Below are positions 1-64,000 of a stretch of 64,000 nucleotides of DNA, in pieces. The notes under the pieces were generated by a model. That model did not search any database and had not been told where the DNA came from. It saw only the letters and a program-made list of their open reading frames with translations. The stretch's first letter is position 1. Every line of letters starts with the position of its first letter. The position numbers and the translations under genes are program-made. Location: assembly GCA_018817425.1 (NCBI GenBank), contig JAHITX010000093.1:1-64000 (forward strand). The letters run 5' to 3'. The DNA is from Pseudomonadota bacterium. Its GTDB lineage: Bacteria > Desulfobacterota > Desulfobacteria > Desulfobacterales > RPRI01.

Positions 1-512
1 ACCCAAAGGGTTATTGTAAATGATCGTTAGCTCATGATCAGATGATATCGATTACCAACTTCCCAAGGATGGATAATCATGAGTCTGCGATCTAAAAGAG
101 AGCACACGGAAGCAGTCTATTTACGTTGTAAGAATAACAAACGCCAGTAAAAAACTGCAATTTTGGATGCTTGCAGTGCCAGTTAAAGTGGCACGGTAAA
201 CATGCCCTCAGGATTCTCAAGGGCTTTAGATGCAGGGCAGTCTGGTATTTAATCCCATTTTACTTTTATCATTATTACTGGAAACAAGCATTCCGTTAAC
301 ATTCAAATTTCCGATTGCGTTTATCAGTATTCATTTCCGATTGAATTGATGTAGGTTTATAAAAACTGCCACATACTACATTTCAGGAAGGATTACATAA
401 AAAAACAGAATTAATATTTTTCAAGATCGTAAAACCGCCAGAATCGCTGTCTTCACCTACAAAGAAATACTATCGGATTATTTGAAAAATGTTTATTACG
501 GATGGAAAGAAA
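1..512. other. Left-edge non-coding stretch
   Basis: No gene is supported here. Two small overlapping inverted repeats are visible: CTGCAA/TTGCAG at 155-176 and GTGCCA/TGGCAC at 176-194. The 11-bp string ATTTCCGATTG occurs twice (about 307-317 and 333-343). A diverged ~70-bp repeat shared with two other intergenic regions of the island occupies 320-391 and is listed separately. The stretch lies downstream of the minus-strand helicase gene and its attC-like stem-loop, so it would be the next cassette position or the island edge. Confidence 0.5.
320..391. repeat. Diverged ~70-bp repeat, copy 1
   Basis: Begins TTTATCA and ends TTTCAGGAAGG, with ATTTCCG and TTGAA in the first half. The same ordered blocks recur at 6971-7038 and more weakly at 14508-14574, all in non-coding DNA and in direct orientation. 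Similarity was judged by eye, and small gaps are needed to align the copies. Function is unknown; the copies bracket the two minus-strand defence modules. Confidence 0.45.
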
Positions 513-581
513 GTAAAACTGAGCTCACTGGATTTTGCGAAGCGTAGCGGAGTAAAAATCCAGTGCAGCGATTTGTTATAC
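513..581 (-). other. attC-like stem-loop after the helicase gene
   Basis: Read on the minus strand it starts GTATAAC (R''-like) and ends GTTTTAC (R'-like), 28 bases after the helicase stop codon. Between them an 11-bp perfect stem CACTGGATTTT/AAAATCCAGTG encloses a ~19-base loop. Next to the stem the 5' arm reads GCT-G-CACTGG and the 3' arm pairs as GCT-CACTGG, leaving one unpaired G on the 5' arm; an unpaired spacer separates this from the terminal pairs. A one-sided extrahelical base on the gene-proximal arm is the hallmark used by integron integrases to orient attC. The terminal R' is not a perfect GTTRRRY, and no integrase gene is in the window. Confidence 0.5.
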
Positions 582-609
582 GCTTTTTTCCTGCATAGAT
601 CAGGTTTGC

Positions 610-2535
610 TTATAGCTCTATCCCCATTTCGCCAAGGAATCTAGAAGGCTGCTTCGACCATCCAAAAACCTGTGCCGAGAAAGTCAGGGTCAGGCTTTCT
701 TGGGCGCGCGTAATCGCAACGAAGCAGTTCCGACGCTCCTCTTGCATTTCAAGGGATTTGTCGCCTTTCTTGACTGCGGCCCAACTTGGAAGCTGATCCT
801 CTACTAGGCCCATGAGATAGACATGCCCGAATTCCATCCCTTTTGATGCGTGGATAGTGAAACAAGGGATCGCTTCGGGCGGTTTCGGTGGTGTCTTGGA
901 GGTTAGATCGAGTTCATGAAGCAACTGGTGCAAGCTTATATCCTCGCCCTCGAATTTTTTTGTTATTTCGGCCAAAAGCATATTCCAGACCTCTCGTTCC
1001 TCCTCGAATTCGTTGAAGGCGTTCTCATCCGGTCGCGATGTTTGCTGGCAGGCTACCGCCCATTTCAAAAGTTTGTCTGCGAAGTCTCTATAATTCAGCG
1101 AGTTAAGAAGCGGTTTGATGTCGGTTTCGAGCAGTCGCCGCGTTTCTTTTTCCAAAACCTCGCGGCGCTTCACTTCGTCAAGCCAGGAACGTAGTAAGGC
1201 AATTCCGTCCGCAGATGCGCGGGAAAGGACCGGTGCCAGCTCAATGCTGATGCCATCCAGTTCATAAAACGCCTTGGAAAGCCGTGCGAGCGACTGCTTG
1301 TCTTCCGTTGAGTTCACCAAACGAAGTATGGCGTGCAGCATCCTCAAGGGAGCGCTTTTGAATTCATTCTTGCGGGCAGCGTAATAAACAGGAATCCCGG
1401 CTTCCTCAAGTTTTCGTCCGGCCAAGTCCAGAAGCTTTTTTGTCCGTGCGAGTACTACGCTGTCTTTACACTCTTCGGTGTTCCTTTGTGATATGTCTTG
1501 CGCGATCCACCCGGCTTCCTCATCTACCGAGTTGAAACGGAACACCCGCACGATATCGCCGCTTTCACCCTGCTTGACCGCTTTCAAAGGCTTTTTGCCA
1601 GCGGATCTGTTGAGATTTTTTTCAATCAGCGCGTTGGCCAATTCGATGACAAGCGGTGGGCAGCGGTAGTTTTCCGGTAGCTGCAACTCAGAGACACCAA
1701 AATCATCGCGCAACGCCTGTATTCTTTTGGGGCTAGCGCCATTCCATTGGTAAATAATCTGATCATCATCAGCCACGACAAACAACGTAGACGGGTCGGG
1801 CTGCGCTATATGTGAAAGAATCCGATATTGGGAATGGTTGGTGTCTTGAAATTCATCAACAAGTATGTGCTTAAAAACCTTTCGGATATGTTTGACGAGG
1901 AATGGGTATTTTCCAAGAAGGTCGAGCGACTCAGCTATCAGACTTGGAAAATCGAGGGAATTAGTCCTTCGCAATGCTTCTCTGTAAGCGGTATAGACCC
2001 GAGCCAATGGAATGGCATTATCTACGTTGGCCTGCTGAAGCATTACTTCCGCCTTATCTATTGGAACGCACTGTTCAAGAAGCCGTGTGACTGCGGGCAG
2101 GAGCTGACCGGCCTTGAAATGATCAGGGAACGAGTAGGCCAAGTCTTTTTTGAGCTGCCCAAGAACATCATCAAGCAACGCTTCTCGGTCGGCGTCGTTT
2201 GATAGAATCTGAAAGTCTGGGCGAAAGTCGAGATGGTTGCCATGCTGCTGGAGCAACTCAGCCGTATAAGAATGGAAGGTTGTGAGGCGCACACGGGCAA
2301 ATTCTTTTGGTACCAGTTTTTCAACCCTGCCACGCATCTCAGCTGCGGCCTTGTTGGTGAAAGTAAGCGCCAAAATTCGAAAATGCTGACCTGCGGATTC
2401 CTCTAGAATTCGAGCGATACGATTAGTCAGAACCCGAGTTTTACCCGAGCCAGGACCGGCCAATACAAGGAGAGGCCCATTGTCCCATAGTACAGCCTCT
2501 CGCTGGTTTTCGTTAAGCGTGGACAGATCAATCAT
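610..2535 (-). CDS. gajB: UvrD/Rep-type superfamily 1 helicase, GajB-like
   Basis: A 641-aa SF1A DNA helicase. Visible motifs in order: Walker A GPGSGKT (27-33), motif Ia LTFTNKAAAEM (57-67), Walker B DEFQDT (227-232), motif III DDDQIIYQWNGA (257-268), motif IV PENYRCP (288-294), motif V TIHASKGMEF (about 560) and motif VI VAITRAQESL (about 608). Its start is 5 bp after the stop of the OLD-family nuclease gene, so the two are surely co-expressed. An OLD-family nuclease followed by a UvrD-like helicase is the signature of Gabija defence, where GajB is thought to sense or unwind DNA ends and activate GajA. At 641 aa it is longer than the ~500-aa GajB of the best-studied system, so it may be a fuller helicase or a Gabija subtype. 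An attC-like stem-loop follows 28 bp after the stop. Confidence 0.85.
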   Translation of the reverse strand: MIDLSTLNENQREAVLWDNGPLLVLAGPGSGKTRVLTNRIARILEESAGQHFRILALTFTNKAAAEMRGRVEKLVPKEFARVRLTTFHSYTAELLQQHGNHLDFRPDFQILSNDADREALLDDVLGQLKKDLAYSFPDHFKAGQLLPAVTRLLEQCVPIDKAEVMLQQANVDNAIPLARVYTAYREALRRTNSLDFPSLIAESLDLLGKYPFLVKHIRKVFKHILVDEFQDTNHSQYRILSHIAQPDPSTLFVVADDDQIIYQWNGASPKRIQALRDDFGVSELQLPENYRCPPLVIELANALIEKNLNRSAGKKPLKAVKQGESGDIVRVFRFNSVDEEAGWIAQDISQRNTEECKDSVVLARTKKLLDLAGRKLEEAGIPVYYAARKNEFKSAPLRMLHAILRLVNSTEDKQSLARLSKAFYELDGISIELAPVLSRASADGIALLRSWLDEVKRREVLEKETRRLLETDIKPLLNSLNYRDFADKLLKWAVACQQTSRPDENAFNEFEEEREVWNMLLAEITKKFEGEDISLHQLLHELDLTSKTPPKPPEAIPCFTIHASKGMEFGHVYLMGLVEDQLPSWAAVKKGDKSLEMQEERRNCFVAITRAQESLTLTFSAQVFGWSKQPSRFLGEMGIEL

Positions 2536-2540
2536 TGCTA

Positions 2541-4268
2541 TTAGTCTCCGGCCAGTTGGACGACACGGGAAATGATGTCCTTGATTGTTTGGGGGATAGC
2601 TCCGACTCCGCGTTGCTTGACTTCAGTCGCCAATACCTGAGCAAAAGCCGGTTTGCCTCCAGCATTTTTGATGGCCGCCTTTATCATGAGCTTCGTTACT
2701 TTTGCGGCATCGCCCCCCGCTTCAGTTGGAATCTGGCCTTTACGGGTTTGTGATACCATGCTTTCGATAAACGCTTGATACCCATTGTGCCAGAATTCAT
2801 GTTCAATATCGTGATGAGCCAAAGTCCGTGCTCTGTCGGCGAGGCTTTCCCCTGCCGCAAGATGGTTGTTTGCACGGTTAACATAATCAGTTCCAGCCGG
2901 GTCTCCGTCCGCCATTAAGAACCACTGAACACCTAGTGCCTTGGCGAATTTGATCAACGGCTCACCTTTTTCAATAGCTTGGCTTATTTCCAAAATGGAG
3001 AAGCTGACTTGATCTTGGGAATGTCCCATTATGTCAAACAGTAACGGTAAAAGGTGATAATCCGATTCGCCTTCTACAAGAAGCCAGCAGCGAGAAAACA
3101 AATAGTGTCCTTTGGAAAGGCAGATATTGTAGTTAATAGCCTGAAGCTCTCGTTCTGAAAACGTACCGTCCGCAGCACGGCCAATTTTTGTTTCCCCATT
3201 ATTCTTATGCAGCCTACGTAGCGCGGTAACCGGAACCCTCGATATTAGGTCTCCTGAATGGCTCGTCACGAGAATTTGTCCGGTCATCTCCTTTAAAAAT
3301 GATCCTAACGACCGAATAGCTGAAGGATGCAGATGAGCTTCAGGTTCTTCCAAAGCCAGCAGAGGGGAAGATTCTGGTGCATAAGCTTCAGCCAGATTGG
3401 CGACTGTGAAGGCTTGAAAGAGCATTAATACAGCAAGGCTCTGCGTTCCTTCTCCATGTCGGTGTAAGGGGAGCTTTGCTCCGTAACACGACTTCAAATG
3501 AACCTGGATTTTCCCGACCATGTCGAAGACACGGGTTGGGATTGCCTCTAAAACCACAGGATTATCTGAATCCAGTGGGACAAGCAGCTTGGCATCGGCG
3601 ATTCTGTTTGTGACTTCAGTCAATCCCTCGTTCGCGCCAATTACGGAAGCGTTAACTTCCTGAAGCATTTCCTCTATCCTTTCGCGCTGTTCGTCTGGCA
3701 ATTGAATGGATTTCAGAAAACCGCTCCAGAATTGACCACGTGGTCCGAACTCCTGGGAGGCATTACGAATTGCGGAAAGAAAAAAGAGTGGCACAAAACG
3801 TGAAACCAGATTGAGTGGGGTTGCGTTTTTGAGATGTAGTTCCGCACCATTATTATCTAAGAATGCCCATTTGGTTTCAAACGATCCTGATTCCGCTTCG
3901 TAATTCCCATTCGCCTGCAACCTGATATGGTTCAGGCCATTTCCCATATCTAACTGGATCACTTCATCCAGTTGCTGGGAGATTGTATCTGGCCATTCAT
4001 CTACTTGTTCCTCGGCGAAATGCAAAATGATGGAAATGGGCTCAGCGGTTTGGGGTGTTGCAGTAGAGTCTTTCAGATGAAAATCGTATTCTGTGAAACG
4101 GCCATCATGGCGTACGCCGAAACCGCGCGTCAGCACAAGCCTCAATGCCTCCAGCACCGTTGATTTACCGGTGTTGTTTTCCCCGATGAGCACCGTCAGG
4201 TTGTCAAGTGGCAGATGTAGCGAGCGGATGCCACGGAAGTTTTGTATTTTGATCTCAATTAGTTTCAT
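2541..4268 (-). CDS. gajA: OLD-family ATPase/TOPRIM endonuclease, GajA-like
   Basis: A 575-aa protein with an ABC-type ATPase fused to a TOPRIM nuclease. The N-terminus reads as a SMC/OLD domain with Walker A GENNTGKST (29-37), a signature-like HGEGTQSLAVL (271-281), Walker B LALEEPEAHLHP (304-315) and a switch histidine in TSHSGDL (near 337). The TOPRIM part shows the acidic VEGESD (398-403) and the metal-binding DGDPAGTD (454-461). Length and layout match class 2 OLD proteins and GajA (about 578 aa), which nick or cleave DNA and are restrained by ATP. It starts 21 bp after the small SAP-like gene and ends 5 bp before the helicase gene. To the eye gajA and gajB are more G+C-rich than the two genes upstream, which hints that the operon was assembled from different sources. 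Confidence 0.87.
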   Translation of the reverse strand: MKLIEIKIQNFRGIRSLHLPLDNLTVLIGENNTGKSTVLEALRLVLTRGFGVRHDGRFTEYDFHLKDSTATPQTAEPISIILHFAEEQVDEWPDTISQQLDEVIQLDMGNGLNHIRLQANGNYEAESGSFETKWAFLDNNGAELHLKNATPLNLVSRFVPLFFLSAIRNASQEFGPRGQFWSGFLKSIQLPDEQRERIEEMLQEVNASVIGANEGLTEVTNRIADAKLLVPLDSDNPVVLEAIPTRVFDMVGKIQVHLKSCYGAKLPLHRHGEGTQSLAVLMLFQAFTVANLAEAYAPESSPLLALEEPEAHLHPSAIRSLGSFLKEMTGQILVTSHSGDLISRVPVTALRRLHKNNGETKIGRAADGTFSERELQAINYNICLSKGHYLFSRCWLLVEGESDYHLLPLLFDIMGHSQDQVSFSILEISQAIEKGEPLIKFAKALGVQWFLMADGDPAGTDYVNRANNHLAAGESLADRARTLAHHDIEHEFWHNGYQAFIESMVSQTRKGQIPTEAGGDAAKVTKLMIKAAIKNAGGKPAFAQVLATEVKQRGVGAIPQTIKDIISRVVQLAGD

Positions 4269-4289
4269 AAACTCAGTTCCAAATAAGAC

Positions 4290-4697
4290 TTACTGTTCCT
4301 CTCCTATTGATTTATTTTGTATTGCAGCAGAGCGAAGTTTGAAGCCGATAGTTGATTCTATAATTTTTTCCTTTAGTTGATCAATTTTATCTGATTTTTG
4401 GACATGGATATCAACGATTTTTGATAGTGCTGTCAGTTCTTTTTTTGTTTTACAATGCTGGTTTAGATATTCTAAACCTTTTTCGCGGCTTTGAAATGAA
4501 TTTAGATCTGATTTTACTTTTAAATAATCAATATCGGAGGGTATAGATTTTTCAGAAGTTGATTTATTTTTAATAATATCAACTTTTATTGTAGCTTTAC
4601 CGGACGATATATCAGCAAGTTCTACTTCGCTAAATTTTTCCAATTCTTTAGCGAGGATATCAAATATCTTGCTAATAGTGTTTTTACTCTTTTTCAT
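4290..4697 (-). CDS. Small SAP/HeH-like protein between parA and gajA
   Basis: About 135 aa starting at the ATG at 4697, 7 bp after the stop of the ParA gene; upstream in-frame starts would lie inside parA and are rejected. The N-terminal half is lysine-rich with predicted helix and a short hydrophilic linker. The last ~55 residues, from KKELTALSKIVDIHVQKSDK to IGFKLRSAAIQN, have the spacing of a SAP/Rho-N-like helix-extension-helix, a small nucleic-acid-binding fold. I do not recognise a named family. Position directly after a ParA ATPase suggests the DNA-binding partner of ParA (ParB-like role), or an adaptor that links ParA to the GajA/GajB pair 21 bp downstream. A+T-rich like parA. Confidence 0.7.
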   Translation of the reverse strand: MKKSKNTISKIFDILAKELEKFSEVELADISSGKATIKVDIIKNKSTSEKSIPSDIDYLKVKSDLNSFQSREKGLEYLNQHCKTKKELTALSKIVDIHVQKSDKIDQLKEKIIESTIGFKLRSAAIQNKSIGEEQ

Positions 4698-4704
4698 AAA
4701 AACC

Positions 4705-5628
4705 TCATATTCCCGATTTATCAATAAATTCTGTAACAAATTTTTCAATTTCTTTAACCACATCAGCATAAGTTCCAGCAGAATAGTTATTAAGAACAAC
4801 AGGAACCCCATACTGTGGCGCATCCGAAAAAATTGTTTTATTTTCTCTAATATACTCATCAAACACTGGTATGCCCAACTTTTTTGTCTGACTAATATAT
4901 GGACGAAGGGCAGAAATTGGTTTGCCATTATTTATTTGAATCATTGTAAAAACAACTCCTAGTATTTCAGGATCAATTTTTTCATCTGGTTCATCATCTG
5001 CTATATCCACATATTCGTTGAAATCAGATACTAACTGATCTAAACTACGCTTCAAATAATCTATTCCTAATGTAGAAAGATAGTCTGGCTTGGCGGGTAT
5101 TAAAATATTATCACTTGCTACAATTGCTGTCTTTGTCACAACATTAAAATTAGGGGGACAATCTATTAGTATGAGATCATATTTTTCATCATCTATCTGC
5201 CGAATACCATTTGTTAATCTTTTATGGACCCTCAAAAAATTTTTTTTACTTTGTTTTAGGCTTGCCCCACCTAATTCAGTTGCTAATTCCAAATCAACAT
5301 TAATCAAACCCAGATGTGATGGAATTAAATCAAGTTTTCCTTTGCCACTCAATTTTGTGGATACATTTTTCGGTGAAAAAATTAGGTCGGTCAAATTCGA
5401 AGGAGAACCGTCTGAAAAAGAATCAAACCAATATTTAATTGTTTTTAAGGTTGAAAAATGTTTCTTCCATTCTTCAGGTTTTATGAATGAAAAGGTTAAG
5501 CTCGCTTGAGGATCAAGGTCAATCATAAGGACATTGTATCCCCTCCACGAAAGTTCCGCAGATAGATTTGCTGTTGTGGTAGTTTTGCCAACACCGCCTT
5601 TGTAATTTATGACTGACACAACATACAT
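4705..5628 (-). CDS. parA: ParA/MinD-family partition ATPase
   Basis: 307 aa. Deviant Walker A KGGVGKT at 10-16 with the signature lysine at 11, A' motif DLDPQ at 37-41, and Walker B LILIDCPP with D156. These define ParA-family ATPases that form ATP-dependent dimers and bind DNA non-specifically. There is no N-terminal HTH, so it is a type Ib/Soj-like short form. The gene opens a tightly packed run: SAP-like protein 7 bp later, then gajA and gajB. AGGAGG lies just upstream of the ATG. An attC-like element ends 36 bp before the start codon, so the leader is very short. Classical use is plasmid or island segregation; here co-transcription with a Gabija pair suggests either a stabiliser of the element or an extra component of the defence system. 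Confidence 0.88.
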   Translation of the reverse strand: MYVVSVINYKGGVGKTTTTANLSAELSWRGYNVLMIDLDPQASLTFSFIKPEEWKKHFSTLKTIKYWFDSFSDGSPSNLTDLIFSPKNVSTKLSGKGKLDLIPSHLGLINVDLELATELGGASLKQSKKNFLRVHKRLTNGIRQIDDEKYDLILIDCPPNFNVVTKTAIVASDNILIPAKPDYLSTLGIDYLKRSLDQLVSDFNEYVDIADDEPDEKIDPEILGVVFTMIQINNGKPISALRPYISQTKKLGIPVFDEYIRENKTIFSDAPQYGVPVVLNNYSAGTYADVVKEIEKFVTEFIDKSGI

Positions 5629-5664
5629 TGTATTGATCCTCCTTTTAATAGGTTTTTTTGAAAA

Positions 5665-5761
5665 GTCTAACCCGGCTCACCGGCTGCCAAGGCCAAGTTG
5701 TGGGCTGCCAAGTTTGCACGGAGATACGGCCTTGGCAGTCCGTATGCAGTCGATGTTTATG
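5665..5761 (-). other. attC-like stem-loop between the zinc-ribbon gene and parA
   Basis: On the minus strand it begins CATAAAC, overlapping the TAA stop of the zinc-ribbon gene, and ends GTTAGAC, a perfect match to the integron R' consensus GTTRRRY. An 11-bp perfect stem CTGCCAAGGCC/GGCCTTGGCAG lies between. Flanking it the 5' arm reads CGG-A-CTGCC and the 3' arm pairs as CGG-CTGCC, leaving one unpaired A on the gene-proximal arm, the same side as in the element at 513-581. The 97-bp size is within the usual attC range. The parA start follows only 36 bp after the R' end, as in gene cassettes. It could instead be a plain stem-loop terminator, but it lacks a T-run. Confidence 0.55.
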
Positions 5762-6716
5762 CAATATCGTTCTCCTGTTTAGCTAAGTGAGGTAGGGTTG
5801 CTCTAATGGTTGCTTTTAAATCTTGTCCAGCTTTCGGTAAGTTGTCTTTATCCCACATGATAGTAAGATGGTGATTGGTGTCAAAATGGGTTTTGGTAGT
5901 ATCAAATTTGTCTTTTTCACAGATATAAATTACTGGTTTGCCTAGCCCTTCTGCATATCCAGCTTCCCAGTAAGCCCCAGGATTGTCGTGAGTTAAGTCT
6001 GCTACTAGAAAATCCGATGATTGAATCTCAACCCTTAACCTATCGTCGATAAGACCAGCTTTCGGTGTGTCATCAAGTCGAAGAAGTTCGAAACCAGCCT
6101 GTTTGGCACATGGTTTCAGAATTTCGGCCAAGAGTTGATCAAGAAGTGGATCGCCAAACTTCATGGCTATGAACCCCTTTTTATAGGTTGCTCCACCACG
6201 GCACAACTCTTCGTAATAATTCCAGCCATCAAAAGAGAGGGTAATATCCGCTGTAATTGGTTCGCTCATGGCGTCATCGTTCAGATATCCATTAACAAGA
6301 TCAGCCTTAAACAGGTGTTTAAGGACAAGCCCGAATCCTTCATCGGTCTTGGCACCTATTATTGAACGATGGGTTGCCGGTGTGATTAATACTGTTTCAC
6401 CTGGCCCTTCGATATTCTCAGCAAGCCAACGTATGAAAAGATCGGCCTGTTCCCTTGGCGTTGGCAATGGACGTTTAAGAATCTCATCCACGGTATGGGG
6501 GTTAATTTCTGGAACCACGTTGTTCTGCTGCATGGTCCTGATTGCATGGCTGATCTTGTTGCTTCCGTCCTTGTTATTTATCAGTGTCTTTGGAAGAAAA
6601 GTGACAAGAATAGATGAAAGAATGAATTCGCCGCATAATGTACAACGGAATTGCCTTGAATTCATACTCGCAACATCTTCTATCGCAGAACCACAGACTG
6701 GGCAAAGTTTTGACAT
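5757..6716 (-). CDS. Zinc-ribbon protein with nucleoside deoxyribosyltransferase/TIR-like C-terminal domain
   Basis: 319 aa. The N-terminus carries a zinc ribbon, C5-P-V-C8 and C25-T-L-C28. The middle (about 50-170) has no family I recognise. The C-terminal ~135 residues follow the nucleoside 2-deoxyribosyltransferase pattern: GFIAMKFG strand, then ADLTHDNPGAYWEAGYAEGL with D240, N245 and E251, followed by GKPVIYI. In that fold the acidic residues act on N-glycosidic bonds of nucleosides, and related TIR domains cleave NAD. AGGAG sits 6-7 bases before the ATG. The gene is followed by an attC-like site overlapping its stop and preceded by a long leader hairpin. Location in a defence island makes a nucleotide- or NAD-directed effector a reasonable inference, but the substrate cannot be read from sequence. 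Confidence 0.75.
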   Translation of the reverse strand: MSKLCPVCGSAIEDVASMNSRQFRCTLCGEFILSSILVTFLPKTLINNKDGSNKISHAIRTMQQNNVVPEINPHTVDEILKRPLPTPREQADLFIRWLAENIEGPGETVLITPATHRSIIGAKTDEGFGLVLKHLFKADLVNGYLNDDAMSEPITADITLSFDGWNYYEELCRGGATYKKGFIAMKFGDPLLDQLLAEILKPCAKQAGFELLRLDDTPKAGLIDDRLRVEIQSSDFLVADLTHDNPGAYWEAGYAEGLGKPVIYICEKDKFDTTKTHFDTNHHLTIMWDKDNLPKAGQDLKATIRATLPHLAKQENDIA

Positions 6717-6741
6717 GATTCTTTTCTCCTATGTGCAGAAT

Positions 6742-6786
6742 GCGGCGTTGACCCAGGCCATTGGCACCGTCTGGGGTCAACGCCGC
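6742..6786 (-). promoter_or_regulatory. Leader hairpin of the zinc-ribbon gene
   Basis: A perfect 13-bp inverted repeat, GCGGCGTTGACCC and GGGTCAACGCCGC, separated by 19 bases, ends 26 bases upstream of the start codon and immediately before the Shine-Dalgarno region. The stem is much more G+C-rich than the surrounding DNA. It could regulate translation, mark an operator, or be a damaged recombination site; CAATAAC lies just beyond it on the minus strand, but no matching GTT-type partner is found. Confidence 0.5.
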
Positions 6787-7220
6787 CAACAAGTTATTGA
6801 ATAGTTTCTGTTTAGTAACGGAAATTCAGAATATTAAATATCCAAATATAAGTTATTAAGATATATATGATATAACTGTATATCAAACTTGTTCAATATT
6901 CATTTTATGGTCTTAGAAGGAAACTGTTCAATAATGGTAGTTTCTTTTTTAAGGTTAACTTCGAGTTTTATTTATCATGATTTCCGTTTGAAATCTACAA
7001 GTTTAATGAGAATGTGCAATCTATTGCTTTCAGGAAGGAAGAAATTCACAAAATAAAAAGCACACCAAGATCAAAGCAACTCCCTCATACATTCTTCTTA
7101 TCAAAGGTTTGGGTGAAGCTGGATTATGTAAAAAATATCTAAATAAATGAACTGCTGGAATCAGGTTCTTTGGCAAGCGTATCATAATTTGTGTTCTTCT
7201 TCAGGAAAAACGCTGTACAA
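6787..7220. other. A+T-rich intergenic region
   Basis: No gene seen. The part nearest the zinc-ribbon gene is very A+T-rich and should hold its promoter, though no convincing -35/-10 pair stands out. Copy 2 of the ~70-bp repeat lies at 6971-7038. The end near 7220 is the 3' side of the hydrolase gene; no obvious terminator is seen there. Confidence 0.5.
6971..7038. repeat. Diverged ~70-bp repeat, copy 2
   Basis: Begins TTTATCATGATTTCCG and ends TTTCAGGAAGG. It aligns with 320-391 (TTTATCA, ATTTCCG, TTGAA, TTTCAGGAAGG) and with 14508-14574 (CATGATTT, GAAATCTAC, CAATGA, CAGGAAG). It sits between the zinc-ribbon gene and the methyltransferase operon. Confidence 0.5.
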
Positions 7221-8285
7221 TCAGCAGCACTTTGGAGTGTGGAAATATGATTTGATTATTTGATCTTTATGAAATTCAATGTTCGGCTGAAGAATTTTAA
7301 GCGAGTCTCCAAGTTCTATAATAATGGTTCCAGCACATGGACACCCTTTTTGCTCGACAAAAAACGCGTCCGTTTCACTACAGTATTGTTTAAACCGCTT
7401 GATCAAGTTTTTTTGTTTTAAATCAATTTCCCCTATGCATTGGCTTGTAGCCTGAGTACATAGAACACGGATGTCAGGATGATTATTTAGTGTTTTAAAG
7501 ACATGCGGGTTTGGATGATTGTATCTATCCCCATCGGTCCCGACTGAAACAACAACCACAGACGGAGATATTGTATTCAATAAATCTTCTGGGTTACTGT
7601 CTTTCCATGCGCCATGGTGTGGGAACTTCAATACATCGCCGGATATTTCGGTTTTGTTTTTCCTCAAGCAATTCCAACCAGCGGGTTCTAAATCACCGGT
7701 TAGAATTGCACTCGTTCCATTTCCATTTATTTTCAGAACAGCGGAAATATCATTCAGACTTTTTCCTATGAGCCCATCAATATCCACTTCCCAAGGGTGA
7801 ACCAGTTCGATAATTCCAGGAAGCGGGAGACTACTTATATCCACCTGTTTCGTCAGCCTTTTGAAACGATCGCGATGCGACTGAGCCCATTTGAGGATTT
7901 CTATGCGAATATCCTTGAATCGCCGTTTTCTGGAAGTTTCGTCTGGAGAAATATCAGAATGGCCATCTCCATCATTTTGAAGTCGTTGCCAGATTTTTTC
8001 ATTAACATATGGATGGCAGAAAAACACGCGCTCACAAATCAAATTAAGCTGACTTTTGGCATTGGCAATAAAACCCATCATTCCTTTGCAATGATCAAGG
8101 TGCAAATGAGTTAGGATCAATCCTCGTACATGACGAATATCATATTTTTCAAGATAGCTTATAACCGCTTCGGCATCGATACAATCGATAATTACTGCTT
8201 CATGTGTTTCAGGAACGGATACGACAATCGTATCTCCTTGTCCGACATCAATAAAAGCGACTCTTACCGTTGTTTTTTTTATCAT
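7221..8285 (-). CDS. ComEC/Rec2-type metallo-beta-lactamase-fold hydrolase
   Basis: 354 aa, soluble, with no membrane segments. The N-terminus FIDVGQGDTIVV (11-22) and the metal motif THLHLDH (59-65) are typical of the C-terminal hydrolase domain of ComEC. Further metal or active-site elements are ILTGDL (about 200) and KFPHHGAWKDS (about 225), with NHPNPH near 265. In ComEC this domain is a nuclease acting on incoming DNA; stand-alone copies are often annotated only as MBL hydrolases. The gene starts 18 bp after the methyltransferase stop, so it is the last gene of a MerR-methyltransferase-hydrolase operon. The pairing suggests that it replaces the endonuclease of a modification-restriction pair, which is an inference. 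The long 3' tail (about 290-354) has five cysteines (CSE, CPCAG, CC end) of unknown role. Confidence 0.8.
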   Translation of the reverse strand: MIKKTTVRVAFIDVGQGDTIVVSVPETHEAVIIDCIDAEAVISYLEKYDIRHVRGLILTHLHLDHCKGMMGFIANAKSQLNLICERVFFCHPYVNEKIWQRLQNDGDGHSDISPDETSRKRRFKDIRIEILKWAQSHRDRFKRLTKQVDISSLPLPGIIELVHPWEVDIDGLIGKSLNDISAVLKINGNGTSAILTGDLEPAGWNCLRKNKTEISGDVLKFPHHGAWKDSNPEDLLNTISPSVVVVSVGTDGDRYNHPNPHVFKTLNNHPDIRVLCTQATSQCIGEIDLKQKNLIKRFKQYCSETDAFFVEQKGCPCAGTIIIELGDSLKILQPNIEFHKDQIIKSYFHTPKCC

Positions 8286-8303
8286 AAGATTTGGGATTTC
8301 TCG

Positions 8304-11075
8304 TTACGAAAGGACTTTTTCCAATTTCCGGAATATCTCTTCTTCACTTAAATATGTATAATCCTGAGGACTGAATTTTTCCAAATAAGCATTCCCAAGA
8401 CTACGTTTTCTCAGACTTTCCCGCGGAATGTTTGTCCGGAATGCAGTTTCCGGCCGCAACAGCCATCCCGGCATAGATGGCGAAATCGGTACGGTTTGCA
8501 ATTCATCAAAATCACTTATCCAGAGAGTTATTGTACCGTTATCGATATCGATACTGTCTACCACACCGGTCGTTTTCCAGTTAGCATCCACATCTGGTAA
8601 TTTATCTATAGTAATCTTTGGCTTTGTGTCCCATTCATATATGGATGTTACCCGCTCATATTCTTCATCGCTGAGTCTGTATGCATCCTTTAATACGTTA
8701 TCTATTTTTGAATATGCATCATCGGATGGTTTCCCATTTTTAACTATGGACTCTTCTATTTCAAGTACCGCCTTATTTAAAATCTCACAATCTTTCTTGC
8801 TCAGGGTCGGAAAAGGTATACTTTGCACAGCGCGCATCGGTATTTTAGGATGTTTAAGATGTTCAACGATCCAGGCATTACTGATCTTCCAATTCATTAC
8901 CGCGGCAACAACCTCATGAGTAATATGTCTCTTTTCCATCTCTGATTTTGGTGCAATAACTATAAAACTGTCCGATACATAATATCCCCTTCTCTCAATT
9001 GCTACTTTCACACGTTTGCCCCAGCTTGGATCAGTATTAGAAGATAGCAATATTTTTTTTCCTTTAAGAAGATGTTCTTTATCTCTTTTTGGATTTTTAT
9101 TTTTACGCGGTTTTTCCAAATCATTTGGATAAACTATGGTAACTTCTGAATCATAAACAAGGTTAAAAGAATCTTTTATTACATTTTTTGCACCCGTAAG
9201 CCAATTCACTTCCTCTGGATACGGATAGTCTCGCCAACTTTTATTTTTCGGGTTTTTACCGACTATTGCGCCAGAAATGATTTCAGCAATGTTTTCGAAC
9301 TTTGTGCAACATGATTCTATTCTATCCCAAGATGATTCCAGCAGAATAAATTTAAAATCCATTATATGTGTATTCACGGAGTCTGATGACTTACTGGAAT
9401 TCTCATCCCAACGAGCCTGGTCGGAAAAGTATGTCGATCTTGTAAAAGTTCCAGATTCTTCAAACCTTCCTATCGTGTTTTTTTGCAGTGTTCGGGTTCT
9501 AACGGGGAAAACACTTTGAGACGAACGCTCTTTCTTTCGAGCAAAAAGGACAGCTGTTCTGACTGTTGCATCAGGAAAAAGCCCATCGGGCAGTTCCCAT
9601 ATCTCCTGTACGTCACAGTTGTGCAAAAGCATTTTGCGAAGATTTGGGGACGCCTCTGAAATAGTAAAGGATTGAGGCATGATCATGGCCATATATCCGC
9701 CAGGTGTAAGGTATTTGATTGCACATTCCATGAATTTGTCTGCCTTTTGATGTCTGTGCGTCTCTCCTTTAATTGTTTTTCGATCTCCGGCGAAAGGTGG
9801 ATTCCCAACTATGATACCAGGACCTGTTTGACCATATTTCTTTGCCATCCATTCTTCCGAATCGTGGCTCTCTATATCCCAACTGTCTTCGGATGTTGAA
9901 ATGAGTAATCCCAAACCGGACAAACGTGCCGTAAAATTATCCATGTCATTTCCGGTTATTAATTCTCGGAGTGATTTCTCTCTCATATCGATCATACGCG
10001 ACATCCGTTCGAATCCGGCGATGAGGAAACTACCCCAACCACAGGTCATATCCGCCACTACCCTTTTTTCGGGAGGTAAAAATTCCACAGGGATGGTTTT
10101 CCAGATACGGCGGGTAAGGTAAAGCGGGGTGTCATAGCGGCCTAATGCTTTTCTGTCTTCTTTGTCAGGATAAGCCTCTCTGTAGAGACTTGTAAGCATT
10201 TCCGGTGAAAAACCTGAGTAACACAATTCCGTTAAATTATGATAAGTCAAATCGGCCGCTTTTTCCCATTGACTGAGGAGCTGTGTATTGAAATAGTTTG
10301 GAAATTTGCGCCTTGCTGCAGCTATAAGTTCTTCAATCCCTGGTTTATTGTTCTGAATATCCCGTCCCAGCGTTCCGTTATCCGCTAGTATTACAGCGCC
10401 TAAAAGCTGTATGGCAATATCTGTTACATCTTTATTGGGTATGGGTCTTCCGCTTTTTGAATCCCGATACCTTGCCAGATTGTTTACCGCGTGCCCAAAA
10501 TGTTTCACTAATGATTCGCCGGTTACATCGATAGCCCAAAGTGATAGCTGAAAATGACCGAATTCTTTGAAACGTGAATGGGTAAATTCCTCTATCCCCT
10601 GTTTAACATTGATAATATGGCTGCGGTTTAAATCCTCTGAATATTGACGCAGAGCACTGGATAGATTGCCATAGCTGACATCGGATTCGATTTTTATGGA
10701 CTCTAATTTTCCTGCTTTTCTATCGTTGACATTGGTAAACCAAAACGAAAAATTCTTTTTCTTGTCCTTATGAATGAAATGAAAGGGTGCGGCGGAACGA
10801 GCAAGAATCGTAACGAGCTTGCGCTCATCTCTTTCATCCGTGGTATTGAAAACAGAAAAACCAGTATAATCAGGTGTTCGGTGTGTTTCGTGGGTAAAGG
10901 CAATTGCGTTTGCTTTAAATTCCCGTTTATCGATGCCAAGAAATGGATATTCTTCCTTGATCATCGTTCCAGGTGTAAAATCGTATTCTTTTAGAACACC
11001 GAAAACCGCATTGCGGGCATTTTGACTTAGCGGCCTATATGGGAATTCCTGTGTATGAACGTCAGATAATGACAT
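8304..11075 (-). CDS. N6-adenine DNA methyltransferase (type I/IIG-like)
   Basis: 923 aa. A ~310-residue N-terminal region of unknown fold precedes the catalytic core: GRYDTP (312-317, motif X-like), SAM-binding DMTCGWGSF (342-350) and catalytic NPPF (425-428), the gamma/N6-adenine pattern. Residues about 580-800 look like a target-recognition region (LTGAKNVIKDSF, WNISNAW-like segments, SIPFPTL). A ~90-residue C-terminal tail follows. No PD-(D/E)XK or helicase motif is apparent, so unlike type IIG enzymes it does not obviously carry its own nuclease. It ends 18 bp before the MBL hydrolase gene and starts 18 bp after the MerR-like gene. BREX PglX and DISARM methylases are alternatives by size, but none of their partner genes is present. 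Confidence 0.85.
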   Translation of the reverse strand: MSLSDVHTQEFPYRPLSQNARNAVFGVLKEYDFTPGTMIKEEYPFLGIDKREFKANAIAFTHETHRTPDYTGFSVFNTTDERDERKLVTILARSAAPFHFIHKDKKKNFSFWFTNVNDRKAGKLESIKIESDVSYGNLSSALRQYSEDLNRSHIINVKQGIEEFTHSRFKEFGHFQLSLWAIDVTGESLVKHFGHAVNNLARYRDSKSGRPIPNKDVTDIAIQLLGAVILADNGTLGRDIQNNKPGIEELIAAARRKFPNYFNTQLLSQWEKAADLTYHNLTELCYSGFSPEMLTSLYREAYPDKEDRKALGRYDTPLYLTRRIWKTIPVEFLPPEKRVVADMTCGWGSFLIAGFERMSRMIDMREKSLRELITGNDMDNFTARLSGLGLLISTSEDSWDIESHDSEEWMAKKYGQTGPGIIVGNPPFAGDRKTIKGETHRHQKADKFMECAIKYLTPGGYMAMIMPQSFTISEASPNLRKMLLHNCDVQEIWELPDGLFPDATVRTAVLFARKKERSSQSVFPVRTRTLQKNTIGRFEESGTFTRSTYFSDQARWDENSSKSSDSVNTHIMDFKFILLESSWDRIESCCTKFENIAEIISGAIVGKNPKNKSWRDYPYPEEVNWLTGAKNVIKDSFNLVYDSEVTIVYPNDLEKPRKNKNPKRDKEHLLKGKKILLSSNTDPSWGKRVKVAIERRGYYVSDSFIVIAPKSEMEKRHITHEVVAAVMNWKISNAWIVEHLKHPKIPMRAVQSIPFPTLSKKDCEILNKAVLEIEESIVKNGKPSDDAYSKIDNVLKDAYRLSDEEYERVTSIYEWDTKPKITIDKLPDVDANWKTTGVVDSIDIDNGTITLWISDFDELQTVPISPSMPGWLLRPETAFRTNIPRESLRKRSLGNAYLEKFSPQDYTYLSEEEIFRKLEKVLS

Positions 11076-11093
11076 TTCTGATTCCTTATGAAT

Positions 11094-11555
11094 TCAAGCT
11101 TCAACGGTTTTATGAATTTCTTTTTCAAGCCCGCCAATATTTTCTTTCTTTAAATAATCGCATTCCGTTTTTTGCAGCTTGATCATTTCCGATTCGATTT
11201 TGCCGGTATCAAATGTAAAGTACTGCTGTCTTGTAATTGCACTGTAATAATTACCTTTTTCAACAACGATCATATCGATACCGTCCGTATGAATCATCAA
11301 TCGGGTCATGTGATCTTCAGTATTTGGTAGTATACTAGATAAATTATCAATACCCTTTCTTACTTTCTGAAGACTCAATCCATTCCGCCTCAACTGGACT
11401 AAAACCCGTAATTTAACGATATCTCTAAACGAATAATAATGGGTTTTTCCAATACGTATAGGTGTGATAACATGTAGCTTGACCCAATATTTAAATTGGT
11501 TTTCCGTAGCCCCAGTCAGCTTACGCACAAATTTTGTTGAGTAGTTATAGTTCAT
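11094..11555 (-). CDS. MerR-like DNA-binding regulator heading the methyltransferase operon
   Basis: 153 aa from the ATG at 11555; an in-frame GTG at 11606 would add 17 residues but lies in front of or over a possible promoter. The N-terminus matches a MerR winged helix: FVRKLTGATENQFKYWVKLHVITPIRIG, then YYSFRDIVKLRVLVQLRRNG, a LR..G-type second helix pair. There are no paired cysteines for metal sensing. The C-terminal half is a short, mostly helical tail. It precedes the methyltransferase gene by 18 bp, so it probably controls the operon, as controller proteins do in modification systems. It may instead be a structural DNA-recognition subunit. Confidence 0.7.
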   Translation of the reverse strand: MNYNYSTKFVRKLTGATENQFKYWVKLHVITPIRIGKTHYYSFRDIVKLRVLVQLRRNGLSLQKVRKGIDNLSSILPNTEDHMTRLMIHTDGIDMIVVEKGNYYSAITRQQYFTFDTGKIESEMIKLQKTECDYLKKENIGGLEKEIHKTVEA

Positions 11556-11594
11556 AAATCGGTTGAAAAAATCTCTATTAAGGCTTTTTTTAAA

Positions 11595-11623
11595 CCAATA
11601 TAACACAAAGAAGCACTCGTCAA
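11595..11623 (-). promoter_or_regulatory. Possible promoter of the MerR-methyltransferase-hydrolase operon
   Basis: Minus strand TTGACG at 11623-11618, a 17-bp spacer, then TATTGG at 11600-11595. The -35 is good but the -10 is poor. If used, the transcript would start near 11588, which favours the downstream ATG at 11555 over the GTG at 11606. Confidence 0.3.
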
Positions 11624-11998
11624 TAAAAATAATGCAGCATTCTTATACCAAAAACAATTCACCAATCCACTGGTCCGTCTTGGAAATAATCCCCATTGGA
11701 TGGTCAGCCTGAAAGAACATTACCTGCCATAAACATAGAATGCAGAGACCATGGTTTAAATTTAAAATTAAATGATCATATATAAAACTTGCCAAAGAAA
11801 CTGATTTTCAAAGATATCTTTCGATAACCACAGAATATCCTTCTTCTCAAAAACCTTTGATAAGTCTGTAATATTGGATTTCTTAAAATAATTCACTGGT
11901 ACATAAGATGTGCGGCGGGCTTACGCTGCCTTTTTCTTTATTGGAATAGTACTTGTGAAGATGCTGAAAAATTTAATTTAGAGACATTGAATTAAATT

Positions 11999-12139
11999 CT
12001 ATATTGCAAAAACACGTCTTGGCTTATCAAGTCTTGTAATCCCCTCTTCTTTATGCGCCGGGATATCCGCAGTCGTAATTGCAAAAGACCGCTCGGTATA
12101 TCCTACGCCAGCAGTTTCCAAAGCCTCGGCAGGAGCACT
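11999..12139 (-). pseudogene. Short relic of an unidentified coding region
   Basis: Forty-six sense codons are open on the minus strand between two stops, with a protein-like composition (for example GVGYTERSFAITTADIP then EEGITRLDKPRRVFAI before the stop) but no start codon or ribosome site. It reads like the C-terminal end of a lost gene. I do not recognise the family, and chance is possible at this length. Confidence 0.25.
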
Positions 12140-12256
12140 TTAACACATACATGTTTCCATGGTTACAAAGATGGTGCTATCAATGAACTAAACTAAAAGA
12201 TCAAGATAGTTCTCTGAATGCTTCTGCTGCCGGAGCTGTGGCAAAAACTCAACAAG

Positions 12257-12288
12257 GAACATGCTACTGATGAAACCGTAGCATGTTC
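12257..12288. repeat. Perfect 11-bp inverted repeat
   Basis: GAACATGCTAC, ten bases, then GTAGCATGTTC. It lies about 70 bp upstream of the 377-aa gene and could be an operator or an old terminator; no T-run follows on the plus strand. Confidence 0.45.
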
Positions 12289-12359
12289 AAAAGTTCTCAA
12301 TCAGGGTTTTCAATTGACGATGACATTGTCAATATGCTAATTTTCAATCCGGGTTAAAA

Positions 12360-13493
12360 ATGATAAAGACTAAGGATATAAAAGCCGTTGAATTAGGGCC
12401 ACGGCAATTGATGTTCGGTTTTGAAGATCATACAGAGGGCCGTCAGGATCTTATTGTTGAAGGCATTAAAACAATGCTGGAAGCCCAGGGTCAGCTTTCC
12501 ATTGAGCACTTTGTGGAACATATGGAACAGGCAGGATGGACTTGCTCAGACATATTGCAGCATGTTTTCTGGGCTGCTCTTGAACTGAAAATTCATTTCC
12601 TATGGAACAACCGCATGCTGTCTCCATTTGAGGCAAAACTTCATCTTCTGCAATCACCTAAAAATGCTGTGGAGCTGATCACAAACAAAAAAGTCAGACC
12701 CTCCGTATTCCAAGAAGCAGCTTCAATTTATCGGACAATTTCGAACGATGATAATCAGGAATACGGAAATGATCAATACCAATTGGCCTTGTCTTTGTTT
12801 TCGGTTTTGCATCATTGGGAAAAACTGTTGATCTTTTTTGCTGGAAAAGCTCAAAAACCTTTTTACCCCGGCAAGGAGCTTGTCAGTAAACATCAACAGT
12901 CATTAAACCTGTTGTTGTCTAAAAAAGATTCATATTCCCTGCTTTCCAATTGCTGTAACCACTCGGACACCCTTTTTGAAATAGCCCAGGATATAAAAAT
13001 GCTGTCTGTTTTTTATTCAGAACATGTTTTTTTCTGGGAAAATTTGATACAATCAATGGGTGACTTTGATGAAAGTCTTGCCGAGATTCGAAATTTCCCG
13101 GAAATATTGCATGCACATGAACAATTAAACCAGATCCTGACCTCCGCTTTCCCATATGACAGAATTAATAAAGCAAAGTTGCTACTGTCAAAGGTCCGGG
13201 AGCTGAATGACCGTATCCTTAAAGAAAAGATTAATAATTTCCGCAGGACAGCATCATACAGAATCAATACAATGATTGACCACTTGTCAGGACTGCTTGA
13301 ACAGCTAAACACGAAACCGGATAAACGGAACCGGATATTGTATCCTCTGCATATGCAGAAAAAACGACTGGGGGTAATGAACAGCATGCAAGAGATAGAT
13401 GACCTGTTAAACCAGACCCTGGAGCAGGCGGATGATTTCATCACTGAACTGGAAAATGACTGCTATACAGAAATAAATATAAGGAAACAATAA
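12360..13493 (+). CDS. Unknown helical protein paired with a SEC-C protein
   Basis: 377 aa, not recognised. It is acidic-to-neutral and appears almost wholly helical, with a heptad-like stretch from about 275 to 370 (SKVRELNDRILKEKINNF; EIDDLLNQTLEQADDFITEL). No signal peptide, membrane segment or catalytic motif is seen. The stop overlaps the next start (TAATG), so the two products are translationally coupled and probably interact. No clear Shine-Dalgarno precedes the ATG. It lies on the opposite strand from the other defence genes and next to them, so an accessory or defence role is plausible but not shown. Confidence 0.65.
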   Translation: MIKTKDIKAVELGPRQLMFGFEDHTEGRQDLIVEGIKTMLEAQGQLSIEHFVEHMEQAGWTCSDILQHVFWAALELKIHFLWNNRMLSPFEAKLHLLQSPKNAVELITNKKVRPSVFQEAASIYRTISNDDNQEYGNDQYQLALSLFSVLHHWEKLLIFFAGKAQKPFYPGKELVSKHQQSLNLLLSKKDSYSLLSNCCNHSDTLFEIAQDIKMLSVFYSEHVFFWENLIQSMGDFDESLAEIRNFPEILHAHEQLNQILTSAFPYDRINKAKLLLSKVRELNDRILKEKINNFRRTASYRINTMIDHLSGLLEQLNTKPDKRNRILYPLHMQKKRLGVMNSMQEIDDLLNQTLEQADDFITELENDCYTEINIRKQ

Positions 13494-14347
13494 TGGTATT
13501 TGCAAAAGATAACTCTTTAAGAGAAATAAGAGCCACCATCATAAGAGATAACTGTTCCGAAACCTACATGTGTGATTTTTTTTCATGTGACAACCCTGTG
13601 TGTACCTGCGGTTCTGTTCAAGTTGCCCTTACGCCGATAGCTGACACAGTAAAAAAGTCCGTCCCCTCCCGTTATATAGATATTGATCTGCCTGAAAAGA
13701 AACTTCAGAAAGATGCGAAAAGCAAAACCCACGAAAGAGACCTGGCATTTGCCAATATTTTCTTTTCACAGCTTGAGACTGTGGATTTTAATATACTGGC
13801 TGAACAACATTTTGTTTACAAAAATCGAATTACCGAAAATGCAGATATCAACGCCATAGATGCGTACTTTGATTATCCGGGAGTGGAAATGGAAGGGCTG
13901 ATGTACGCATATAATGATATTCTTCCTTATGCAGACCAGATGTTGGTTCATATCGACGGAATGGAGTGTCTGATTTTCGATCAGTTTTGTCTTTTACCTG
14001 ACTGTACCTGTACGGATACTTTTCTTGATCTTAAATATATAAATAAAGAACACAGTAGATTGGAAGATTTTTGCACGCTGAAAGTTATCTACGCAAAAAA
14101 AGAATGGGAATTCGAAGAAAGATCGTCCGACACTCTCCCATTGAAAAAAATCAGATCCCTCATTGAGCAACAGAACCCGGATTTATATTCAAGCCTATCC
14201 GCACGCCATAAAAAACTAAAAGCTATTTATTGGAACTGCAGGGCAAAAAACTTTACTCCTGCCCGGCAGCCAAAGAGTGAAAAAGTCGGCAGAAACGAAC
14301 TTTGTCCCTGCGGAAGCGGGAAAAAATACAAGAAATGCTGTATGTAA
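13493..14347 (+). CDS. SEC-C motif protein
   Basis: 284 aa. The C-terminus is a textbook SEC-C zinc motif, CPCGSGKKYKKCC at 271-283, preceded by VGRNEL. The N-terminus carries another cysteine cluster (CDFFSCDNPVCTCG, about 27-40) and a later CLLPDCTC, so it may bind more than one metal ion. SEC-C tails mediate protein or nucleic-acid contacts in SecA and many unrelated proteins. The rest is unassigned. Start overlaps the stop of the 377-aa gene by one base. Confidence 0.72.
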   Translation: MVFAKDNSLREIRATIIRDNCSETYMCDFFSCDNPVCTCGSVQVALTPIADTVKKSVPSRYIDIDLPEKKLQKDAKSKTHERDLAFANIFFSQLETVDFNILAEQHFVYKNRITENADINAIDAYFDYPGVEMEGLMYAYNDILPYADQMLVHIDGMECLIFDQFCLLPDCTCTDTFLDLKYINKEHSRLEDFCTLKVIYAKKEWEFEERSSDTLPLKKIRSLIEQQNPDLYSSLSARHKKLKAIYWNCRAKNFTPARQPKSEKVGRNELCPCGSGKKYKKCCM

Positions 14348-14781
14348 GGTTCCAACATAAAAAGATCACATGGGGGTCAAGCCGGCTTTTGGCTCTTATG
14401 TGCCATATTAATAAGTTCATCTATACATACATTTTTTGAAATTTATGGACTGGCGTTATTCAAAACGGAACTAAATTTGTTATCAAACCTTTTGATTTTT
14501 ATAATTCATTACCATGATTTGTGTTAGAAATCTACTATTTCAATGAAAATATTAGATCCATTTCTCCCAGGAAGTTGTCATTACCATACTTGGAAAGAAG
14601 CTTTTCGAGACATTACATAATATATGGAGATTTATATAACCGTTAATTATTTTATTATAACTTCGGAACACCAGCTCCAATGCGATTGTCTGTATACTAA
14701 TTCATCAAATCTTGACCGATTCTGTTGGAAATGATATGAGTCCGGTGTTTTTATAAATATATTTAAGGAAATCATAAAACC
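14348..14781. other. Intergenic region
   Basis: A 10-bp palindrome AAGCCGGCTT lies at about 14379-14388, shortly after the SEC-C stop, without a clear T-run. Copy 3 of the ~70-bp repeat is at 14508-14574. Nothing else is recognised. Confidence 0.45.
14508..14574. repeat. Diverged ~70-bp repeat, copy 3
   Basis: Matches copy 2 (6971-7038) through CATGATTT, GAAATCTAC, TTTCAATGA and CAGGAAG, in the same orientation and order, with roughly a third of positions different. It lies just outside the SEC-C gene, at the right edge of the island. Confidence 0.45.
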
Positions 14782-15012
14782 ATGACGGAAAAAAATACCA
14801 TCAATATCAATGCAAACATTGAGCTTTCTATAAGTTCTCTTGAAACCATCGTTGATACGGCGAAAAAGATCATCGGACGAAATGAAAAAGGATACTATCG
14901 GATTGAAACAGCCGATGTGGTCAGCCAAATAATATCCCGCTTTTTAGATGAAAATAATTTTGAATCGTATATAAAAGACTTATCCAACTACGATTTGCCA
15001 TCCATGAAATAA
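14782..15012 (+). CDS. Small hypothetical protein
   Basis: 76 aa with AAGGAAA about 12 bases before the ATG. Predicted mostly helical after an N-terminal strand (NTININANIEL). It has no family that I recognise and ends 17 bp before the convergent phosphatase gene. It could be a real small gene or chance. Confidence 0.4.
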   Translation: MTEKNTININANIELSISSLETIVDTAKKIIGRNEKGYYRIETADVVSQIISRFLDENNFESYIKDLSNYDLPSMK

Positions 15013-15029
15013 TGAAATGAAAATATATC

Positions 15030-15704
15030 TCATGAATCTTGATGATTCGTGCTATGTTTAATTCCAGCCTCTTTTTTGATGGATTCAATATCGAGTTTTT
15101 GAATCCATTCGGGAAGATTACTAAACACTGTATGGAAGTTAAAACCCCCTTTTGTCATTTCAGAAATAGCCTCATCCTTAGTCCAGCACTGGATTGCAAT
15201 TCTATATATAGCACTCATGGTTCCTGTACGATCTGCGCCGTGCAGGCAATGTACCAGTACAGGGGTATTCTTAGGGTTTGTGACGATCTGTAAAAAACGG
15301 ACGATTTCTTTTTTTTCCGGATGCCAGGCTTGCATATAGATGTGCTCATATTTTAACCCCGTTTTTCCGATTTTGTCCCTATCCGAATGGAAGGAGCGGA
15401 GATTCACGACTGTTTTAATTCCCATTTTGTTTAAATTCTTCATGCCTTGGGCTGTGGGCTGGGCGCTCCTGTATAAATTATTGCTTACTTTGTGAAGATT
15501 TGGGACACCTTCTATCACAAGAGGCTGAGCCCAGGTTTCAGGACGTTTAAAGGCGGATTCATTTGCAAATGCAACATTGGATAGTAGAAAAAGGATAGCT
15601 ATGGATATGATCAGTTTCATAACAAAAGAAGAGCGCTGATGATGCAGAGATGGCTTTATTCCGACTTTCGTATCGATTTTGCCGGAAAATTTATCTGGTT
15701 CCAT
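15030..15704 (-). CDS. Exported protein tyrosine/dual-specificity phosphatase
   Basis: 224 aa from the ATG at 15704, which has AGGATAGGA just upstream and overlaps the end of the alkD-like gene by 14 bp. The phosphatase loop HCLHGADRTG starts at H152, with catalytic C153 and R159; a general-acid aspartate probably lies in NLRSFHSDRDK. A hydrophobic segment MKLIISIAILFLLSNVAFA (29-47) looks like a signal peptide preceded by an unusual 28-residue n-region; a second ATG at 15620 would place it at the very N-terminus but lacks a ribosome site. It probably acts in the periplasm, possibly on phosphorylated tyrosine, inositides or polysaccharide machinery. Confidence 0.8.
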   Translation of the reverse strand: MEPDKFSGKIDTKVGIKPSLHHQRSSFVMKLIISIAILFLLSNVAFANESAFKRPETWAQPLVIEGVPNLHKVSNNLYRSAQPTAQGMKNLNKMGIKTVVNLRSFHSDRDKIGKTGLKYEHIYMQAWHPEKKEIVRFLQIVTNPKNTPVLVHCLHGADRTGTMSAIYRIAIQCWTKDEAISEMTKGGFNFHTVFSNLPEWIQKLDIESIKKEAGIKHSTNHQDS

Positions 15705-16404
15705 GTAAATATCCTATCCTTTCGGGTTCAGGTAATTTCTCAATAGCATAGCGTAACATGGTGCGCGGCATTTTATTATAGTATTTATCCAAAAATCTTT
15801 CTTCGCTGTCTTTATTTCGTTTGCCGACTTCACGCAACATCCATCCTACGGCCTTGTGAATCAAATCTTCCCGGTCATTTAATAATATTTCTGCAATTGC
15901 CAAAGTATCGAAGAAGTCATTTCTTTTGATGAAATGAAAAGTGGATATAATGCTGATTCTTCGTTCCCAGAGATCCTTGGAACGCACGAGTCTGTAAATA
16001 GGCTTTCTTTCTCTAATGAATAAATGAGCGCCTACAATATGCTCTGCCGTAGAGTCAACAAGATCCCAGCTGTTTATGAATTTTGTGTGATTCAGGTAAG
16101 AATGATATATTAACACTTTTTCAGAACTATTATTTTCGGAAGAATATTTTGCGACCAGTATCAATAATGCAAGCAGTCTGGCTTCATGGAAAGGAGATTT
16201 TAAAATATCGAGGGTATCATCCAAAGATATATCCCGGTATTCTCTTACGCATTTTCTTATAGCCGGAACACGAATCCCCAAAAACTTGTCTCCTTCCCCA
16301 TATTCTCCCTTGCCGGTTTTAAAAAATCGTTGCGAATGAGCTGCGATATCGCTATTGCTCAGCTCCTCTAACCTGCCCATAATTTGCTTAGTATGATTGA
16401 TCAT
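15691..16404 (-). CDS. AlkD-type DNA alkylation repair protein
   Basis: 237 aa, the usual length for AlkD glycosylases built of HEAT-like helical repeats that remove bulky alkylated purines without base flipping. Family landmarks: FLGIRVPAIRK near 42, SWDLVDSTAEHIVG near 114 (conserved Trp and Asp), RRISIISTFHFIKR and a VGWMLREVGKR segment. It overlaps the phosphatase gene downstream and, by 4 bp, the HAD relic upstream. Confidence 0.85.
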   Translation of the reverse strand: MINHTKQIMGRLEELSNSDIAAHSQRFFKTGKGEYGEGDKFLGIRVPAIRKCVREYRDISLDDTLDILKSPFHEARLLALLILVAKYSSENNSSEKVLIYHSYLNHTKFINSWDLVDSTAEHIVGAHLFIRERKPIYRLVRSKDLWERRISIISTFHFIKRNDFFDTLAIAEILLNDREDLIHKAVGWMLREVGKRNKDSEERFLDKYYNKMPRTMLRYAIEKLPEPERIGYLHGTR

Positions 16405-16547
16405 AACGGCTTATTGCATGGCTCCTTTTTCAGCAATGTTTCCACGGCATCGGCGCTGCCATTCGAGAATGCGAATATTCTGAACCCGGATTTCTTTGCG
16501 CGGGTCAATCCTTCTTCTACATCATCAAACGCGAGAGTGATCGCCAT
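16401..16547 (-). pseudogene. HAD hydrolase (haloacid-dehalogenase type) fragment
   Basis: About 48 codons from the ATG at 16547 with GAGAAG upstream. The text AFDDVEEGLTRAKKSGFRIFAFSNGSADAVETLL matches the middle of type II haloacid dehalogenases around the SNGS motif, but the N-terminal nucleophile DxD region and everything after are missing. It overlaps the alkD-like start by 4 bp, so it may still be translated and couple expression. Confidence 0.55.
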
Positions 16548-16706
16548 ATGCTTCTCATTTATAAAAACCCGAAAAAACTTGTTTAAATTATACAAAAAAA
16601 TCAATTGGTTGTCAACCGGTTTTTCCTGGTTGAACCGAATAAGACTTAAGGGAAGGGTTGTGGTTGTGTTTTTTTTAAAATTTTTATAGCACGTTTTGTG
16701 AGACCA

Positions 16707-17558
16707 TCATCTGATAAAGCCTTGGTAAATGGCATTTCCAAGTTTTACAAACTCTTCTATTGTCAGGGTTTCCGCGCGTCTTATAGGATCTATTCCTACA
16801 CTGTTTAATGCTGATTCTGCGGTTTGTGCATTAATTTTAAGTTCACTTGACGAAAGTGAATTTTTAAGGGTTTTGCGTCTTTTCCCGAAGGCAGCTTTGA
16901 TAACATTAAAAAAGAATTGTTCGTCATCTACCAAAAATTCCGGATGTTCCCTGAATCTGATCTCAAGCATCTGGGAGTCTATTTTTGGCTTTGGGAAAAA
17001 AAGAGAGGCTTTTATATCAGCGATTACAGATGAATCCGCACAATATTTCAGCATAACCGAAATTCTTCCGTAATCTTTATTGCCGGGTTTCCCGCAGATT
17101 CTTCCGGCAAGTTCTTTCTGGAACATCAATATGGCACGACTTATACTGCTTCGTTCTTTTATAAGTTTTATAAGTATTTGGGAAGAGATATTGTATGGGA
17201 GATTTCCTATTACAATAATTTTCTTATCATGTCTTGCTGCAAGTCCATGTATATCAAGTTTAAGTATATTTTCATTTAATATTTCAACATTATCAACAGA
17301 TTTTGATAGAAGTTCATTTTCTAAGAGCGGGATCAGGCCATTGTCTTTTTCAACTGAATATACCTTTGCAGCAGAGGCTGCCAGAGGCAACGTGAGAGCT
17401 CCGAGACCAGCTCCTATTTCAAGAATGATATCTTCGGGTAATATTTTTGAGCGTAGAACTATCATTTCTGCTGTTGATGGATCGGAAAGAAAATTTTGCC
17501 CGAATTGTTTTTTGGGAGAAAGGTTCCATGCAGAAAGTAATGATCTTGGAGAAGTCAT
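16707..17558 (-). CDS. rsmA: 16S rRNA dimethyladenosine transferase
   Basis: 283 aa. Dimethylates the two adjacent adenines in the 3'-terminal helix of 16S rRNA during late 30S assembly. Visible: KKQFGQNFLSD (16-26), SAM motif EIGAGLGAL (47-55), acidic motif VEKD (69-72) and catalytic NLPY (119-122). The C-terminal RNA-binding domain is complete (FGKRRKTLKNSL). Its ATG overlaps the stop of the DUF2062 gene by 4 bp. Confidence 0.95.
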   Translation of the reverse strand: MTSPRSLLSAWNLSPKKQFGQNFLSDPSTAEMIVLRSKILPEDIILEIGAGLGALTLPLAASAAKVYSVEKDNGLIPLLENELLSKSVDNVEILNENILKLDIHGLAARHDKKIIVIGNLPYNISSQILIKLIKERSSISRAILMFQKELAGRICGKPGNKDYGRISVMLKYCADSSVIADIKASLFFPKPKIDSQMLEIRFREHPEFLVDDEQFFFNVIKAAFGKRRKTLKNSLSSSELKINAQTAESALNSVGIDPIRRAETLTIEEFVKLGNAIYQGFIR

Positions 17559-18013
17559 GAAATGTTTTCTTTCAGTTTTTTAGCGGAGTGCACTTTTTTT
17601 GTTATATGGCTGGTAATAAAATATGCTGCTATAGCAGGCGGTATTCCTATCAGCACTCCTCCGGTCATGAGGGCAATAGTTGCATCAGACCCTAATTCCA
17701 GCAGTTCGGTAAATGTTGTATATTTTATGTCAAAAGGAAAAGATGTTCCATAAATAATCTGTCCGGTCTTATAGCTTGTAAAATAAAAAAAAGGCATTGT
17801 AAGAGGATTCCCTAACCAGACTCCAAGCGCTGCGGCTGCCTTGCTTGCGCGCATTATATATGCAAGCATTATCGCAAGAGCGGTATGAAACGGAAAAGTC
17901 GGAGTAATGCCGATAAATACCCCGATAGACATTCCCATAGCAATATAGTGCGGATCACCATCGAGATTTTTTATTTTTTCAACAAACTCGGAAATTTTTT
18001 TCTTAATTGTCAT
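17555..18013 (-). CDS. DUF2062 membrane protein
   Basis: 152 aa with three or four hydrophobic segments and the family features GMSIGVFIGITPTFPFHT (about 27-44) and WLGNPLTMPFFY (about 67-78). Function is unknown; the family often neighbours rRNA methyltransferase or glycosyltransferase genes. It overlaps rsmA by 4 bp and so is translationally coupled to it. Confidence 0.8.
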   Translation of the reverse strand: MTIKKKISEFVEKIKNLDGDPHYIAMGMSIGVFIGITPTFPFHTALAIMLAYIMRASKAAAALGVWLGNPLTMPFFYFTSYKTGQIIYGTSFPFDIKYTTFTELLELGSDATIALMTGGVLIGIPPAIAAYFITSHITKKVHSAKKLKENIS

Positions 18014-18396
18014 CTATATTTATGCAAAGCGTACATTGAAAACCTTTTTGTTATATCTTTTCTAAAGAAGGCTTATATCAAACCTGCATCATTTACAATA
18101 ATATTTGTTGTGTTTTCTGAAATCCTCATTGAGAGATTAGAAGGTTATTTATAGTTAGAAATATCTATTATAGGTTGATTAAGTATTGACAAAATTAATC
18201 TGTATATGAAATAGGGCAAAAGGTTACGAAATATAACATATGACATCAATGTCATAATATTGAAATAATTGAAATTTATTGTGTCAGAAAATATTGTTCT
18301 GGAAGGCGAGTTATATAAGAAAAAACGGGAAATCAGAAAACCAGAGATCAAAATATACAAGGTATATGCGATTGCTTAGGTAAAAGGAGAAGAGGA
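18014..18396. other. Divergent promoter region between DUF2062 and the TonB receptor
   Basis: A+T-rich. A TTGACA hexamer is at 18186-18191, but its -10 partner is not convincing. An 18-bp palindrome at 18239-18256 is listed separately. I looked for a cobalamin riboswitch and found no B12-box-like sequence. Confidence 0.5.
18239..18256 (+). promoter_or_regulatory. 18-bp palindromic operator candidate
   Basis: TATGACAT-CA-ATGTCATA, perfect 8-bp arms, 140 bp upstream of the TonB receptor start. It has the size of a dimeric repressor site and is the obvious candidate for metal- or cofactor-dependent control of the uptake operon. It does not resemble a Fur box. Confidence 0.5.
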
Positions 18397-20379
18397 ATGG
18401 TTAAGGGGTTAATAAGAGTTGTTGTTTTTATGGTAATTGGAATATGTTTTTGTTTTCCATATAAAGCATTTTCAGAATCAATTGGTGATCAAACGGCGGC
18501 ATATTCTTTAGGTGAAGTTATTGTTTCGGGTAAAACTGTTGGGGTGGAATCAATTGGTACAGTTCGGGAAATTACCGCTAAAGATATAGAAATGCAGAAT
18601 GCGCGTACATTAGATCAGGCTTTAAGGTTGCTGCCTGGTGTGAGCATACGTACCGGAAACGATGGAATACCGCGTGTTGATTTAAGAGGATTTCGGTCAA
18701 GGCATGTGTTGCTGCTGTTGAATGGAATACCTTTCAATTCCGCATTTGACGGTCAGTTTGATCCGGCTATAATTCCTGTGGAAAACATAGCTAAAATCAA
18801 GGTTTCCTATGGTAACAGTTCGGTGCTATACGGACAGGGCGCGCTGGGTGGTGTTATAAACATCATTACAAAAAAAGGCACCGAAGGCGTTCAGGGTAAT
18901 ATTAAGCTTGAAACAGGCGAGCGTGAAAATCATATAGCAAGATTTGCAATATCGGGTGCAAAAGATAAATTCAATGGTTTCATCAGTGGTAGCGCACAGA
19001 ACAGCGAAGGTTTCAGGTTGTCGGATGATTTTGATGATACTATTTATGAAAATGGAGAGCTTAGAGAAAACAGCGATAGAAAGCAAAACAGTCTTTTTGC
19101 CAACCTTGGTTATGCCCCGAATGACAATTTAAAAATCGGGCTGGTTGCCAATACGACTAAAGGTGAATTTGGGAAACCGCCTGGTACCATAGCATCGGAC
19201 GACTTTACCTCTAACCCGAAATATGAAAGAATCGAAGATTATGAGGGCTTTTCCGGGCAACTTTCCATGAGTTACAATTCACAAGGGCCTTTTGGGGTTC
19301 GCGGATGGATGTTTTTCAACCGTATGGATGAGGATGAAAACCGGTATGATGATAATCTATATGATACCATAACCAGCAAGAATACTTATTTTATAAGCAA
19401 TCTTACTAAAACATACGGCGGCACTGTTCAAACTGTTGCCGATTTGAAAAAGATCGGTCTTATTACATTGGCTTTAAGTACAGAAAAACAATCTTTTGAT
19501 TCAAATGGAATTGTTCGGGATAACAAAAACAATATCCAAGAATTAGACGAAGACTATAACATAAATATCCATTCAACTGCTCTTGAATATGAAGTGTCTC
19601 CGTTTGATAAGCTCGGCTTGGTGTTTGGTTACAGCCATCACTGGTTTAATAAAGATTCCGGCGGCACTGATGATAAAAACAGTTATTTGGCGGGCATCCA
19701 TTATGATGTGTTTGAAAATACCCGCATCAAAGGGTCATATGCGCGCAAAATCAGGTTTCCTTCCATTCGTCAGCTTTATGAGGAAGATACCGGTAATCCG
19801 GATTTAGAGCCTGAACGATCAAATAATTATGAGTTGGGAATAGAACGGAATATTTTTGAACGCACCTCGGTTTCGCTAACAGGGTTTTATATAGATGTTA
19901 AAAATTATATTGAAAAAGTTGATGCAACGGATATTTTTGAAAACAATGAAAAATATTGTTTTCAGGGAATCGAATTTGTTGCTGAAACCCGCTATATTAA
20001 TAATCTGATGCTAAGAGCCGGTTATACGTATATGGATACTGAAGACAAATCCGACAATACCGGCAAAGACGAATTGCAATACAGGCCTGAACATAAGCTG
20101 ACGTTTGAAAGTCAATATACTTTTCCCTGCGGTCTTTCAGCCTATACATCTGTCATGCATTACGCCAATCAGTATTTTTACAGTAAAAACACGCCGTATC
20201 GGCAGCGGAAGCTAAATGATATTACACTGGTTAATTTAAAATTTGACCAGTCTTTCTTAAATAACCGCCTTAAAGCATATATTGGTGTGGAAAACGTTAC
20301 AGACTTAGATTATGAGGAAGCTTATAGCCTCCCGCAAAAAGGCCGGACTTTTTATGGAGGAATAGAATATAGCTTCTAA
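18397..20379 (+). CDS. TonB-dependent outer-membrane receptor
   Basis: 660 aa, first gene of an import operon. Signal peptide from 1 to about 26 (GICFCFPYKAFS). The plug follows with a TonB-box-like SLGEVIVSG and RTLDQALRLLPGV, LRGFRSRHVLLLLNGIPF, VSYGNSSVLYGQGALGGVINIITKK. The barrel ends in the expected aromatic C-terminus (GGIEYSF). AAAGGAG lies before the ATG. Siderophore, corrinoid and metal-chelate receptors share this layout; the cargo cannot be told from sequence. Confidence 0.92.
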   Translation: MVKGLIRVVVFMVIGICFCFPYKAFSESIGDQTAAYSLGEVIVSGKTVGVESIGTVREITAKDIEMQNARTLDQALRLLPGVSIRTGNDGIPRVDLRGFRSRHVLLLLNGIPFNSAFDGQFDPAIIPVENIAKIKVSYGNSSVLYGQGALGGVINIITKKGTEGVQGNIKLETGERENHIARFAISGAKDKFNGFISGSAQNSEGFRLSDDFDDTIYENGELRENSDRKQNSLFANLGYAPNDNLKIGLVANTTKGEFGKPPGTIASDDFTSNPKYERIEDYEGFSGQLSMSYNSQGPFGVRGWMFFNRMDEDENRYDDNLYDTITSKNTYFISNLTKTYGGTVQTVADLKKIGLITLALSTEKQSFDSNGIVRDNKNNIQELDEDYNINIHSTALEYEVSPFDKLGLVFGYSHHWFNKDSGGTDDKNSYLAGIHYDVFENTRIKGSYARKIRFPSIRQLYEEDTGNPDLEPERSNNYELGIERNIFERTSVSLTGFYIDVKNYIEKVDATDIFENNEKYCFQGIEFVAETRYINNLMLRAGYTYMDTEDKSDNTGKDELQYRPEHKLTFESQYTFPCGLSAYTSVMHYANQYFYSKNTPYRQRKLNDITLVNLKFDQSFLNNRLKAYIGVENVTDLDYEEAYSLPQKGRTFYGGIEYSF

Positions 20380-21382
20380 AAAAAATATAGCATCGGCGTT
20401 ACTGTTTATTGCTTTGCCGGTTATATGCATCTGTTTATCACTATGCATCGGAAGGTATCCTTTACCTTTATCTGATGTGTTGAAAATATTGTTGAGCAGA
20501 TTTGAGTCTTTTCATATTTCGGTAACGGATATTCAATATGGTGTGGTTTGGGATATCCGTTTGCCGAGAGCTGTTTTGGGGGCGTTGGTGGGGGGCTCTC
20601 TTGCTGTAAGCGGCGCGGCTTTCCAGGGGCTTTTCAAAAATCCTCTGGTTAGCTCCGGTATTTTGGGAGTCAGCGCCGGTGCCGGTTTCGGAGCAACGCT
20701 TGCCATTCTTTTGTTTCATTCGTTAGCAGCCGTCTATCCGTTTGCCCTTGGTTTCGGTATTCTGGCTGTTATGCTAAGCTGTATGATAGGCAGGGTGTAT
20801 CAATCGACTCCCAGTATCATGCTGGTGCTGGGTGGAGTAATTGTGGCATCAGTATTTTCCGCTTTGATTTCTTTTGCCAAGTTTGTTGCAGATCCTTATG
20901 AACAACTTCCCGCTATTGTTTTTTGGCTGATGGGCTCTTTAGCCAATGTGGGTTATAAAGAAATTCAAGTGGCGATTATTCCCATTTTGATAGGGTTTGC
21001 GGGTCTTTATGGTATCAGCTGGCGTATTAATGTGCTTTCGATGGGAGATAAGGAAGCACACTCACTGGGCATAAACGTACGGCTATCAAAGGCAATTGTA
21101 ATTATCTGTGCGAGCCTTGCTACGGCAGGGGCAGTTTCAGTCAGTGGCATTATAGGATGGATCGGATTGGTAATTCCTCATATAGGCCGTATGCTGGTTG
21201 GAAACGATAACCGTATACTGATTCCGGTCAGCTTCTCTTTAGGTGCGTCTTTTTTGATTTTAGTCGATAATTTGGGAAGAATATTGACGGGATCTGAAAT
21301 TCCGCTTGGTATTTTAACCGCTATTATCGGCGGCCCGTTTTTTGTATATCTTTTAAAAAAGACAAAAGGAGGTGGCTGGTGA
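20369..21382 (+). CDS. FecCD/BtuC-family ABC permease
   Basis: Inner-membrane permease of a type II importer, about ten membrane helices, with family motifs IRLPRAVLGALVGGSLAVSGAAFQG, NPLVSSGILGVSAGAG, and SGIIGWIGLVIPHIGR. The first helix (LLFIALPVICICLSLCIG) is intact only if translation starts upstream of the first conventional candidate, a TTG at 20414. The frame is open back to 20366 with no ATG or GTG, and GGAGG at 20356-20360 lies 8 bases before an AUA at 20369, giving a 337-aa protein that overlaps the receptor stop by 11 bp. I use that AUA; the TTG form would be 322 aa. Confidence 0.88.
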   Translation: MASKKNIASALLFIALPVICICLSLCIGRYPLPLSDVLKILLSRFESFHISVTDIQYGVVWDIRLPRAVLGALVGGSLAVSGAAFQGLFKNPLVSSGILGVSAGAGFGATLAILLFHSLAAVYPFALGFGILAVMLSCMIGRVYQSTPSIMLVLGGVIVASVFSALISFAKFVADPYEQLPAIVFWLMGSLANVGYKEIQVAIIPILIGFAGLYGISWRINVLSMGDKEAHSLGINVRLSKAIVIICASLATAGAVSVSGIIGWIGLVIPHIGRMLVGNDNRILIPVSFSLGASFLILVDNLGRILTGSEIPLGILTAIIGGPFFVYLLKKTKGGGW

Positions 21383-22197
21383 TGGTGTCGCCTCTTTTGT
21401 CGGTTGAACAGGTAGGCTTTTCGTATGGCCATCAGCAGATATTAAGTGATATCAGCTTTAGTGTTGATAAAGGAGAAGTTTTTTGTTTGCTTGGTCCTAA
21501 TGGCTGCGGAAAAACAACTCTTCTTGATTGCATTCTTGGATTTCAACGCCTGAAATCAGGCAGTATTATAGTTTCCGGCAAGTCCATCTCGGAGATAACT
21601 CCCGGCAATCTCGCCAGATTAATTTCCTATATTCCTCAAAGCCACGAGAGAACATTTCCTTATACAGTATTGGAAATTGTTATGATGGGCCGGGCTGCTT
21701 ACACCGGTTTGTTTTCTGCACCTAACAGAATGGACAGACGGATTTCCGAATCGGCATTAGATACTGTTGGTATTTCACATTTAAAAACAAGGCCATATAC
21801 ACGTCTTAGCGGCGGGGAAGGCCAATTGGTCATGATTGCAAGAGCGCTGGCCCAAAATGCGCCGCTTGTAATCATGGATGAGCCAACGGCCCATCTTGAT
21901 TTTAAGAATGAACTGACAGTACTTGAAACCATAGCCCGGCTTGTGCAGGATAAAGGGATATCGGTAATAATGGCAACGCATTTTCCCAATCATTCTTTTT
22001 TCTTCGAAAACAATGATATACCTATTAATGTCGCTATGCTAAAAGATACTCGGTTCATTGAAACAGGCCCACCTGCAAAGGTATTGCATGAAGATAAGAT
22101 TGAAACATTATATGGCATACAAGCCGATATTATCAAATATACTAACGGTACTGATAGAGCAAGAAAACAGGTGATACCTATCAGAACGGTCGTATAA
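21379..22197 (+). CDS. ABC importer ATPase (FecE/BtuD type)
   Basis: 272 aa. Walker A GPNGCGKTT (39-47), Q-loop in SYIPQSHER, signature LSGGEGQLVMIARAL, Walker B LVIMDEPTAHLD and switch histidine in MATHFPN. Overlaps the permease stop (GTGATG), with GGAGG upstream. It energises uptake by the permease and the binding protein encoded next. Confidence 0.93.
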   Translation: MMVSPLLSVEQVGFSYGHQQILSDISFSVDKGEVFCLLGPNGCGKTTLLDCILGFQRLKSGSIIVSGKSISEITPGNLARLISYIPQSHERTFPYTVLEIVMMGRAAYTGLFSAPNRMDRRISESALDTVGISHLKTRPYTRLSGGEGQLVMIARALAQNAPLVIMDEPTAHLDFKNELTVLETIARLVQDKGISVIMATHFPNHSFFFENNDIPINVAMLKDTRFIETGPPAKVLHEDKIETLYGIQADIIKYTNGTDRARKQVIPIRTVV

Positions 22198-22242
22198 TAG
22201 TTGTGAAAACAGGATGCGGTAAAATCTTATGAGAAGTAATAT

Positions 22243-23346
22243 ATGAAAAAAAACATGCTCGGATGCTTTATGCTGGTATGGATTATTATAGTACTATTCA
22301 ATCCGCCGGCGCTCGTGCTTTGCCAACCGGTCGGAGAGGACATTTCCGGCAAAGGGCCCACCCTTGTTGATTGTAAGGGTCGTTCGGTTGTACTACCTGC
22401 AAAGGTAGAAAGAATCGCCTGCTTATATGCGTTTACAGGCCATGTTGTAACTATGCTGGGAAGAGGGGCTGATATCGTTGCTGTTTCTAACGGCCTAAAA
22501 CGTGATTCGCTATTGCTTCGCATTTGCCCATCAATTTTAGATGCACATGTTCCAAAGGCACAGGGGGCCATTAATATTGAAGAATTGCTTGTATCAAAGT
22601 CAGATATTCTTTTTGTGCCGGGAGATGTTGCCGGTGACCCATCGGATATGGCAAAGCTTGCCAGATTTAAGATACCATATTTGGTTATAGATTATTCAAA
22701 CATCGCAACACAGCAATATGCCATTGAGTTAATCGGAAAGGCTATTTGGGCCGAGGCGCGTGCTGCCGAGTATATTGACTATTACAAGGATATAATTGAA
22801 CGAGTTTGCAAACTCACGGATAAGATTCCGATGGAAAAACGTATTCGTGTGTATTATGCAGTTAACGAGCCACTGAGAACCACGTTGCTTCATGGGATTG
22901 AAACAGATTGGCTCAAAGTGACAGGGTGTGAAAATGTGGCTCTAAACCGGGGGCAACAACTCATTGAAGGCAAGAACTATACAAGTCTGGAGCAGATCTT
23001 ATTATGGGACCCTGATGTTATTCTTGCCAATGAACCGAGTGCTGTAAAGCTTATTCTTCAAGACGATAAATGGTCCGCTTTAAAAGCTGTGAAAAACAAA
23101 AAAGTATATCAAATGCCTATTGGTATTTCACGCTGGGGGCATCCCGGATCACTGGAGACGCCGCTTGCCATCTTATGGTCGGCAAAAATACTTTACCCGG
23201 AATTGTTTGCCCAAATTGATATGAAGGCCGAAACCAAGGCATTTTATAAGAAATTTTTTAACTATGAACTTTCGGAAGAGATGACAAAAAAAATTCTAAG
23301 CGGCAAAAATGTGAGGAAACCTAAAAGAAGCAAAGCAGGTTTTTAA
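22243..23346 (+). CDS. Periplasmic substrate-binding protein of the importer
   Basis: 367 aa, FecB/BtuF type. An N-terminal hydrophobic signal (MLVWIIIVLFNPPALVLC) ends at a cysteine, but the residue before it is leucine, so a lipoprotein anchor is doubtful. The mature part follows the family: VDCKGRSVVLPAKVERIACL, AQGAINIEELLVSKSDILFVPG, LEQILLWDPDVILAN and WGHPGSLETPLAILW. It would collect the compound released by the TonB receptor in the periplasm. Confidence 0.9.
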   Translation: MKKNMLGCFMLVWIIIVLFNPPALVLCQPVGEDISGKGPTLVDCKGRSVVLPAKVERIACLYAFTGHVVTMLGRGADIVAVSNGLKRDSLLLRICPSILDAHVPKAQGAINIEELLVSKSDILFVPGDVAGDPSDMAKLARFKIPYLVIDYSNIATQQYAIELIGKAIWAEARAAEYIDYYKDIIERVCKLTDKIPMEKRIRVYYAVNEPLRTTLLHGIETDWLKVTGCENVALNRGQQLIEGKNYTSLEQILLWDPDVILANEPSAVKLILQDDKWSALKAVKNKKVYQMPIGISRWGHPGSLETPLAILWSAKILYPELFAQIDMKAETKAFYKKFFNYELSEEMTKKILSGKNVRKPKRSKAGF

Positions 23347-23368
23347 TAATTTCTAAAGGAGTTTCTTA

Positions 23369-24115
23369 ATGAGGATTTTGGTAGCTATTGATGATACGGA
23401 CAATCTGGAGAGCATCGGAACAGGGAAACTGGCTTCGATGTTATCTGAAAGCTTAAATATCAATGGATGGGGAAAAGGAGGTTTTATAACCCGGCATCAG
23501 ATGTTTGTTCATCCGGATATTCCTTATACTTCGCACAACAGTGCCATGTGTTTTGAAGCGGAGATTGACAAAAAATATTTATATGCTTTTGTAGAATTTA
23601 CCGTAGATTTTTTAAAAAAGAAAAGCGCTGAAGGTTCGGATCCTGGTTTTTGCTTTCTGGATATAGATAGCTTTACCGGGGCAAAAGAGCTTATGGCCTT
23701 TGGTTATAGTGGTAAGAAACAAGTAATTAAGAAAGCGGATGCATATGAGCTTGCAAAACGCCTGGATGTTCATCTTTCGGAGCATGGCGGAACCGGTCAA
23801 GGGGTGATAGGAGCGCTTGCCGCAGTTGGCCTGCGTCTGACAGGCAACGACGGTCGTATTAAAGGTCATTTGAAAATTGAATCGGCTAACGGTATTGTCA
23901 CGCCTGATGAGATAAAAAGGCAAACACATGTTGAAGCGGTTCAATCCATTGATGAGGGGTTGCTGATAGAAAATGATAAAATACGTCTCGGCGATAAGGT
24001 AAAAGCCGTCTTGCTTGAAGGAAAATCTACTTTATTGGTTAATAAAATCGATACTGATGAGAAAGCTTCGGCCAAATGGGAGACTTGCGGCAAACAGCAA
24101 TTAAGGGCTTATTGA
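23369..24115 (+). CDS. TiaS-like DDTD-domain protein in the uptake operon
   Basis: 248 aa. The N-terminus VAIDDTDNLESIGTGKLA (5-22) and the internal SEHGGTGQGVIGALAAVGLR resemble the catalytic DDTD and glycine-rich elements of TiaS, the archaeal enzyme that attaches agmatine to tRNA-Ile2. Bacteria normally use TilS for that tRNA, so the substrate here is probably different. It follows the binding-protein gene by 22 bp with AAAGGAG before the ATG, so it is the last gene of the import operon and may process the imported compound or use it. The C-terminal ~60 residues form a probable beta-rich domain (KVKAVLLEGKSTLLV). Confidence 0.7.
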   Translation: MRILVAIDDTDNLESIGTGKLASMLSESLNINGWGKGGFITRHQMFVHPDIPYTSHNSAMCFEAEIDKKYLYAFVEFTVDFLKKKSAEGSDPGFCFLDIDSFTGAKELMAFGYSGKKQVIKKADAYELAKRLDVHLSEHGGTGQGVIGALAAVGLRLTGNDGRIKGHLKIESANGIVTPDEIKRQTHVEAVQSIDEGLLIENDKIRLGDKVKAVLLEGKSTLLVNKIDTDEKASAKWETCGKQQLRAY

Positions 24116-24404
24116 GCAAAAAGATTAATTCTCATAGATTTTCTAAGATTCATATTATTACTGCAAATAATGCCACCTCATTTTTTAAGCCGATTTTCCA
24201 CCCGGAAAATTGATCTGATAAAACAATATAGTAAATATTGCTATAGTCCTACCCATGATGACTGAAAATAATATTTGACGAGAATCTTTGCTATACATTT
24301 ATGAAGCTTGACTTTAGTATTATTATCAATTAGTTTTATATTAATATTTCCTGCAATTATGTCGTTTGTTTTGTATATATTTCATTGTCAAAAAAGGGGG
24401 GGAT

Positions 24405-24770
24405 ATGGCTAAGAAAAGAGTAAAAGCAGTTAGTTTTGATGCAATGGTCAAGTTTTTCATGCTGACTTATGACATTCCATCTAGAAAAGATCTTCAAAAA
24501 ATTTTGACTAAAGTTGAGAATCTGGAGATTCTGATAAAAAATTGTGGGGAAAAAAGCGGCCGTTTGTCTGTGCGCAACGATAACAGGTCAGTAATAACAG
24601 CATATGAAACAGTGCTAAAGGTAATTAAAAGTTATGATCAGGGAGCAAATTTTGAGGAGATTCAGGCAAAAACAGGTTTTGAGGAAAAGAAAATTCGTAA
24701 CCTTATTTTCAGGTTGAATAAGTTAGGAAAAATAAAGCGTAAAGCCAGAGGAATATATATTGCCATTTAG
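24405..24770 (+). CDS. Small winged-helix-like protein
   Basis: 121 aa from the ATG at 24405, which has a run of seven or eight G's just upstream as ribosome site; an earlier in-frame start at 24366 has none. The last ~55 residues (TAYETVLKVIKSY, FEEIQAKTGFEEKKIRNLIF, LGKIKRKARGIYIAI) form a probable winged helix-turn-helix. The N-terminal half is basic with a coiled-coil-like stretch. It is a stand-alone regulator candidate; the preceding ~290 bp is A+T-rich and otherwise empty. Confidence 0.62.
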   Translation: MAKKRVKAVSFDAMVKFFMLTYDIPSRKDLQKILTKVENLEILIKNCGEKSGRLSVRNDNRSVITAYETVLKVIKSYDQGANFEEIQAKTGFEEKKIRNLIFRLNKLGKIKRKARGIYIAI

Positions 24771-24799
24771 TGCCTTACATTTAGTAAACAGAGGTTTAG

Positions 24800-27778
24800 A
24801 TGAACATAACTACCGATTGTATTAATAAAAACATTTTTGAAGGGGATACGATTTCCGGCTACACTGTAAATAGAATAGCAGAACTTTCCGATATTAAATC
24901 TTTTTTTTATGAATTGAGACATATAAAGACAGGTTCAAGGCATATTCATATAAGCAATAGTGATAAAGAAAATACCTTTTCAGTAACTTTTAAGACAGTT
25001 CCTGAGGACTCAACCGGAGTAGCACATATACTGGAACATACGGTTTTGTGCGGGTCAAAAAATTATCCGGTACGGGATCCTTTTTTTTCCATGATCAAAA
25101 GAAGCCTTAATACATTTATGAATGCTTTTACCGCATCCGATTGGACTATGTATCCTTTTTCAACTCAGAACAAAAAAGATTATTATAATCTTATGGAAGT
25201 ATATCTTGATGCTGCTTTTTTCCCGCTTATAGAAGAACTTAATTTCAAGCAGGAAGGATACCGCATTGAAATGGATTTGTCTTCTTTAAAGGAACAAAGC
25301 CTTGTGTATAAAGGGGTTGTTTATAATGAGATGAAAGGAGCAATGTCTTCTCCGGATCAGGTTATGGGGCGTTCAATATTAAATGCTCTTTATCCTGAAA
25401 CCACATATGGTTTTAACTCCGGAGGAGATCCTGCCGTTATTCCGACCCTTACCTACGAGGATCTGAAGAAATTTCACAGCAGATATTATCATCCCAGTAA
25501 TGCTTATTTCTATACATATGGAAATATTCCTTTAGACGAAAGCCTTTCTTTTATTGATGAAAAAGTACTTGATAAATTTAGCCTTATAGATCCTCAAACA
25601 TCTGTTTCTTCACATCCCCGCTGGAATGAGCCGAAAAAGGTGCGCTATGTTTATCCTCTGGCAAAGAATGAGGAGCCGCTGAAAAAATACCAGATATGCA
25701 TGGCATGGCTTTTGTCGGATATAACCGATACTTTTGAATTGCTCATTCTTGTGCTTTTAGAGCATATCCTTATCGGAAATGCTTCTTCTCCTCTTCGCAA
25801 AGCTTTGATAGATTCCGGCCTTGGCTCTTCACTTTCCGATTCATCAGGATATGACCCTGGAAACAAAGATACGATGTTTGTCTGCGGTCTTAAGGATGTC
25901 AAGGAATCGGATGCCGATGTCATTGAAAAGATTTTCTTTGATACACTTTCAGATCTTTTCAAAAACGGTATTGATAAGAATCTTATCGAATCTGCTATTC
26001 ATCAGTTGGAGTTTAACCGCAAGGAAATAACAAATATTCCATATCCTTTCGGTATAAAACTCTTGCTTGCGTTTGCGGGAAGCTGGCTTCATGAAGGAGA
26101 TCCTGCCAGGATACTGAATCTTGATGCCGACCTTCAAAGATTACGGGAAGAATTATCAAAAGAACCCCTTTTTGAAAAGAGGATAAATAAATATTTTATA
26201 AAAAATAATCACAGGGTGCTTTTAACACTTGCCCCTGATCAGGATATGGAACAAAGAGAAAAAGAGCGTGTTACAGCAGAGCTTGAAAACATTAGAGCCG
26301 GTTTGACAAAAGAAAACATTGAGAAAATCTGTGAAGATGCAAAGCGTCTTGAAACGCTTCAGGTAAAAAAGGAAGATCTCTCTTGTCTTCCGACACTTGA
26401 AATTTCTGATATCCCACCATCTATTGAAAGTGTTAAAGAAAGCTCTTTATATAGCGATACTCCGGTTTTATGTTATGAACAGCCAACCGGGGGAATTTTA
26501 TACTTTACCGCGGTTGCAGGAACTCAAACGCTTGAGGAAAGACTTATTCCCCTTGTTCCGTTTTTCTGTTTTGCATTTTCTAAAATGGGTACATCCTTAA
26601 GGGATTACTCGGATATGGCTCAGCGCATCGATCTTTATACGGGTGGAATCGGACTTTCATCAAATGTAAGAACAGGATATGATAGTACCGGCTCGTATAT
26701 TCCTTTTCTTTCTTTTAATGGTAAATGCCTTGAAAGAAATGTTGATATGATGTTTGATATTTTAAATGAACTTGTTTTTGAAAACAATTTTTCCGATTAT
26801 ATCCGTTTAAAGAAGCTTCTTCTAGAATACCGGGCAGGTTTTGAATCAATGATTGTTCCAAATGGTCACAGATTGGCTATTTCACTAGCATCTAGAAACT
26901 TTAACAAAGCATCAAAACTAAGTGAAATATGGCATGGAATCCATCAATTGCTTTTCATAAAAAAAATAACTAAAGATCTTTGTGATGAAAAAGTAAAAAT
27001 AATTGCTGATGACTTGTCTTTGATAGCATCAAAAATTATGGCTAAAAATAATTTTAAAACAGCGCTTATAGCCGATAGTCATTTGCTATCCGAAGCGCTT
27101 CCAAAAACTTGTTTATTCCTAAACAACCTTCCGGAAAATATTTCAGATCATTATTTGGTAAATGATATTTTTGTAGAAGAAGTTTTGCCGAATGAGGGCT
27201 GGAGTACATCATCGGCAGTTTCTTTTGTGGCATATAATTTTGATGTGGTTAGAATGGAGCACGAAGATGCGCCTGCGCTTGCGGTTTTAAGCAAACTTTT
27301 AAAGTCAATGTATATTCACAGGGAAATCCGTGAAAAAGGTGGGGCATACGGCGGATATTCAACATATAATATTGAAGACGGGATTTTTTCTTACGCTTCT
27401 TACAGAGATCCGCATATAGTAAATACCTTAAATGTTTTCAAAAAAGCTCCTGCGTTTATCAAAAAGGGAAAATTTGGTAATGAAGATGTCAAGGAAGCAA
27501 TTTTGCAGGTTTGTTCCGAAATCGACAGGCCTGATACTCCGGGTATTGCAGCAATAAAAGCTTTTTACAGAAAAATTGTATCACTTTCGGATGAAATGAG
27601 AAAACGTTTTAAAAAGGGGGTTCTTGCTGTTACCCGCGAAAAAATAATCGATGTTTCAAACAGGTATCTTGAAGATAAAGATAATTCTTGCGGAATTGCT
27701 GTGATATCAGGGGAGGATAAGCTTAAATCGGCAAACGAACAACTGAAAGAATCACCGCTTAAGCTTTTTAGGATTTAA
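24800..27778 (+). CDS. M16C insulinase-family metallopeptidase (PreP-like)
   Basis: 992 aa, full length for the presequence-protease subfamily with two halves enclosing a chamber. The inverted zinc motif HILEH is at 76-80 with the distal glutamate in NEMKG (E177). The C-terminal half has the conserved REKGGAYGGYSTYN. It degrades short unstructured peptides, in the cytosol or the periplasm; no signal peptide is seen, so cytosol. GAGG lies before the ATG. Confidence 0.9.
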   Translation: MNITTDCINKNIFEGDTISGYTVNRIAELSDIKSFFYELRHIKTGSRHIHISNSDKENTFSVTFKTVPEDSTGVAHILEHTVLCGSKNYPVRDPFFSMIKRSLNTFMNAFTASDWTMYPFSTQNKKDYYNLMEVYLDAAFFPLIEELNFKQEGYRIEMDLSSLKEQSLVYKGVVYNEMKGAMSSPDQVMGRSILNALYPETTYGFNSGGDPAVIPTLTYEDLKKFHSRYYHPSNAYFYTYGNIPLDESLSFIDEKVLDKFSLIDPQTSVSSHPRWNEPKKVRYVYPLAKNEEPLKKYQICMAWLLSDITDTFELLILVLLEHILIGNASSPLRKALIDSGLGSSLSDSSGYDPGNKDTMFVCGLKDVKESDADVIEKIFFDTLSDLFKNGIDKNLIESAIHQLEFNRKEITNIPYPFGIKLLLAFAGSWLHEGDPARILNLDADLQRLREELSKEPLFEKRINKYFIKNNHRVLLTLAPDQDMEQREKERVTAELENIRAGLTKENIEKICEDAKRLETLQVKKEDLSCLPTLEISDIPPSIESVKESSLYSDTPVLCYEQPTGGILYFTAVAGTQTLEERLIPLVPFFCFAFSKMGTSLRDYSDMAQRIDLYTGGIGLSSNVRTGYDSTGSYIPFLSFNGKCLERNVDMMFDILNELVFENNFSDYIRLKKLLLEYRAGFESMIVPNGHRLAISLASRNFNKASKLSEIWHGIHQLLFIKKITKDLCDEKVKIIADDLSLIASKIMAKNNFKTALIADSHLLSEALPKTCLFLNNLPENISDHYLVNDIFVEEVLPNEGWSTSSAVSFVAYNFDVVRMEHEDAPALAVLSKLLKSMYIHREIREKGGAYGGYSTYNIEDGIFSYASYRDPHIVNTLNVFKKAPAFIKKGKFGNEDVKEAILQVCSEIDRPDTPGIAAIKAFYRKIVSLSDEMRKRFKKGVLAVTREKIIDVSNRYLEDKDNSCGIAVISGEDKLKSANEQLKESPLKLFRI

Positions 27779-27815
27779 CGAGAAAGCCTGAATAAACGTC
27801 AAAAGGAGACGTAAT

Positions 27816-28688
27816 ATGGAACAGAATAAAATAACTGTGCCTGATATAAAGGAAAGGAAAAAAAGCGGAAAAAAGATAACAATGCTTACCGCATATGATT
27901 ACCCGACAGCACTTCTTGTAGATAAGGCGGAAATTGATATCATACTTGTAGGTGATTCTCTTGCAATGGTGGTGCTTGGTTATAAAGATACTGTTTCGGT
28001 TACTATGGAAGAGATGCTTCATCATATAAAGGCAGTATCGGGTGCGGTAAAAAGAGCTTTGGTAATAGGGGATATGCCTTTCGGATCATATAATGTTTCA
28101 ATTAAAGAAGCGATTTATAATGCCAACCGAATGATGAAGGAGGCAAAAGCAGACTGTATAAAGCTTGAGGGTGGGTGCCGGGCGGCTCCTGTCGCAAAGG
28201 CGATTGTTGAAGCCGGAATTCCGGTTCAGGGACATATTGGTCTTACTCCTCAGACGGCATCATCTCTGGGCGGATTCAAGGTGCAGGGAAAGAGTTTTGA
28301 AGCTGCTCTTGCTCTTATCGAAGATGCAAAAGCGCTTGAAGATGCCGGTTGTTTTTCGGTAGTGCTTGAGGCTATCCCTTCTCCTATTGCAAAGATAATC
28401 ACAGAATCGATTTTGATTCCCACAATAGGAATTGGTGCAGGAATAGATTGTGATGGCCAGGTTCTTGTAACTCATGATTTGATAGGATTATTTGATAAAT
28501 TTACACCAAAATTTGTTAAGCAATATGCAAAAATAAGCGACATTATATTTTCATCAGTCAGCCAATATAAATCCGATGTTGAAACCTTGCAGTTTCCGGA
28601 GGAAAAGCATGGCTTTTCGATGAATCAGCAAGAGATTGAAAAACTTAAAGAAATTATAAACAATACACATAAAATTATGGATTCCTAA
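27816..28688 (+). CDS. panB: 3-methyl-2-oxobutanoate hydroxymethyltransferase
   Basis: 290 aa. First committed step of pantothenate synthesis: adds a hydroxymethyl group from methylene-tetrahydrofolate to 2-oxoisovalerate. Family text: MLTAYDYPTALLVDKAEIDI, VGDSLAMVVLGY, DMPFGSY, KLEGG, GHIGLTPQTASSLGGFKVQG and IGIGAGIDCDGQVLV. AAAGGAG precedes the ATG. A terminator-like stem-loop follows the stop. Confidence 0.95.
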   Translation: MEQNKITVPDIKERKKSGKKITMLTAYDYPTALLVDKAEIDIILVGDSLAMVVLGYKDTVSVTMEEMLHHIKAVSGAVKRALVIGDMPFGSYNVSIKEAIYNANRMMKEAKADCIKLEGGCRAAPVAKAIVEAGIPVQGHIGLTPQTASSLGGFKVQGKSFEAALALIEDAKALEDAGCFSVVLEAIPSPIAKIITESILIPTIGIGAGIDCDGQVLVTHDLIGLFDKFTPKFVKQYAKISDIIFSSVSQYKSDVETLQFPEEKHGFSMNQQEIEKLKEIINNTHKIMDS

Positions 28689-28691
28689 ATA

Positions 28692-28732
28692 GCCTGTTAG
28701 CAGGCCGGGTGAAAAAACATCCGGTTTGATTT
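28692..28732 (+). terminator. Terminator-like stem-loops after panB
   Basis: A small hairpin GCCTG/CAGGC (28692-28705) is followed at once by CCGGGTG/CATCCGG (28705-28724, one G-T pair) with a six-A loop and then TTTGATTT. The T-tract is interrupted, so termination may be partial. Confidence 0.5.
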
Positions 28733-28898
28733 GAGAGCTAAACCATTTTAATATTTTTCTTGCATTTCTTTAAGTTGTAATATAAATAGTCTTGGATTAA
28801 ATTAAGTGTATATTATTTACAGCAGTCTGATAACATATCATTATTACTTATAAGACTTAATGCTATTATAAACAAATGTGACCGTGGGAGGTGTCGGT

Positions 28899-29438
28899 AT
28901 AGCTATATTCAGACAAGCAAGCAGACCGGAGAAAGCAGACAAAACAAACATTAACCAGGACATACGGGCCAAAGAGGTAAGAGTAATAGATCCTGATGGA
29001 AATCAGTTAGGTATTCTGCCTACATATAGAGCTCTAGCTGCGGCAGCCGATTTTGGATTTGATCTGGTTGAAGTTTCGCCAACCGCTAATCCGCCTGTAT
29101 GTAAAATCATGGATTATGGACGTTATAAGTATGAACTGGTAAAGAAAAAGCAGGAAGCAAAAAAGAAACAAAGCACATTTCAGGTTAAAGAAATAAAGGT
29201 GCGACCCAAAACCAGTGATCATGATCTTAGTGTCAAAATAGATCATATAAAAAAGTTCATCGGAAAAAAAGATAAGGTAAAAGTTACGGTTGTTTTCAGA
29301 GGCCGTGAGATTACGCTGACGCAGCTAGGCAGGGAACTGCTTGAGAAAATTGTAAACAGTACCTCAGATATTGCTGTGGTTGAGCAAATGCCAAAATTTG
29401 AAGGGCGTGCCATGATAATGATTTTAGCTCCCAAGTGA
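28899..29438 (+). CDS. infC: Translation initiation factor IF-3, probable AUA start
   Basis: About 179 aa. Family text: IRAKEVRVIDPDGNQLGI, ALAAAADFGFDLVEVSPTANPPVCKIMDYGRYKYE, KEIKVRPKTSDHD and VTVVFRGREI. GGAGG at 28887-28891 lies 7 bases before an AUA at 28899; a second AUA follows at 28905. The only conventional start upstream, a GTG at 28878, has no ribosome site and would put the GGAGG inside the gene. IF-3 of E. coli starts with AUU and represses its own translation because IF-3 rejects non-canonical starts, so an AUA start fits the same autoregulation. First gene of infC-rpmI-rplT. Confidence 0.93.
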   Translation: MAIFRQASRPEKADKTNINQDIRAKEVRVIDPDGNQLGILPTYRALAAAADFGFDLVEVSPTANPPVCKIMDYGRYKYELVKKKQEAKKKQSTFQVKEIKVRPKTSDHDLSVKIDHIKKFIGKKDKVKVTVVFRGREITLTQLGRELLEKIVNSTSDIAVVEQMPKFEGRAMIMILAPK

Positions 29439-29505
29439 TTATTATTCATGTAGAAAACAAGATTTTATATAAAGTTATATAGCAGTTAAGATGAAGGAGA
29501 AGGTT

Positions 29506-29703
29506 ATGCCCAAGATAAAGACTAATCGTGGCGCAGCAAAACGATTTAAAAAAACAGGTTCAGGAAAATTTAAGTTTGCCAAGTCCAATGGAAGCCACAT
29601 ACTTACGAAAAAGACAACAAAACGGAAACGTTCGTTGCGTAAGAAAAATATGATAGACAAAACAAATCAAAGAGAGATTAGATTGCTTCTTCCTAATAGT
29701 TGA
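29506..29703 (+). CDS. rpmI: 50S ribosomal protein L35
   Basis: 65 aa from the ATG at 29506 ([20 protein letters not shown]), with AAGGAG 7-8 bases upstream. An in-frame ATG at 29491 precedes the ribosome site and is rejected. Basic protein between infC and rplT, the standard order. Confidence 0.96.
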
Positions 29704-29780
29704 TTTGATAGGATTAAATATAATTATTTTAAATATTATGAGTTATTTGTTTTATTTGTATATAAGTAAGGAGATTAGAA

Positions 29781-30131
29781 ATGCGTGTTAAAAGAGGTTT
29801 TAAGGCAAGGCACAGAAGAAAAAAGGTTTTAAAGCTTGCCAAGGGTTTTCGTGGAGGTCACAGTAAATTATTCCGGACAGCAGCTGATACGGTAGACAGA
29901 GCTTTAGCATATGCATACCGTGATCGCAGAACTTGTAAACGTGATTTCCGCAAATTGTGGATAATAAGAATAAATGCTGCTGCGCGAATCAATAATTTAT
30001 CATACAGCAAGTTTATGCATGGGCTTAAACTGGCAAATATTGATCTTGATCGTAAAGTTCTTGCAGATCTGGCAATATCGGATCCCAGCGGATTTGCACA
30101 ATTGGCCGGCATAGCTTTGCAGCAGGCTTGA
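29781..30131 (+). CDS. rplT: 50S ribosomal protein L20
   Basis: 116 aa, [20 protein letters not shown] at the N-terminus and [20 protein letters not shown] in the middle. Needed early in 50S assembly; in many bacteria L20 also represses its operon by binding the leader RNA. TAAGGAG precedes the ATG. Confidence 0.96.
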
Positions 30132-30252
30132 AAATACAGCTTGTATAGAAAATTGATGATGTATCAAAAATAAATTTATGCCGGTTTTTTGATGCGCTTT
30201 TCACTAGTTTTATTCTGATCATCTCAAGTAAAATTATAGCAAGACGATTAAA

Positions 30253-31260
30253 GTGGAAAAAACAATAGAAGAGATTTGTGCCGAAGCTTTTAAAGAAATT
30301 GAAATTGCAAAAAGCAGCGAAAGCTTAAATGCAATTTCCGTAAAATACCTGGGAAGAAAGGGGGTTATTACTCAATTTCTTAGAAGCATATCAAAGCTAC
30401 CTTCCGAAGAAAGACCAAGAGCAGGGGAAAAAGCTAACGAAGCAAAGAAGATTTTAGATAATGCAATAAAAGATGCAATAAACAAATTTGAATCTAATGC
30501 CTCAGAATCAGATGACTTTATAGATGTTTCATTGCCTGGAAGAGCTGTTAACCCCGGATCGCTTCATCCTGTTACACAGATTATGAGGCAAATTTGCGAT
30601 ATATTTACCCGAATGGGGTTTAATATTGTAGAAGGGCCCGAAATTGAGAATGACTACTATAATTTTGAAGCTCTCAACATACCAAAATATCATCCTGCAA
30701 GAGATATGCAGGATACTTTTTATGTTTCGGATAATATCGTCTTAAGAACACACACCTCGCCTGTACAGGTGCGCATCATGGAAAAACGCAAACCTCCTAT
30801 TAAAATAATTGCTCCCGGAAAAGTATATCGCAGTGATTCCGATATTACTCATACACCTATGTTTCACCAGGTGGAAGGACTGATGGTTGGTGAAAACATA
30901 TCTTTTGGAGATCTTAAAGGAATTCTTACCAATTTTTTCCATTTGTTGTTTGACGATAAGACAAGTTTAAGATTCCGGCCAAGTTTTTTCCCTTTTACAG
31001 AGCCCAGTGCCGAGGTTGATATTCTGTGTGTTATGTGCAGAGGCAAAGGTTGCAGGGTTTGCTCATATACCGGTTGGCTTGAAGTGCTTGGTTCCGGCAT
31101 GGTTCACCCAGCGGTGTTTGAAAATGTAGGATATGACACATCTAAAATAACCGGATTCGCCTTTGGAATGGGAGTTGAGCGCATTACAATGCTGAAATAT
31201 GGTATTGATGATATCCGCAAATTTTTCGAAAACGATTTAAGATTCTTAAGGCAGTTCTGA
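30253..31260 (+). CDS. pheS: Phenylalanine-tRNA ligase alpha subunit
   Basis: 335 aa with a GTG start. N-terminal coiled coil (about 1-85), then class II motifs: HPVTQIMRQICDIFTRMGF, motif 2 FRPSFFPFTEPSAEVD and motif 3 GFAFGMGVERITML. The tetramer partner PheT starts 1 bp after its stop. Confidence 0.95.
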   Translation: MEKTIEEICAEAFKEIEIAKSSESLNAISVKYLGRKGVITQFLRSISKLPSEERPRAGEKANEAKKILDNAIKDAINKFESNASESDDFIDVSLPGRAVNPGSLHPVTQIMRQICDIFTRMGFNIVEGPEIENDYYNFEALNIPKYHPARDMQDTFYVSDNIVLRTHTSPVQVRIMEKRKPPIKIIAPGKVYRSDSDITHTPMFHQVEGLMVGENISFGDLKGILTNFFHLLFDDKTSLRFRPSFFPFTEPSAEVDILCVMCRGKGCRVCSYTGWLEVLGSGMVHPAVFENVGYDTSKITGFAFGMGVERITMLKYGIDDIRKFFENDLRFLRQF

Positions 31261-31261
31261 T

Positions 31262-33676
31262 ATGAAAGTTAGTTTAAGCTGGCTTAAAGATTATGTTACT
31301 ATAGAAACAGATATTAACGATCTGGCATCTGCGCTTACAATGACAGGGCTTGAGGTAGAATCTGTTACAAATACATTTGACTATCTTGAAAAGGTAGTGG
31401 TTGGGCGTATTATTGAAATTAATCCTCATCCCAATGCAGATAAATTAAGAATTTGTCGTGTTGATACAGGAGATGCTCTTTTACAGGTTGTTTGCGGTGC
31501 GCCGAATATAAAAGAAAATATGCTTGTCCCGTTTGCCATGCATGGAACGCTTCTTCCTGATGGGACGTTGATTGAAGCGTGCGAAGTACGCGGGCAAAGA
31601 TCTGAAGGAATGCTTTGCAGCGAAAAAGAACTTGAACTTGGTGATGATAAAAGTGGTGTATTGGTTCTTTCTGATAAGTGCCGGGAAGGCAGTAGTATTG
31701 CCGCTGCACTTGGTTTATCGGATTATACACTTGAAATAGGCTTAACGCCAAACCGCTCCGATTGCACAAGTGTTATAGGAATAGCAAGAGAAGTAGCTGC
31801 GATACAAAAAACGAAAATAAAATATCCTTTTGTAAATCAAATTTGTAATGATAAGAAGCAAAGAAATTTGATTTCAGTAGAGATAGAAGCACCCGATCAT
31901 TGCCCAAGATATGCCGCAGGACTTGTAAGAGATATAACAGTTGCTCCGTCTCCTTTCTGGCTCAGGAAACGTCTTTTATCAGTAGGGCAAAGACCCATAA
32001 ACAATATCGTAGATATAAGTAATTTTGTGATGCTGGAATGCGGGCAACCTCTTCATACGTTTGACTTTGACCAGGTGGCAGAAAACAAAATTGTAGTTCG
32101 TACGGCAAAAAAAGGCGAAGTTTTTGTAACCCTTGATGGGAAAAACCGGGTTATGGATGAAGAAATGCTTCTTATTTGTGACGGCAAAAAACCTGTCGCA
32201 ATAGCAGGTGTAATGGGAGGAGAAAATTCCGAAATTGCTGGTACAACAAAACAGGTTTTGATAGAAAGCGCGTATTTTAATCCCTTAAGCATCCGTAAAA
32301 CTTCAAAAAAACTCGGTCTTAGTACTGAATCCTCATATCGGTTCGAGCGGGGAGTAGATCCTGATGGAACATTAAGAGCACTTGCAAGAGCTGCCGAACT
32401 TATTACTGAGATCGGCAAAGGTAAAATTATTGAATCAATTACTGACGAATATCCGTTAAAACAAAAAAGCGATGTAATTGAGCTTAGTGTAAGTAAGACC
32501 AATAATTTGCTTGGCATAAAACTGGATAGAGACAAAATACAATCATTGCTTGAATCTATCGAATTTAAAGTGGAAAATAATGATTCAGATACAATCAAAG
32601 TAACTCCGCCTTCTTTCAGGGTTGATATTTCAAGGTCTGTTGACCTTATGGAAGAAGCGGCGCGTTTATATGGATATAATAACATTCCCACTACACAGCC
32701 TCTTATGCAGGCAGAAGCTGTGCATCCCTTAAAAACTCGGGTTTTAAGAGAAAACATCAGAAATATAATGACAGGACTTTCGTTCACTGAGGCTATTAAT
32801 TATAGTTTCATAAATGAATCAGCATGTGATCGTCTTAAACTTTCTCCCGATGACCCAAAAAGAAAAATGGTTCATGTGCTAAATCCTCTTTCTGAAGAAC
32901 AGAATGTTATGAGGCCGTCTCTTGTCCCAGGCCTTCTTGAAACCATGCGACGCAATTTATCTTATCAGGTAAAAAACCTTAAGATTTATGAAATCGGGAA
33001 AATATTTTCAAGTAAAGGCAAAGACAGCCTTCCTGAAGAAACAGAAATGATTACGGGCCTGTGGACCGGCGACCGTTATGATTTGGCCTGGTATGCCAAA
33101 GAGATAAATTGTGATTTTTATGATATAAAAGGTGTTGTTGAAGCCCTTCTGGCTGCTTTGCAAATAAACGATATTAAATTTGAAAAACTGCCATTTGAAT
33201 TATGCAATTATACAAGATATGGATATACCGCCGGCATTATGGCAGGTAAAGAATTAATAGGGCATGTTGGAGAAATACACCCTGAAGTTCTTGCTAACTT
33301 CGATTTAAAACAGACAGCTTTTATATTTGAATTAAACAGCCACAGCCTTCTTAAGCTTTCAAACCTTGCAAGAAAATCTAAACAACAGCCAAGATTTCCT
33401 TTGGCAACAAGAGATATTACTATTATAATAGATCAAGATATCGAAGCTATGTCTATCATAGAAAATATTAACAGTTTCGGTGAAACACTTATAGAAAAGA
33501 CTTTGCTGTTTGATATCTTCGAAGGGGCTCCAATTCCGCCTGCAAAAAAAAGTGTTTCAATAAGAATAACCTACAGATCTTCGGAAAAAACTCTTGAAGA
33601 TGATGAGGTTAACAATATACATAAAAATATTACAGACAGGCTAATCAAGAAATTTGGTGCATCATTGCCGGCCTGA
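31262..33676 (+). CDS. pheT: Phenylalanine-tRNA ligase beta subunit
   Basis: 804 aa, full length. N-terminal tRNA-binding EMAP-like domain (VVVGRIIEINPHPNADKLRICRVD, about 43-66), B3/4 editing domain (HCPRYAAGLV; GQPLHTFDFD), B5 domain and C-terminal anticodon-binding FDX-ACB domain (PRFPLATRDITIIID). Overlapping-operon partner of pheS. Confidence 0.96.
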   Translation: MKVSLSWLKDYVTIETDINDLASALTMTGLEVESVTNTFDYLEKVVVGRIIEINPHPNADKLRICRVDTGDALLQVVCGAPNIKENMLVPFAMHGTLLPDGTLIEACEVRGQRSEGMLCSEKELELGDDKSGVLVLSDKCREGSSIAAALGLSDYTLEIGLTPNRSDCTSVIGIAREVAAIQKTKIKYPFVNQICNDKKQRNLISVEIEAPDHCPRYAAGLVRDITVAPSPFWLRKRLLSVGQRPINNIVDISNFVMLECGQPLHTFDFDQVAENKIVVRTAKKGEVFVTLDGKNRVMDEEMLLICDGKKPVAIAGVMGGENSEIAGTTKQVLIESAYFNPLSIRKTSKKLGLSTESSYRFERGVDPDGTLRALARAAELITEIGKGKIIESITDEYPLKQKSDVIELSVSKTNNLLGIKLDRDKIQSLLESIEFKVENNDSDTIKVTPPSFRVDISRSVDLMEEAARLYGYNNIPTTQPLMQAEAVHPLKTRVLRENIRNIMTGLSFTEAINYSFINESACDRLKLSPDDPKRKMVHVLNPLSEEQNVMRPSLVPGLLETMRRNLSYQVKNLKIYEIGKIFSSKGKDSLPEETEMITGLWTGDRYDLAWYAKEINCDFYDIKGVVEALLAALQINDIKFEKLPFELCNYTRYGYTAGIMAGKELIGHVGEIHPEVLANFDLKQTAFIFELNSHSLLKLSNLARKSKQQPRFPLATRDITIIIDQDIEAMSIIENINSFGETLIEKTLLFDIFEGAPIPPAKKSVSIRITYRSSEKTLEDDEVNNIHKNITDRLIKKFGASLPA

Positions 33677-33697
33677 TAAACAAGTATTCAAGCCTGA

Positions 33698-34069
33698 GTG
33701 ATCAAGATGCAAGACAATTCATATCCTGAAATAAAGATACCTGATAAGCTATATTTTAAAATAGGGGAGGTCGGCAAAATAACCGGTCTGCCTTCTTCTG
33801 TTATCAGGTTCTGGGAAACTGAATTTTCAAAAATCAACCCTAAACGAACTCCTGCCGGGCAGCGCCATTACAAAAGAAGCGATGTTGAGCTTATTTTAAA
33901 AATAAAACATCTTCTTTACGATAAAAAGTTTACTATCCAGGGGGCAATAAATCATCTTGGTTCAGATAAAAGTGAAAACAAATCTTCTCTAAAAACATTA
34001 GATTCAGTAACCGATGTAGTTAAAGAACTTCGCAAGGAGTTGATTGAAATACGAAACATATTAAGTTAA
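33698..34069 (+). CDS. MerR-family transcriptional regulator
   Basis: 123 aa (GTG at 33698; an ATG at 33707 is equally possible). N-terminal MerR winged helix YFKIGEVGKITGLPSSVIRFWETEF, then QRHYKRSDVELILKIKHLLYD; short C-terminal tail without sensor cysteines. Position right after pheT is where some proteobacteria carry ihfA and a MerR-like gene. A miniature element begins 6 bp after the stop. Confidence 0.85.
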   Translation: MIKMQDNSYPEIKIPDKLYFKIGEVGKITGLPSSVIRFWETEFSKINPKRTPAGQRHYKRSDVELILKIKHLLYDKKFTIQGAINHLGSDKSENKSSLKTLDSVTDVVKELRKELIEIRNILS

Positions 34070-34075
34070 TAGATA

Positions 34076-34217
34076 GAGCCAGTTTCAAAACGTCCCATTT
34101 TGACCGATCTCTGCGTTGGGCTCAAATTTTAATCCTCGAAATACTCTATGTATTCCTATGGTTAAAATTTTCGCCCGCCTTGACCTTGATCAAACTAAAA
34201 CGTTTTGAAAGTGGCTC
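34076..34217 (+). mobile_element. Miniature inverted-repeat element, family 1, copy A
   Basis: 142 bp with imperfect 18-bp ends: GAGCCAGTTTCAAAACGT at left, ACGTTTTGAAAGTGGCTC at right (one mismatch). The interior, including CTCGAAATACTCTATGTATT, matches the reverse complement of 41707-41847. It encodes nothing and lies between merR and aroQ; its right end supplies apparent in-frame codons upstream of aroQ. No clear target duplication at this copy. Confidence 0.75.
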
Positions 34218-34233
34218 GATGGAAAAAAGGGGG

Positions 34234-34674
34234 ATGAAATTGCAGAAGATTATAGTTATCCATGGTCCAAATCTTAATATGCTTGGGGAAAGAGAGCCGG
34301 ATAAATATGGAACTACAACTCTTACTGATATTAATAAAGAACTTGTCAGGTTAGGGAAAAAGCTCGGACTTGGTGTGGATACTTTTCAATCGAATCATGA
34401 AGGATTGATCGTTGATAAAATTCAGGAAGCTTCGCGAATATACCATGGGCTTATAATTAATCCTGCGGCATTTACCCATACAAGTATTGCAATAAGAGAT
34501 TCTCTTCTACTGCTTAAAGTTCCAATAATAGAAGTACACCTTTCAAATATTTTCAAAAGAGAACCTTTTCGCCATAAATCCATGGTATCGGATATTGCAA
34601 CAGCAGGCATGTTTGGTTTCGGTCACTTGGGATATTATATGGCTCTTGAGGCGATATCCAAGCTGCTTAAATAA
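34234..34674 (+). CDS. aroQ: Type II 3-dehydroquinate dehydratase
   Basis: 146 aa from the ATG at 34234, the usual length. Third step of the shikimate pathway. Conserved HGPNLNMLGEREPDKYG, QSNHEGLIVDKI, INPAAFTHTSIAIRDSL and EVHLSNIFKREPFRHKS (tyrosine, histidine and arginine active-site residues present). Longer in-frame starts run back into the miniature element and are rejected. Confidence 0.93.
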   Translation: MKLQKIIVIHGPNLNMLGEREPDKYGTTTLTDINKELVRLGKKLGLGVDTFQSNHEGLIVDKIQEASRIYHGLIINPAAFTHTSIAIRDSLLLLKVPIIEVHLSNIFKREPFRHKSMVSDIATAGMFGFGHLGYYMALEAISKLLK

Positions 34675-34736
34675 TGAAGGGGCGGGTTTTTCCTTTTAGT
34701 GCAAAAAAACCAAAATATTTTTCTGCCAAAAAAACC

Positions 34737-34783
34737 TTGACAAGGATACCCAGCGCGGTTATGAGTAAATAAACTACTCATAA
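34737..34783 (+). promoter_or_regulatory. Promoter with overlapping palindromic operator
   Basis: TTGACA at 34737-34742, a 17-bp spacer and TATGAG at 34760-34765. A perfect inverted repeat with 9-bp arms, TTATGAGTA and TACTCATAA (34759-34767 and 34775-34783), covers the -10. The ribosome site AAAGGAG follows at once, then the GTG start of a winged-helix gene, so the product probably represses itself. Confidence 0.65.
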
Positions 34784-34794
34784 AGGAGTTTTTT

Positions 34795-35343
34795 GTGGAG
34801 AATTTGTTTTCAGGTTTAATATCATCAAAAACAAGAATCAAACTTTTGACAAGATTTTTCTTTAATCCTGAAGCTAAATCATATCTTAGAGAACTTGCCA
34901 GAGAATTTGATGTTTCAAGCAATTCAATACGTGAAGAATTAAATCAACTTACAAACACCAACCTTTTGATATCAGAGAAAATAGGCCGTAAAATACATTA
35001 TATGGCAAATATTAAACATCCGATATTTCCTGAACTGAAATCAATGGTTGGCAAAGTAATGGGAATTGACCAGGTTATAGACGGTATAGTGGAAAGGCTC
35101 GGAGAACTTGAACGAGCATACCTTATTGATGATTATGCAGAAGGTAAAGACAGCGGAATTATAGATCTGTTGCTTGTAGGCAATATCGATCAGTTTCACC
35201 TAAATGATTTGAGCAGAAAAACTGAACGTTATATAAAAAGAAAAATCAGATCTATGGTTGTAAGTAAAGAAGAGTTTAATGATTTTTTCCCAAAATTAAA
35301 AAATCGTCCCAGTATTTTGATATGGGAAAATAAGAAGATATAG
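34795..35343 (+). CDS. Winged-helix regulator with nucleotidyltransferase-like domain
   Basis: 182 aa, GTG start with AAAGGAG 7 bases upstream. N-terminal ArsR-like winged helix: SYLRELAREFDVSSNSIREELNQLTNTNLLISEKIGRKIHYMAN (about 29-72). The C-terminal half (GIIDLLLVGNIDQFHLNDL, IKRKIRSMVVSKEEF) resembles a degenerate MNT nucleotidyltransferase domain. It stands at the head of the polysaccharide locus behind a promoter with a 9-bp-arm operator, so it is probably an autorepressor or locus regulator. Confidence 0.75.
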   Translation: MENLFSGLISSKTRIKLLTRFFFNPEAKSYLRELAREFDVSSNSIREELNQLTNTNLLISEKIGRKIHYMANIKHPIFPELKSMVGKVMGIDQVIDGIVERLGELERAYLIDDYAEGKDSGIIDLLLVGNIDQFHLNDLSRKTERYIKRKIRSMVVSKEEFNDFFPKLKNRPSILIWENKKI

Positions 35344-35589
35344 TTAATAAGCTCTTAAGTTCTTAAGCTGATACGCTAATGAGCCGATAATAGTTTATAG
35401 GTTTAAAAGCTGATGAGCAGTTGATAAGTTTATGTAAATAATTACGAATTGCTTAATAAGTTAGTGTTATAGATTCTTAACAGATAAACAACTTGTAAGC
35501 TATCTATAACTATCTGTAATTCAAGGGGCGGAGCTATATATAACTATGAGAGCTTTGTATAACTCGTAAAAAACAATTTTCGGATAGTT
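35344..35589 (+). other. Leader of the polysaccharide locus
   Basis: 246 bp without a gene, very A+T-rich, with repeated short words (CTTAAG twice, GCTGATNNGC twice, ATAACTAT three times). It ends in an ops-like motif (35525-35537), an ATATATAACTATGAG segment and the first glycosyltransferase start. Confidence 0.45.
35525..35537 (+). promoter_or_regulatory. ops/JUMPstart-like motif
   Basis: GGGGCGGAGCTAT resembles the ops core GGCGGTAGCGT that RfaH-type NusG paralogues read in the leader of long polysaccharide operons, with one base missing. It is the only G+C-rich island in this leader and stands 53 bp before the first glycosyltransferase. No NusG paralogue is in the window. Confidence 0.35.
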
Positions 35590-36630
35590 ATGCAAAGCTT
35601 TCATTCTATGATTCAGACTATGCGCAAATTTTCATTGTCACATATATGTGTGGTTATCCCCTTATATAAAGCGCGAGACCGCATTGCAGATGTCCTTCGT
35701 GGGTTACCTGAGTTTGTCAGGACCATTGTAGTTGTGGATGATTGCAGTCCTGATGATTCTTATGCGTGCGCCCAGGCTGTTGGTGACAAAAGAGTGCACT
35801 TCGTCCGCCACAAACAAAATCAAGGAGTTGGCGGTGCAGTGCTTAGTGGATATCGGAAGGCCATCGAATTGGGTGCGGAGATAATTGTCAAAATGGATTC
35901 CGATGGGCAGATGGATCCCGCACTGATTCCGGATTTGGTAGGCCCCATCCTTACTGGCGAGGCAGATTACACCAAGGGAAACCGTTTTTACGATCTTGAA
36001 AAAATCCATGCAATGCCGCCTGTGAGATTGTTTGGTAATGCGTTACTGTCGCTGATGGCAAAGCTATCTTCCGGTTATTGGGATTTGTTTGATCCAACCA
36101 ACGGCTACACCGCGATTCACGTCGAAGTTGCTAAACATTTGCCATTTACCAAGATTAGTCGCCGTTATTTCTTTGAAACCGACATGCTGTTTCGGTTAAA
36201 TACGCTGCGCGCAGTGGTGATTGATGTGCCGATGGATGCCAAATATGGCGCTGAAGTTAGCAATTTGAAAATATCTAAAATTGTCGTGGGGTTTTTCTTT
36301 AAGCATATCTTAAATTTTTCAAAGAGAATTTTTTATAACTATTATCTACGCGATATGTCGCTCGCATCTATAGAGCTGCCTTTGGGGATTTTGTCATTTA
36401 TTTTTGGTTGTGGTTTTGGTGTTTATCATTGGATCGATTCGTTACAAAAAGGTGTTGCCACCACCTCCGGTAGGGTAATGCTGGCAGCATTACCCATATT
36501 AATGGGTATGCAACTGATATTAGCTTTTCTTGGTTATGATATTGCAAATGTGCCACGCAGACCATGGCATAAGTTACGCAGGATTCTAAAAAACAGTCCG
36601 ACATATATTGGGGGATCAGATGAGAAATAA
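35590..36630 (+). CDS. GT2 dolichyl-phosphate-mannose-synthase-like glycosyltransferase
   Basis: 346 aa. N-terminal GT2 domain: HICVVIPLYKARD, VVDDCSPDDSY (DDxS), KMDSDGQMDP (DxD metal site) and KGNRF. Two C-terminal membrane helices at about 255-280 and 295-320. Such enzymes charge a lipid phosphate with a sugar for later transfer outside the membrane. First enzyme of the locus; the first ATG is used, with later ones also possible. Confidence 0.85.
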   Translation: MQSFHSMIQTMRKFSLSHICVVIPLYKARDRIADVLRGLPEFVRTIVVVDDCSPDDSYACAQAVGDKRVHFVRHKQNQGVGGAVLSGYRKAIELGAEIIVKMDSDGQMDPALIPDLVGPILTGEADYTKGNRFYDLEKIHAMPPVRLFGNALLSLMAKLSSGYWDLFDPTNGYTAIHVEVAKHLPFTKISRRYFFETDMLFRLNTLRAVVIDVPMDAKYGAEVSNLKISKIVVGFFFKHILNFSKRIFYNYYLRDMSLASIELPLGILSFIFGCGFGVYHWIDSLQKGVATTSGRVMLAALPILMGMQLILAFLGYDIANVPRRPWHKLRRILKNSPTYIGGSDEK

Positions 36631-36687
36631 AGATCAGGCGTGTACCTACAACATAATTGCTTAACAGAATAAATTCTATCATAGTCA

Positions 36688-38016
36688 ATGGCCTTAAATA
36701 ATCTTAAATATCTGAAATATATCGGATTGACACTAATTTTAGTATTGTCATTCAGTTTGCGTATGTATGCTGTTATCTATACAATAATAGATAGACCTAT
36801 TCGCAGTGATGCTGCCAAATATTATAATTATGCCCTGAATTTGAAATACAAACAAACATACTCGCCCCAAAGCTTTGTAGATCATAATATAAAGCCTGAT
36901 ACATTAGTGTCACCAGGTTATCCTGTTTTTTTGATACCTTTTGTCAAGTATCCTCCTTCTGATTCAATGTTGTTTATAATAAATCTTGTTCAGGTTTTCT
37001 TAGGCACCGTAAGTGTTTTTCTTGCATATGTAATTTTTAGATATTTTCTTTCTGAAATACCCTCTTTTATTGCAACCCTGCTTACAGCTATTTCACCACA
37101 TTTAATTTCGATGAATACTTATTTACTGACCGAAACCTTATTTACTTTTTTAATGATGTTTTCTCTTTGGCTTTTGATCGAAACTTATTCAAGGAATAAA
37201 ATTATTTTTGCTTTAATTGCAGGAATCGTTTTTGCGAGTGCAGCATTAACCAGGCCGACATTGCAATATTATATTATTTTCGTTGTTGGTTTGATTATTT
37301 ACCAGTGCAAGTTAAAAAACGCTTTGCGTTTAATCTTACCGTTAATATTAGGGTTTTCAATTCTTATTGCACCTTGGTTCTTATATAACCTTTCTGTAAT
37401 TGGGAAAATATCAGATTCGACACTGGCAAAGAACACTGTATATCATGGTATTTATCCTGATTTTGTTTATAATGGCATTGCATCCAGCAGAGGTATGCCA
37501 TATCGCTTTGATCCGAACAGCAAAAAAATCTCACAAAGTTATAAAACAATATTTTCTGAAATTACACGTCGTTTCAGAAAAGAGCCTTACAGATATTCAA
37601 AATGGTATTTGGTTGACAAGACGTTAACATTATTTTCATGGGATATTATCGGAGGGGTGGGGGATGTATTCATTTATCCGGTAAAATATTCTCCTTATTT
37701 TGACAAACAAATATTTAAACTTACACATTTATTTATGAAGAGCATCCACTGGGCTTTGGTTATATTGGCATTTATATCTTCTGTTTTTATATGGACAAAA
37801 TTTTATACAAAAAAGCTTTCCGAAAATTCGTTGTTTACTCTTCGAGCGCTATCATTACTAATTTTTTATTTTATCGCCTTACATATTATTGGTGCTCCTT
37901 ATCCTCGTTACAGCATTCCATTAAGGCCTGTTATTTATGGCTTAGCAATATTCACCTGTTCGCAATGCTTTGGTTTACTGAAAGAAAAGTTTAAAGCAAT
38001 AGCATTATCAGGATAA
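36688..38016 (+). CDS. GT39/ArnT-like membrane glycosyltransferase
   Basis: 442 aa with about ten membrane helices. The first extracytoplasmic loop carries the acidic DRPIRSDAAKYYNYALN (about 34-50), as expected for GT-C enzymes that use lipid-phosphate sugars. Follows the GT2 gene that could make that donor. Confidence 0.78.
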   Translation: MALNNLKYLKYIGLTLILVLSFSLRMYAVIYTIIDRPIRSDAAKYYNYALNLKYKQTYSPQSFVDHNIKPDTLVSPGYPVFLIPFVKYPPSDSMLFIINLVQVFLGTVSVFLAYVIFRYFLSEIPSFIATLLTAISPHLISMNTYLLTETLFTFLMMFSLWLLIETYSRNKIIFALIAGIVFASAALTRPTLQYYIIFVVGLIIYQCKLKNALRLILPLILGFSILIAPWFLYNLSVIGKISDSTLAKNTVYHGIYPDFVYNGIASSRGMPYRFDPNSKKISQSYKTIFSEITRRFRKEPYRYSKWYLVDKTLTLFSWDIIGGVGDVFIYPVKYSPYFDKQIFKLTHLFMKSIHWALVILAFISSVFIWTKFYTKKLSENSLFTLRALSLLIFYFIALHIIGAPYPRYSIPLRPVIYGLAIFTCSQCFGLLKEKFKAIALSG

Positions 38017-38087
38017 AAGAAGTAATACCTCTATAGTTATCGCATAAAAATTTTAATCGAGCTTTTTCAGAATAAATATAGGTTTCA

Positions 38088-38720
38088 ATGAAAACAAAAT
38101 CAAATTCGTTTTCCAAAAGTGAAAATACTGTCTGGCATAGATCTTTAGTAAGCCGGGAGGATCGAACTATACTGAATGGGCATAAAAGTGTTGTTGTCTG
38201 GTTTACCGGGCTTTCCGGTTCGGGGAAGTCCACTATTGCTCATAAACTTGAAAAAAAATTGCATGACATGGGATGCAGAACAATCGTTTTTGACGGAGAC
38301 AATGTAAGGCATGGGTTATGCGGTGATCTCGGTTTTTCTGAAAAAGACAGACATGAAAATATAAGGCGTATAGGAGAAACCGTAAAGCTTTTTTTGGAAG
38401 CAGGAATAATTGTATTAACCGCTTTTATTTCGCCGTATAAATCAGATAGAAAGTGGCTTAGAGAATTAATTTCTTCCCAAAGCTTTGTCGAAGTTTATTG
38501 CAGTTGCCCGCTTGATGTGTGTGAGCAAAGGGATGCAAAGGGTTTATATGCAAAAGCCAGATCGGGAATTATAAAAAACTATACCGGTGTCGGCTCTTTA
38601 TATGAAGAACCTGAAAATCCGGATATAGTTATTGACACAAGTGTAAGCACTATTGAAGAGAGTGTGAATCTGATAGTGGATTATTTGGTTAATGATAAGA
38701 AGATGTTTTTGGATAAGTAA
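38088..38720 (+). CDS. cysC: Adenylylsulfate kinase
   Basis: 210 aa. Phosphorylates APS to PAPS. P-loop GLSGSGKST (41-49), FDGDNVRHGLCGDLGFS, ENIRRIGE and a closing DPLDVCEQR-type segment (CPLDVCEQRDAKGLY). The usual partners cysN and cysD are absent from the locus, so it may supply PAPS for sulfation of the glycan, but no sulfotransferase is seen in the window. A partial second copy of its 3' end lies at 41661-42059. Confidence 0.92.
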   Translation: MKTKSNSFSKSENTVWHRSLVSREDRTILNGHKSVVVWFTGLSGSGKSTIAHKLEKKLHDMGCRTIVFDGDNVRHGLCGDLGFSEKDRHENIRRIGETVKLFLEAGIIVLTAFISPYKSDRKWLRELISSQSFVEVYCSCPLDVCEQRDAKGLYAKARSGIIKNYTGVGSLYEEPENPDIVIDTSVSTIEESVNLIVDYLVNDKKMFLDK

Positions 38721-38812
38721 GAATCCTTGCAGATGATATCGGAATAGTATAAAATATATTAAAATAATGATTGTGCTATAAATAAACTTGAACAAATTGA
38801 GAGGTTAAAAAA

Positions 38813-39136
38813 ATGGCTTCTTCAAAATCTTTAATTATTAATTTAATAAAAAAATATATAGTACGATTAAAAGAAAATAACATTTCTGTTGAAAAAGTGT
38901 TGTTGTTTGGTTCTTACATGAAAAAAACACCAAGGGAAGACAGTGATATAGATATTGCTGTTATTTCATCCGCATTTAAAGGTGACAGGTATTCAGACAG
39001 GAGGCTTATCGTTCCCTTAAGACGTGGAATAGACAGCAGGATTGAACCCATCCCTTTTACTCCTGAGGACTATGCAAAAGGCGGAATACTTATTGATGAG
39101 ATTAAGAGTACCGGGCAGGAAATTTTCTCATTATAA
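38813..39136 (+). CDS. MNT-type nucleotidyltransferase (orphan)
   Basis: 107 aa. Active-site text LLFGSYMKKTPREDSDIDIAVIS, the GSX10DXD pattern of minimal nucleotidyltransferases that serve as antitoxins to HEPN RNases. No HEPN gene follows, so it is either an orphan or the relic of a MNT-HEPN pair. First gene of the toxin-antitoxin-rich insertion after cysC. Confidence 0.78.
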   Translation: MASSKSLIINLIKKYIVRLKENNISVEKVLLFGSYMKKTPREDSDIDIAVISSAFKGDRYSDRRLIVPLRRGIDSRIEPIPFTPEDYAKGGILIDEIKSTGQEIFSL

Positions 39137-39474
39137 TAGACTATGGGGCTTTGAAATCCTCTCAAATAACAAAAACACTAACTACCTGAACATGATATCG
39201 ATGAGATTAGTCATTATCTTTGGGAATCTTGCTTTGTTGCCACTGTCATATTTGTGGCTGATGCCAAAGTATTGCTCAACAATGTATCGAAATTTAGAAC
39301 CCATTTGGCTCTTCGCTGTTTTGTGTGGGTAAGCAGTTGCCGCAAGTATTATTGACGCAACGCATATATTATCCAAGGTTTTTAGATAGGATTAACAGGA
39401 TGGACAGGATGTTGCCGACCGGCCGGAAGCCGGTCAGGCAATAAACCATCGCCTGTGGCGAGGAGGGTAATCCG
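39137..39474. other. Non-coding stretch with hairpins in the insertion
   Basis: No supported gene. A G+C-rich hairpin at 39412-39441 (TTGCC-GACCGGC/GCCGGTC-GGCAA with a bulged A) and the CAGGAT-type repeat at 39389-39410 precede the broken nuclease gene. The segment 39307-39333 is half of an inverted repeat with 39861-39887. Confidence 0.45.
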
Positions 39475-39887
39475 GTGGAGAAAGAAGACGTAACCCACAA
39501 AGTAATCGGCTGTGCTTACCAAGTCTATAACAATTTGGGATTCGGATTTTTGGAAAGCGTCTATCGAAAACAGTTGGTGAACTATTTGGTGGCAACTGGA
39601 ATTGAGGTTGGCCTGCTGATCAATTTTGGTTTAATGGGTGTTTATGTCAAACGCAAGTATCGTACAGCGAAGGGAAAGCAATGAGTTGCCGATCGGAGTG
39701 GTCTGGACACCATTGGCGTTTCACCCTCCGTGAAGCGGCTGCATGTTTCAGGCCGCTCTTTCCGGAGCGGTCTGATAAATCATCCTGTTAATCCTGTAAA
39801 TCCTGTCAGATAAGGTTTTGTTGTGGCCCTATGTTTATCGAATTGCATCCAAGGGTGAGAGTTACCCACACGAAATAGCGAGGAACC
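39307..39887. repeat. Nested inverted repeats around a broken nuclease gene
   Basis: Outer pair: 39307-39333 is the imperfect reverse complement of 39861-39887 (shared TTACCCACAC then AGCGA). Inner pair: GGATTAACAGGATG at 39389-39402 and CATCCTGTTAATCC at 39781-39794, a perfect 14-bp match, part of a CAGGAT-iterated repeat on both sides. A further hairpin GGCCGCTC/GAGCGGTC lies at 39751-39772. The arrangement looks like a small mobile cassette, but there is no transposase. Confidence 0.5.
39475..39684 (+). pseudogene. GxxExxY-family PD-(D/E)XK protein with internal deletion
   Basis: GTG start behind AGGAGGG. It begins like the family (DVTHKVIGCAYQVYNNLGFGFLESVYRK) and ends like it (QLVNYLVATGIEVGLLINFG), but the roughly 55 residues that normally lie between, containing the nuclease acidic residues, are missing without loss of frame. 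The product would be 69 aa instead of about 125 and should be inactive. Confidence 0.7.
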
Positions 39888-40015
39888 GTTTCTTGTTTCT
39901 ATGTTTCCGGAGTGGTTTAAGAACCTTTTGTACGTTCCTCTATTTTCCTCCTAAAATTGTTTGACATCTGCTCCATTCGTGTGTATGCTGGGAACATATC
40001 ATAAGGAGGTACATC

Positions 40016-40273
40016 ATGCCCAAAACACGTATCAACATCAGTCTCGATCAGGATATTGCAGATTTCGCCCGGGTGTTTGCCGCGGAAAACCGCGTTACTG
40101 TTGCCGATTTGATGACGCAGTATTTGCTCAACCTGAAAAGAAAGGTTGAAGGCAGAAACGCTGAGTTCATTTTTGCAGACCCGGCGTTTCAGACCGCCAT
40201 GCAGGAAGTTATGATCCGTCTCAAGGACGGCTCGACTGTGTGGCATACCTACGACGAGGTGTTCGCGGAATGA
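40016..40273 (+). CDS. Ribbon-helix-helix-like antitoxin
   Basis: 85 aa. The N-terminus KTRINISLDQDIADFARVFAAENRVTVADLM fits a short beta strand followed by two helices (ribbon-helix-helix). AAGGAGG lies 7 bases before the ATG. Its stop overlaps the toxin start (ATGA), the classic antitoxin-first arrangement. Confidence 0.75.
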   Translation: MPKTRINISLDQDIADFARVFAAENRVTVADLMTQYLLNLKRKVEGRNAEFIFADPAFQTAMQEVMIRLKDGSTVWHTYDEVFAE

Positions 40274-40587
40274 TTGAAGCGCGTTTCGAAGCAGCTTTTC
40301 TCAAAGCTTTAAAGAAGCATGCTTCCATCAGGAAACTGGTGAAAAACAAAGTCGACATGATTCTTGAGAACCCCATTTCAATGGGTGAACCCTTGAAGGG
40401 AAACTGGCAAGGGTTCTATTCCTGCCATGTCAAACGTAATTTCATTATCATTTACCTGTTCTGTGAGATCTGCCGGAAAAAAGGTGATGATGCCGTTATC
40501 CTCTGTTCAGACTGCGGAACGACCCTTGACCAGACAGTCAAGTTTGTATTGCTTGGGCCGCATGATCAGGCGTACCGGGCTCATTGA
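40270..40587 (+). CDS. RelE/YafQ-type mRNA interferase toxin
   Basis: 105 aa from the ATG at 40270. FEAAFLKALKKHASIRKLVKNKVDMILENPI, EPLKGNWQGFYSCHVKRNFIIIYLF and the late histidine in LLGPHDQAYRAH are typical of ribosome-dependent RelE-fold toxins. Four cysteines in CEICRKKGDDAVILCSDCG are an unusual insertion that could bind zinc. Confidence 0.78.
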   Translation: MIEARFEAAFLKALKKHASIRKLVKNKVDMILENPISMGEPLKGNWQGFYSCHVKRNFIIIYLFCEICRKKGDDAVILCSDCGTTLDQTVKFVLLGPHDQAYRAH

Positions 40588-40639
40588 TTTTTATTCAGAG
40601 AGAGCTTTAATAGTGAATTTTTTTTACAGAGGTTACTGT

Positions 40640-40894
40640 ATGAATAAACTGGAAATACTAAAAAAAGACCTTGATCTGTTGCTGGCTTCAATGTTGGTTG
40701 AGGTTGAACATCTCGTTAAAAAACTGAAAAGGCAATATAAAACGACCGGGAAACCCGTAACCCTTCTTTCCGAGGTTGCTGCTTATGCCATAGAGGATGA
40801 CCTTCCTGCCGACTTGGCGGAGCAACATGACCACTATCTCTACGGGGTATCTAAAAAAAGGATGAACCGGTATGAGCTCAGTAGTAAAATTTGA
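40640..40894 (+). CDS. Small unknown gene overlapping the ORF6N gene
   Basis: 84 aa from the ATG at 40640 with AGAGG upstream. Charged, helical N-terminus (LEILKKDLDLLLASMLVEVEHLVKKLKRQY). It overlaps the next gene by 23 bp, so the two may form a regulator/partner pair. Family not recognised. Confidence 0.5.
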   Translation: MNKLEILKKDLDLLLASMLVEVEHLVKKLKRQYKTTGKPVTLLSEVAAYAIEDDLPADLAEQHDHYLYGVSKKRMNRYELSSKI

Positions 40895-41432
40895 GAATTT
40901 AAAGAATCTTATTGTTGAGTTACGCGGCCAAAGTATTTTGCTCGACAGCGATGTTGCTGAACTTTACAAGGTTGAGACAAAACGAGTCAATGAGGCAGTA
41001 AAAAATAATCCTGATAAATTTCCACATGATTATATGTTTGAGATCAGCGAAGAAGAGTTTGGTAATTTGCGGTCGAAATTTTCGACCGCAAAATTTGCAA
41101 AGACAAGGGTATTACCGAAGGCCTTCACTGAGAAGGGTTTGTATATGATTGCTACGATATTGAAGAGCAAACAGGCTACAGAAGCAACGTTTGCAATTAT
41201 TGAAACATTTTCAAAAATCAGACAACTATCAAAAAGCATTCAGGAACTATCGATTGTTAAGGATAAAGCTGATCGGAAGGCATTAATGCAGAAAAGTGGA
41301 GAATTGATCGCCGGAATTTTTGATGATGACTTGCAAACGAACGGCACGGAGACATCTATTGAACTGAATTTCGCTGTATTAAAGTTCAAGCACACGATAA
41401 GTAAGAAGAAAAAATTGAGAAATAACGAATAG
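40872..41432 (+). CDS. ORF6N-domain protein
   Basis: 186 aa. The N-terminal ORF6N domain, found in phage antirepressors, reads ELRGQSILLDSDVAELYKV, then RVNEAVKNNPDKFP and FTEKGLYMIATILKS. The helical C-terminus is variable in the family. It probably binds DNA; typical of mobile DNA and prophage relics. Confidence 0.85.
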   Translation: MSSVVKFENLKNLIVELRGQSILLDSDVAELYKVETKRVNEAVKNNPDKFPHDYMFEISEEEFGNLRSKFSTAKFAKTRVLPKAFTEKGLYMIATILKSKQATEATFAIIETFSKIRQLSKSIQELSIVKDKADRKALMQKSGELIAGIFDDDLQTNGTETSIELNFAVLKFKHTISKKKKLRNNE

Positions 41433-41623
41433 ACGACCACACAAGTGAGATTGCATTGAAAAACAACGTGGTGTTTTCACCAATTGTTATGGATGAAAGC
41501 ACCTATAAATGGTATCGGATCAATAAAGACCCTTTCTATAAAAACATACACAAAGATGGAATCGAAATTTGGACGAAAAAATCAGAGAGCTTATTACATA
41601 CTTACATTAGTGATTCCAAATAA
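41432..41623 (+). pseudogene. MNT nucleotidyltransferase 3' fragment
   Basis: An open frame ending at 41623 reads NNVVFSPIVMDESTYKWYRI, NKDPFYKNIHKDGIEIWTKK, the C-terminal part of HEPN-partner nucleotidyltransferases. The catalytic N-terminus is absent and there is no start. Confidence 0.6.
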
Positions 41624-41660
41624 CAGAACTTACTTGGCGCGATAACCCCAAACATTATAG

Positions 41661-42059
41661 GTTTTTTCCCAAAGTTTTATCGAAGTTTACTACAGTTATC
41701 CGCTTGCAGATCTTTGAAAAATGTTCAATTTTGTTTAAGTTCAAGGAAGGTGAAAATTTAACCACAGGAATACATTGAGTATTTCGAGGATTTAAATTTG
41801 AGCCTGACGCAGAAATCGGGCAAAAAGGGGACGTTTTCCAAAGGTCTCGCTTGATGTATGTGAAGAAAGAGATGCCAAAGGTTTATATGCAAAAGCCCGT
41901 TCGGGAGTTATAAAAAATTATACCGGTGTAGGCTCTTCCTATGGAGAACCTGAAAATCCGGATATAGTAATTGACACAAGTGAAAGTACTATAGAAGAGA
42001 GTGTGAATATGCTGGTGGAGTATTTTGTTAATGATAAGAAGATGTTTTTGAGTAAGTAA
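41661..42059 (+). pseudogene. Truncated cysC copy interrupted by a miniature element
   Basis: Matches the last ~250 bp of the intact cysC (38470-38720) at a level estimated by eye as 85 percent, from TTCCCAAAG through to the stop, but without the P-loop half. A 141-bp element splits it at CGCTTG. Its stop lies 12 bp before the UDP-xylose-synthase-like gene, so this may be the original cysC of the operon, with its front half lost when the toxin-antitoxin DNA arrived. Confidence 0.75.
41707..41847 (-). mobile_element. Miniature inverted-repeat element, family 1, copy B
   Basis: 141 bp, reverse orientation relative to copy A at 34076-34217 and matching it along most of its length. Ends AGATCTTTGAAAAATGT and, reversed, AGACCTTTGGAAAACGT. 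It is flanked by the 6-bp direct repeat CGCTTG (41701-41706 and 41848-41853), and removing it with one repeat restores the cysC reading, which proves insertion. No coding capacity; it must be moved in trans. Confidence 0.85.
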
Positions 42060-42071
42060 AAAGGATACTTA

Positions 42072-43016
42072 ATGCATTTAAAAAAACGAGTTCTTGTTAC
42101 AGGTGGTGCCGGATTTTTGGGCTCTCATCTTTGTGAAAAGCTTCTTCAAGAAGGATGTGATGTGATTTGTGTTGATAATTTTTATACCGGCAGCAAAAAA
42201 AATATCGTTCATCTACTAACAAACCCATATTTTGAATTGTTAAGACACGACATTACCTTTCCGCTGTACCTGGAAGTGGACGAAATTTATAACCTGGCCT
42301 GTCCTGCTTCACCCATTCACTACCAGAATGACCCGGTACAGACCACCAAGGTCAACGTTCACGGTTCTATTAACGTGTTGGGCCTGGCCAAACGGATTAA
42401 AGCTAAAATTCTCCAGGCATCCACTTCAGAAGTTTACGGAGATCCCGCGGTCCACCCCCAGCCGGAGACATATCACGGCAACGTGAATTGCATCGGCCCA
42501 AGATCTTGTTATGATGAAGGCAAACGCTGTGCTGAAACATTATTTTTTGACTATTATCGTCAGCATAATTTGAAAATCAAGGTGGCTCGAATATTCAACA
42601 CATACGGACCCCGTATGCATCCTAATGACGGTCGGGTAGTCTCCAATTTTATATTGCAGGCATTAAGGAGCGAACCGATTAGCATCTACGGAGACGGATC
42701 GCAAACACGTTCTTTCTGTTATGTGGATGATCTCATTGATGGTCTGATTAACTTGATGCAAACACATGATGAGATTACCGGACCGATCAATTTAGGCAAC
42801 CCGCATGAGTTTACCATACTGGAACTGGCCCAAAAGGTTATTCAGTTAACCGGCTCAAGGTCTGATATCATATTCAAACCTTTGCCGCAGGATGATCCTA
42901 AACAACGTCAGCCCGATATAACGCTTGCCAAAAAAGAATTGAATTGGGAGCCTAAATTGAAGCTTGAAGATGGTCTTAATAGAACCATCGAATATTTCAG
43001 ACAGTTCGTAAATTGA
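42072..43016 (+). CDS. UDP-glucuronate decarboxylase-like SDR (UDP-xylose synthase)
   Basis: 314 aa extended SDR. NAD site [10 protein letters not shown] (10-19), [27 protein letters not shown] and the catalytic SCYDEGKR (YxxxK) characteristic of [24 protein letters not shown] supports it. Makes UDP-xylose from UDP-glucuronate. Confidence 0.88.
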
Positions 43017-43035
43017 TATTATTTTGTGAGGTTTT

Positions 43036-44016
43036 ATGACAAATGTATTGGTGACAGGCGGTGCCGGTTATATCGGTTCACATGCCTGCAAAGCGCTATC
43101 GAAAGCCGGTTATACCCCCGTTACATATGACAACTTAACTTATGGGCATACCTGGGCGGTTAAATGGGGGCCTTTTGAAAAAGGGGATATTTTGGACAGG
43201 CAAAGGCTTGATGAGGTTATCGTTAAGTACAAGCCTGAAGCGGTCATGCATTTTGCGGCTTTTGCGTATGTGGGAGAATCGGTTGAAAACCCCGGGAAGT
43301 ACTACCGTAACAATGTAGTCGGTTCACTGACGATTCTTGAAGCAATGCGGGACCACGGCATACAGAACATTGTTTTTTCAAGCACCTGTGCAACGTACGG
43401 AATCCCTGAAAAGGTGCCTATTTCGGAGGACTGCCTCCTGGCACCGATCAATCCCTACGGTTTTACGAAACTGATTGTAGAGCAGATGTTAAAGGATTTT
43501 TCGCAGGCCTGTAATTTGAAATTTGTTTCTCTGCGCTATTTTAATGCCGCCGGAGCCGATCCTGATGGCGAGGCAGGTGAGGACCATGACCCGGAAACGC
43601 ATCTCATTCCGCTGGTTTTGGACGCAGCAGCCGGCAGACGTGATTATGTGAAGATCTTCGGTACCGATTACGGCTCTCCTGACGGCACTTGTATTCGGGA
43701 CTATGTACATGTTTCCGATCTTGCCGATGCCCATGTTCTTGCGCTTGAATATCTTAAGAATACCGGAAAGAGCAATGTCTTTAATCTTGGTAACGGTGAA
43801 GGCTTTTCGGTAAGGGAAGTTATTGGAACCGCAAGAGAGATTACCGGTAATAATATCCATGCAATCGAATCGGACAGGCGCCCCGGTGATCCGGCGATTC
43901 TTGTCGGCAGTTCAGATAAAATCAGAAAGATTTTAGGCTGGCAGCCTGCACATGGAAGGCTCAAGGAAATCATCCGGACAGCCTGGAATTGGCATCAAAA
44001 AAGTTTGAATAAATGA
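43036..44016 (+). CDS. galE: UDP-glucose 4-epimerase
   Basis: 326 aa. GGAGYIGSH (8-16), FAAFAYVGESVENPGKYY, SSTCATYG, NPYGFTK (YxxxK) and RYFNAAGADP are all GalE landmarks. Supplies UDP-galactose, the substrate of the two Glf enzymes encoded downstream. Overlaps the Wzm gene by 4 bp. Confidence 0.93.
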   Translation: MTNVLVTGGAGYIGSHACKALSKAGYTPVTYDNLTYGHTWAVKWGPFEKGDILDRQRLDEVIVKYKPEAVMHFAAFAYVGESVENPGKYYRNNVVGSLTILEAMRDHGIQNIVFSSTCATYGIPEKVPISEDCLLAPINPYGFTKLIVEQMLKDFSQACNLKFVSLRYFNAAGADPDGEAGEDHDPETHLIPLVLDAAAGRRDYVKIFGTDYGSPDGTCIRDYVHVSDLADAHVLALEYLKNTGKSNVFNLGNGEGFSVREVIGTAREITGNNIHAIESDRRPGDPAILVGSSDKIRKILGWQPAHGRLKEIIRTAWNWHQKSLNK

Positions 44017-44882
44017 AAAAAAAAGAAACATTAGGACAACAGGTTGTTATTTATAGACCCAATCAAAGGCATGAACTGGGCTTTTTAGAGACCTGGGCAG
44101 TGATGGCGAAAAATATTATAAAGTCGAAAGAGTTGATATGGCAACTGTTTAAACGAGATTTTTTTGCGAGTTATAAAAAATCATTTTTAGGAGTCACCTG
44201 GATATTTATTGCACCTATCATGGGAATTATATCCTGGGTTTTTCTCAACATGACGGGTATGCTCCATCCCGGTGATGTCGGGATACCCTATCCCGCGTAT
44301 GTTTTGGTTGGATCTTCCATATGGGGACTTTTTCTGGGATTTTTTAATGCGGCAAAAGCAACACTGTCATCCGGAAAAGATTTCGTGTTGCAGGTCAACT
44401 ATCCGCATGAAGTGCTGCTGTTTAAGGAAACCGCACAGCATCTGGCAAATTTTTTAGTCACATTTTTTATAAATATAGTTGTCCTTTATATATTTAAAGT
44501 TATTCCCGGCTGGGAAATAGTCTTTTTTCCTATAGTTATTTTGCCCTTGTTTTTTTTGGGGGCTGCATTCGGTCTTGTTTTTTCAATGATATCAGTTGTA
44601 GCAATTGATGTTAATAAAGTTACTGAAATGGGCATGATGCTTTTGATGTATTTAACTCCGGTTATCTATTCTGATAAAATTAACAATGATCTGGTTCAGA
44701 TGATAATCAGGTGGAATCCGCTGACATATCTTGTTTGTTCGGCAAGGGATATAATTATCTACGGCAGATTATATCATGCCGGCGGATATTTTTTGTGTTC
44801 GGGGCTGGCCATATTGTTGTTTATGGTTTCATGGCGCTTGTTCTTCGTGTCTGAGGGAAGGATAATCGAAAGGATGATATGA
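44013..44882 (+). CDS. wzm: Polysaccharide ABC exporter permease (Wzm/TagG type)
   Basis: 289 aa with about six membrane helices. LLWQLFKRDFFASYKKSFLGVTWIFI-like N-terminus and the pattern of ABC-2 O-antigen/teichoic permeases (TPVIYSD, WNPLTYLV). Overlaps wzt by 4 bp. Confidence 0.88.
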   Translation: MKKKETLGQQVVIYRPNQRHELGFLETWAVMAKNIIKSKELIWQLFKRDFFASYKKSFLGVTWIFIAPIMGIISWVFLNMTGMLHPGDVGIPYPAYVLVGSSIWGLFLGFFNAAKATLSSGKDFVLQVNYPHEVLLFKETAQHLANFLVTFFINIVVLYIFKVIPGWEIVFFPIVILPLFFLGAAFGLVFSMISVVAIDVNKVTEMGMMLLMYLTPVIYSDKINNDLVQMIIRWNPLTYLVCSARDIIIYGRLYHAGGYFLCSGLAILLFMVSWRLFFVSEGRIIERMI

Positions 44883-46204
44883 ATATGAATCCGGCGCCGG
44901 GAAAATTTGATGCAGCTTCTGAAAATCTGGATAATGAAGTTGTTGTTTCTATACGAAATGTTTCCAAAAAATTTTGCAAAAAATTAAGGCGGAGTATGGC
45001 TTATGGGATTACGGATCTTTCGAAAAACCTGGTTGGCTTAAAAAACAACACGTCGGAACTTAGGAAAGATGAATTTTGGGCATTGAATGATATTAATTTT
45101 GAGTTAAAAAAAGGAGAATCCATAGGTTTAATCGGCGCAAACGGATCAGGTAAAACAACTTTGCTAAGACTTATTGCAGGAATATTCCCACCTGACAATG
45201 GTGAAATAATTGTTAAAGGAAGAATAGGCGCCTTGATTGCAATCGGTGCAGGGTTTCACCCGCACATGACGGGGCGTGAAAATATTTATCTGAACGGCAC
45301 TATCCTCGGAATGACACGTGATGAGATAAATTCAAAATTTAAAGATATAATAGAATTTGCGGAGATAGGGGATTTTTTAGATGCTCCGGTTTCAACATAT
45401 TCATCAGGGATGCGGGTTAGGCTGGGGTTTTCAATTGCGATTCACAAAGAGCCGGATATACTTTTAATTGATGAAATTTTAGCAGTCGGCGATGCATATT
45501 TTAGAACAAAATGCTATCAGCGTTTATCTGAGTTGATTGACAAATCGGTTGTTTTTATACTGGTTTCACATAATCCGGAAGCCATACTATCAACATGCCA
45601 AAAGGCTATATATCTATCAAATGGTGAAGTTAAGTGTTTAGGTGATGTCGATTCCGTGATGCGGGTTTATGAAGAAGATACCGCATTTAAAAATTTACAG
45701 GATGCTAACATAGAAAAAATACCTCTTGTTAATGCTTCAAGAGGAAATAAGGATGGAGTAAGTATCGAATCGGTTTATTTTCGCAATTCAAAGGGTGAAA
45801 AAATCAGTGTTCCATCAAGCGGAGAAAATGTATTTTTCTGCATTAAATGTAAATCAGATTACGCAATCAAAGAATTAACCGTCAGGATTTCGATATTCAA
45901 AATCGGAGAAAATAATTCCACACTATTTTTATCAAATACACGTGATGAAAACAAGATATCGATATCAGAAGGAATAAATGAAATACAAACATATCTTCCT
46001 TATCTGGGTTTAATGCCTGGATCGTATCGTCTGAGCACAGCTGTTGTTAAAGGAATGTGGTATGAACTTGATGTGGTTCTGGCATTCTCTTTTAAAGTCG
46101 GACTAAAAAAAAACCAGTCGAATTTGCATCGTTCAAAATATTATCAACATCGAACCTGGAAAGTGTCTAAAACAACTAATTATAATGAAAAAATCTTCCC
46201 TTAA
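44879..46204 (+). CDS. wzt: Polysaccharide ABC exporter ATPase with C-terminal binding domain
   Basis: 441 aa. Walker A GANGSGKTT, a MTGRENIYLNG segment, signature YSSGMRVRLGFSIA, Walker B ILLIDEILAVGD and H-loop VSHNPE. The extra ~170 residues after about 265 match Wzt C-terminal domains that recognise the modified non-reducing end of the glycan, so this exporter probably needs a capped chain. Confidence 0.9.
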   Translation: MNMNPAPGKFDAASENLDNEVVVSIRNVSKKFCKKLRRSMAYGITDLSKNLVGLKNNTSELRKDEFWALNDINFELKKGESIGLIGANGSGKTTLLRLIAGIFPPDNGEIIVKGRIGALIAIGAGFHPHMTGRENIYLNGTILGMTRDEINSKFKDIIEFAEIGDFLDAPVSTYSSGMRVRLGFSIAIHKEPDILLIDEILAVGDAYFRTKCYQRLSELIDKSVVFILVSHNPEAILSTCQKAIYLSNGEVKCLGDVDSVMRVYEEDTAFKNLQDANIEKIPLVNASRGNKDGVSIESVYFRNSKGEKISVPSSGENVFFCIKCKSDYAIKELTVRISIFKIGENNSTLFLSNTRDENKISISEGINEIQTYLPYLGLMPGSYRLSTAVVKGMWYELDVVLAFSFKVGLKKNQSNLHRSKYYQHRTWKVSKTTNYNEKIFP

Positions 46205-47288
46205 TAGAGGGCATGAAACATTACACGGCTTAGTGATACTTGACCGGATAGGTGACCCCGTATTTGGTATGAACAAGAGCATTATTTTGGCCGAAAAATA
46301 TCTTCAGAAGCATAATATTAGACTTTATTATATTTCATCTTCATCACCTCATAGGTTAATAATCAGCACGATTAGAATGCTATTGAAATCGAGAAAATTA
46401 AATTTTGATTTTGTTATTTTTAACAGCGCGGCGTCAATTTATTATGTCAATGTTCATGGCATATATACGAGTTTCGCATTGCCTCTTTTTTATTTGTTTT
46501 CAAAATTCAAAATACCGATATACATATATTGGCATGAGACAGAATGGGCTTTTAAAAGGTTGAAAGAAGAAAAGCCGCTCGGCTTTAAACTCATGAACAA
46601 AATTGCTTCACGCCCGGAGGTTACCCATTTAACAGCCTCTGAAGTATGTAATCGGTATATTAAAAACTGTTATCCTGGAACAATGTCGTATGTAATAAAT
46701 GAATGTTCTATTATTCCAGATGATTATAATAAAATAGTAGTGCCATCGAACCCTCCAAAAGTGATAAATATTGCGAGTATGCAAGAACGAAAAGGGACAG
46801 ATCTATTTGTCAAAACAGCCATCGAGGTTTGCAAAAAGCACCCAAGTGTTGAATTTGTATGGATTGGAGATGAAAAAAAATTCGGTACATGGAAAAATGA
46901 TATTCAGTTGGCTGGTTTGCAGGACCGTATCCGTTTCCTGGGATATATGTATATCCCTTTTAGCGAACTTCATACTGCAAGTCTTTTCTTTCTGGCAAGC
47001 AGGGATGATCCTTTCCCTTTGTCAGTCCTGGAGGCAATGTGCTTAGGGAGAAATATCTTAACGTTCAACGTGGGAGGAGCTCCCGAAGCATTAGGAGGGC
47101 ACGGCATTTTGATAGAACCATTTGATACGGATGCAGCGGCAAATGAAATTTTGAAACTTTTAGGCAGTCCACCGGAAAAATTAATAAACAAAAAGTTAAG
47201 AGAAAGATATTATCAACTGTATACACCTGAAATATTTGCCGTAAAACTTAACGATATTGTGAGAAATCGGTTGGAAAAAACCAAATAG
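46185..47288 (+). CDS. GT4-like glycosyltransferase
   Basis: 367 aa GT-B fold. The C-terminal half shows VINIASMQERKGTDLFVKTA, VEFVWIGDE, RIRFLGYM and the nucleotide-sugar motif ASRDDPFPLSVLEAMCLG. Starts inside the end of wzt (20-bp overlap). Confidence 0.85.
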   Translation: MKKSSLNRGHETLHGLVILDRIGDPVFGMNKSIILAEKYLQKHNIRLYYISSSSPHRLIISTIRMLLKSRKLNFDFVIFNSAASIYYVNVHGIYTSFALPLFYLFSKFKIPIYIYWHETEWAFKRLKEEKPLGFKLMNKIASRPEVTHLTASEVCNRYIKNCYPGTMSYVINECSIIPDDYNKIVVPSNPPKVINIASMQERKGTDLFVKTAIEVCKKHPSVEFVWIGDEKKFGTWKNDIQLAGLQDRIRFLGYMYIPFSELHTASLFFLASRDDPFPLSVLEAMCLGRNILTFNVGGAPEALGGHGILIEPFDTDAAANEILKLLGSPPEKLINKKLRERYYQLYTPEIFAVKLNDIVRNRLEKTK

Positions 47289-47301
47289 CAACGAAGAGTT
47301 T

Positions 47302-48264
47302 ATGAGCAAAAGATATCATTCAATAGACATAGCAGAATCAGAAATTGTTGCGGATTTAAGAAAGAAGAACAACAGGCCGCTGGTCATTGCCTGTAGCGGT
47401 CCATCGGTTGCCGAGGTCGATTATTATCGAATCCCTGGCAATCCTGTTATTTTCAGGATGAATCTGTTTTTTCTGGAACAGGATTATCTTTTCGGAAAAC
47501 ATGTGGATGCATACTTCTGGGCGGTTTACCGAGAGGTCATACAGGATGAATTGTATGATTTAATTATTGACAAAAAATATAACGTTGAAAATTATTTTTA
47601 TCCGATGAAGCTGGTCGATGAAAACCGCTCGCACCGGCTTGAAATCGATAAAATTCATGAAAAAATCTTTCAACCGGCTTATGATCATTGGAACCTCATG
47701 TCGACCGTTCCTGAAATTGCCAGAATCATGATGGTCCGCCCTATACCCACCGTTGGACTTCAGGCTCTTGCAACAGGACTCATTCTGGGGTTCAAAGAAA
47801 TTTATATCATTGGGATGGATTTTTATCAGTCGACAGACAAGAGATATGGCTATGAAATTCCGGATAGAATAAAATCAAAAACATCCCCCATGCACTTCAA
47901 GGTAGGTTATGAACAAAAAGCACATAGTTTTGAGAACGACACCTATGTGTTTTCAGTGCTCCAAAGACTGTTCCCGGAGGTAAAGATATATTCATTAGCC
48001 CCTCGATCATATCTTTCTGAATTAACCGGGCTTTCTCCTCTACGGGAAAAGGAGAATAATCTGTTTGTCAAAAAAAATATAATTGGCACTTCAAGAAAAG
48101 AAAGTCGACCGATTAATGAAAATATCATTTTAAAAAGCAAAGGTCTTAAAAAAAAAATTATCCCTTTTATTTATGCGTTACTTAGTATTTTTGCCAAGTA
48201 TAAATTCGGCAGGAAAGTTTTAATTCAGTTGAAGCATGATGTTTTCGGGAAATTGGAACTTTAA
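47302..48264 (+). CDS. GT42 sialyltransferase-like glycosyltransferase
   Basis: 320 aa. VIACSGPSVAEVDYYRIPGN and VIFRMNLFFLEQDYLFGKHV near the N-terminus, GLQALATGLILGFKEIYIIG and DFYQ match CstI/CstII-type alpha-2,3/2,8-sialyltransferases (GT42), which use CMP-sialic acid. With neuB and neuA homologues downstream it probably transfers a nonulosonic acid. The miniature element follows 8 bp after the stop. Confidence 0.8.
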   Translation: MSKRYHSIDIAESEIVADLRKKNNRPLVIACSGPSVAEVDYYRIPGNPVIFRMNLFFLEQDYLFGKHVDAYFWAVYREVIQDELYDLIIDKKYNVENYFYPMKLVDENRSHRLEIDKIHEKIFQPAYDHWNLMSTVPEIARIMMVRPIPTVGLQALATGLILGFKEIYIIGMDFYQSTDKRYGYEIPDRIKSKTSPMHFKVGYEQKAHSFENDTYVFSVLQRLFPEVKIYSLAPRSYLSELTGLSPLREKENNLFVKKNIIGTSRKESRPINENIILKSKGLKKKIIPFIYALLSIFAKYKFGRKVLIQLKHDVFGKLEL

Positions 48265-48272
48265 TTAAAGAT

Positions 48273-48404
48273 GATGGACTCGTAAAAAGTCCTTTTCTCG
48301 TCATTCCCGTGTAAACGGGAATCCAGAAGTGGTTGTAAATACTGGATTCACACCTTCGTGGGAATGACAATTAAGAGGATTCGGCGACTTTTTACGAGTC
48401 CATC
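48273..48404 (+). mobile_element. Miniature inverted-repeat element, family 2
   Basis: 132 bp with perfect 19-bp terminal repeats GATGGACTCGTAAAAAGTC and GACTTTTTACGAGTCCATC, flanked by the 6-bp direct repeat AAAGAT (48267-48272 and 48405-48410). A second nested inverted repeat built on GTCATTCCCG/GGGAATGAC and ATCCAG/CTGGAT fills the interior. No coding capacity. It lies 27 bp before the next gene. Confidence 0.9.
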
Positions 48405-48431
48405 AAAGATGTTTCTGGAGAAGTATTTCTT

Positions 48432-48971
48432 TTGATTAAACGGATTCATACTAAAATCAGAATAATATGGTTTAAACATATAAAAAAACTGCATAAAAAG
48501 ATTGTTGTTTTAATCTATGATTTTGATGGTGTCATGACAGACAATAAAGTTCTATTGAGTCAGGATGGGATAGAGCTTGTCCAGGTAACCCGGGCTGACG
48601 GTCTGGGCGTTGATATGATCAGAAATCTTGGCATAAAACAGATGATACTAAGTACTGAAACCAACCCGGTTGTCGGAAAAAGAGCGGAAAAACTCAGGAT
48701 TGATGCGGTAACCGGTTGCAAAGACAAAAAAGAATATATTGACTCGTATTGTGCAAAAGAAGGCATAACGTTTGAAAATGTTCTTTATGTTGGAAATGAT
48801 CTTAACGATCTTGAAGCGATGCAAAATGCCGGTTTTTCACTGGCGCCGAAAGATGCCCACCCTTTGATAAGAAAGACAGCCGATTTGGTTACATGTGCAA
48901 AAGGAGGGCAGGGCGTAATCAAAGAGCTTGCCGAATGGTTGGTGGGCGAATATAAATGGCTGAAAAAATAA
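48432..48971 (+). CDS. KdsC-like HAD phosphatase
   Basis: 179 aa with a TTG start; no ATG precedes the catalytic region and GGAG lies 12 bases upstream. The nucleophile motif YDFDGVMTDN, LSTETN, and YVGNDLNDLEAM are typical of the C0-type phosphatases KdsC and N-acylneuraminate-9-phosphatase. Given neuB and neuA nearby, it is likely to dephosphorylate the nonulosonate-phosphate. Confidence 0.85.
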   Translation: MIKRIHTKIRIIWFKHIKKLHKKIVVLIYDFDGVMTDNKVLLSQDGIELVQVTRADGLGVDMIRNLGIKQMILSTETNPVVGKRAEKLRIDAVTGCKDKKEYIDSYCAKEGITFENVLYVGNDLNDLEAMQNAGFSLAPKDAHPLIRKTADLVTCAKGGQGVIKELAEWLVGEYKWLKK

Positions 48972-49022
48972 AAAAGACCAATTGTTGCCTTAAGTATTAA
49001 AAATAATTAAGGGTGTTAAAAA

Positions 49023-50174
49023 GTGAATTTTGAAGGAGTAAGATATCTTGTGATCGGGGCGGGTTTTTTCGGCTCTGTGATTGCGGAACGAATTGCAAAT
49101 GATAAAATGGAAAAAGTCATAGTGATTGATAAGCGATCACATTTAGGAGGTAATTGTTATTCTGAGATAGATGATGAGACGGGCATAGAGTTTCATAAAT
49201 ACGGTACTCACATATTTCATACCTCAAACGAGAAAGTATGGAACTACATCAACCGCTTTACCTCTTTCAATGGATACCGCCATCAGGTACTTGCCGTATA
49301 TAAAGACAAAGTCTATCAAATGCCTATCAACCTGGAAACTATCAATTCATTTTACGGCATTAATCTGAAGCCCTTTGAAGTGGATGGCTTTTTAAAATCT
49401 GAGATAGAAAAAGAAAGCTTTTCAATTCCTGACAACCTTGAACAAAAGGCGATCTTATCGGTTGGCAGGAGTTTGTATGACGCATTTATAAAGGGGTACA
49501 CCGAAAAACAGTGGCAAAAGTCTCCGAGGCTTTTACCCGCATCAATAGTAGACAGGCTTCCTGTTAGAAAAAACTATGATGAGAATTATTTCTTTGATCA
49601 ATGGCAAGGTATTCCGAGTCATGGATATAGCGATATTTTCAAAAGGATGTTGGATAACCAAAATATTTATTTGAATACAAAAGTGGACTATTTCGATATT
49701 GCCGATCAAGTTCCCGACACTTGCCGAATTATATATAGCGGTCCGATCGATAGATTTTTCAATTACAGGTTCGGAAAACTCGAATGGCGCAGTCTCGATT
49801 TTGAGCGGGAGGTTGTAGGCGTGGAGGATTTCCAAGGCACTTCGGTAATGAATTATCCTGAACTTTCCGTTTCGTATATACGTATTCATGAACCAAGGCA
49901 TTTACATGTAGAAAGAGCTTACACCAAGGATAAAACGCTCATTTTTAGAGAATATCCTAAAGCGGATACAGGAGATAATCCTTATTATCCTGTCAATACC
50001 CCTGAGAATCAGAAAATATTTCAAAAATATGCCGATGAAAGCAAAAAAGTTCACAATGTCATTTTTGGAGGGCGTTTGGGTGAATACAGGTATTATGATA
50101 TGGATCAGGCTATTGAATCGGCATTGAACATTTACGAGAATATAATTAAGGCCGGAAACTTAACTGCAATATGA
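49023..50174 (+). CDS. glf: UDP-galactopyranose mutase (first copy)
   Basis: 383 aa, GTG start. FAD site LVIGAGFFGSVIAERIAN, DKRSHLGGNCYSE, then the family segments HKYGTHIFHTSNEKVWNYINRF, GYTEKQW, ARG-containing RLPVRKNYDENYFFDQWQGIP, and GRLGEYRYYDMDQAIESAL. Converts UDP-galactopyranose to UDP-galactofuranose. Confidence 0.93.
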   Translation: MNFEGVRYLVIGAGFFGSVIAERIANDKMEKVIVIDKRSHLGGNCYSEIDDETGIEFHKYGTHIFHTSNEKVWNYINRFTSFNGYRHQVLAVYKDKVYQMPINLETINSFYGINLKPFEVDGFLKSEIEKESFSIPDNLEQKAILSVGRSLYDAFIKGYTEKQWQKSPRLLPASIVDRLPVRKNYDENYFFDQWQGIPSHGYSDIFKRMLDNQNIYLNTKVDYFDIADQVPDTCRIIYSGPIDRFFNYRFGKLEWRSLDFEREVVGVEDFQGTSVMNYPELSVSYIRIHEPRHLHVERAYTKDKTLIFREYPKADTGDNPYYPVNTPENQKIFQKYADESKKVHNVIFGGRLGEYRYYDMDQAIESALNIYENIIKAGNLTAI

Positions 50175-50206
50175 AACCACTTTTTGATATTTTACGAGTG
50201 TAGATA

Positions 50207-50944
50207 ATGGAAGATGCCAATGAAAGCCTTGCTATTGTAATACCGGCCTATAATGAAGAAAGACTTATAGAAAAAACTGTGAGGGAATGGATTGAAAAAC
50301 TGCGGAATCTTAAAATAGATTTTAAAATGCATGTTTATAATGATGGATCTACCGACAGTACTTTTTCCAGACTTGAAAAGCTCAAACATGATTATTCGGA
50401 ATTAGTGATTCATAACAAAAAGAACAGTGGTCATGGCCCTACAATTCTTTTTGGTTACTTGGATAATTGCGAATGCCACTGGATATTCCAGACGGATTCA
50501 GACCGGGAAATGGATCCTGAATATTTCAATAGTCTCTGGGAAAACAGGAAAAATTACGATTTTCTTATAGGGTGTAGAGATGGCAGGAGACAGCCACTTG
50601 CCCGCAAGATTGTCAGCGTCTTTTCACGTATGATTGTCCATGCATTTTACGGTAAAGGCGTATTTGATGTGAATTCTCCTTATAGGCTTATGAGAGTATC
50701 CGTCTTTAAACCATATTTTTCTATTATTCCGACTGATACCTTTGCGCCGAATTTAATAATCAGCGGTATAGCTTCTTTAAAAAAAATGCGGATTCTGGAA
50801 TGTTTAGTGCCCCAAGTTGGACGAAAATCAGGACAAGTAACCTTGGATTCGAGTATGCGAATACTGCTCAAAGCCTCTTTTACTTCCTTTGTCCAGACCA
50901 TCAAGTTTCGATTTGATATATGTTGTAATGATGCAAGACCATAG
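50207..50944 (+). CDS. GT2 glycosyltransferase
   Basis: 245 aa. LAIVIPAYNEERLIEKTV, YNDGSTDST, and the metal site QTDSDREMDP. No membrane segment is evident. It lies between glf and a multi-span GT and resembles the polyprenyl-phosphate glycosyltransferases that charge lipid carriers. Confidence 0.83.
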   Translation: MEDANESLAIVIPAYNEERLIEKTVREWIEKLRNLKIDFKMHVYNDGSTDSTFSRLEKLKHDYSELVIHNKKNSGHGPTILFGYLDNCECHWIFQTDSDREMDPEYFNSLWENRKNYDFLIGCRDGRRQPLARKIVSVFSRMIVHAFYGKGVFDVNSPYRLMRVSVFKPYFSIIPTDTFAPNLIISGIASLKKMRILECLVPQVGRKSGQVTLDSSMRILLKASFTSFVQTIKFRFDICCNDARP

Positions 50945-51034
50945 GACAAATTGTGCGGATAAAGATATGAATCATCTGTATAGTTGGAAAGAATGTGCGG
51001 CATTCGATATTGATCAGGTAGTGAAGCTTATATT

Positions 51035-52618
51035 GTGAAATGTTTTGATACTGGGTCAATATCCCGGATGGTTTCTAAAACCAGCTATTACTTTGGAATG
51101 CAAATATTATTGGTATTTATTTTTACCATACTTTTGCATTTAGGCACATTTGCCGGTCTTGATACTGATTTTCAGGCTTATGCCTTGTATTCCAAACTTA
51201 TCTGGAATGGGCAGATACCCTATGTTGATTTTTTCTCACATAAACCCCCTCTTTATTTCTATCTGCTTTTACCGGGAAATATGACTGGCGGCAGTCTGTT
51301 TTCATTTTTTGCCGTTCACTTAATTTGTGTCAGCTTGTTAAATTGTTTAATATTTTATTATGCCGCGAATATGAGAAAGGAATATAGTTTAATTAGAGGG
51401 GTATATGCGTGGCTGTTTTTTAATATGATCACAGTAGTCCAGTTTTTTGGATATGGCAATCTGAATGGGAGTATAGTTTATGTTTCAATTGGTTTTAATC
51501 TGATTAGCTTTATTTTATTAGCAACAGTGAAGACGAATATTGAAGCAGGTCGGGATAATTTACTGTTGGTATTTTTTGCGGGTGTTTGCAGCGGATTGAG
51601 TTTTTTAACCCGGTTTGGAATGGCTCCCAATATTATATTTATTATGCTTTTAATGTATCTGATATTTCAAAAGAAATATTCAGGAAAAGATATTATTGCA
51701 TTGACGGTTTGCTATGGTATTGGATTTTTTATACCCGTGGCTGTAATTCTATATGTTTTGGGCTTTCCTTTCAAAATAATATATGAACAATTAATCGTTT
51801 ATAATTCTCTTTATTCTCATTTAGGCAAAAGCACATTTGCTTTATTGCAAATATTTGGCAGACCTTTAATATATGGAGTATATCTAATAAAATATGCAAA
51901 GCCGTTAATAATCATTTGCTTTCTGGCTCTTTCTTATTCTTTATATGCAAATAAAAAAGAGGATGGGAAGTTTGTCTTTATTAAAAATGCAAATCGGCTT
52001 TTTAAGAACTCGGTTGTTGTTTGGCTTGTTATTTATTTGTTAGCCGAGTTGTTCATGGTGGCATTACAGGGTACAGGCCTCAAACAATATCCTTTTTTTG
52101 CTGTTTTTGTTCCATTGTCTTTGCTTGCCGCCCTGTCATTGGAATATATTATAAAAATAAATAAAATATTATCAAGTCAATTTGTGTTCAGAATATTTGT
52201 AACACTTTTCTTAATACAGTTTGGAGTAGCTTTTTACCATGCCGGGGACCGCTTGGTCTCAGTCCTGAAGTGGCCTGAATCTCAATTGGCTAGTGAAATT
52301 AAGAGATATGCAAAAAACAATCACGATCTGTTTACCTTGAACTTTCAGGGGTATATCTATCTTGAAACAGGTTTGATTCCTCCGGTTACCCGAAACTGTT
52401 ATATTGATTCGCATTGGAATTATTTTGATAAAAGACCTGACCTTGAACGTTATATCTGGCAAGGACTTGAGGATAATCTTCCAGCTGTGGTGACTAGAGC
52501 AGTGAAAAATACTATCCCGGATTCTGCAGTTTTGTTCATGTCACACTATCGTGAAGTTGGTGTTTATCCGACTAATTATAGCGGAGATACAATGTTGTAT
52601 ATCCGCAAAGAACTGTAA
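51035..52618 (+). CDS. GT39/ArnT-like membrane glycosyltransferase
   Basis: 527 aa, GTG start, about eleven membrane helices. The first periplasmic loop has TDFQAYALYSKLIWNGQIPYVD then FFSHKPPLYFY, the acidic and aromatic pattern of GT-C enzymes. Adjacent to a GT2 that could supply the lipid-linked sugar. Confidence 0.78.
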   Translation: MKCFDTGSISRMVSKTSYYFGMQILLVFIFTILLHLGTFAGLDTDFQAYALYSKLIWNGQIPYVDFFSHKPPLYFYLLLPGNMTGGSLFSFFAVHLICVSLLNCLIFYYAANMRKEYSLIRGVYAWLFFNMITVVQFFGYGNLNGSIVYVSIGFNLISFILLATVKTNIEAGRDNLLLVFFAGVCSGLSFLTRFGMAPNIIFIMLLMYLIFQKKYSGKDIIALTVCYGIGFFIPVAVILYVLGFPFKIIYEQLIVYNSLYSHLGKSTFALLQIFGRPLIYGVYLIKYAKPLIIICFLALSYSLYANKKEDGKFVFIKNANRLFKNSVVVWLVIYLLAELFMVALQGTGLKQYPFFAVFVPLSLLAALSLEYIIKINKILSSQFVFRIFVTLFLIQFGVAFYHAGDRLVSVLKWPESQLASEIKRYAKNNHDLFTLNFQGYIYLETGLIPPVTRNCYIDSHWNYFDKRPDLERYIWQGLEDNLPAVVTRAVKNTIPDSAVLFMSHYREVGVYPTNYSGDTMLYIRKEL

Positions 52619-52651
52619 AGTTCAAAGCAAATTATACTTATGGAGGGCAAG

Positions 52652-53491
52652 ATGAGTATTTTTATTATCGCTGAGATTGGCATCAATCATAATGGGGATG
52701 TCAATATAGCAAAAAAATTGATTGACGGGGCGTTTTTTGCCGGTTGTGATGCGGTGAAATTTCAAAAAAGGACTATCGAGAAGGTTTATTCCAAAGAAGA
52801 ACTGGACAAGCCAAGAGAGAGCCCTTGGGGAACGACAAACTACGAACAAAAACTGGGACTGGAATTCGGTGAAAAAGAATACTTTGAAATCGATAGTTTT
52901 TGTAAGGAGAAGGGCATCGTCTGGTTTGCTTCTGCATGGGATGTTGAGAGCCAGCTTTTTGTGCAAAAATTCAATTTGAAATATAATAAAATCGCCTCGG
53001 CAATGCTGAATCACAAAAAACTGATAGAAACAGTAGCTAAGGAGAAGAAATACACTTTTATATCTACAGGCATGAGTACGATGGATGAAATTGAAAATGT
53101 AATTGAAATATTTAAAAGCCATCAATGTCCATTTGAGTTGATGCATTGTACCAGCACATATCCTATGCGTGTTGAGGATGCAAATTTGCTCATGATTCCG
53201 GAGCTGAAAAAGCGTTTTAACTGTAAGGTCGGCTATAGCGGGCATGAAGTTGGTTTAGCGGTAACAATGGGTGCGGTCGGATTGGGAGCCACCTCGGTCG
53301 AAAGACATATTGCTCTCGACAGGGCTATGTATGGTTCGGATCAGGCGGCATCCGTTGAAATAATGGGATTCCATCGGCTCGTTCAATACATACGAACGAT
53401 AGAAAAAGCTTTCGGAAATGGTGTGAAACAAATTACACCTGAGGAAAAATCGATAAAACAAAAATTGGCAAGATCCGAAGATTACTCATGA
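52652..53491 (+). CDS. neuB: N-acetylneuraminate synthase-like enzyme without SAF domain
   Basis: 279 aa from the ATG at 52652; an ATG at 52640 contributes the ribosome site GGAGG and is rejected. The barrel shows AEIGINHNGDVNIAKKLID, DAVKFQKR, WFASAWD, KIASAMLNHKKLIE, STGMSTMDEIE, MHCTSTYP and GYSGHEVG. PEP condensation residues look intact. The C-terminal antifreeze-like (SAF) domain of typical ~340-aa NeuB proteins is missing. It probably makes a nonulosonic acid; whether Neu5Ac, legionaminic or another is open. Confidence 0.87.
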   Translation: MSIFIIAEIGINHNGDVNIAKKLIDGAFFAGCDAVKFQKRTIEKVYSKEELDKPRESPWGTTNYEQKLGLEFGEKEYFEIDSFCKEKGIVWFASAWDVESQLFVQKFNLKYNKIASAMLNHKKLIETVAKEKKYTFISTGMSTMDEIENVIEIFKSHQCPFELMHCTSTYPMRVEDANLLMIPELKKRFNCKVGYSGHEVGLAVTMGAVGLGATSVERHIALDRAMYGSDQAASVEIMGFHRLVQYIRTIEKAFGNGVKQITPEEKSIKQKLARSEDYS

Positions 53492-54222
53492 AAGTCGTTG
53501 GGTTAATTCCGGCAAGAGGCGGCAGTAAAAGTATTCCTCATAAAAATATTATTCAACTCGGTGGCCATCCGCTGATTGCTTATTCAATAACGGCCTCAAA
53601 GTTATCCCAGCTGATAAATGAAACTGTTGTCAGTACCGATTCTGAACAAATAGCCGATATTGCAGTTGAATATGGTGCAGATGTTCCTTTTTTACGTCCG
53701 GCCGAAATCTCACAAGATGATTCACTGGATATTGAATTATTCAGACATTATCTGATGTATCTGGAGAAAAACTCAATTAAACTTCCTGATCTTATAGTGC
53801 ATTTGCGTCCGACTACTCCTTTGCGCGATCCGGAAATCATTGATGCCGCAATACGTTATATGCTCGAAAACGAGAAACCCACAGCGCTTCGGTCTGCCCA
53901 TAAAACCCATCTTACTCCATACAAAATGTTTTACATGGAAGAAGAGTTTATGATTCCTTTTTTAAAATACGAAGGAATAAAAGAATCTTATAATCTGCCG
54001 CGTCAATTTTTTAAGGATTGTTATTTGCCAAATGGTTATGTTGATATTGTAAGGCCCTCGATAATTAATAATTCGGGAATGCTTCATGGTGAAAGGATTA
54101 AATTGTGGCCAACAGAGCCGGTTCCAGATATAGATGTTTTCAATGATTTAGATTCAGCTCGAATAGTTTTAAAAGACAAGGATTATTTGCAAATCAGAAA
54201 ATATTTGGAAAGCTGCCCATGA
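53488..54222 (+). CDS. neuA: CMP-nonulosonate cytidylyltransferase
   Basis: 244 aa. Family text: LIPARGGSKSIPHKNI (6-21), VSTDSEQIADIA, HLRPTTPLRDP. Activates the NeuB product with CTP for the GT42 enzyme. Overlaps neuB by 4 bp (ATGA). Confidence 0.9.
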   Translation: MKVVGLIPARGGSKSIPHKNIIQLGGHPLIAYSITASKLSQLINETVVSTDSEQIADIAVEYGADVPFLRPAEISQDDSLDIELFRHYLMYLEKNSIKLPDLIVHLRPTTPLRDPEIIDAAIRYMLENEKPTALRSAHKTHLTPYKMFYMEEEFMIPFLKYEGIKESYNLPRQFFKDCYLPNGYVDIVRPSIINNSGMLHGERIKLWPTEPVPDIDVFNDLDSARIVLKDKDYLQIRKYLESCP

Positions 54223-54917
54223 CTGATTATTTAAAAACGATATATTTCAGAGAGGAAATGGGGATTAATGATTATCCTCAACTAATGTGTAACCACATAG
54301 CAAAGGTATGTTTTGGAAAAAATGTAAATGGTAAAAAGATTCTTGATATAGGATGTGGTAAGGGGAATCATTTGACCGGTTTTTCGAGATGCGGCATGGA
54401 AGCCTATGGTCTGGACAAAAGAGATGAATGCATTGAATCAGGAAGAGATTTCAAAGTTGAATATTGTGATATTGAAAATGAGCCCTTCCCCTTTGAAGGT
54501 AATTATTTTGATTATATATTTTCAAAGTCAGTTCTGGAACATGTCTGGAACACGGATAATTTTTTGCAACAGAGTCTTCACGTCTTAAAGCCTGGCGGAA
54601 TGGCCGTATTTATGACACCGGATTGGAGAAGTCAATGCAGTTTTTTCTGGGATGATTATACCCATGTCAAGGCCTTTACTCGCAAGTCATTACAAAACGC
54701 GATGATCATCAATGGCTACAGTAATGTAGATTGTTCATACTTTCTTCAATTACCTGTCGTGTGGAAATATCCTTGGTTTGAATTCGTGACCAAAGTTATT
54801 GCTTTGTTACCTGAATGTTTTAAATGGAAAGACAAAAACGAAAGCCAACACCGGGCGTTAATACGGTTTTCAAAAGAAAAAATGCTTCTTTCGACAGGAA
54901 AAAAGCCAAATGGTTGA
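54219..54917 (+). CDS. SAM-dependent methyltransferase
   Basis: 232 aa class I. Motif I LDIGCGKGNHL, then YGLDKRDE and DYIFSKSVLEHVWN, HVLKPGGMAVFMTPD. Overlaps neuA and the next gene, so it acts in the same pathway; a sugar O-methylation is plausible and could create the cap read by Wzt. Confidence 0.83.
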   Translation: MTDYLKTIYFREEMGINDYPQLMCNHIAKVCFGKNVNGKKILDIGCGKGNHLTGFSRCGMEAYGLDKRDECIESGRDFKVEYCDIENEPFPFEGNYFDYIFSKSVLEHVWNTDNFLQQSLHVLKPGGMAVFMTPDWRSQCSFFWDDYTHVKAFTRKSLQNAMIINGYSNVDCSYFLQLPVVWKYPWFEFVTKVIALLPECFKWKDKNESQHRALIRFSKEKMLLSTGKKPNG

Positions 54918-55752
54918 TTTTGGTATTATGCAAGGCAGGATTTTGCCTGAAGATTTAAACTTGCTTCAGGTATTTCCCCGGTCACAGTGGGAAAACGAGA
55001 TGGTGAATGCAAGGGAGCTTGGTTTCGATACTGTTGAATTGCTATATGATAAATCCATGATACTTCGAAATTTACTTGAAGTACCTGAAAACTTAGAAAA
55101 GCTGGGCATTTTAAAAAAAGGTTCAATTAATAATGCCAGGATTTTGTCAAAATCCATCTGTCTGGACTATTTAACAGAACTGTCGATCTTTGATTCTTCT
55201 CAAAAAAAAATGTTTTGGGGTTCCATTATCGGCCTAACAAAACAACTTGCAGGGACAACGATTAGTATTTTCGTGATCCCTTTTTTAGAAAAAAACAATC
55301 TGTCATCGGCTGCACAATTAGACAAATTAGTTAGCTTGTTGGATAGCCTGAATATAGACAAGATAGGAGGCCAATTTGGAATCAAATACTGTCTTGAGCT
55401 AAACCTTCCTGCTTCAGTTATTAAAAATGCTTTCGATCAGTCCGGTTTCAAAAATATAAAGCTTTGTTATGATACTGGTAATGCACGTTCTCAAGGTTAT
55501 CTGCCGGAAGTTGAGATTGATAACCTCGGAGACGTTATTTATCATGTTCATATAAAAGACAGAAGCGTCGGGGGGCCGAACGTTATGCTCGGTAAAGGTG
55601 ATGTCGATTTTGAAGCTGGCTTCAAATCATTTGAACGAATAGGATATGATGGATTGATGGTACTTGAAACTCCATATTCAATATCCCCCGCTAAAGAAGC
55701 TCAAACGAATTTAAGTTATATAAAACAATATATCGCCAAAAAAAATGAGTAA
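54910..55752 (+). CDS. Xylose-isomerase-like TIM-barrel sugar isomerase/epimerase
   Basis: 280 aa. MQGRILPEDLN, ARELGFDTVELLYD, a metal-ligand pattern YCLELNLP, LCYDTGNA, VYHVHIKDR-type and VLETPY. Close to AP-endonuclease-2/hexulose isomerase folds. Followed by two oxidoreductases, suggesting a short sugar-modification pathway. Confidence 0.8.
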   Translation: MVDFGIMQGRILPEDLNLLQVFPRSQWENEMVNARELGFDTVELLYDKSMILRNLLEVPENLEKLGILKKGSINNARILSKSICLDYLTELSIFDSSQKKMFWGSIIGLTKQLAGTTISIFVIPFLEKNNLSSAAQLDKLVSLLDSLNIDKIGGQFGIKYCLELNLPASVIKNAFDQSGFKNIKLCYDTGNARSQGYLPEVEIDNLGDVIYHVHIKDRSVGGPNVMLGKGDVDFEAGFKSFERIGYDGLMVLETPYSISPAKEAQTNLSYIKQYIAKKNE

Positions 55753-55781
55753 CAGAACCTGCCGGAAACTGACAAAATTAT

Positions 55782-56795
55782 ATGAAAACATTATTTATTG
55801 GTTTAGGTTCCATCGGTCAGCGACATCTTAATAACCTATTTATGCTATTAGGAAAAGATGTCGAAGTCTTTGCATATCGCAAAACCCATCATAACAGGGT
55901 GTTTGTTGACGGAGAATCCCGTGAAGTGAAATCTTTACAGGAATATTACAACTATATTCCTGTTGATAGTTTTTACGATGGTCTGGATAAGAATCCTGAA
56001 GCTGTATTCATAACAAACCCCAGTTCAGAACATATAAACATGATGATCCCGGCAGCAGAAAAAGGCTGTCATATATTTGTTGAAAAACCTCTCTCCAATT
56101 CAATGGAGGGTGTTGATAAAATCGAAAGCCTGACTGAGTCCAAAGGGCTGTCTGTAATGGTGGGTTTCCAGACCCGTTTCAATCCATGTTATAAAATTGT
56201 TAATAAAATATTGCGGCAGAATAAATTCGGCAAGGTTGTTTCAGCGCATTTTGAATGGGGTACTTATCTTCCCTCCCATCATCCTTATGAGGATTATCGA
56301 CAAAGCTATGCGGCCCGAAAAGATCTTGGCGGCGGGGTTGTTTTGGGCCTCATGCATGAGCTTGATATGATTTGCAGTTTTTGGGGACAACCGCAAAATA
56401 TTTCAGTAATAGGAGGGCGTCTTGGCCTTTTTGAAATTGATGTTGAAGATACTGTGAGTGTTCTTATGGAATATCGCAAAGAAAATTATTCTTTTCCGGT
56501 ATCTTTATTTCTTTCTTATGCGCAGACAAAAGAAAACCGCTGGTTTCGGATTCAGTTTGAAAAAGCCACTCTTTTTTGCAACCTAACGGAAAGTAATTTG
56601 CGGATTTTCGGTCAGCTGGGGGAAATGATTGAGGAATATATTTTTCATGATTTTCAGCGTAATACGCTTTTTGTGGAAGAGTTGAAAGAATTTATTACTG
56701 CGATTAAAGATCGTCGTGACCCGCAGGTTACACTTTATGATGGTGTTGAAAGCCTGAAACTTGCATTAAAAATAAAGGCGAATATTAATGAATAA
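55782..56795 (+). CDS. Gfo/Idh/MocA-family oxidoreductase
   Basis: 337 aa. N-terminal Rossmann FIGLGSIGQRHLNNL (4-18), then FITNPSSEHINMMIPAAEKGCHIFVEKPLS (the EKP motif) and a C-terminal beta-sheet domain (GVVLGLMHELDMI). Acts on a sugar or sugar nucleotide; overlaps the SDR gene. Confidence 0.87.
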   Translation: MKTLFIGLGSIGQRHLNNLFMLLGKDVEVFAYRKTHHNRVFVDGESREVKSLQEYYNYIPVDSFYDGLDKNPEAVFITNPSSEHINMMIPAAEKGCHIFVEKPLSNSMEGVDKIESLTESKGLSVMVGFQTRFNPCYKIVNKILRQNKFGKVVSAHFEWGTYLPSHHPYEDYRQSYAARKDLGGGVVLGLMHELDMICSFWGQPQNISVIGGRLGLFEIDVEDTVSVLMEYRKENYSFPVSLFLSYAQTKENRWFRIQFEKATLFCNLTESNLRIFGQLGEMIEEYIFHDFQRNTLFVEELKEFITAIKDRRDPQVTLYDGVESLKLALKIKANINE

Positions 56796-57609
56796 CTTGC
56801 ATAGACAGTTTGCTCTCAATGGTAAAATTGCGGTTATAACCGGAGGCGGGGGGCTTTTGGGTGCTCAGCATGCAGAAGCTATTGCACAAGCCGGCGGTGT
56901 TCCGGTATTGTGGGATATCAGGGATAAGGAAATTAATCAAATATCCAAAAAAATTAAAAATATGTATAAAATTCCCTGTTCCGGTATGCAGATTGATATT
57001 ACCGACCCTGCTGAGGTGGAAACCGGACTGAAACATATTTTGGATTCGTTTAAACGGATTGATATTCTGATAAATAATGCATCTAATAATCCTAAAATAT
57101 CCGGGCTGAATGCAAGCCGGATCGAAAACTTCTCTCTTGATTCCTGGATGGACGATCTCAATGTGGGCTTAACAGGTGCTTTTATTTGCAGTAAAGCAAT
57201 CGGTTCATATATGGCAAGGCATCGGGGTGGGGTAATTTTAAATATATCTTCCGATTTGGGTGTTATCGCGCCTGATCAGAGAATATACAGGAAAGAAGGA
57301 CTTGCAGATGATGAGCAGCCCGTAAAACCGGTTACATATTCTGTTGTAAAACACGGTATTATCGGTCTGACAAAATATCTGGCAACATACTGGGCAGAAA
57401 AGAATATTAGGGTTAATTCCATATCTCCGGGAGGAGTTTATGATAATCAACCGGATGAATTTGTTCAAAAACTCATTAAAAGAATTCCGATCGGGCGAAT
57501 GGCGAATGCTGATGAATATCGTGCCGCTATTGTTTTTTTGGTATCAGATGCGTCATCTTATATGACAGGAGGCAACCTGATTATTGATGGGGGGAGAACT
57601 TGCTGGTAA
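56788..57609 (+). CDS. Classical SDR oxidoreductase
   Basis: 273 aa. TGGGGLLGAQHAEAIA (cofactor loop), INNAS, NISSDLGVI and YSVVKHG (YxxxK). C-terminal GGNLIIDGGRTCW is usual for the family. The SDR, the Gfo/Idh enzyme and the isomerase form a three-gene unit after neuBA. Confidence 0.88.
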   Translation: MNNLHRQFALNGKIAVITGGGGLLGAQHAEAIAQAGGVPVLWDIRDKEINQISKKIKNMYKIPCSGMQIDITDPAEVETGLKHILDSFKRIDILINNASNNPKISGLNASRIENFSLDSWMDDLNVGLTGAFICSKAIGSYMARHRGGVILNISSDLGVIAPDQRIYRKEGLADDEQPVKPVTYSVVKHGIIGLTKYLATYWAEKNIRVNSISPGGVYDNQPDEFVQKLIKRIPIGRMANADEYRAAIVFLVSDASSYMTGGNLIIDGGRTCW

Positions 57610-57654
57610 CTAATCAAATTAATTTATTATTTGATATTACGGAATATTAAAATA

Positions 57655-58470
57655 ATGACCGAACCGGCATTTGTAAAAAGTATCAGAAAGCTGTTTGTTC
57701 CGTATATGCTGCGTCCATTGGCCCTTTGCGGTATCCTGGCCTTGGATAATTATCGAAAATTAGCGGCATTCAAAGGCAAACATAACGGGCGGCGATGTTT
57801 CATTATCGGTAACGGACCCAGTCTTGAAATCAAGGACCTTGAAAGATTAGAAAATGAAATAACATTTGCGTCGAACAAGATATATCTTGCATTTGATCAG
57901 ACACAATGGAGACCAACATATTATTCGGCAGTTGACAAGCTGATTATCAACCGGGAATATAAAAAATTAAATGAGCTGAATAAGATCACAACATTTTTTC
58001 CTTATTTTTTTCAAAAATATGATGTTCATTTTGACAATTCGATCTATTTCTATTTTATCCATAAAGAATTTTATCCAGATCTGCCGCTTTTTGGCATTAA
58101 TCCTATTTACAGGCTGTTCAGTGGACATACGGTAACCTATATTTTATTGCAGCTTGCAGTTTATATGGGAATAAAAGAGATTTATCTTATAGGGGTCGAT
58201 TATTGTTATAATATTTATCAGCAGGACTATAGTGATAATGAAAAGATTCTTGTATCCGACGGTACTGTATCCCATTTTCATCCGGAGTATGTAAAAAGCG
58301 GCGACAAAGTGTTTCAGCCGAATCTTCATTTGCATGAGAAAGCTTACATATCTGCCGGTCATGCGTTAGAAAAAAGCGGCGGCAGGATTTTCAATGCAAC
58401 TCGGGGAGGTAAACTGGATCTGTTTCCCAGGGTTGATTTCGATAAGATAATTTATGCAGGTGGCAAGTAA
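57655..58470 (+). CDS. DUF115/MptE-like protein
   Basis: 271 aa from the ATG at 57655; a TTG at 57631 would add eight residues. RRCFIIGNGPSLEIKDLERLENE and GIKEIYLIGVDYCYN recall DUF115 and, distantly, the GT42 fold. Such proteins are linked to glycosylation of surface structures, sometimes with sialic or pseudaminic acids. No N-terminal signal. Confidence 0.72.
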   Translation: MTEPAFVKSIRKLFVPYMLRPLALCGILALDNYRKLAAFKGKHNGRRCFIIGNGPSLEIKDLERLENEITFASNKIYLAFDQTQWRPTYYSAVDKLIINREYKKLNELNKITTFFPYFFQKYDVHFDNSIYFYFIHKEFYPDLPLFGINPIYRLFSGHTVTYILLQLAVYMGIKEIYLIGVDYCYNIYQQDYSDNEKILVSDGTVSHFHPEYVKSGDKVFQPNLHLHEKAYISAGHALEKSGGRIFNATRGGKLDLFPRVDFDKIIYAGGK

Positions 58471-58476
58471 ATATCT

Positions 58477-59607
58477 ATGCCTGATAAAAAAATTTTAATA
58501 ATCGGCGCCGGACCGGCAGGTTCAACTTCGGCAAGAATATTTGCTGAGGCAGGGTGGACGGTTGATATATTTGAAAAGCGCCATCATATAGCTGGTAACT
58601 GCTACGATGAACTTGACGAAAACGGTGTACTTGTACACAGATACGGGCCGCACTATTTTCGTAGCAATCAGATCGAACTGTTAAAATGGCTCGGTAAATT
58701 TACCGACTGGATTCCCGGAAGATATTATGTGCGGGCCAAGGTCAAAAATGCCTTGATACCTGTGCCGATCAGCCTCGCAACCATTACCGCTCTTAAAGGA
58801 AAAGCGTACTCTGCGGAAGCGTTCGAAAAATATCTTCAACACGAGCGTATTTCCTTTTCGAGCCCGCAAAACGCAGAAGAACAGTGTTTGGCCCAGGTCG
58901 GGAGGGAACTGTACGAAACGCTCTTTAAAGGGTATACAAGCAAACAATGGGGCGTTGAACCCACAAAGTTGAGTCCTGACATTACTGCGCGAATTCCGCT
59001 TAGATTTGATTGGGACGAAAGATATGCATCTGAAAAATATCAGGTAATGCCCAAAGATGGTTACACGGCAATGTTTCATAAAATGCTTGAACATTCAAAT
59101 ATCAATGTTGAGTTAAATTCTTTGTTGTGTCCTTCGGATATAAAAAGAAGAAGAGAAGAATATGACTATACCTTTTACTCCGGGCCGGTCGATACCTTCT
59201 TTGATTTGAAACACGGCAAGCTGGGATATCGTTCATTAAGGTTCGAATGGCATTATTATAATGAAAGTTATGTACAGCCCTGTGTCCAGATAAATTATCC
59301 GAATGATTTTGAGTATACCCGCACCGTTGAAGCAAAACATGTTACGGCGCAAAAATGCGACGGAACGACGGTATCCCATGAATACCCGCAAGCTGAAGGG
59401 GAACCATTTTATCCACTGCTGACTCGGGAAAATCTGGAGCGATATGCAAAATACCGGATTCTGGCCGATAAGGAATCAAATAGTGACCGGCCTATTATTT
59501 TTTTAGGCAGATTGGCGGAATTCAAATATTATAATATGGATCATGTCATTTTGTGGGCAATGGAAACGGCTAACCGCATTCTGAGGCATGAGCAGGGAAG
59601 GATTTGA
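58477..59607 (+). CDS. glf: UDP-galactopyranose mutase (second copy)
   Basis: 376 aa. FAD motif ILIIGAGPAGSTSARIF, KRHHIAGNCYDELDENGVLVHRYGPHYF-type segment, GYTSKQWG, DWDERYASEKYQVMPKDGY and GRLAEFKYYNMDHV. It is clearly diverged from the first copy 9 kb upstream. Overlaps the following GT by 4 bp. Confidence 0.92.
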   Translation: MPDKKILIIGAGPAGSTSARIFAEAGWTVDIFEKRHHIAGNCYDELDENGVLVHRYGPHYFRSNQIELLKWLGKFTDWIPGRYYVRAKVKNALIPVPISLATITALKGKAYSAEAFEKYLQHERISFSSPQNAEEQCLAQVGRELYETLFKGYTSKQWGVEPTKLSPDITARIPLRFDWDERYASEKYQVMPKDGYTAMFHKMLEHSNINVELNSLLCPSDIKRRREEYDYTFYSGPVDTFFDLKHGKLGYRSLRFEWHYYNESYVQPCVQINYPNDFEYTRTVEAKHVTAQKCDGTTVSHEYPQAEGEPFYPLLTRENLERYAKYRILADKESNSDRPIIFLGRLAEFKYYNMDHVILWAMETANRILRHEQGRI

Positions 59608-60614
59608 AAGCCATGCAATCAGAAGCAGGCGGACAAACTTCTAATCTGCTTGATCCGGCGGTGGTCGCAGCTGTTGTCGTTACATATAACCGTTCAAAAT
59701 TACTTGTGGATTGTCTTGATCATTTGTTAAAACAGAGCCGTCCTGTGGATCGAATCATTGTTGTCGATAATGGTTCGACGGATGGAACCTGCGAAATTTT
59801 AAATCAAAAGGGGTTTTTGGCAAATCCTGTGCTTGACTATTTATCCCTTGGAAAGAATTACGGTAACTCCGGCGGTTTATTCAGAGGTATAAGTCATGCT
59901 TTAAATGAAAAACCCGACTGGATATGGGTGATGGATGATGATGCAAATCCTGACGGGTACGCTTTGCAGAGGATACTGGAAAATGATGTTTTACAGAAAA
60001 ATATCTATGGGTCTGCTGCAATCGGCTCCGGAAAAAGCATAAAAAAGCTCTGTTTTCCTGCTAAAACAGTGAATCGCCTTAAAAACAAATATATAGAACA
60101 TCATGAAGAGCTGAATGACATTGAAGAAGTCGAATGGATACCATTTCTAGGGTTTTTTATCCACTCGGAAATGATTCGGCGGATAGGCTTGCCTGATCCG
60201 GATTTGTTTATCCTAAATGATGATGTGGAGTATTCTGAGCGGGCCAAAAAATGCGGAGCTAATATCTACATTGTAAAAAGCAGTATTATTTATCATCCAT
60301 ACCAGCAGACCGTCTCACTGAATATATTGGGAAGAAAAGTATATTACCGTAGTATGCCACCTTGGAAAGCGTATTATGGAGCCCGCAACAAAGTTATCGT
60401 TGCGAAAAAATACTATGGAAAATTATTATGGCTTCAAACTATTCCAGGTATTTTTTTCAGATCACTATTGGGGTTTTTGTACGAACCTAAATGCTTTTCG
60501 TTTTTTTTTGCTCATATCATCGGAATTTATGATGGATTGCGTGGAAATAAAGGAGTAAGATTTATGCCTGAAATCACAACTTCTCCCCCAACACATAAAA
60601 CAAATGACTCATAG
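59604..60614 (+). CDS. GT2 galactofuranosyltransferase-like enzyme
   Basis: 336 aa (TTG at 59604; an ATG at 59613 with AAGGA upstream is equally possible). VAAVVVTYNRSKLLVDCLDHLL, VDNGSTDGT, WIWVMDDDANPDG (DDD) and a conserved WxxFxGFF-type segment (WIPFLGFF) followed by NDDVEYSER are typical of GlfT2-type enzymes. It follows a Glf gene. The last ~14 residues are encoded by DNA that is the antisense of a methyltransferase relic, so the natural C-terminus has probably been replaced. Confidence 0.83.
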   Translation: MKAMQSEAGGQTSNLLDPAVVAAVVVTYNRSKLLVDCLDHLLKQSRPVDRIIVVDNGSTDGTCEILNQKGFLANPVLDYLSLGKNYGNSGGLFRGISHALNEKPDWIWVMDDDANPDGYALQRILENDVLQKNIYGSAAIGSGKSIKKLCFPAKTVNRLKNKYIEHHEELNDIEEVEWIPFLGFFIHSEMIRRIGLPDPDLFILNDDVEYSERAKKCGANIYIVKSSIIYHPYQQTVSLNILGRKVYYRSMPPWKAYYGARNKVIVAKKYYGKLLWLQTIPGIFFRSLLGFLYEPKCFSFFFAHIIGIYDGLRGNKGVRFMPEITTSPPTHKTNDS

Positions 60615-60684
60615 GCAGTTTGAGAACTCCTTTCCTAAACAACATATCCCATTTACCTAATGCCTTCATCATACAGGCATTCTT
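60574..60684 (-). pseudogene. 3' relic of a methyltransferase gene
   Basis: Minus-strand codons read MMKALGKWDMLFRKGVLKLP and MSHLFYVLGEK before a stop at 60574, almost the same as the end of the intact methyltransferase (62002-62799). The shared DNA runs about 100 bp with only about a dozen differences. The relic overlaps the end of the plus-strand glycosyltransferase gene. Confidence 0.8.
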
Positions 60685-60703
60685 ATATACCTTTCCGGAT
60701 TCA

Positions 60704-61141
60704 TTACATTGAAATTTCATGTATTATTAATCCTTCTTTCTTAGCCGCCTTATTTAGAGTTTTGTCAAAACATGAGAAAAATATTTCTATGCCGTTGCTT
60801 TGATCTTTCAATATCAGCGAAGATGCCAGATGAACAGCGTCATATCCTTTCAATTCATGCCTGAAAATTAATTCTCTGGTATTTGAGATCAATATTTCGT
60901 TTGGTTTAATCCAACGAAAGTCATGCCAAATCCGCAAAAACTCTCCTTGAACAATCTCTATGTCGTATTTTGAACATCGTTTTTCTTTCCATGCACGTCT
61001 GAAGGCAGAAAATACTTCCGGATATGAAATTAATGAGGTAAAAGCCATATCCGTTTCATCTTTAAGCGAGCGTGAAATTTCGGCATATGGTTCGTCAAAA
61101 AACCATTTTACTATGCTGCTGCTGTCAAAATAGGAAATCAT
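60704..61141 (-). CDS. vapC: VapC-type PIN-domain toxin
   Basis: 145 aa. First acidic residue in YFDSSSIVKW (D6), a later acidic cluster YDAVHLAS, with the expected fold between. A metal-dependent RNase. Its ATG overlaps the antitoxin stop by 4 bp. Confidence 0.83.
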   Translation of the reverse strand: MISYFDSSSIVKWFFDEPYAEISRSLKDETDMAFTSLISYPEVFSAFRRAWKEKRCSKYDIEIVQGEFLRIWHDFRWIKPNEILISNTRELIFRHELKGYDAVHLASSLILKDQSNGIEIFFSCFDKTLNKAAKKEGLIIHEISM

Positions 61142-61410
61142 TTACGATCCTGTGTAATTAAGTCGGAAACAGGCATATCAGGAATTTTGTTCTTAACACT
61201 CTTTATGAAGCCAATATTGCCATTGCCGCCCCCTAACACACCTTTATTTTTTAGGTTATTTAATAACATTTGTTCACTGGGGGTTACCAGCGGCTTAAGC
61301 TCTGCAACAGCTTTTCCGTGTCGCATGATTTTTATTATCTCCCCATTTTCCACTTTCTTAAGGATGATGCTGAGACTGTCTCTAAGTTCTTTAACGCCTA
61401 CATTTTCCAT
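61138..61410 (-). CDS. vapB: Phd/VapB-family antitoxin
   Basis: 90 aa from the ATG at 61410 with AGGAG 10 bases upstream; longer frames upstream lack a ribosome site. MENVGVKELRDSLSIILKKV then GEIIKIMRHGKAVAEL is the Phd/YefM DNA-binding N-terminus. It neutralises the PIN toxin that follows and probably represses the pair. Confidence 0.85.
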   Translation of the reverse strand: MENVGVKELRDSLSIILKKVENGEIIKIMRHGKAVAELKPLVTPSEQMLLNNLKNKGVLGGGNGNIGFIKSVKNKIPDMPVSDLITQDRK

Positions 61411-61558
61411 GGTTGAATACTCCTGATTATGTACATGTTTGATTTTGATAATAGCCATTATTTTAAATTGTGTCAAATAGTATAAAATTATCTTTTGTTG
61501 ACAGTAATAAATATTGCAATTAATAATAAGATTAACAGCATTTATGGAGAATGACAGC

Positions 61559-61804
61559 ATGATTACTGATAATGTGACGGTTTCAAACAGAGGATATATT
61601 ATTCTACCTGCACGCATTCGAAAAGAGATGAATATAAAATCAGGCACAAAAATCCTGTTAAGCAGGGAAGATAATAAAATTATTCTCCAGCCTGTTTCAT
61701 CTTTCACGGAAAAACTGTCAGGATTAACAACAGGCAGTTTTGGAGAAAATGCGGGTGATATAAAAGAATATATAGATAAAGAAAGAAAAGACAGGTCAGT
61801 GTGA
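61559..61804 (+). CDS. AbrB-family antitoxin
   Basis: 81 aa from the ATG at 61559 with GGAG upstream; 61544 is an alternative. VTVSNRGYIILPARIRKEMNIKSGTKILLSRE is a SpoVT/AbrB swapped-hairpin DNA-binding domain. Its toxin partner, starting at the overlapping GTGA, is broken. Confidence 0.82.
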   Translation: MITDNVTVSNRGYIILPARIRKEMNIKSGTKILLSREDNKIILQPVSSFTEKLSGLTTGSFGENAGDIKEYIDKERKDRSV

Positions 61805-61988
61805 TAAAATCCACCTTTCTGGAAAAGTCTGTATCAGGCAAATGCATATTGGTGGATACAAATATTATCTTATATTTGAAATAGTTATTGCATCAGGAAT
61901 TATAAATAGCGTTGATCTTATAATATCCAATGATATTCATTTTAAAAAGGCTTTAACAGGAGACTTTGTTTTAACTTTTGATGAATAA
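61801..61988 (+). pseudogene. Broken PIN-domain toxin
   Basis: Starts GTG within the antitoxin stop and reads CILVDTNIILYLK before a stop. A second frame then gives IVIASGIINSVDLIISNDIH and KKALTGDFVLTFDE, the C-terminal end of a PIN toxin. The central part is deleted, so the toxin is dead while the antitoxin is intact. Confidence 0.7.
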
Positions 61989-62001
61989 CGTTTGATTATA
62001 A

Positions 62002-62799
62002 TCACTTCTCCCCCAGCACATAAAATAAATGACTCATAGGCAGCTTGAAAACTCCCCTCCTGAAAGCCATATCCCATTTGCCTAATGCCTTCATCCAGCC
62101 CGGATATATTCCTGTACTTACATATTCAATAAAAGGTACTTCCCAAACCGGTTTTTCTTTTGGTGGTTCTTCATTTTTACTTCCGAATCTTTTGTGAAGT
62201 CTTATGTCTCTTGGGCCGCTTGGGTCAGGCCATCCAGGGGTATCGATAGCGCCATATTCAATAACATTTATTCCGGTTTCTTTGAAAAGTTTTTTTACTT
62301 TAGTAATATGATTGTACTTTACTTGTCCATGTGTCCAAGGGAACCCGAATACTTTGTGAATTAGCCTGTGCCAGGGGTATCCGGGCTGAAAATTATTGCA
62401 GGTTACAAGAAGAATATATTTTTTTGAAATCCGTTTCATTTCAACAAGATATTTTGGCGGATTATCAATTTCTGTCCATGTGACGAAATTCCAGGAAAGA
62501 TCAAACTGGTTATCTTGAAAGTCTGTATTATAAACATCTATATTTGAAACCGGTTCAACTTTATTTTTTATTCCTATTTTTTCCCATCCATAAAGCATAT
62601 CAGATTCGGGGTTCACGAGCGTCACCTTGCAACCAGCAAGTCCAAAACCTATTGAATACAAAGATCCTGCTGCTTTTGCACCATGACTCGGCATTTCAAG
62701 TACGGTTTTTAAGTTAAATTGCTTTGCAAAGATTTTGTGCAGATTCAGCAGTACATATCTGTCGTAGGTTACCCCGAATACTTCTATTTCCTTTCCCAC
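62002..62799 (-). CDS. SAM-dependent methyltransferase
   Basis: 265 aa from the GTG at 62799 with GGGGTGG upstream; a longer form starting inside the epimerase gene is rejected. TVLEMPSHGAKAAGSLYSIG and FQDNQFDLSWNFVTWTEID replace the standard motifs, so binding of SAM is less certain than in the glycan-locus enzyme. Starts just after the epimerase stop. Acts perhaps on a lipid or sugar precursor made by its neighbours. Confidence 0.7.
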   Translation of the reverse strand: MGKEIEVFGVTYDRYVLLNLHKIFAKQFNLKTVLEMPSHGAKAAGSLYSIGFGLAGCKVTLVNPESDMLYGWEKIGIKNKVEPVSNIDVYNTDFQDNQFDLSWNFVTWTEIDNPPKYLVEMKRISKKYILLVTCNNFQPGYPWHRLIHKVFGFPWTHGQVKYNHITKVKKLFKETGINVIEYGAIDTPGWPDPSGPRDIRLHKRFGSKNEEPPKEKPVWEVPFIEYVSTGIYPGWMKALGKWDMAFRRGVFKLPMSHLFYVLGEK

Positions 62800-62800
62800 T

Positions 62801-63787
62801 TTATATCCACCCCTTTTTTTTATACCAATCCACAGTATCTTTAATTCCATCATAAGGGCTTATTATAGGATTAAACCCCAGCTCTTTTTGTGCCTTTTCA
62901 ATTGAAAAAACCCTGTCTGCCAAAGTAGATTCTATATTTTTTCTGGAAACCGGAGGTGTTTTCCCAAAAAGTGAAAATGTCTTTTCGGCAAATAAAGCTC
63001 CTGCTAATGCCAACCATTCCGGAATATACAATACAGTTTTACGAATACCCAGTGCTTGCTGAATAGTTTTACGTATGTTGTCAAACTCTTCGGATTGTGG
63101 ATTTGTTATCAGATAAATTTCTCCCGGCATGCCTTTTTCTACTGCTGCCAGAATTCCTTCCACGGCATCTTCAACATGTATAAGCGGAGTCAGCTTGGCT
63201 TTTTTGCCAACTTTCGGGAACAACCCCTTTTTTGCCATGCGGATAAGTTTTAACATGTCTCTTTTATCGCCAGGGCCGTACACCATAGAAAATCTTATTA
63301 TGATAGCAGGCAGCTTTTCTTGCTTAAACATGCGCAGAACTTCTTTTTCAGCTTTTAATTTGCTTCTGCCATAAGGATGATGAGGGTAGCATTCGCTTTT
63401 TTCTGTTGCAGGAATATCCTGGCTTATTCCCATAGCGGCAACTGAGCTGCAATGCACGATCTTGTTAATACCTGCCGACAGAGCTGCTTTCATGATGTTT
63501 GAAGTTCCCCGTACATTTACTTCATCGAACATGGCTTCGCTTACTGTAAAATTATTCATATGACCTATTGTTGCCATATGAATGAGGCAATCCATACCCT
63601 CGGTGATATAATATAGAGTCGCAGGGTCAGTAATGTCACCAGTAACATATTCAACATCAAAATCTTTCAGGGCATCGGTATTACTTCCTTTTCGAATAAG
63701 ACATCTGCAGGTATGGCCAAGAGAAGTCAATTTTCGAATAAGATAAGGTCCTATAAAACCGGTTGTACCGGTTATTAAATATCGCAC
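62801..63787 (-). CDS. NAD-dependent epimerase/dehydratase
   Basis: 328 aa extended SDR. TGTTGFIGPYLIRKL (7-21), HMATIGHMNN, CSSVAAMG and the catalytic YGRSK (YxxxK). Resembles 3-beta-hydroxysteroid dehydrogenase/dihydroflavonol-type enzymes more than GalE. Middle gene of a minus-strand unit with the methyltransferase and a radical-SAM gene. Confidence 0.82.
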   Translation of the reverse strand: MRYLITGTTGFIGPYLIRKLTSLGHTCRCLIRKGSNTDALKDFDVEYVTGDITDPATLYYITEGMDCLIHMATIGHMNNFTVSEAMFDEVNVRGTSNIMKAALSAGINKIVHCSSVAAMGISQDIPATEKSECYPHHPYGRSKLKAEKEVLRMFKQEKLPAIIIRFSMVYGPGDKRDMLKLIRMAKKGLFPKVGKKAKLTPLIHVEDAVEGILAAVEKGMPGEIYLITNPQSEEFDNIRKTIQQALGIRKTVLYIPEWLALAGALFAEKTFSLFGKTPPVSRKNIESTLADRVFSIEKAQKELGFNPIISPYDGIKDTVDWYKKKGWI

Positions 63788-63797
63788 ATCAAGCCTT

Positions 63798-64000
63798 TTA
63801 ATTTATCATTTTATACAGTACTTTAAACATGGTAGGTACGTTCATAAGCATATTTGAATATGTCTGATTTGCAAGAGGACAGTTGCATGTTCCGTTATAT
63901 ATTTCTTTTCGGGCAGTATCCGCCTGACTACTGTTCCAAAGGTCTATAAAGCTATAATTATAATCACGCAAATTTCCCATAGATTTCTGATTTGCAAGGG
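63798..64000 (-). CDS. Radical-SAM/SPASM protein, C-terminal end (partial)
   Basis: Only the last ~65 codons are inside the window. GNLRDYNYSFIDLWNSSQAD, then RKEIYNGTCNCPLANQTY is the auxiliary-cluster (SPASM) end of radical-SAM enzymes; the cysteines in CNCP are visible. It starts beyond 64000 and ends 10 bp before the epimerase gene. Confidence 0.6.
   Translation of the reverse strand, partial: LANQKSMGNLRDYNYSFIDLWNSSQADTARKEIYNGTCNCPLANQTYSNMLMNVPTMFKVLYKMIN

What the first reader, a model, noticed from the sequence alone, without database searches (positions are those of the whole stretch)
7221..11555. MerR-like regulator, N6-adenine methyltransferase and ComEC-type hydrolase form an unnamed three-gene system
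Seen: the three genes are in one direction with 18-bp gaps. The methyltransferase has motif I and NPPF but no nuclease motif; the hydrolase carries THLHLDH and DVGQGD like the ComEC nuclease domain. Known: modification systems pair a methyltransferase with a nuclease, and ComEC-type MBL domains act on DNA. Inference: a restriction-modification-like defence in which an MBL nuclease spares DNA methylated by its partner, under control of a MerR-type switch. I cannot match this set to BREX, DISARM, or standard type I-III systems.
Basis: partly seen in the sequence, partly recalled or inferred. Interest (0 to 1): 0.8.

Follow-up and report, generated by a model that had tools for sequence, protein, structure and literature searches.

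The report
DNA methyltransferase that may restrain toxins
A bacterial DNA-methylating enzyme sits between a regulator gene and a predicted toxin gene, and in relatives the toxin gene is exchanged together with the enzyme's tail, which suggests that the enzyme holds a toxin in check rather than forming an ordinary restriction system.

Summary
The three genes are real: MerR regulator, N6-adenine DNA methyltransferase, ComEC-like MBL hydrolase. The same order occurs on a cyanobacterial plasmid. Of 28 loci of this methyltransferase family that I examined, 25 have a toxin-fold gene next: 9 MBL, 12 PIN, 3 HEPN, 1 RES. The methyltransferase tail tends to go with the toxin: an Xre antitoxin domain with RES; with HEPN, a domain that is elsewhere a separate small protein before the same HEPN family; with MBL, a domain absent from 17 non-MBL members. 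Some PIN tails do not resemble each other. In two same-genus genomes, methyltransferase plus toxin are swapped while flank and MerR stay. This MerR occurs at 8 of 28 loci, each with the same inverted-repeat operator, found once in the window's genome. Best reading: a toxin-antitoxin-like guard system whose methyltransferase carries the antitoxin. Restriction by the MBL is less likely but not excluded. Function is inferred throughout.

The parts
11597..11623 (-). Promoter-like element of the operon (TTGACG ... TATATT, 15-bp spacer as I read it)
   Evidence: Regular expression upstream of the MerR ATG; a promoter-like pair at 7 of the 8 loci with this MerR, the window included. The short spacer is a weak point.
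11561..11596 (-). Proposed MerR operator: inverted repeat GGTTTAAAA...TTTTCAACC directly after the -10-like box
   Evidence: 1 match in the window, 0 in 100 shuffles; 1 in the 5.1-Mb own genome, 0 in the reversed control. A slightly looser pattern (RGTT) is at 8 of 8 loci with this MerR and nowhere else in 347 kb of loci.
11094..11555 (-). MerR-family regulator, 153 aa, inferred autorepressor
   Evidence: MerR_1 4.5e-9; 56-60% identical to MerR of seven other operons (six PIN-type, counting one whose contig ends inside the methyltransferase, and one MBL-type) whose methyltransferases are 17-20% identical to the window's.
8304..11075 (-). N6-adenine DNA methyltransferase, 923 aa, motifs I and IV intact
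   Evidence: N6_Mtase 6.2e-20; motifs; solved relatives HsdM and BseCI.
8307..8591 (-). C-terminal domain of the methyltransferase (residues 829-923), seen only in MBL-type members; proposed MBL-binding (antitoxin-like) domain
   Evidence: Profile trained without window and Pseudanabaena hits window 3.4e-13 and Pseudanabaena 3.8e-8; the best of 17 non-MBL members has E=0.32.
7221..8285 (-). ComEC-like MBL-fold hydrolase, 354 aa, proposed toxin/effector
   Evidence: AlphaFold model (mean pLDDT 69.8) best matches the ComEC beta-lactamase-like domain 9ic4, E=5.3e-13.

Best explanation
A toxin-antitoxin-like guard module. MerR represses the operon from an inverted-repeat operator just behind the -10 box. 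The methyltransferase methylates adenines at a specific site and, through its C-terminal domain, binds the MBL hydrolase and keeps it inactive. When the methyltransferase is lost, inhibited or drawn to foreign or altered DNA during infection, the MBL is released and cleaves nucleic acid, stopping growth or killing the cell. Shown here by sequence: gene set, conserved operator, intact catalytic motifs, exchange of toxin together with the tail in several cases, and an antitoxin fusion in the RES relative. Inferred: binding and inhibition of the MBL by the tail, MBL toxicity, nucleic acid as substrate, repression by MerR, the trigger, and a role against phages.
For: Downstream toxin-fold gene at 25 of 28 loci, four kinds. 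RES relative: methyltransferase fused to an Xre/MbcA/ParS antitoxin domain and followed by RES; of 30 matching plasmid records, 27 match the tail only, 18 of these annotated Xre/MbcA/ParS antitoxin and 4 DUF2384. HEPN relatives: the tail domain is a separate protein directly before the same HEPN family at both of the two matches that lie outside a methyltransferase, among 3 matches in 117 genomes. Among relatives with cores 49-58% identical, HEPN and PIN tails are unrelated. MBL-specific tail. Same-locus swap of methyltransferase plus toxin. Conserved operator. Close or overlapping junctions between methyltransferase and toxin: -38 to +18 bp at 20 of 21 measured, 72 bp at one. Precedent for guarding: PrrC, silenced by a linked type I restriction enzyme and activated by a phage anti-restriction factor (PMC2610378, abstract in the listing; PMC12707154, passages).
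Against: No stand-alone copy of the MBL-type tail beside an MBL was found, so its antitoxin role rests on analogy with RES and HEPN. Two scans for stand-alone copies of the PIN-type tail found none, and rhizobial PIN-type tails (L009, L055) do not resemble those of the other PIN types (scores 3-16), so the tail does not always follow the toxin fold. MerR of this kind is at only 8 of 28 loci, a distant MerR at L005, other small HTH-like genes at L009 and L056, and none recognised at the other 17. No RX4-6H motif is shared by the five HEPN proteins, and Pfam HEPN is marginal for one (21.9 bits, cut-off 22) and absent for another. The Xre domain is just under its Pfam cut-off (22.1 vs 24.5). MBL-type methyltransferases are one group in the tree, so the MBL is not seen to swap within a close lineage there. 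No activity, toxicity or phage data.
Confidence: 0.55

Rival explanations
1. Restriction-modification-like defence: the methyltransferase marks self DNA and the MBL cuts unmethylated DNA, directed by the methyltransferase's target-recognition region.
For: Motif IV NPP[FY] in 26 of 26 methyltransferases and motif I by my pattern in 25 of 26; MBL nearest to the ComEC domain; defence genes nearby in the window (Gabija). MBL-type members are a group of their own, so they could work differently from the PIN, HEPN and RES types.
Against: The equivalent position holds RES, PIN or HEPN genes in relatives, families known to me as NAD- or RNA-attacking toxins; the tail is an antitoxin domain in the RES case. 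No ATPase, translocase or separate specificity gene in the operon.
Confidence: 0.2
2. Epigenetic toxin switch: methylation of a site in or near the promoter by the methyltransferase, read by MerR, sets toxin expression, so that loss of the operon or entry into a new cell triggers the toxin (addiction).
For: MerR and operator stay while methyltransferase and toxin change.
Against: The same operator serves methyltransferases only 17-20% identical to the window's, so a shared methylation site in it is unlikely. The genes run in one direction, so antitoxin and toxin would rise together.
Confidence: 0.1
3. MBL as partner enzyme in another process (for example processing of nucleic acid taken up or of a nucleotide signal), with no toxin role.
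For: ComEC-type MBL domains, RNase Z/J and Apyc1 share the fold.
Against: Position shared with toxin families; exchange at one locus; patchy distribution: MBL-type tail in 7 of 291 genomes of the class.
Confidence: 0.1

Closest known systems
PrrC/EcoprrI and other restriction guardians (PARIS)
   Same: A toxin kept silent by a DNA-modifying defence complex and released when that complex is disturbed (passages of PMC12707154). A works-like comparison.
   Different: No HsdR/HsdS; a single methyltransferase carries the proposed toxin-binding tail; the toxin is MBL, PIN, HEPN or RES.
Type II toxin-antitoxin systems (Xre-RES, VapBC)
   Same: RES with an Xre-type antitoxin domain, PIN genes, a likely operator for autoregulation, short operons.
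   Different: The antitoxin domain sits on a large DNA methyltransferase; a separate MerR regulator at part of the loci.
MADS (methylation-associated defence system)
   Same: Weak mad1 and mad2 profile matches to MerR and methyltransferase.
   Different: MAD2 scores 33 of 720 bits needed; no MADS set seen among the neighbours scanned, apart from a sub-threshold MAD3 match of the GajA gene; the PADLOC mad2 profile also matches an rRNA dimethylase in this window, so it is unspecific.
6A-MBL anti-phage system (NCBIfam NF058524)
   Same: An MBL-fold effector.
   Different: 25 bits against a cut-off of 220; its partner genes could not be learned with these tools.
Avs1a, LmuA and DRT MBL effectors (PADLOC)
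   Same: Same ComEC-like MBL superfamily in defence.
   Different: Here the partner is a methyltransferase; the usual partners of those effectors are known to me by recall only and were not seen in the operon.

Membership tests
Type I-III restriction-modification | Active DNA methyltransferase | tested here: inconclusive
   Motifs I and IV intact; activity not measured.
Type I-III restriction-modification | Cognate restriction endonuclease of a known kind in the operon | tested here: not met
   Only MerR and a ComEC-like MBL accompany it.
MADS | MAD2 methyltransferase and further mad genes | tested here: not met
   MAD2 33.2 bits vs cut-off 720; MAD3 51 vs 420 for the GajA gene; neighbours are Gabija, ParA-like, BrxC fragment.
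6A-MBL | MBL-fold protein over the NF058524 cut-off | tested here: not met
   25 bits vs 220; no match at E<=1e-5 in the own genome.
6A-MBL | Partner genes of the system | not testable with these tools
   Full-text search for the name found 0 papers.
BREX | PglX methyltransferase with the other BREX core genes | tested here: not met
   PglX-type match 27.9 vs 500 bits; a gene like the C-terminal part of BrxC lies nearby on the other strand.
Type II toxin-antitoxin | Toxin of a known toxin family next to its antitoxin | tested here: inconclusive
   RES relative: PF08808 1.5e-16 and Xre domain 22.1 vs 24.5 bits; PIN relatives PF01850, 6 of 12 checked with Pfam. MBL is not an established toxin-antitoxin toxin.
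Type II toxin-antitoxin | Autoregulation through an operator | tested here: inconclusive
   Conserved inverted repeat at 8 of 8 loci with this MerR; binding not measured.
Type II toxin-antitoxin | Antitoxin neutralises the toxin | not testable with these tools
   Needs expression tests.
PrrC-like restriction guardian | Toxin silenced by the modification enzyme and released by its inhibition | not testable with these tools
   Analogy only.

The most novel reading that the evidence does not exclude
A modular class of immune system in which a sequence-specific DNA methyltransferase is itself the antitoxin and sensor: its C-terminal tail holds whichever toxin (MBL, PIN, HEPN, RES) is encoded next, toxin and methyltransferase are exchanged as a cassette, in part of the family behind one constant MerR-operator switch, and the state of methylation or an attack on the methyltransferase fires the toxin.
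Probability: 0.4. Interest if true: 0.9.

Novelty: new variant of a known kind. Interest (0 to 1): 0.76.

Why it matters
It would join restriction-modification and toxin-antitoxin systems in one protein: a DNA methyltransferase whose tail holds a toxin. It offers a way to predict the effector partner from the tail, describes a module that the searched profile libraries do not name, and makes testable how cells could punish phages that disable DNA methylation without needing a restriction enzyme.

Tried and rejected
MADS membership: mad1 and mad2 profiles match, but mad2 also matches the rRNA dimethylase gene at 16707-17558; rejected. 6A-MBL: below cut-off, no paper found. A DUF3006-like nature of the MBL-type tail was a guess from reading; Pfam at E<=10 gave no such match.

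Searches with little or no yield: methyltransferase as single query in 395 genomes of the phylum at E<=1e-30, own only; MBL profile from two sequences, own only among 395 at E<=1e-15; MBL-type members of the class came up later with another profile. Viral contigs: methyltransferase, none; PIN-type tail, none; PIN-type methyltransferase profile, one; MBL, 31 loci, ComEC-type by score and reading, 23 of them used for the structure model, neighbours not examined. MerR in the one genome scan: one locus, because only two weak patterns were used. MerR against plasmids: 15 records; five neighbourhoods read, none with an annotated methyltransferase. MBL-type tail against plasmids: 7 records, all E>=4. 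PIN-type tail against plasmids: one record, E=0.5, a methyltransferase.

Of the 60 plasmid and 45 phage records that match the window methyltransferase at E<=1e-5, mostly over its catalytic core, I read the neighbourhood of 2 plasmid records and of no phage record. The first was chosen because MBL and methyltransferase hits coincided, the second for its longer coverage; so the 28 loci are a steered sample.

Structure of the methyltransferase: three-row alignment, pLDDT 37, not used. Small control: three generic methyltransferases of the own genome (L002-L004) show no PIN-, MBL-, HEPN- or RES-like neighbour that I recognise by eye; not tested with profiles.

Papers: searches returned none; two searches listed one paper (PMC3710099), read in passages; one search listed 20 off-topic titles of 1,297; one search listed one and two papers that I did not open; one search listed 6 of 20. 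Most subscription papers and all preprints are missing from the library, so absence from print is not shown.

Full report
What is there. The three ORFs of the finding lie at the stated coordinates with 18-bp gaps. They are a MerR-family regulator, an N6-adenine DNA methyltransferase with intact motifs I and IV, and an MBL-fold hydrolase. The MBL is nearest to the ComEC domain: the ComEC model gives 74 bits, below its cut-off of 190; solved ComEC chains are the best sequence matches of a profile of eight such MBL proteins; and the ComEC beta-lactamase-like domain 9ic4 is the best structural match of a medium-confidence model (mean pLDDT 69.8, 71 of 354 residues under 50). Fifteen columns, including His60, Asp64, His65, Asp198 and His223-224, are identical in all eight.

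Recurring set. On plasmid NZ_CP112875.1 of the cyanobacterium Pseudanabaena galeata the same three genes stand in the same order, annotated MerR regulator, N-6 DNA methylase and hypothetical protein. The MerR, methyltransferase and MBL there are 22, 25 and 29% identical to the window's in the alignments. The window's phylum is probably Desulfobacterota: a same-phylum contig (G039:C56) has the length and genes of a named Desulfobacterales contig (that this order belongs to Desulfobacterota is recalled).

Exchangeable toxin gene. Profiles of the methyltransferase matched 6 of 395 genomes of the phylum, own included, at E<=1e-20 and 15 of 389 of the class at E<=1e-30, own not among them. With four plasmid loci and one viral contig, 28 loci were examined. 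The next gene on the same strand is MBL at 9 (window, L005, L086, L088, L089, L090, L092, L093, L094; L092 cut by the contig end, L093 shortened to 218 aa, L088 behind a methyltransferase split in two ORFs), PIN at 12 (L009, L055, L057, L059, L076-L081, L083, L085; L059 cut by the contig end, L057 short at its start), HEPN at 3 (L063, L075, L084) and RES at 1 (L056). One has only a broken MBL start (L087), one a truncated methyltransferase with no such gene (L091), one ends at the contig edge (L082). Pfam was run on 6 of the 12 PIN (all over the cut-off), 6 of the 9 MBL (3 over, 3 just or somewhat under), 2 of the 3 HEPN (one at 21.9 against 22 bits, one no match) and the RES (over); the other calls rest on BLAST or alignment to these. 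The sample was steered by the queries, so the proportions are not frequencies in nature.

Tail and toxin. In the RES relative the methyltransferase ends in an Xre/MbcA/ParS antitoxin domain (Pfam E=1.5e-4, 22.1 bits against 24.5). 30 plasmid records match this protein; 3 are whole methyltransferases, 27 match the tail only, of which 18 are annotated Xre/MbcA/ParS antitoxin, 4 DUF2384, 2 hypothetical, and 3 have no annotation. In HEPN relatives a different tail of about 100 residues was searched in 117 genomes: 3 matches, one on a methyltransferase and two in small separate proteins. Both small proteins stand directly before a HEPN-family gene 32-39% identical to those behind methyltransferases. 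I had expected this from the antitoxin-tail idea, and it held in 2 of 2. In MBL relatives a third tail is shared: a profile trained without window and Pseudanabaena finds it in both (3.4e-13, 3.8e-8), and the best of 17 non-MBL members has E=0.32; narrower profiles reach less far (trained on five of L089-L094 only: window 4e-5, L086 0.01, one PIN type 0.19). In 291 genomes it occurs in 7: six times within a methyltransferase ORF and once in a 221-aa ORF directly behind a shortened methyltransferase ORF, probably a frame break. Among relatives whose cores are 49-58% identical, HEPN and PIN tails are unrelated (scores 9-38, against 207-283 within HEPN and 114 within PIN type); likewise L009 (PIN) and L056 (RES), core 46%, tail score 20. 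Against strict matching: the tails of the rhizobial PIN types L009 and L055 do not resemble those of the other PIN types compared (scores 3-16). The L055 tail was cut too early in that script.

Swap at one locus. In two genomes of one genus, L081 and L093, DNA is 94-98% identical through the upstream stretch and 90% through MerR, and the match ends at or just before the start of the methyltransferase. One continues with a PIN-type methyltransferase and PIN, the other with an MBL-type methyltransferase and an MBL gene. The two MerR proteins are 89% and the methyltransferases 18% identical. The MBL of L093 is short, so this copy may be decaying. The window's MerR is 56-60% identical to that of seven other loci, whose methyltransferases are 17-20% identical to the window's. 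MerR is not constant, however: this kind is at 8 of 28 loci, a distant MerR at L005, and other small HTH-like genes at L009 and L056; a profile that included all of these found none at the other 17 (some of those contigs end nearby).

Operator. Directly behind a -10-like box lies an inverted repeat, RGTTNAAAA-N-TTTTCAACC, at all 8 loci with this MerR; 7 of 8 also show a promoter-like pair. It occurs nowhere else in 347 kb of loci. The stricter form GGTTNAAAA occurs once in the window against 0 in 100 shuffles and once in the 5.1-Mb genome. The pattern was derived from these loci, so the 8 of 8 is partly by construction; the absence elsewhere is not. Its place suggests repression. The cyanobacterial locus lacks it.

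Tree. A quick tree of 26 methyltransferases, tails left out (of the 28, L088 split and L091 truncated were dropped), puts all 9 MBL-type members on one side of a starred branch and needs 4 changes of toxin type over four kinds, against a shuffled mean of 11.0. RES and HEPN fall among PIN-type members. Window and Pseudanabaena are long branches and their direct pairing is not secure.

How it most likely works. The arrangement resembles a toxin-antitoxin operon with a DNA methyltransferase as the antitoxin-bearing protein. I propose that the tail holds the MBL inactive, that MerR keeps the operon low, and that disturbance of the methyltransferase during infection or loss frees the MBL. The nearest working analogue is PrrC, silenced by a linked type I restriction enzyme and activated by a phage anti-restriction factor (abstract of PMC2610378 in the listing; passages of PMC12707154). 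Binding, toxicity, substrate, repression and trigger are inferred. Restriction by the MBL remains possible, because MBL-type members form a group of their own and their tail has no known stand-alone antitoxin.

Known or new. No match over a curated NCBIfam cut-off was seen for the three window proteins or for ten proteins of relatives. PADLOC matches are partial or weak. MADS and 6A-MBL membership fail on score. Paper searches gave no account of such a set, within a library that lacks most subscription papers and all preprints. PMC3710099 (passages) states that HEPN domains in restriction systems fuse to endonucleases, helicases and ATPases but not to methylases, while its table mentions one HEPN family occasionally fused to nucleic acid methylase domains; here the HEPN is separate but its proposed partner domain is on a methylase.

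Noticed in passing
window 610-4268 (-): Gabija pair: GajA (E=1.1e-178) and GajB (E=1.1e-246) by PADLOC; the left 14 kb looks like a defence island beside housekeeping genes.
   Followed up: partly
window 4290-5628 (-): A 212-aa ORF without a significant family match overlaps a ParA/Soj-like ATPase gene by 224 bases on the same strand.
   Followed up: no
window 12360-14347 (+): A 377-aa gene matching only the C-terminal part of BREX BrxC (positions 785-1115 of 1190), followed by a SEC-C motif protein.
   Followed up: no
window 5757-6716 (-): Protein with a zinc-ribbon-like start and a nucleoside deoxyribosyltransferase-like end (just under the Pfam cut-off), weakly like a TIR effector in PADLOC.
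   Followed up: no
L096 1129-2221; L097 1366-2180: Two-gene pair of a small protein plus HEPN-family protein with no NCBIfam match at E<=0.001 and only weak PADLOC matches (Cas5 5.7e-6 for L096, HEPN_IX 5.5e-5 for L097): an unnamed toxin-antitoxin-like pair whose first protein is the tail domain of HEPN-type methyltransferases.
   Followed up: partly
window 16707-17558 (-): The PADLOC mad2 profile matches this rRNA adenine dimethylase gene at 4.6e-18, so that profile is unspecific for MADS.
   Followed up: yes
L089, L090, L092, L093, L094 methyltransferase N-termini: A conserved AD-x-V-x-Y ... TAVI(S/G)-x-K stretch reminds me of a PD-(D/E)XK core; the window protein has Asn at the similar place (KANAIAF). 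Read by eye, not tested.
   Followed up: no
L086 728-5130 (+): Directly upstream of an MBL-type methyltransferase stand a 315-aa gene and a 1152-aa gene with a P-loop-like start that look like another defence system (DUF4007-like by recollection, not tested).
   Followed up: no
L049 11635-16427 (+): Behind the MerR-methyltransferase-PIN set of this Desulfobacterales contig lie genes that read like a type III restriction-modification pair (by eye; not tested).
   Followed up: no
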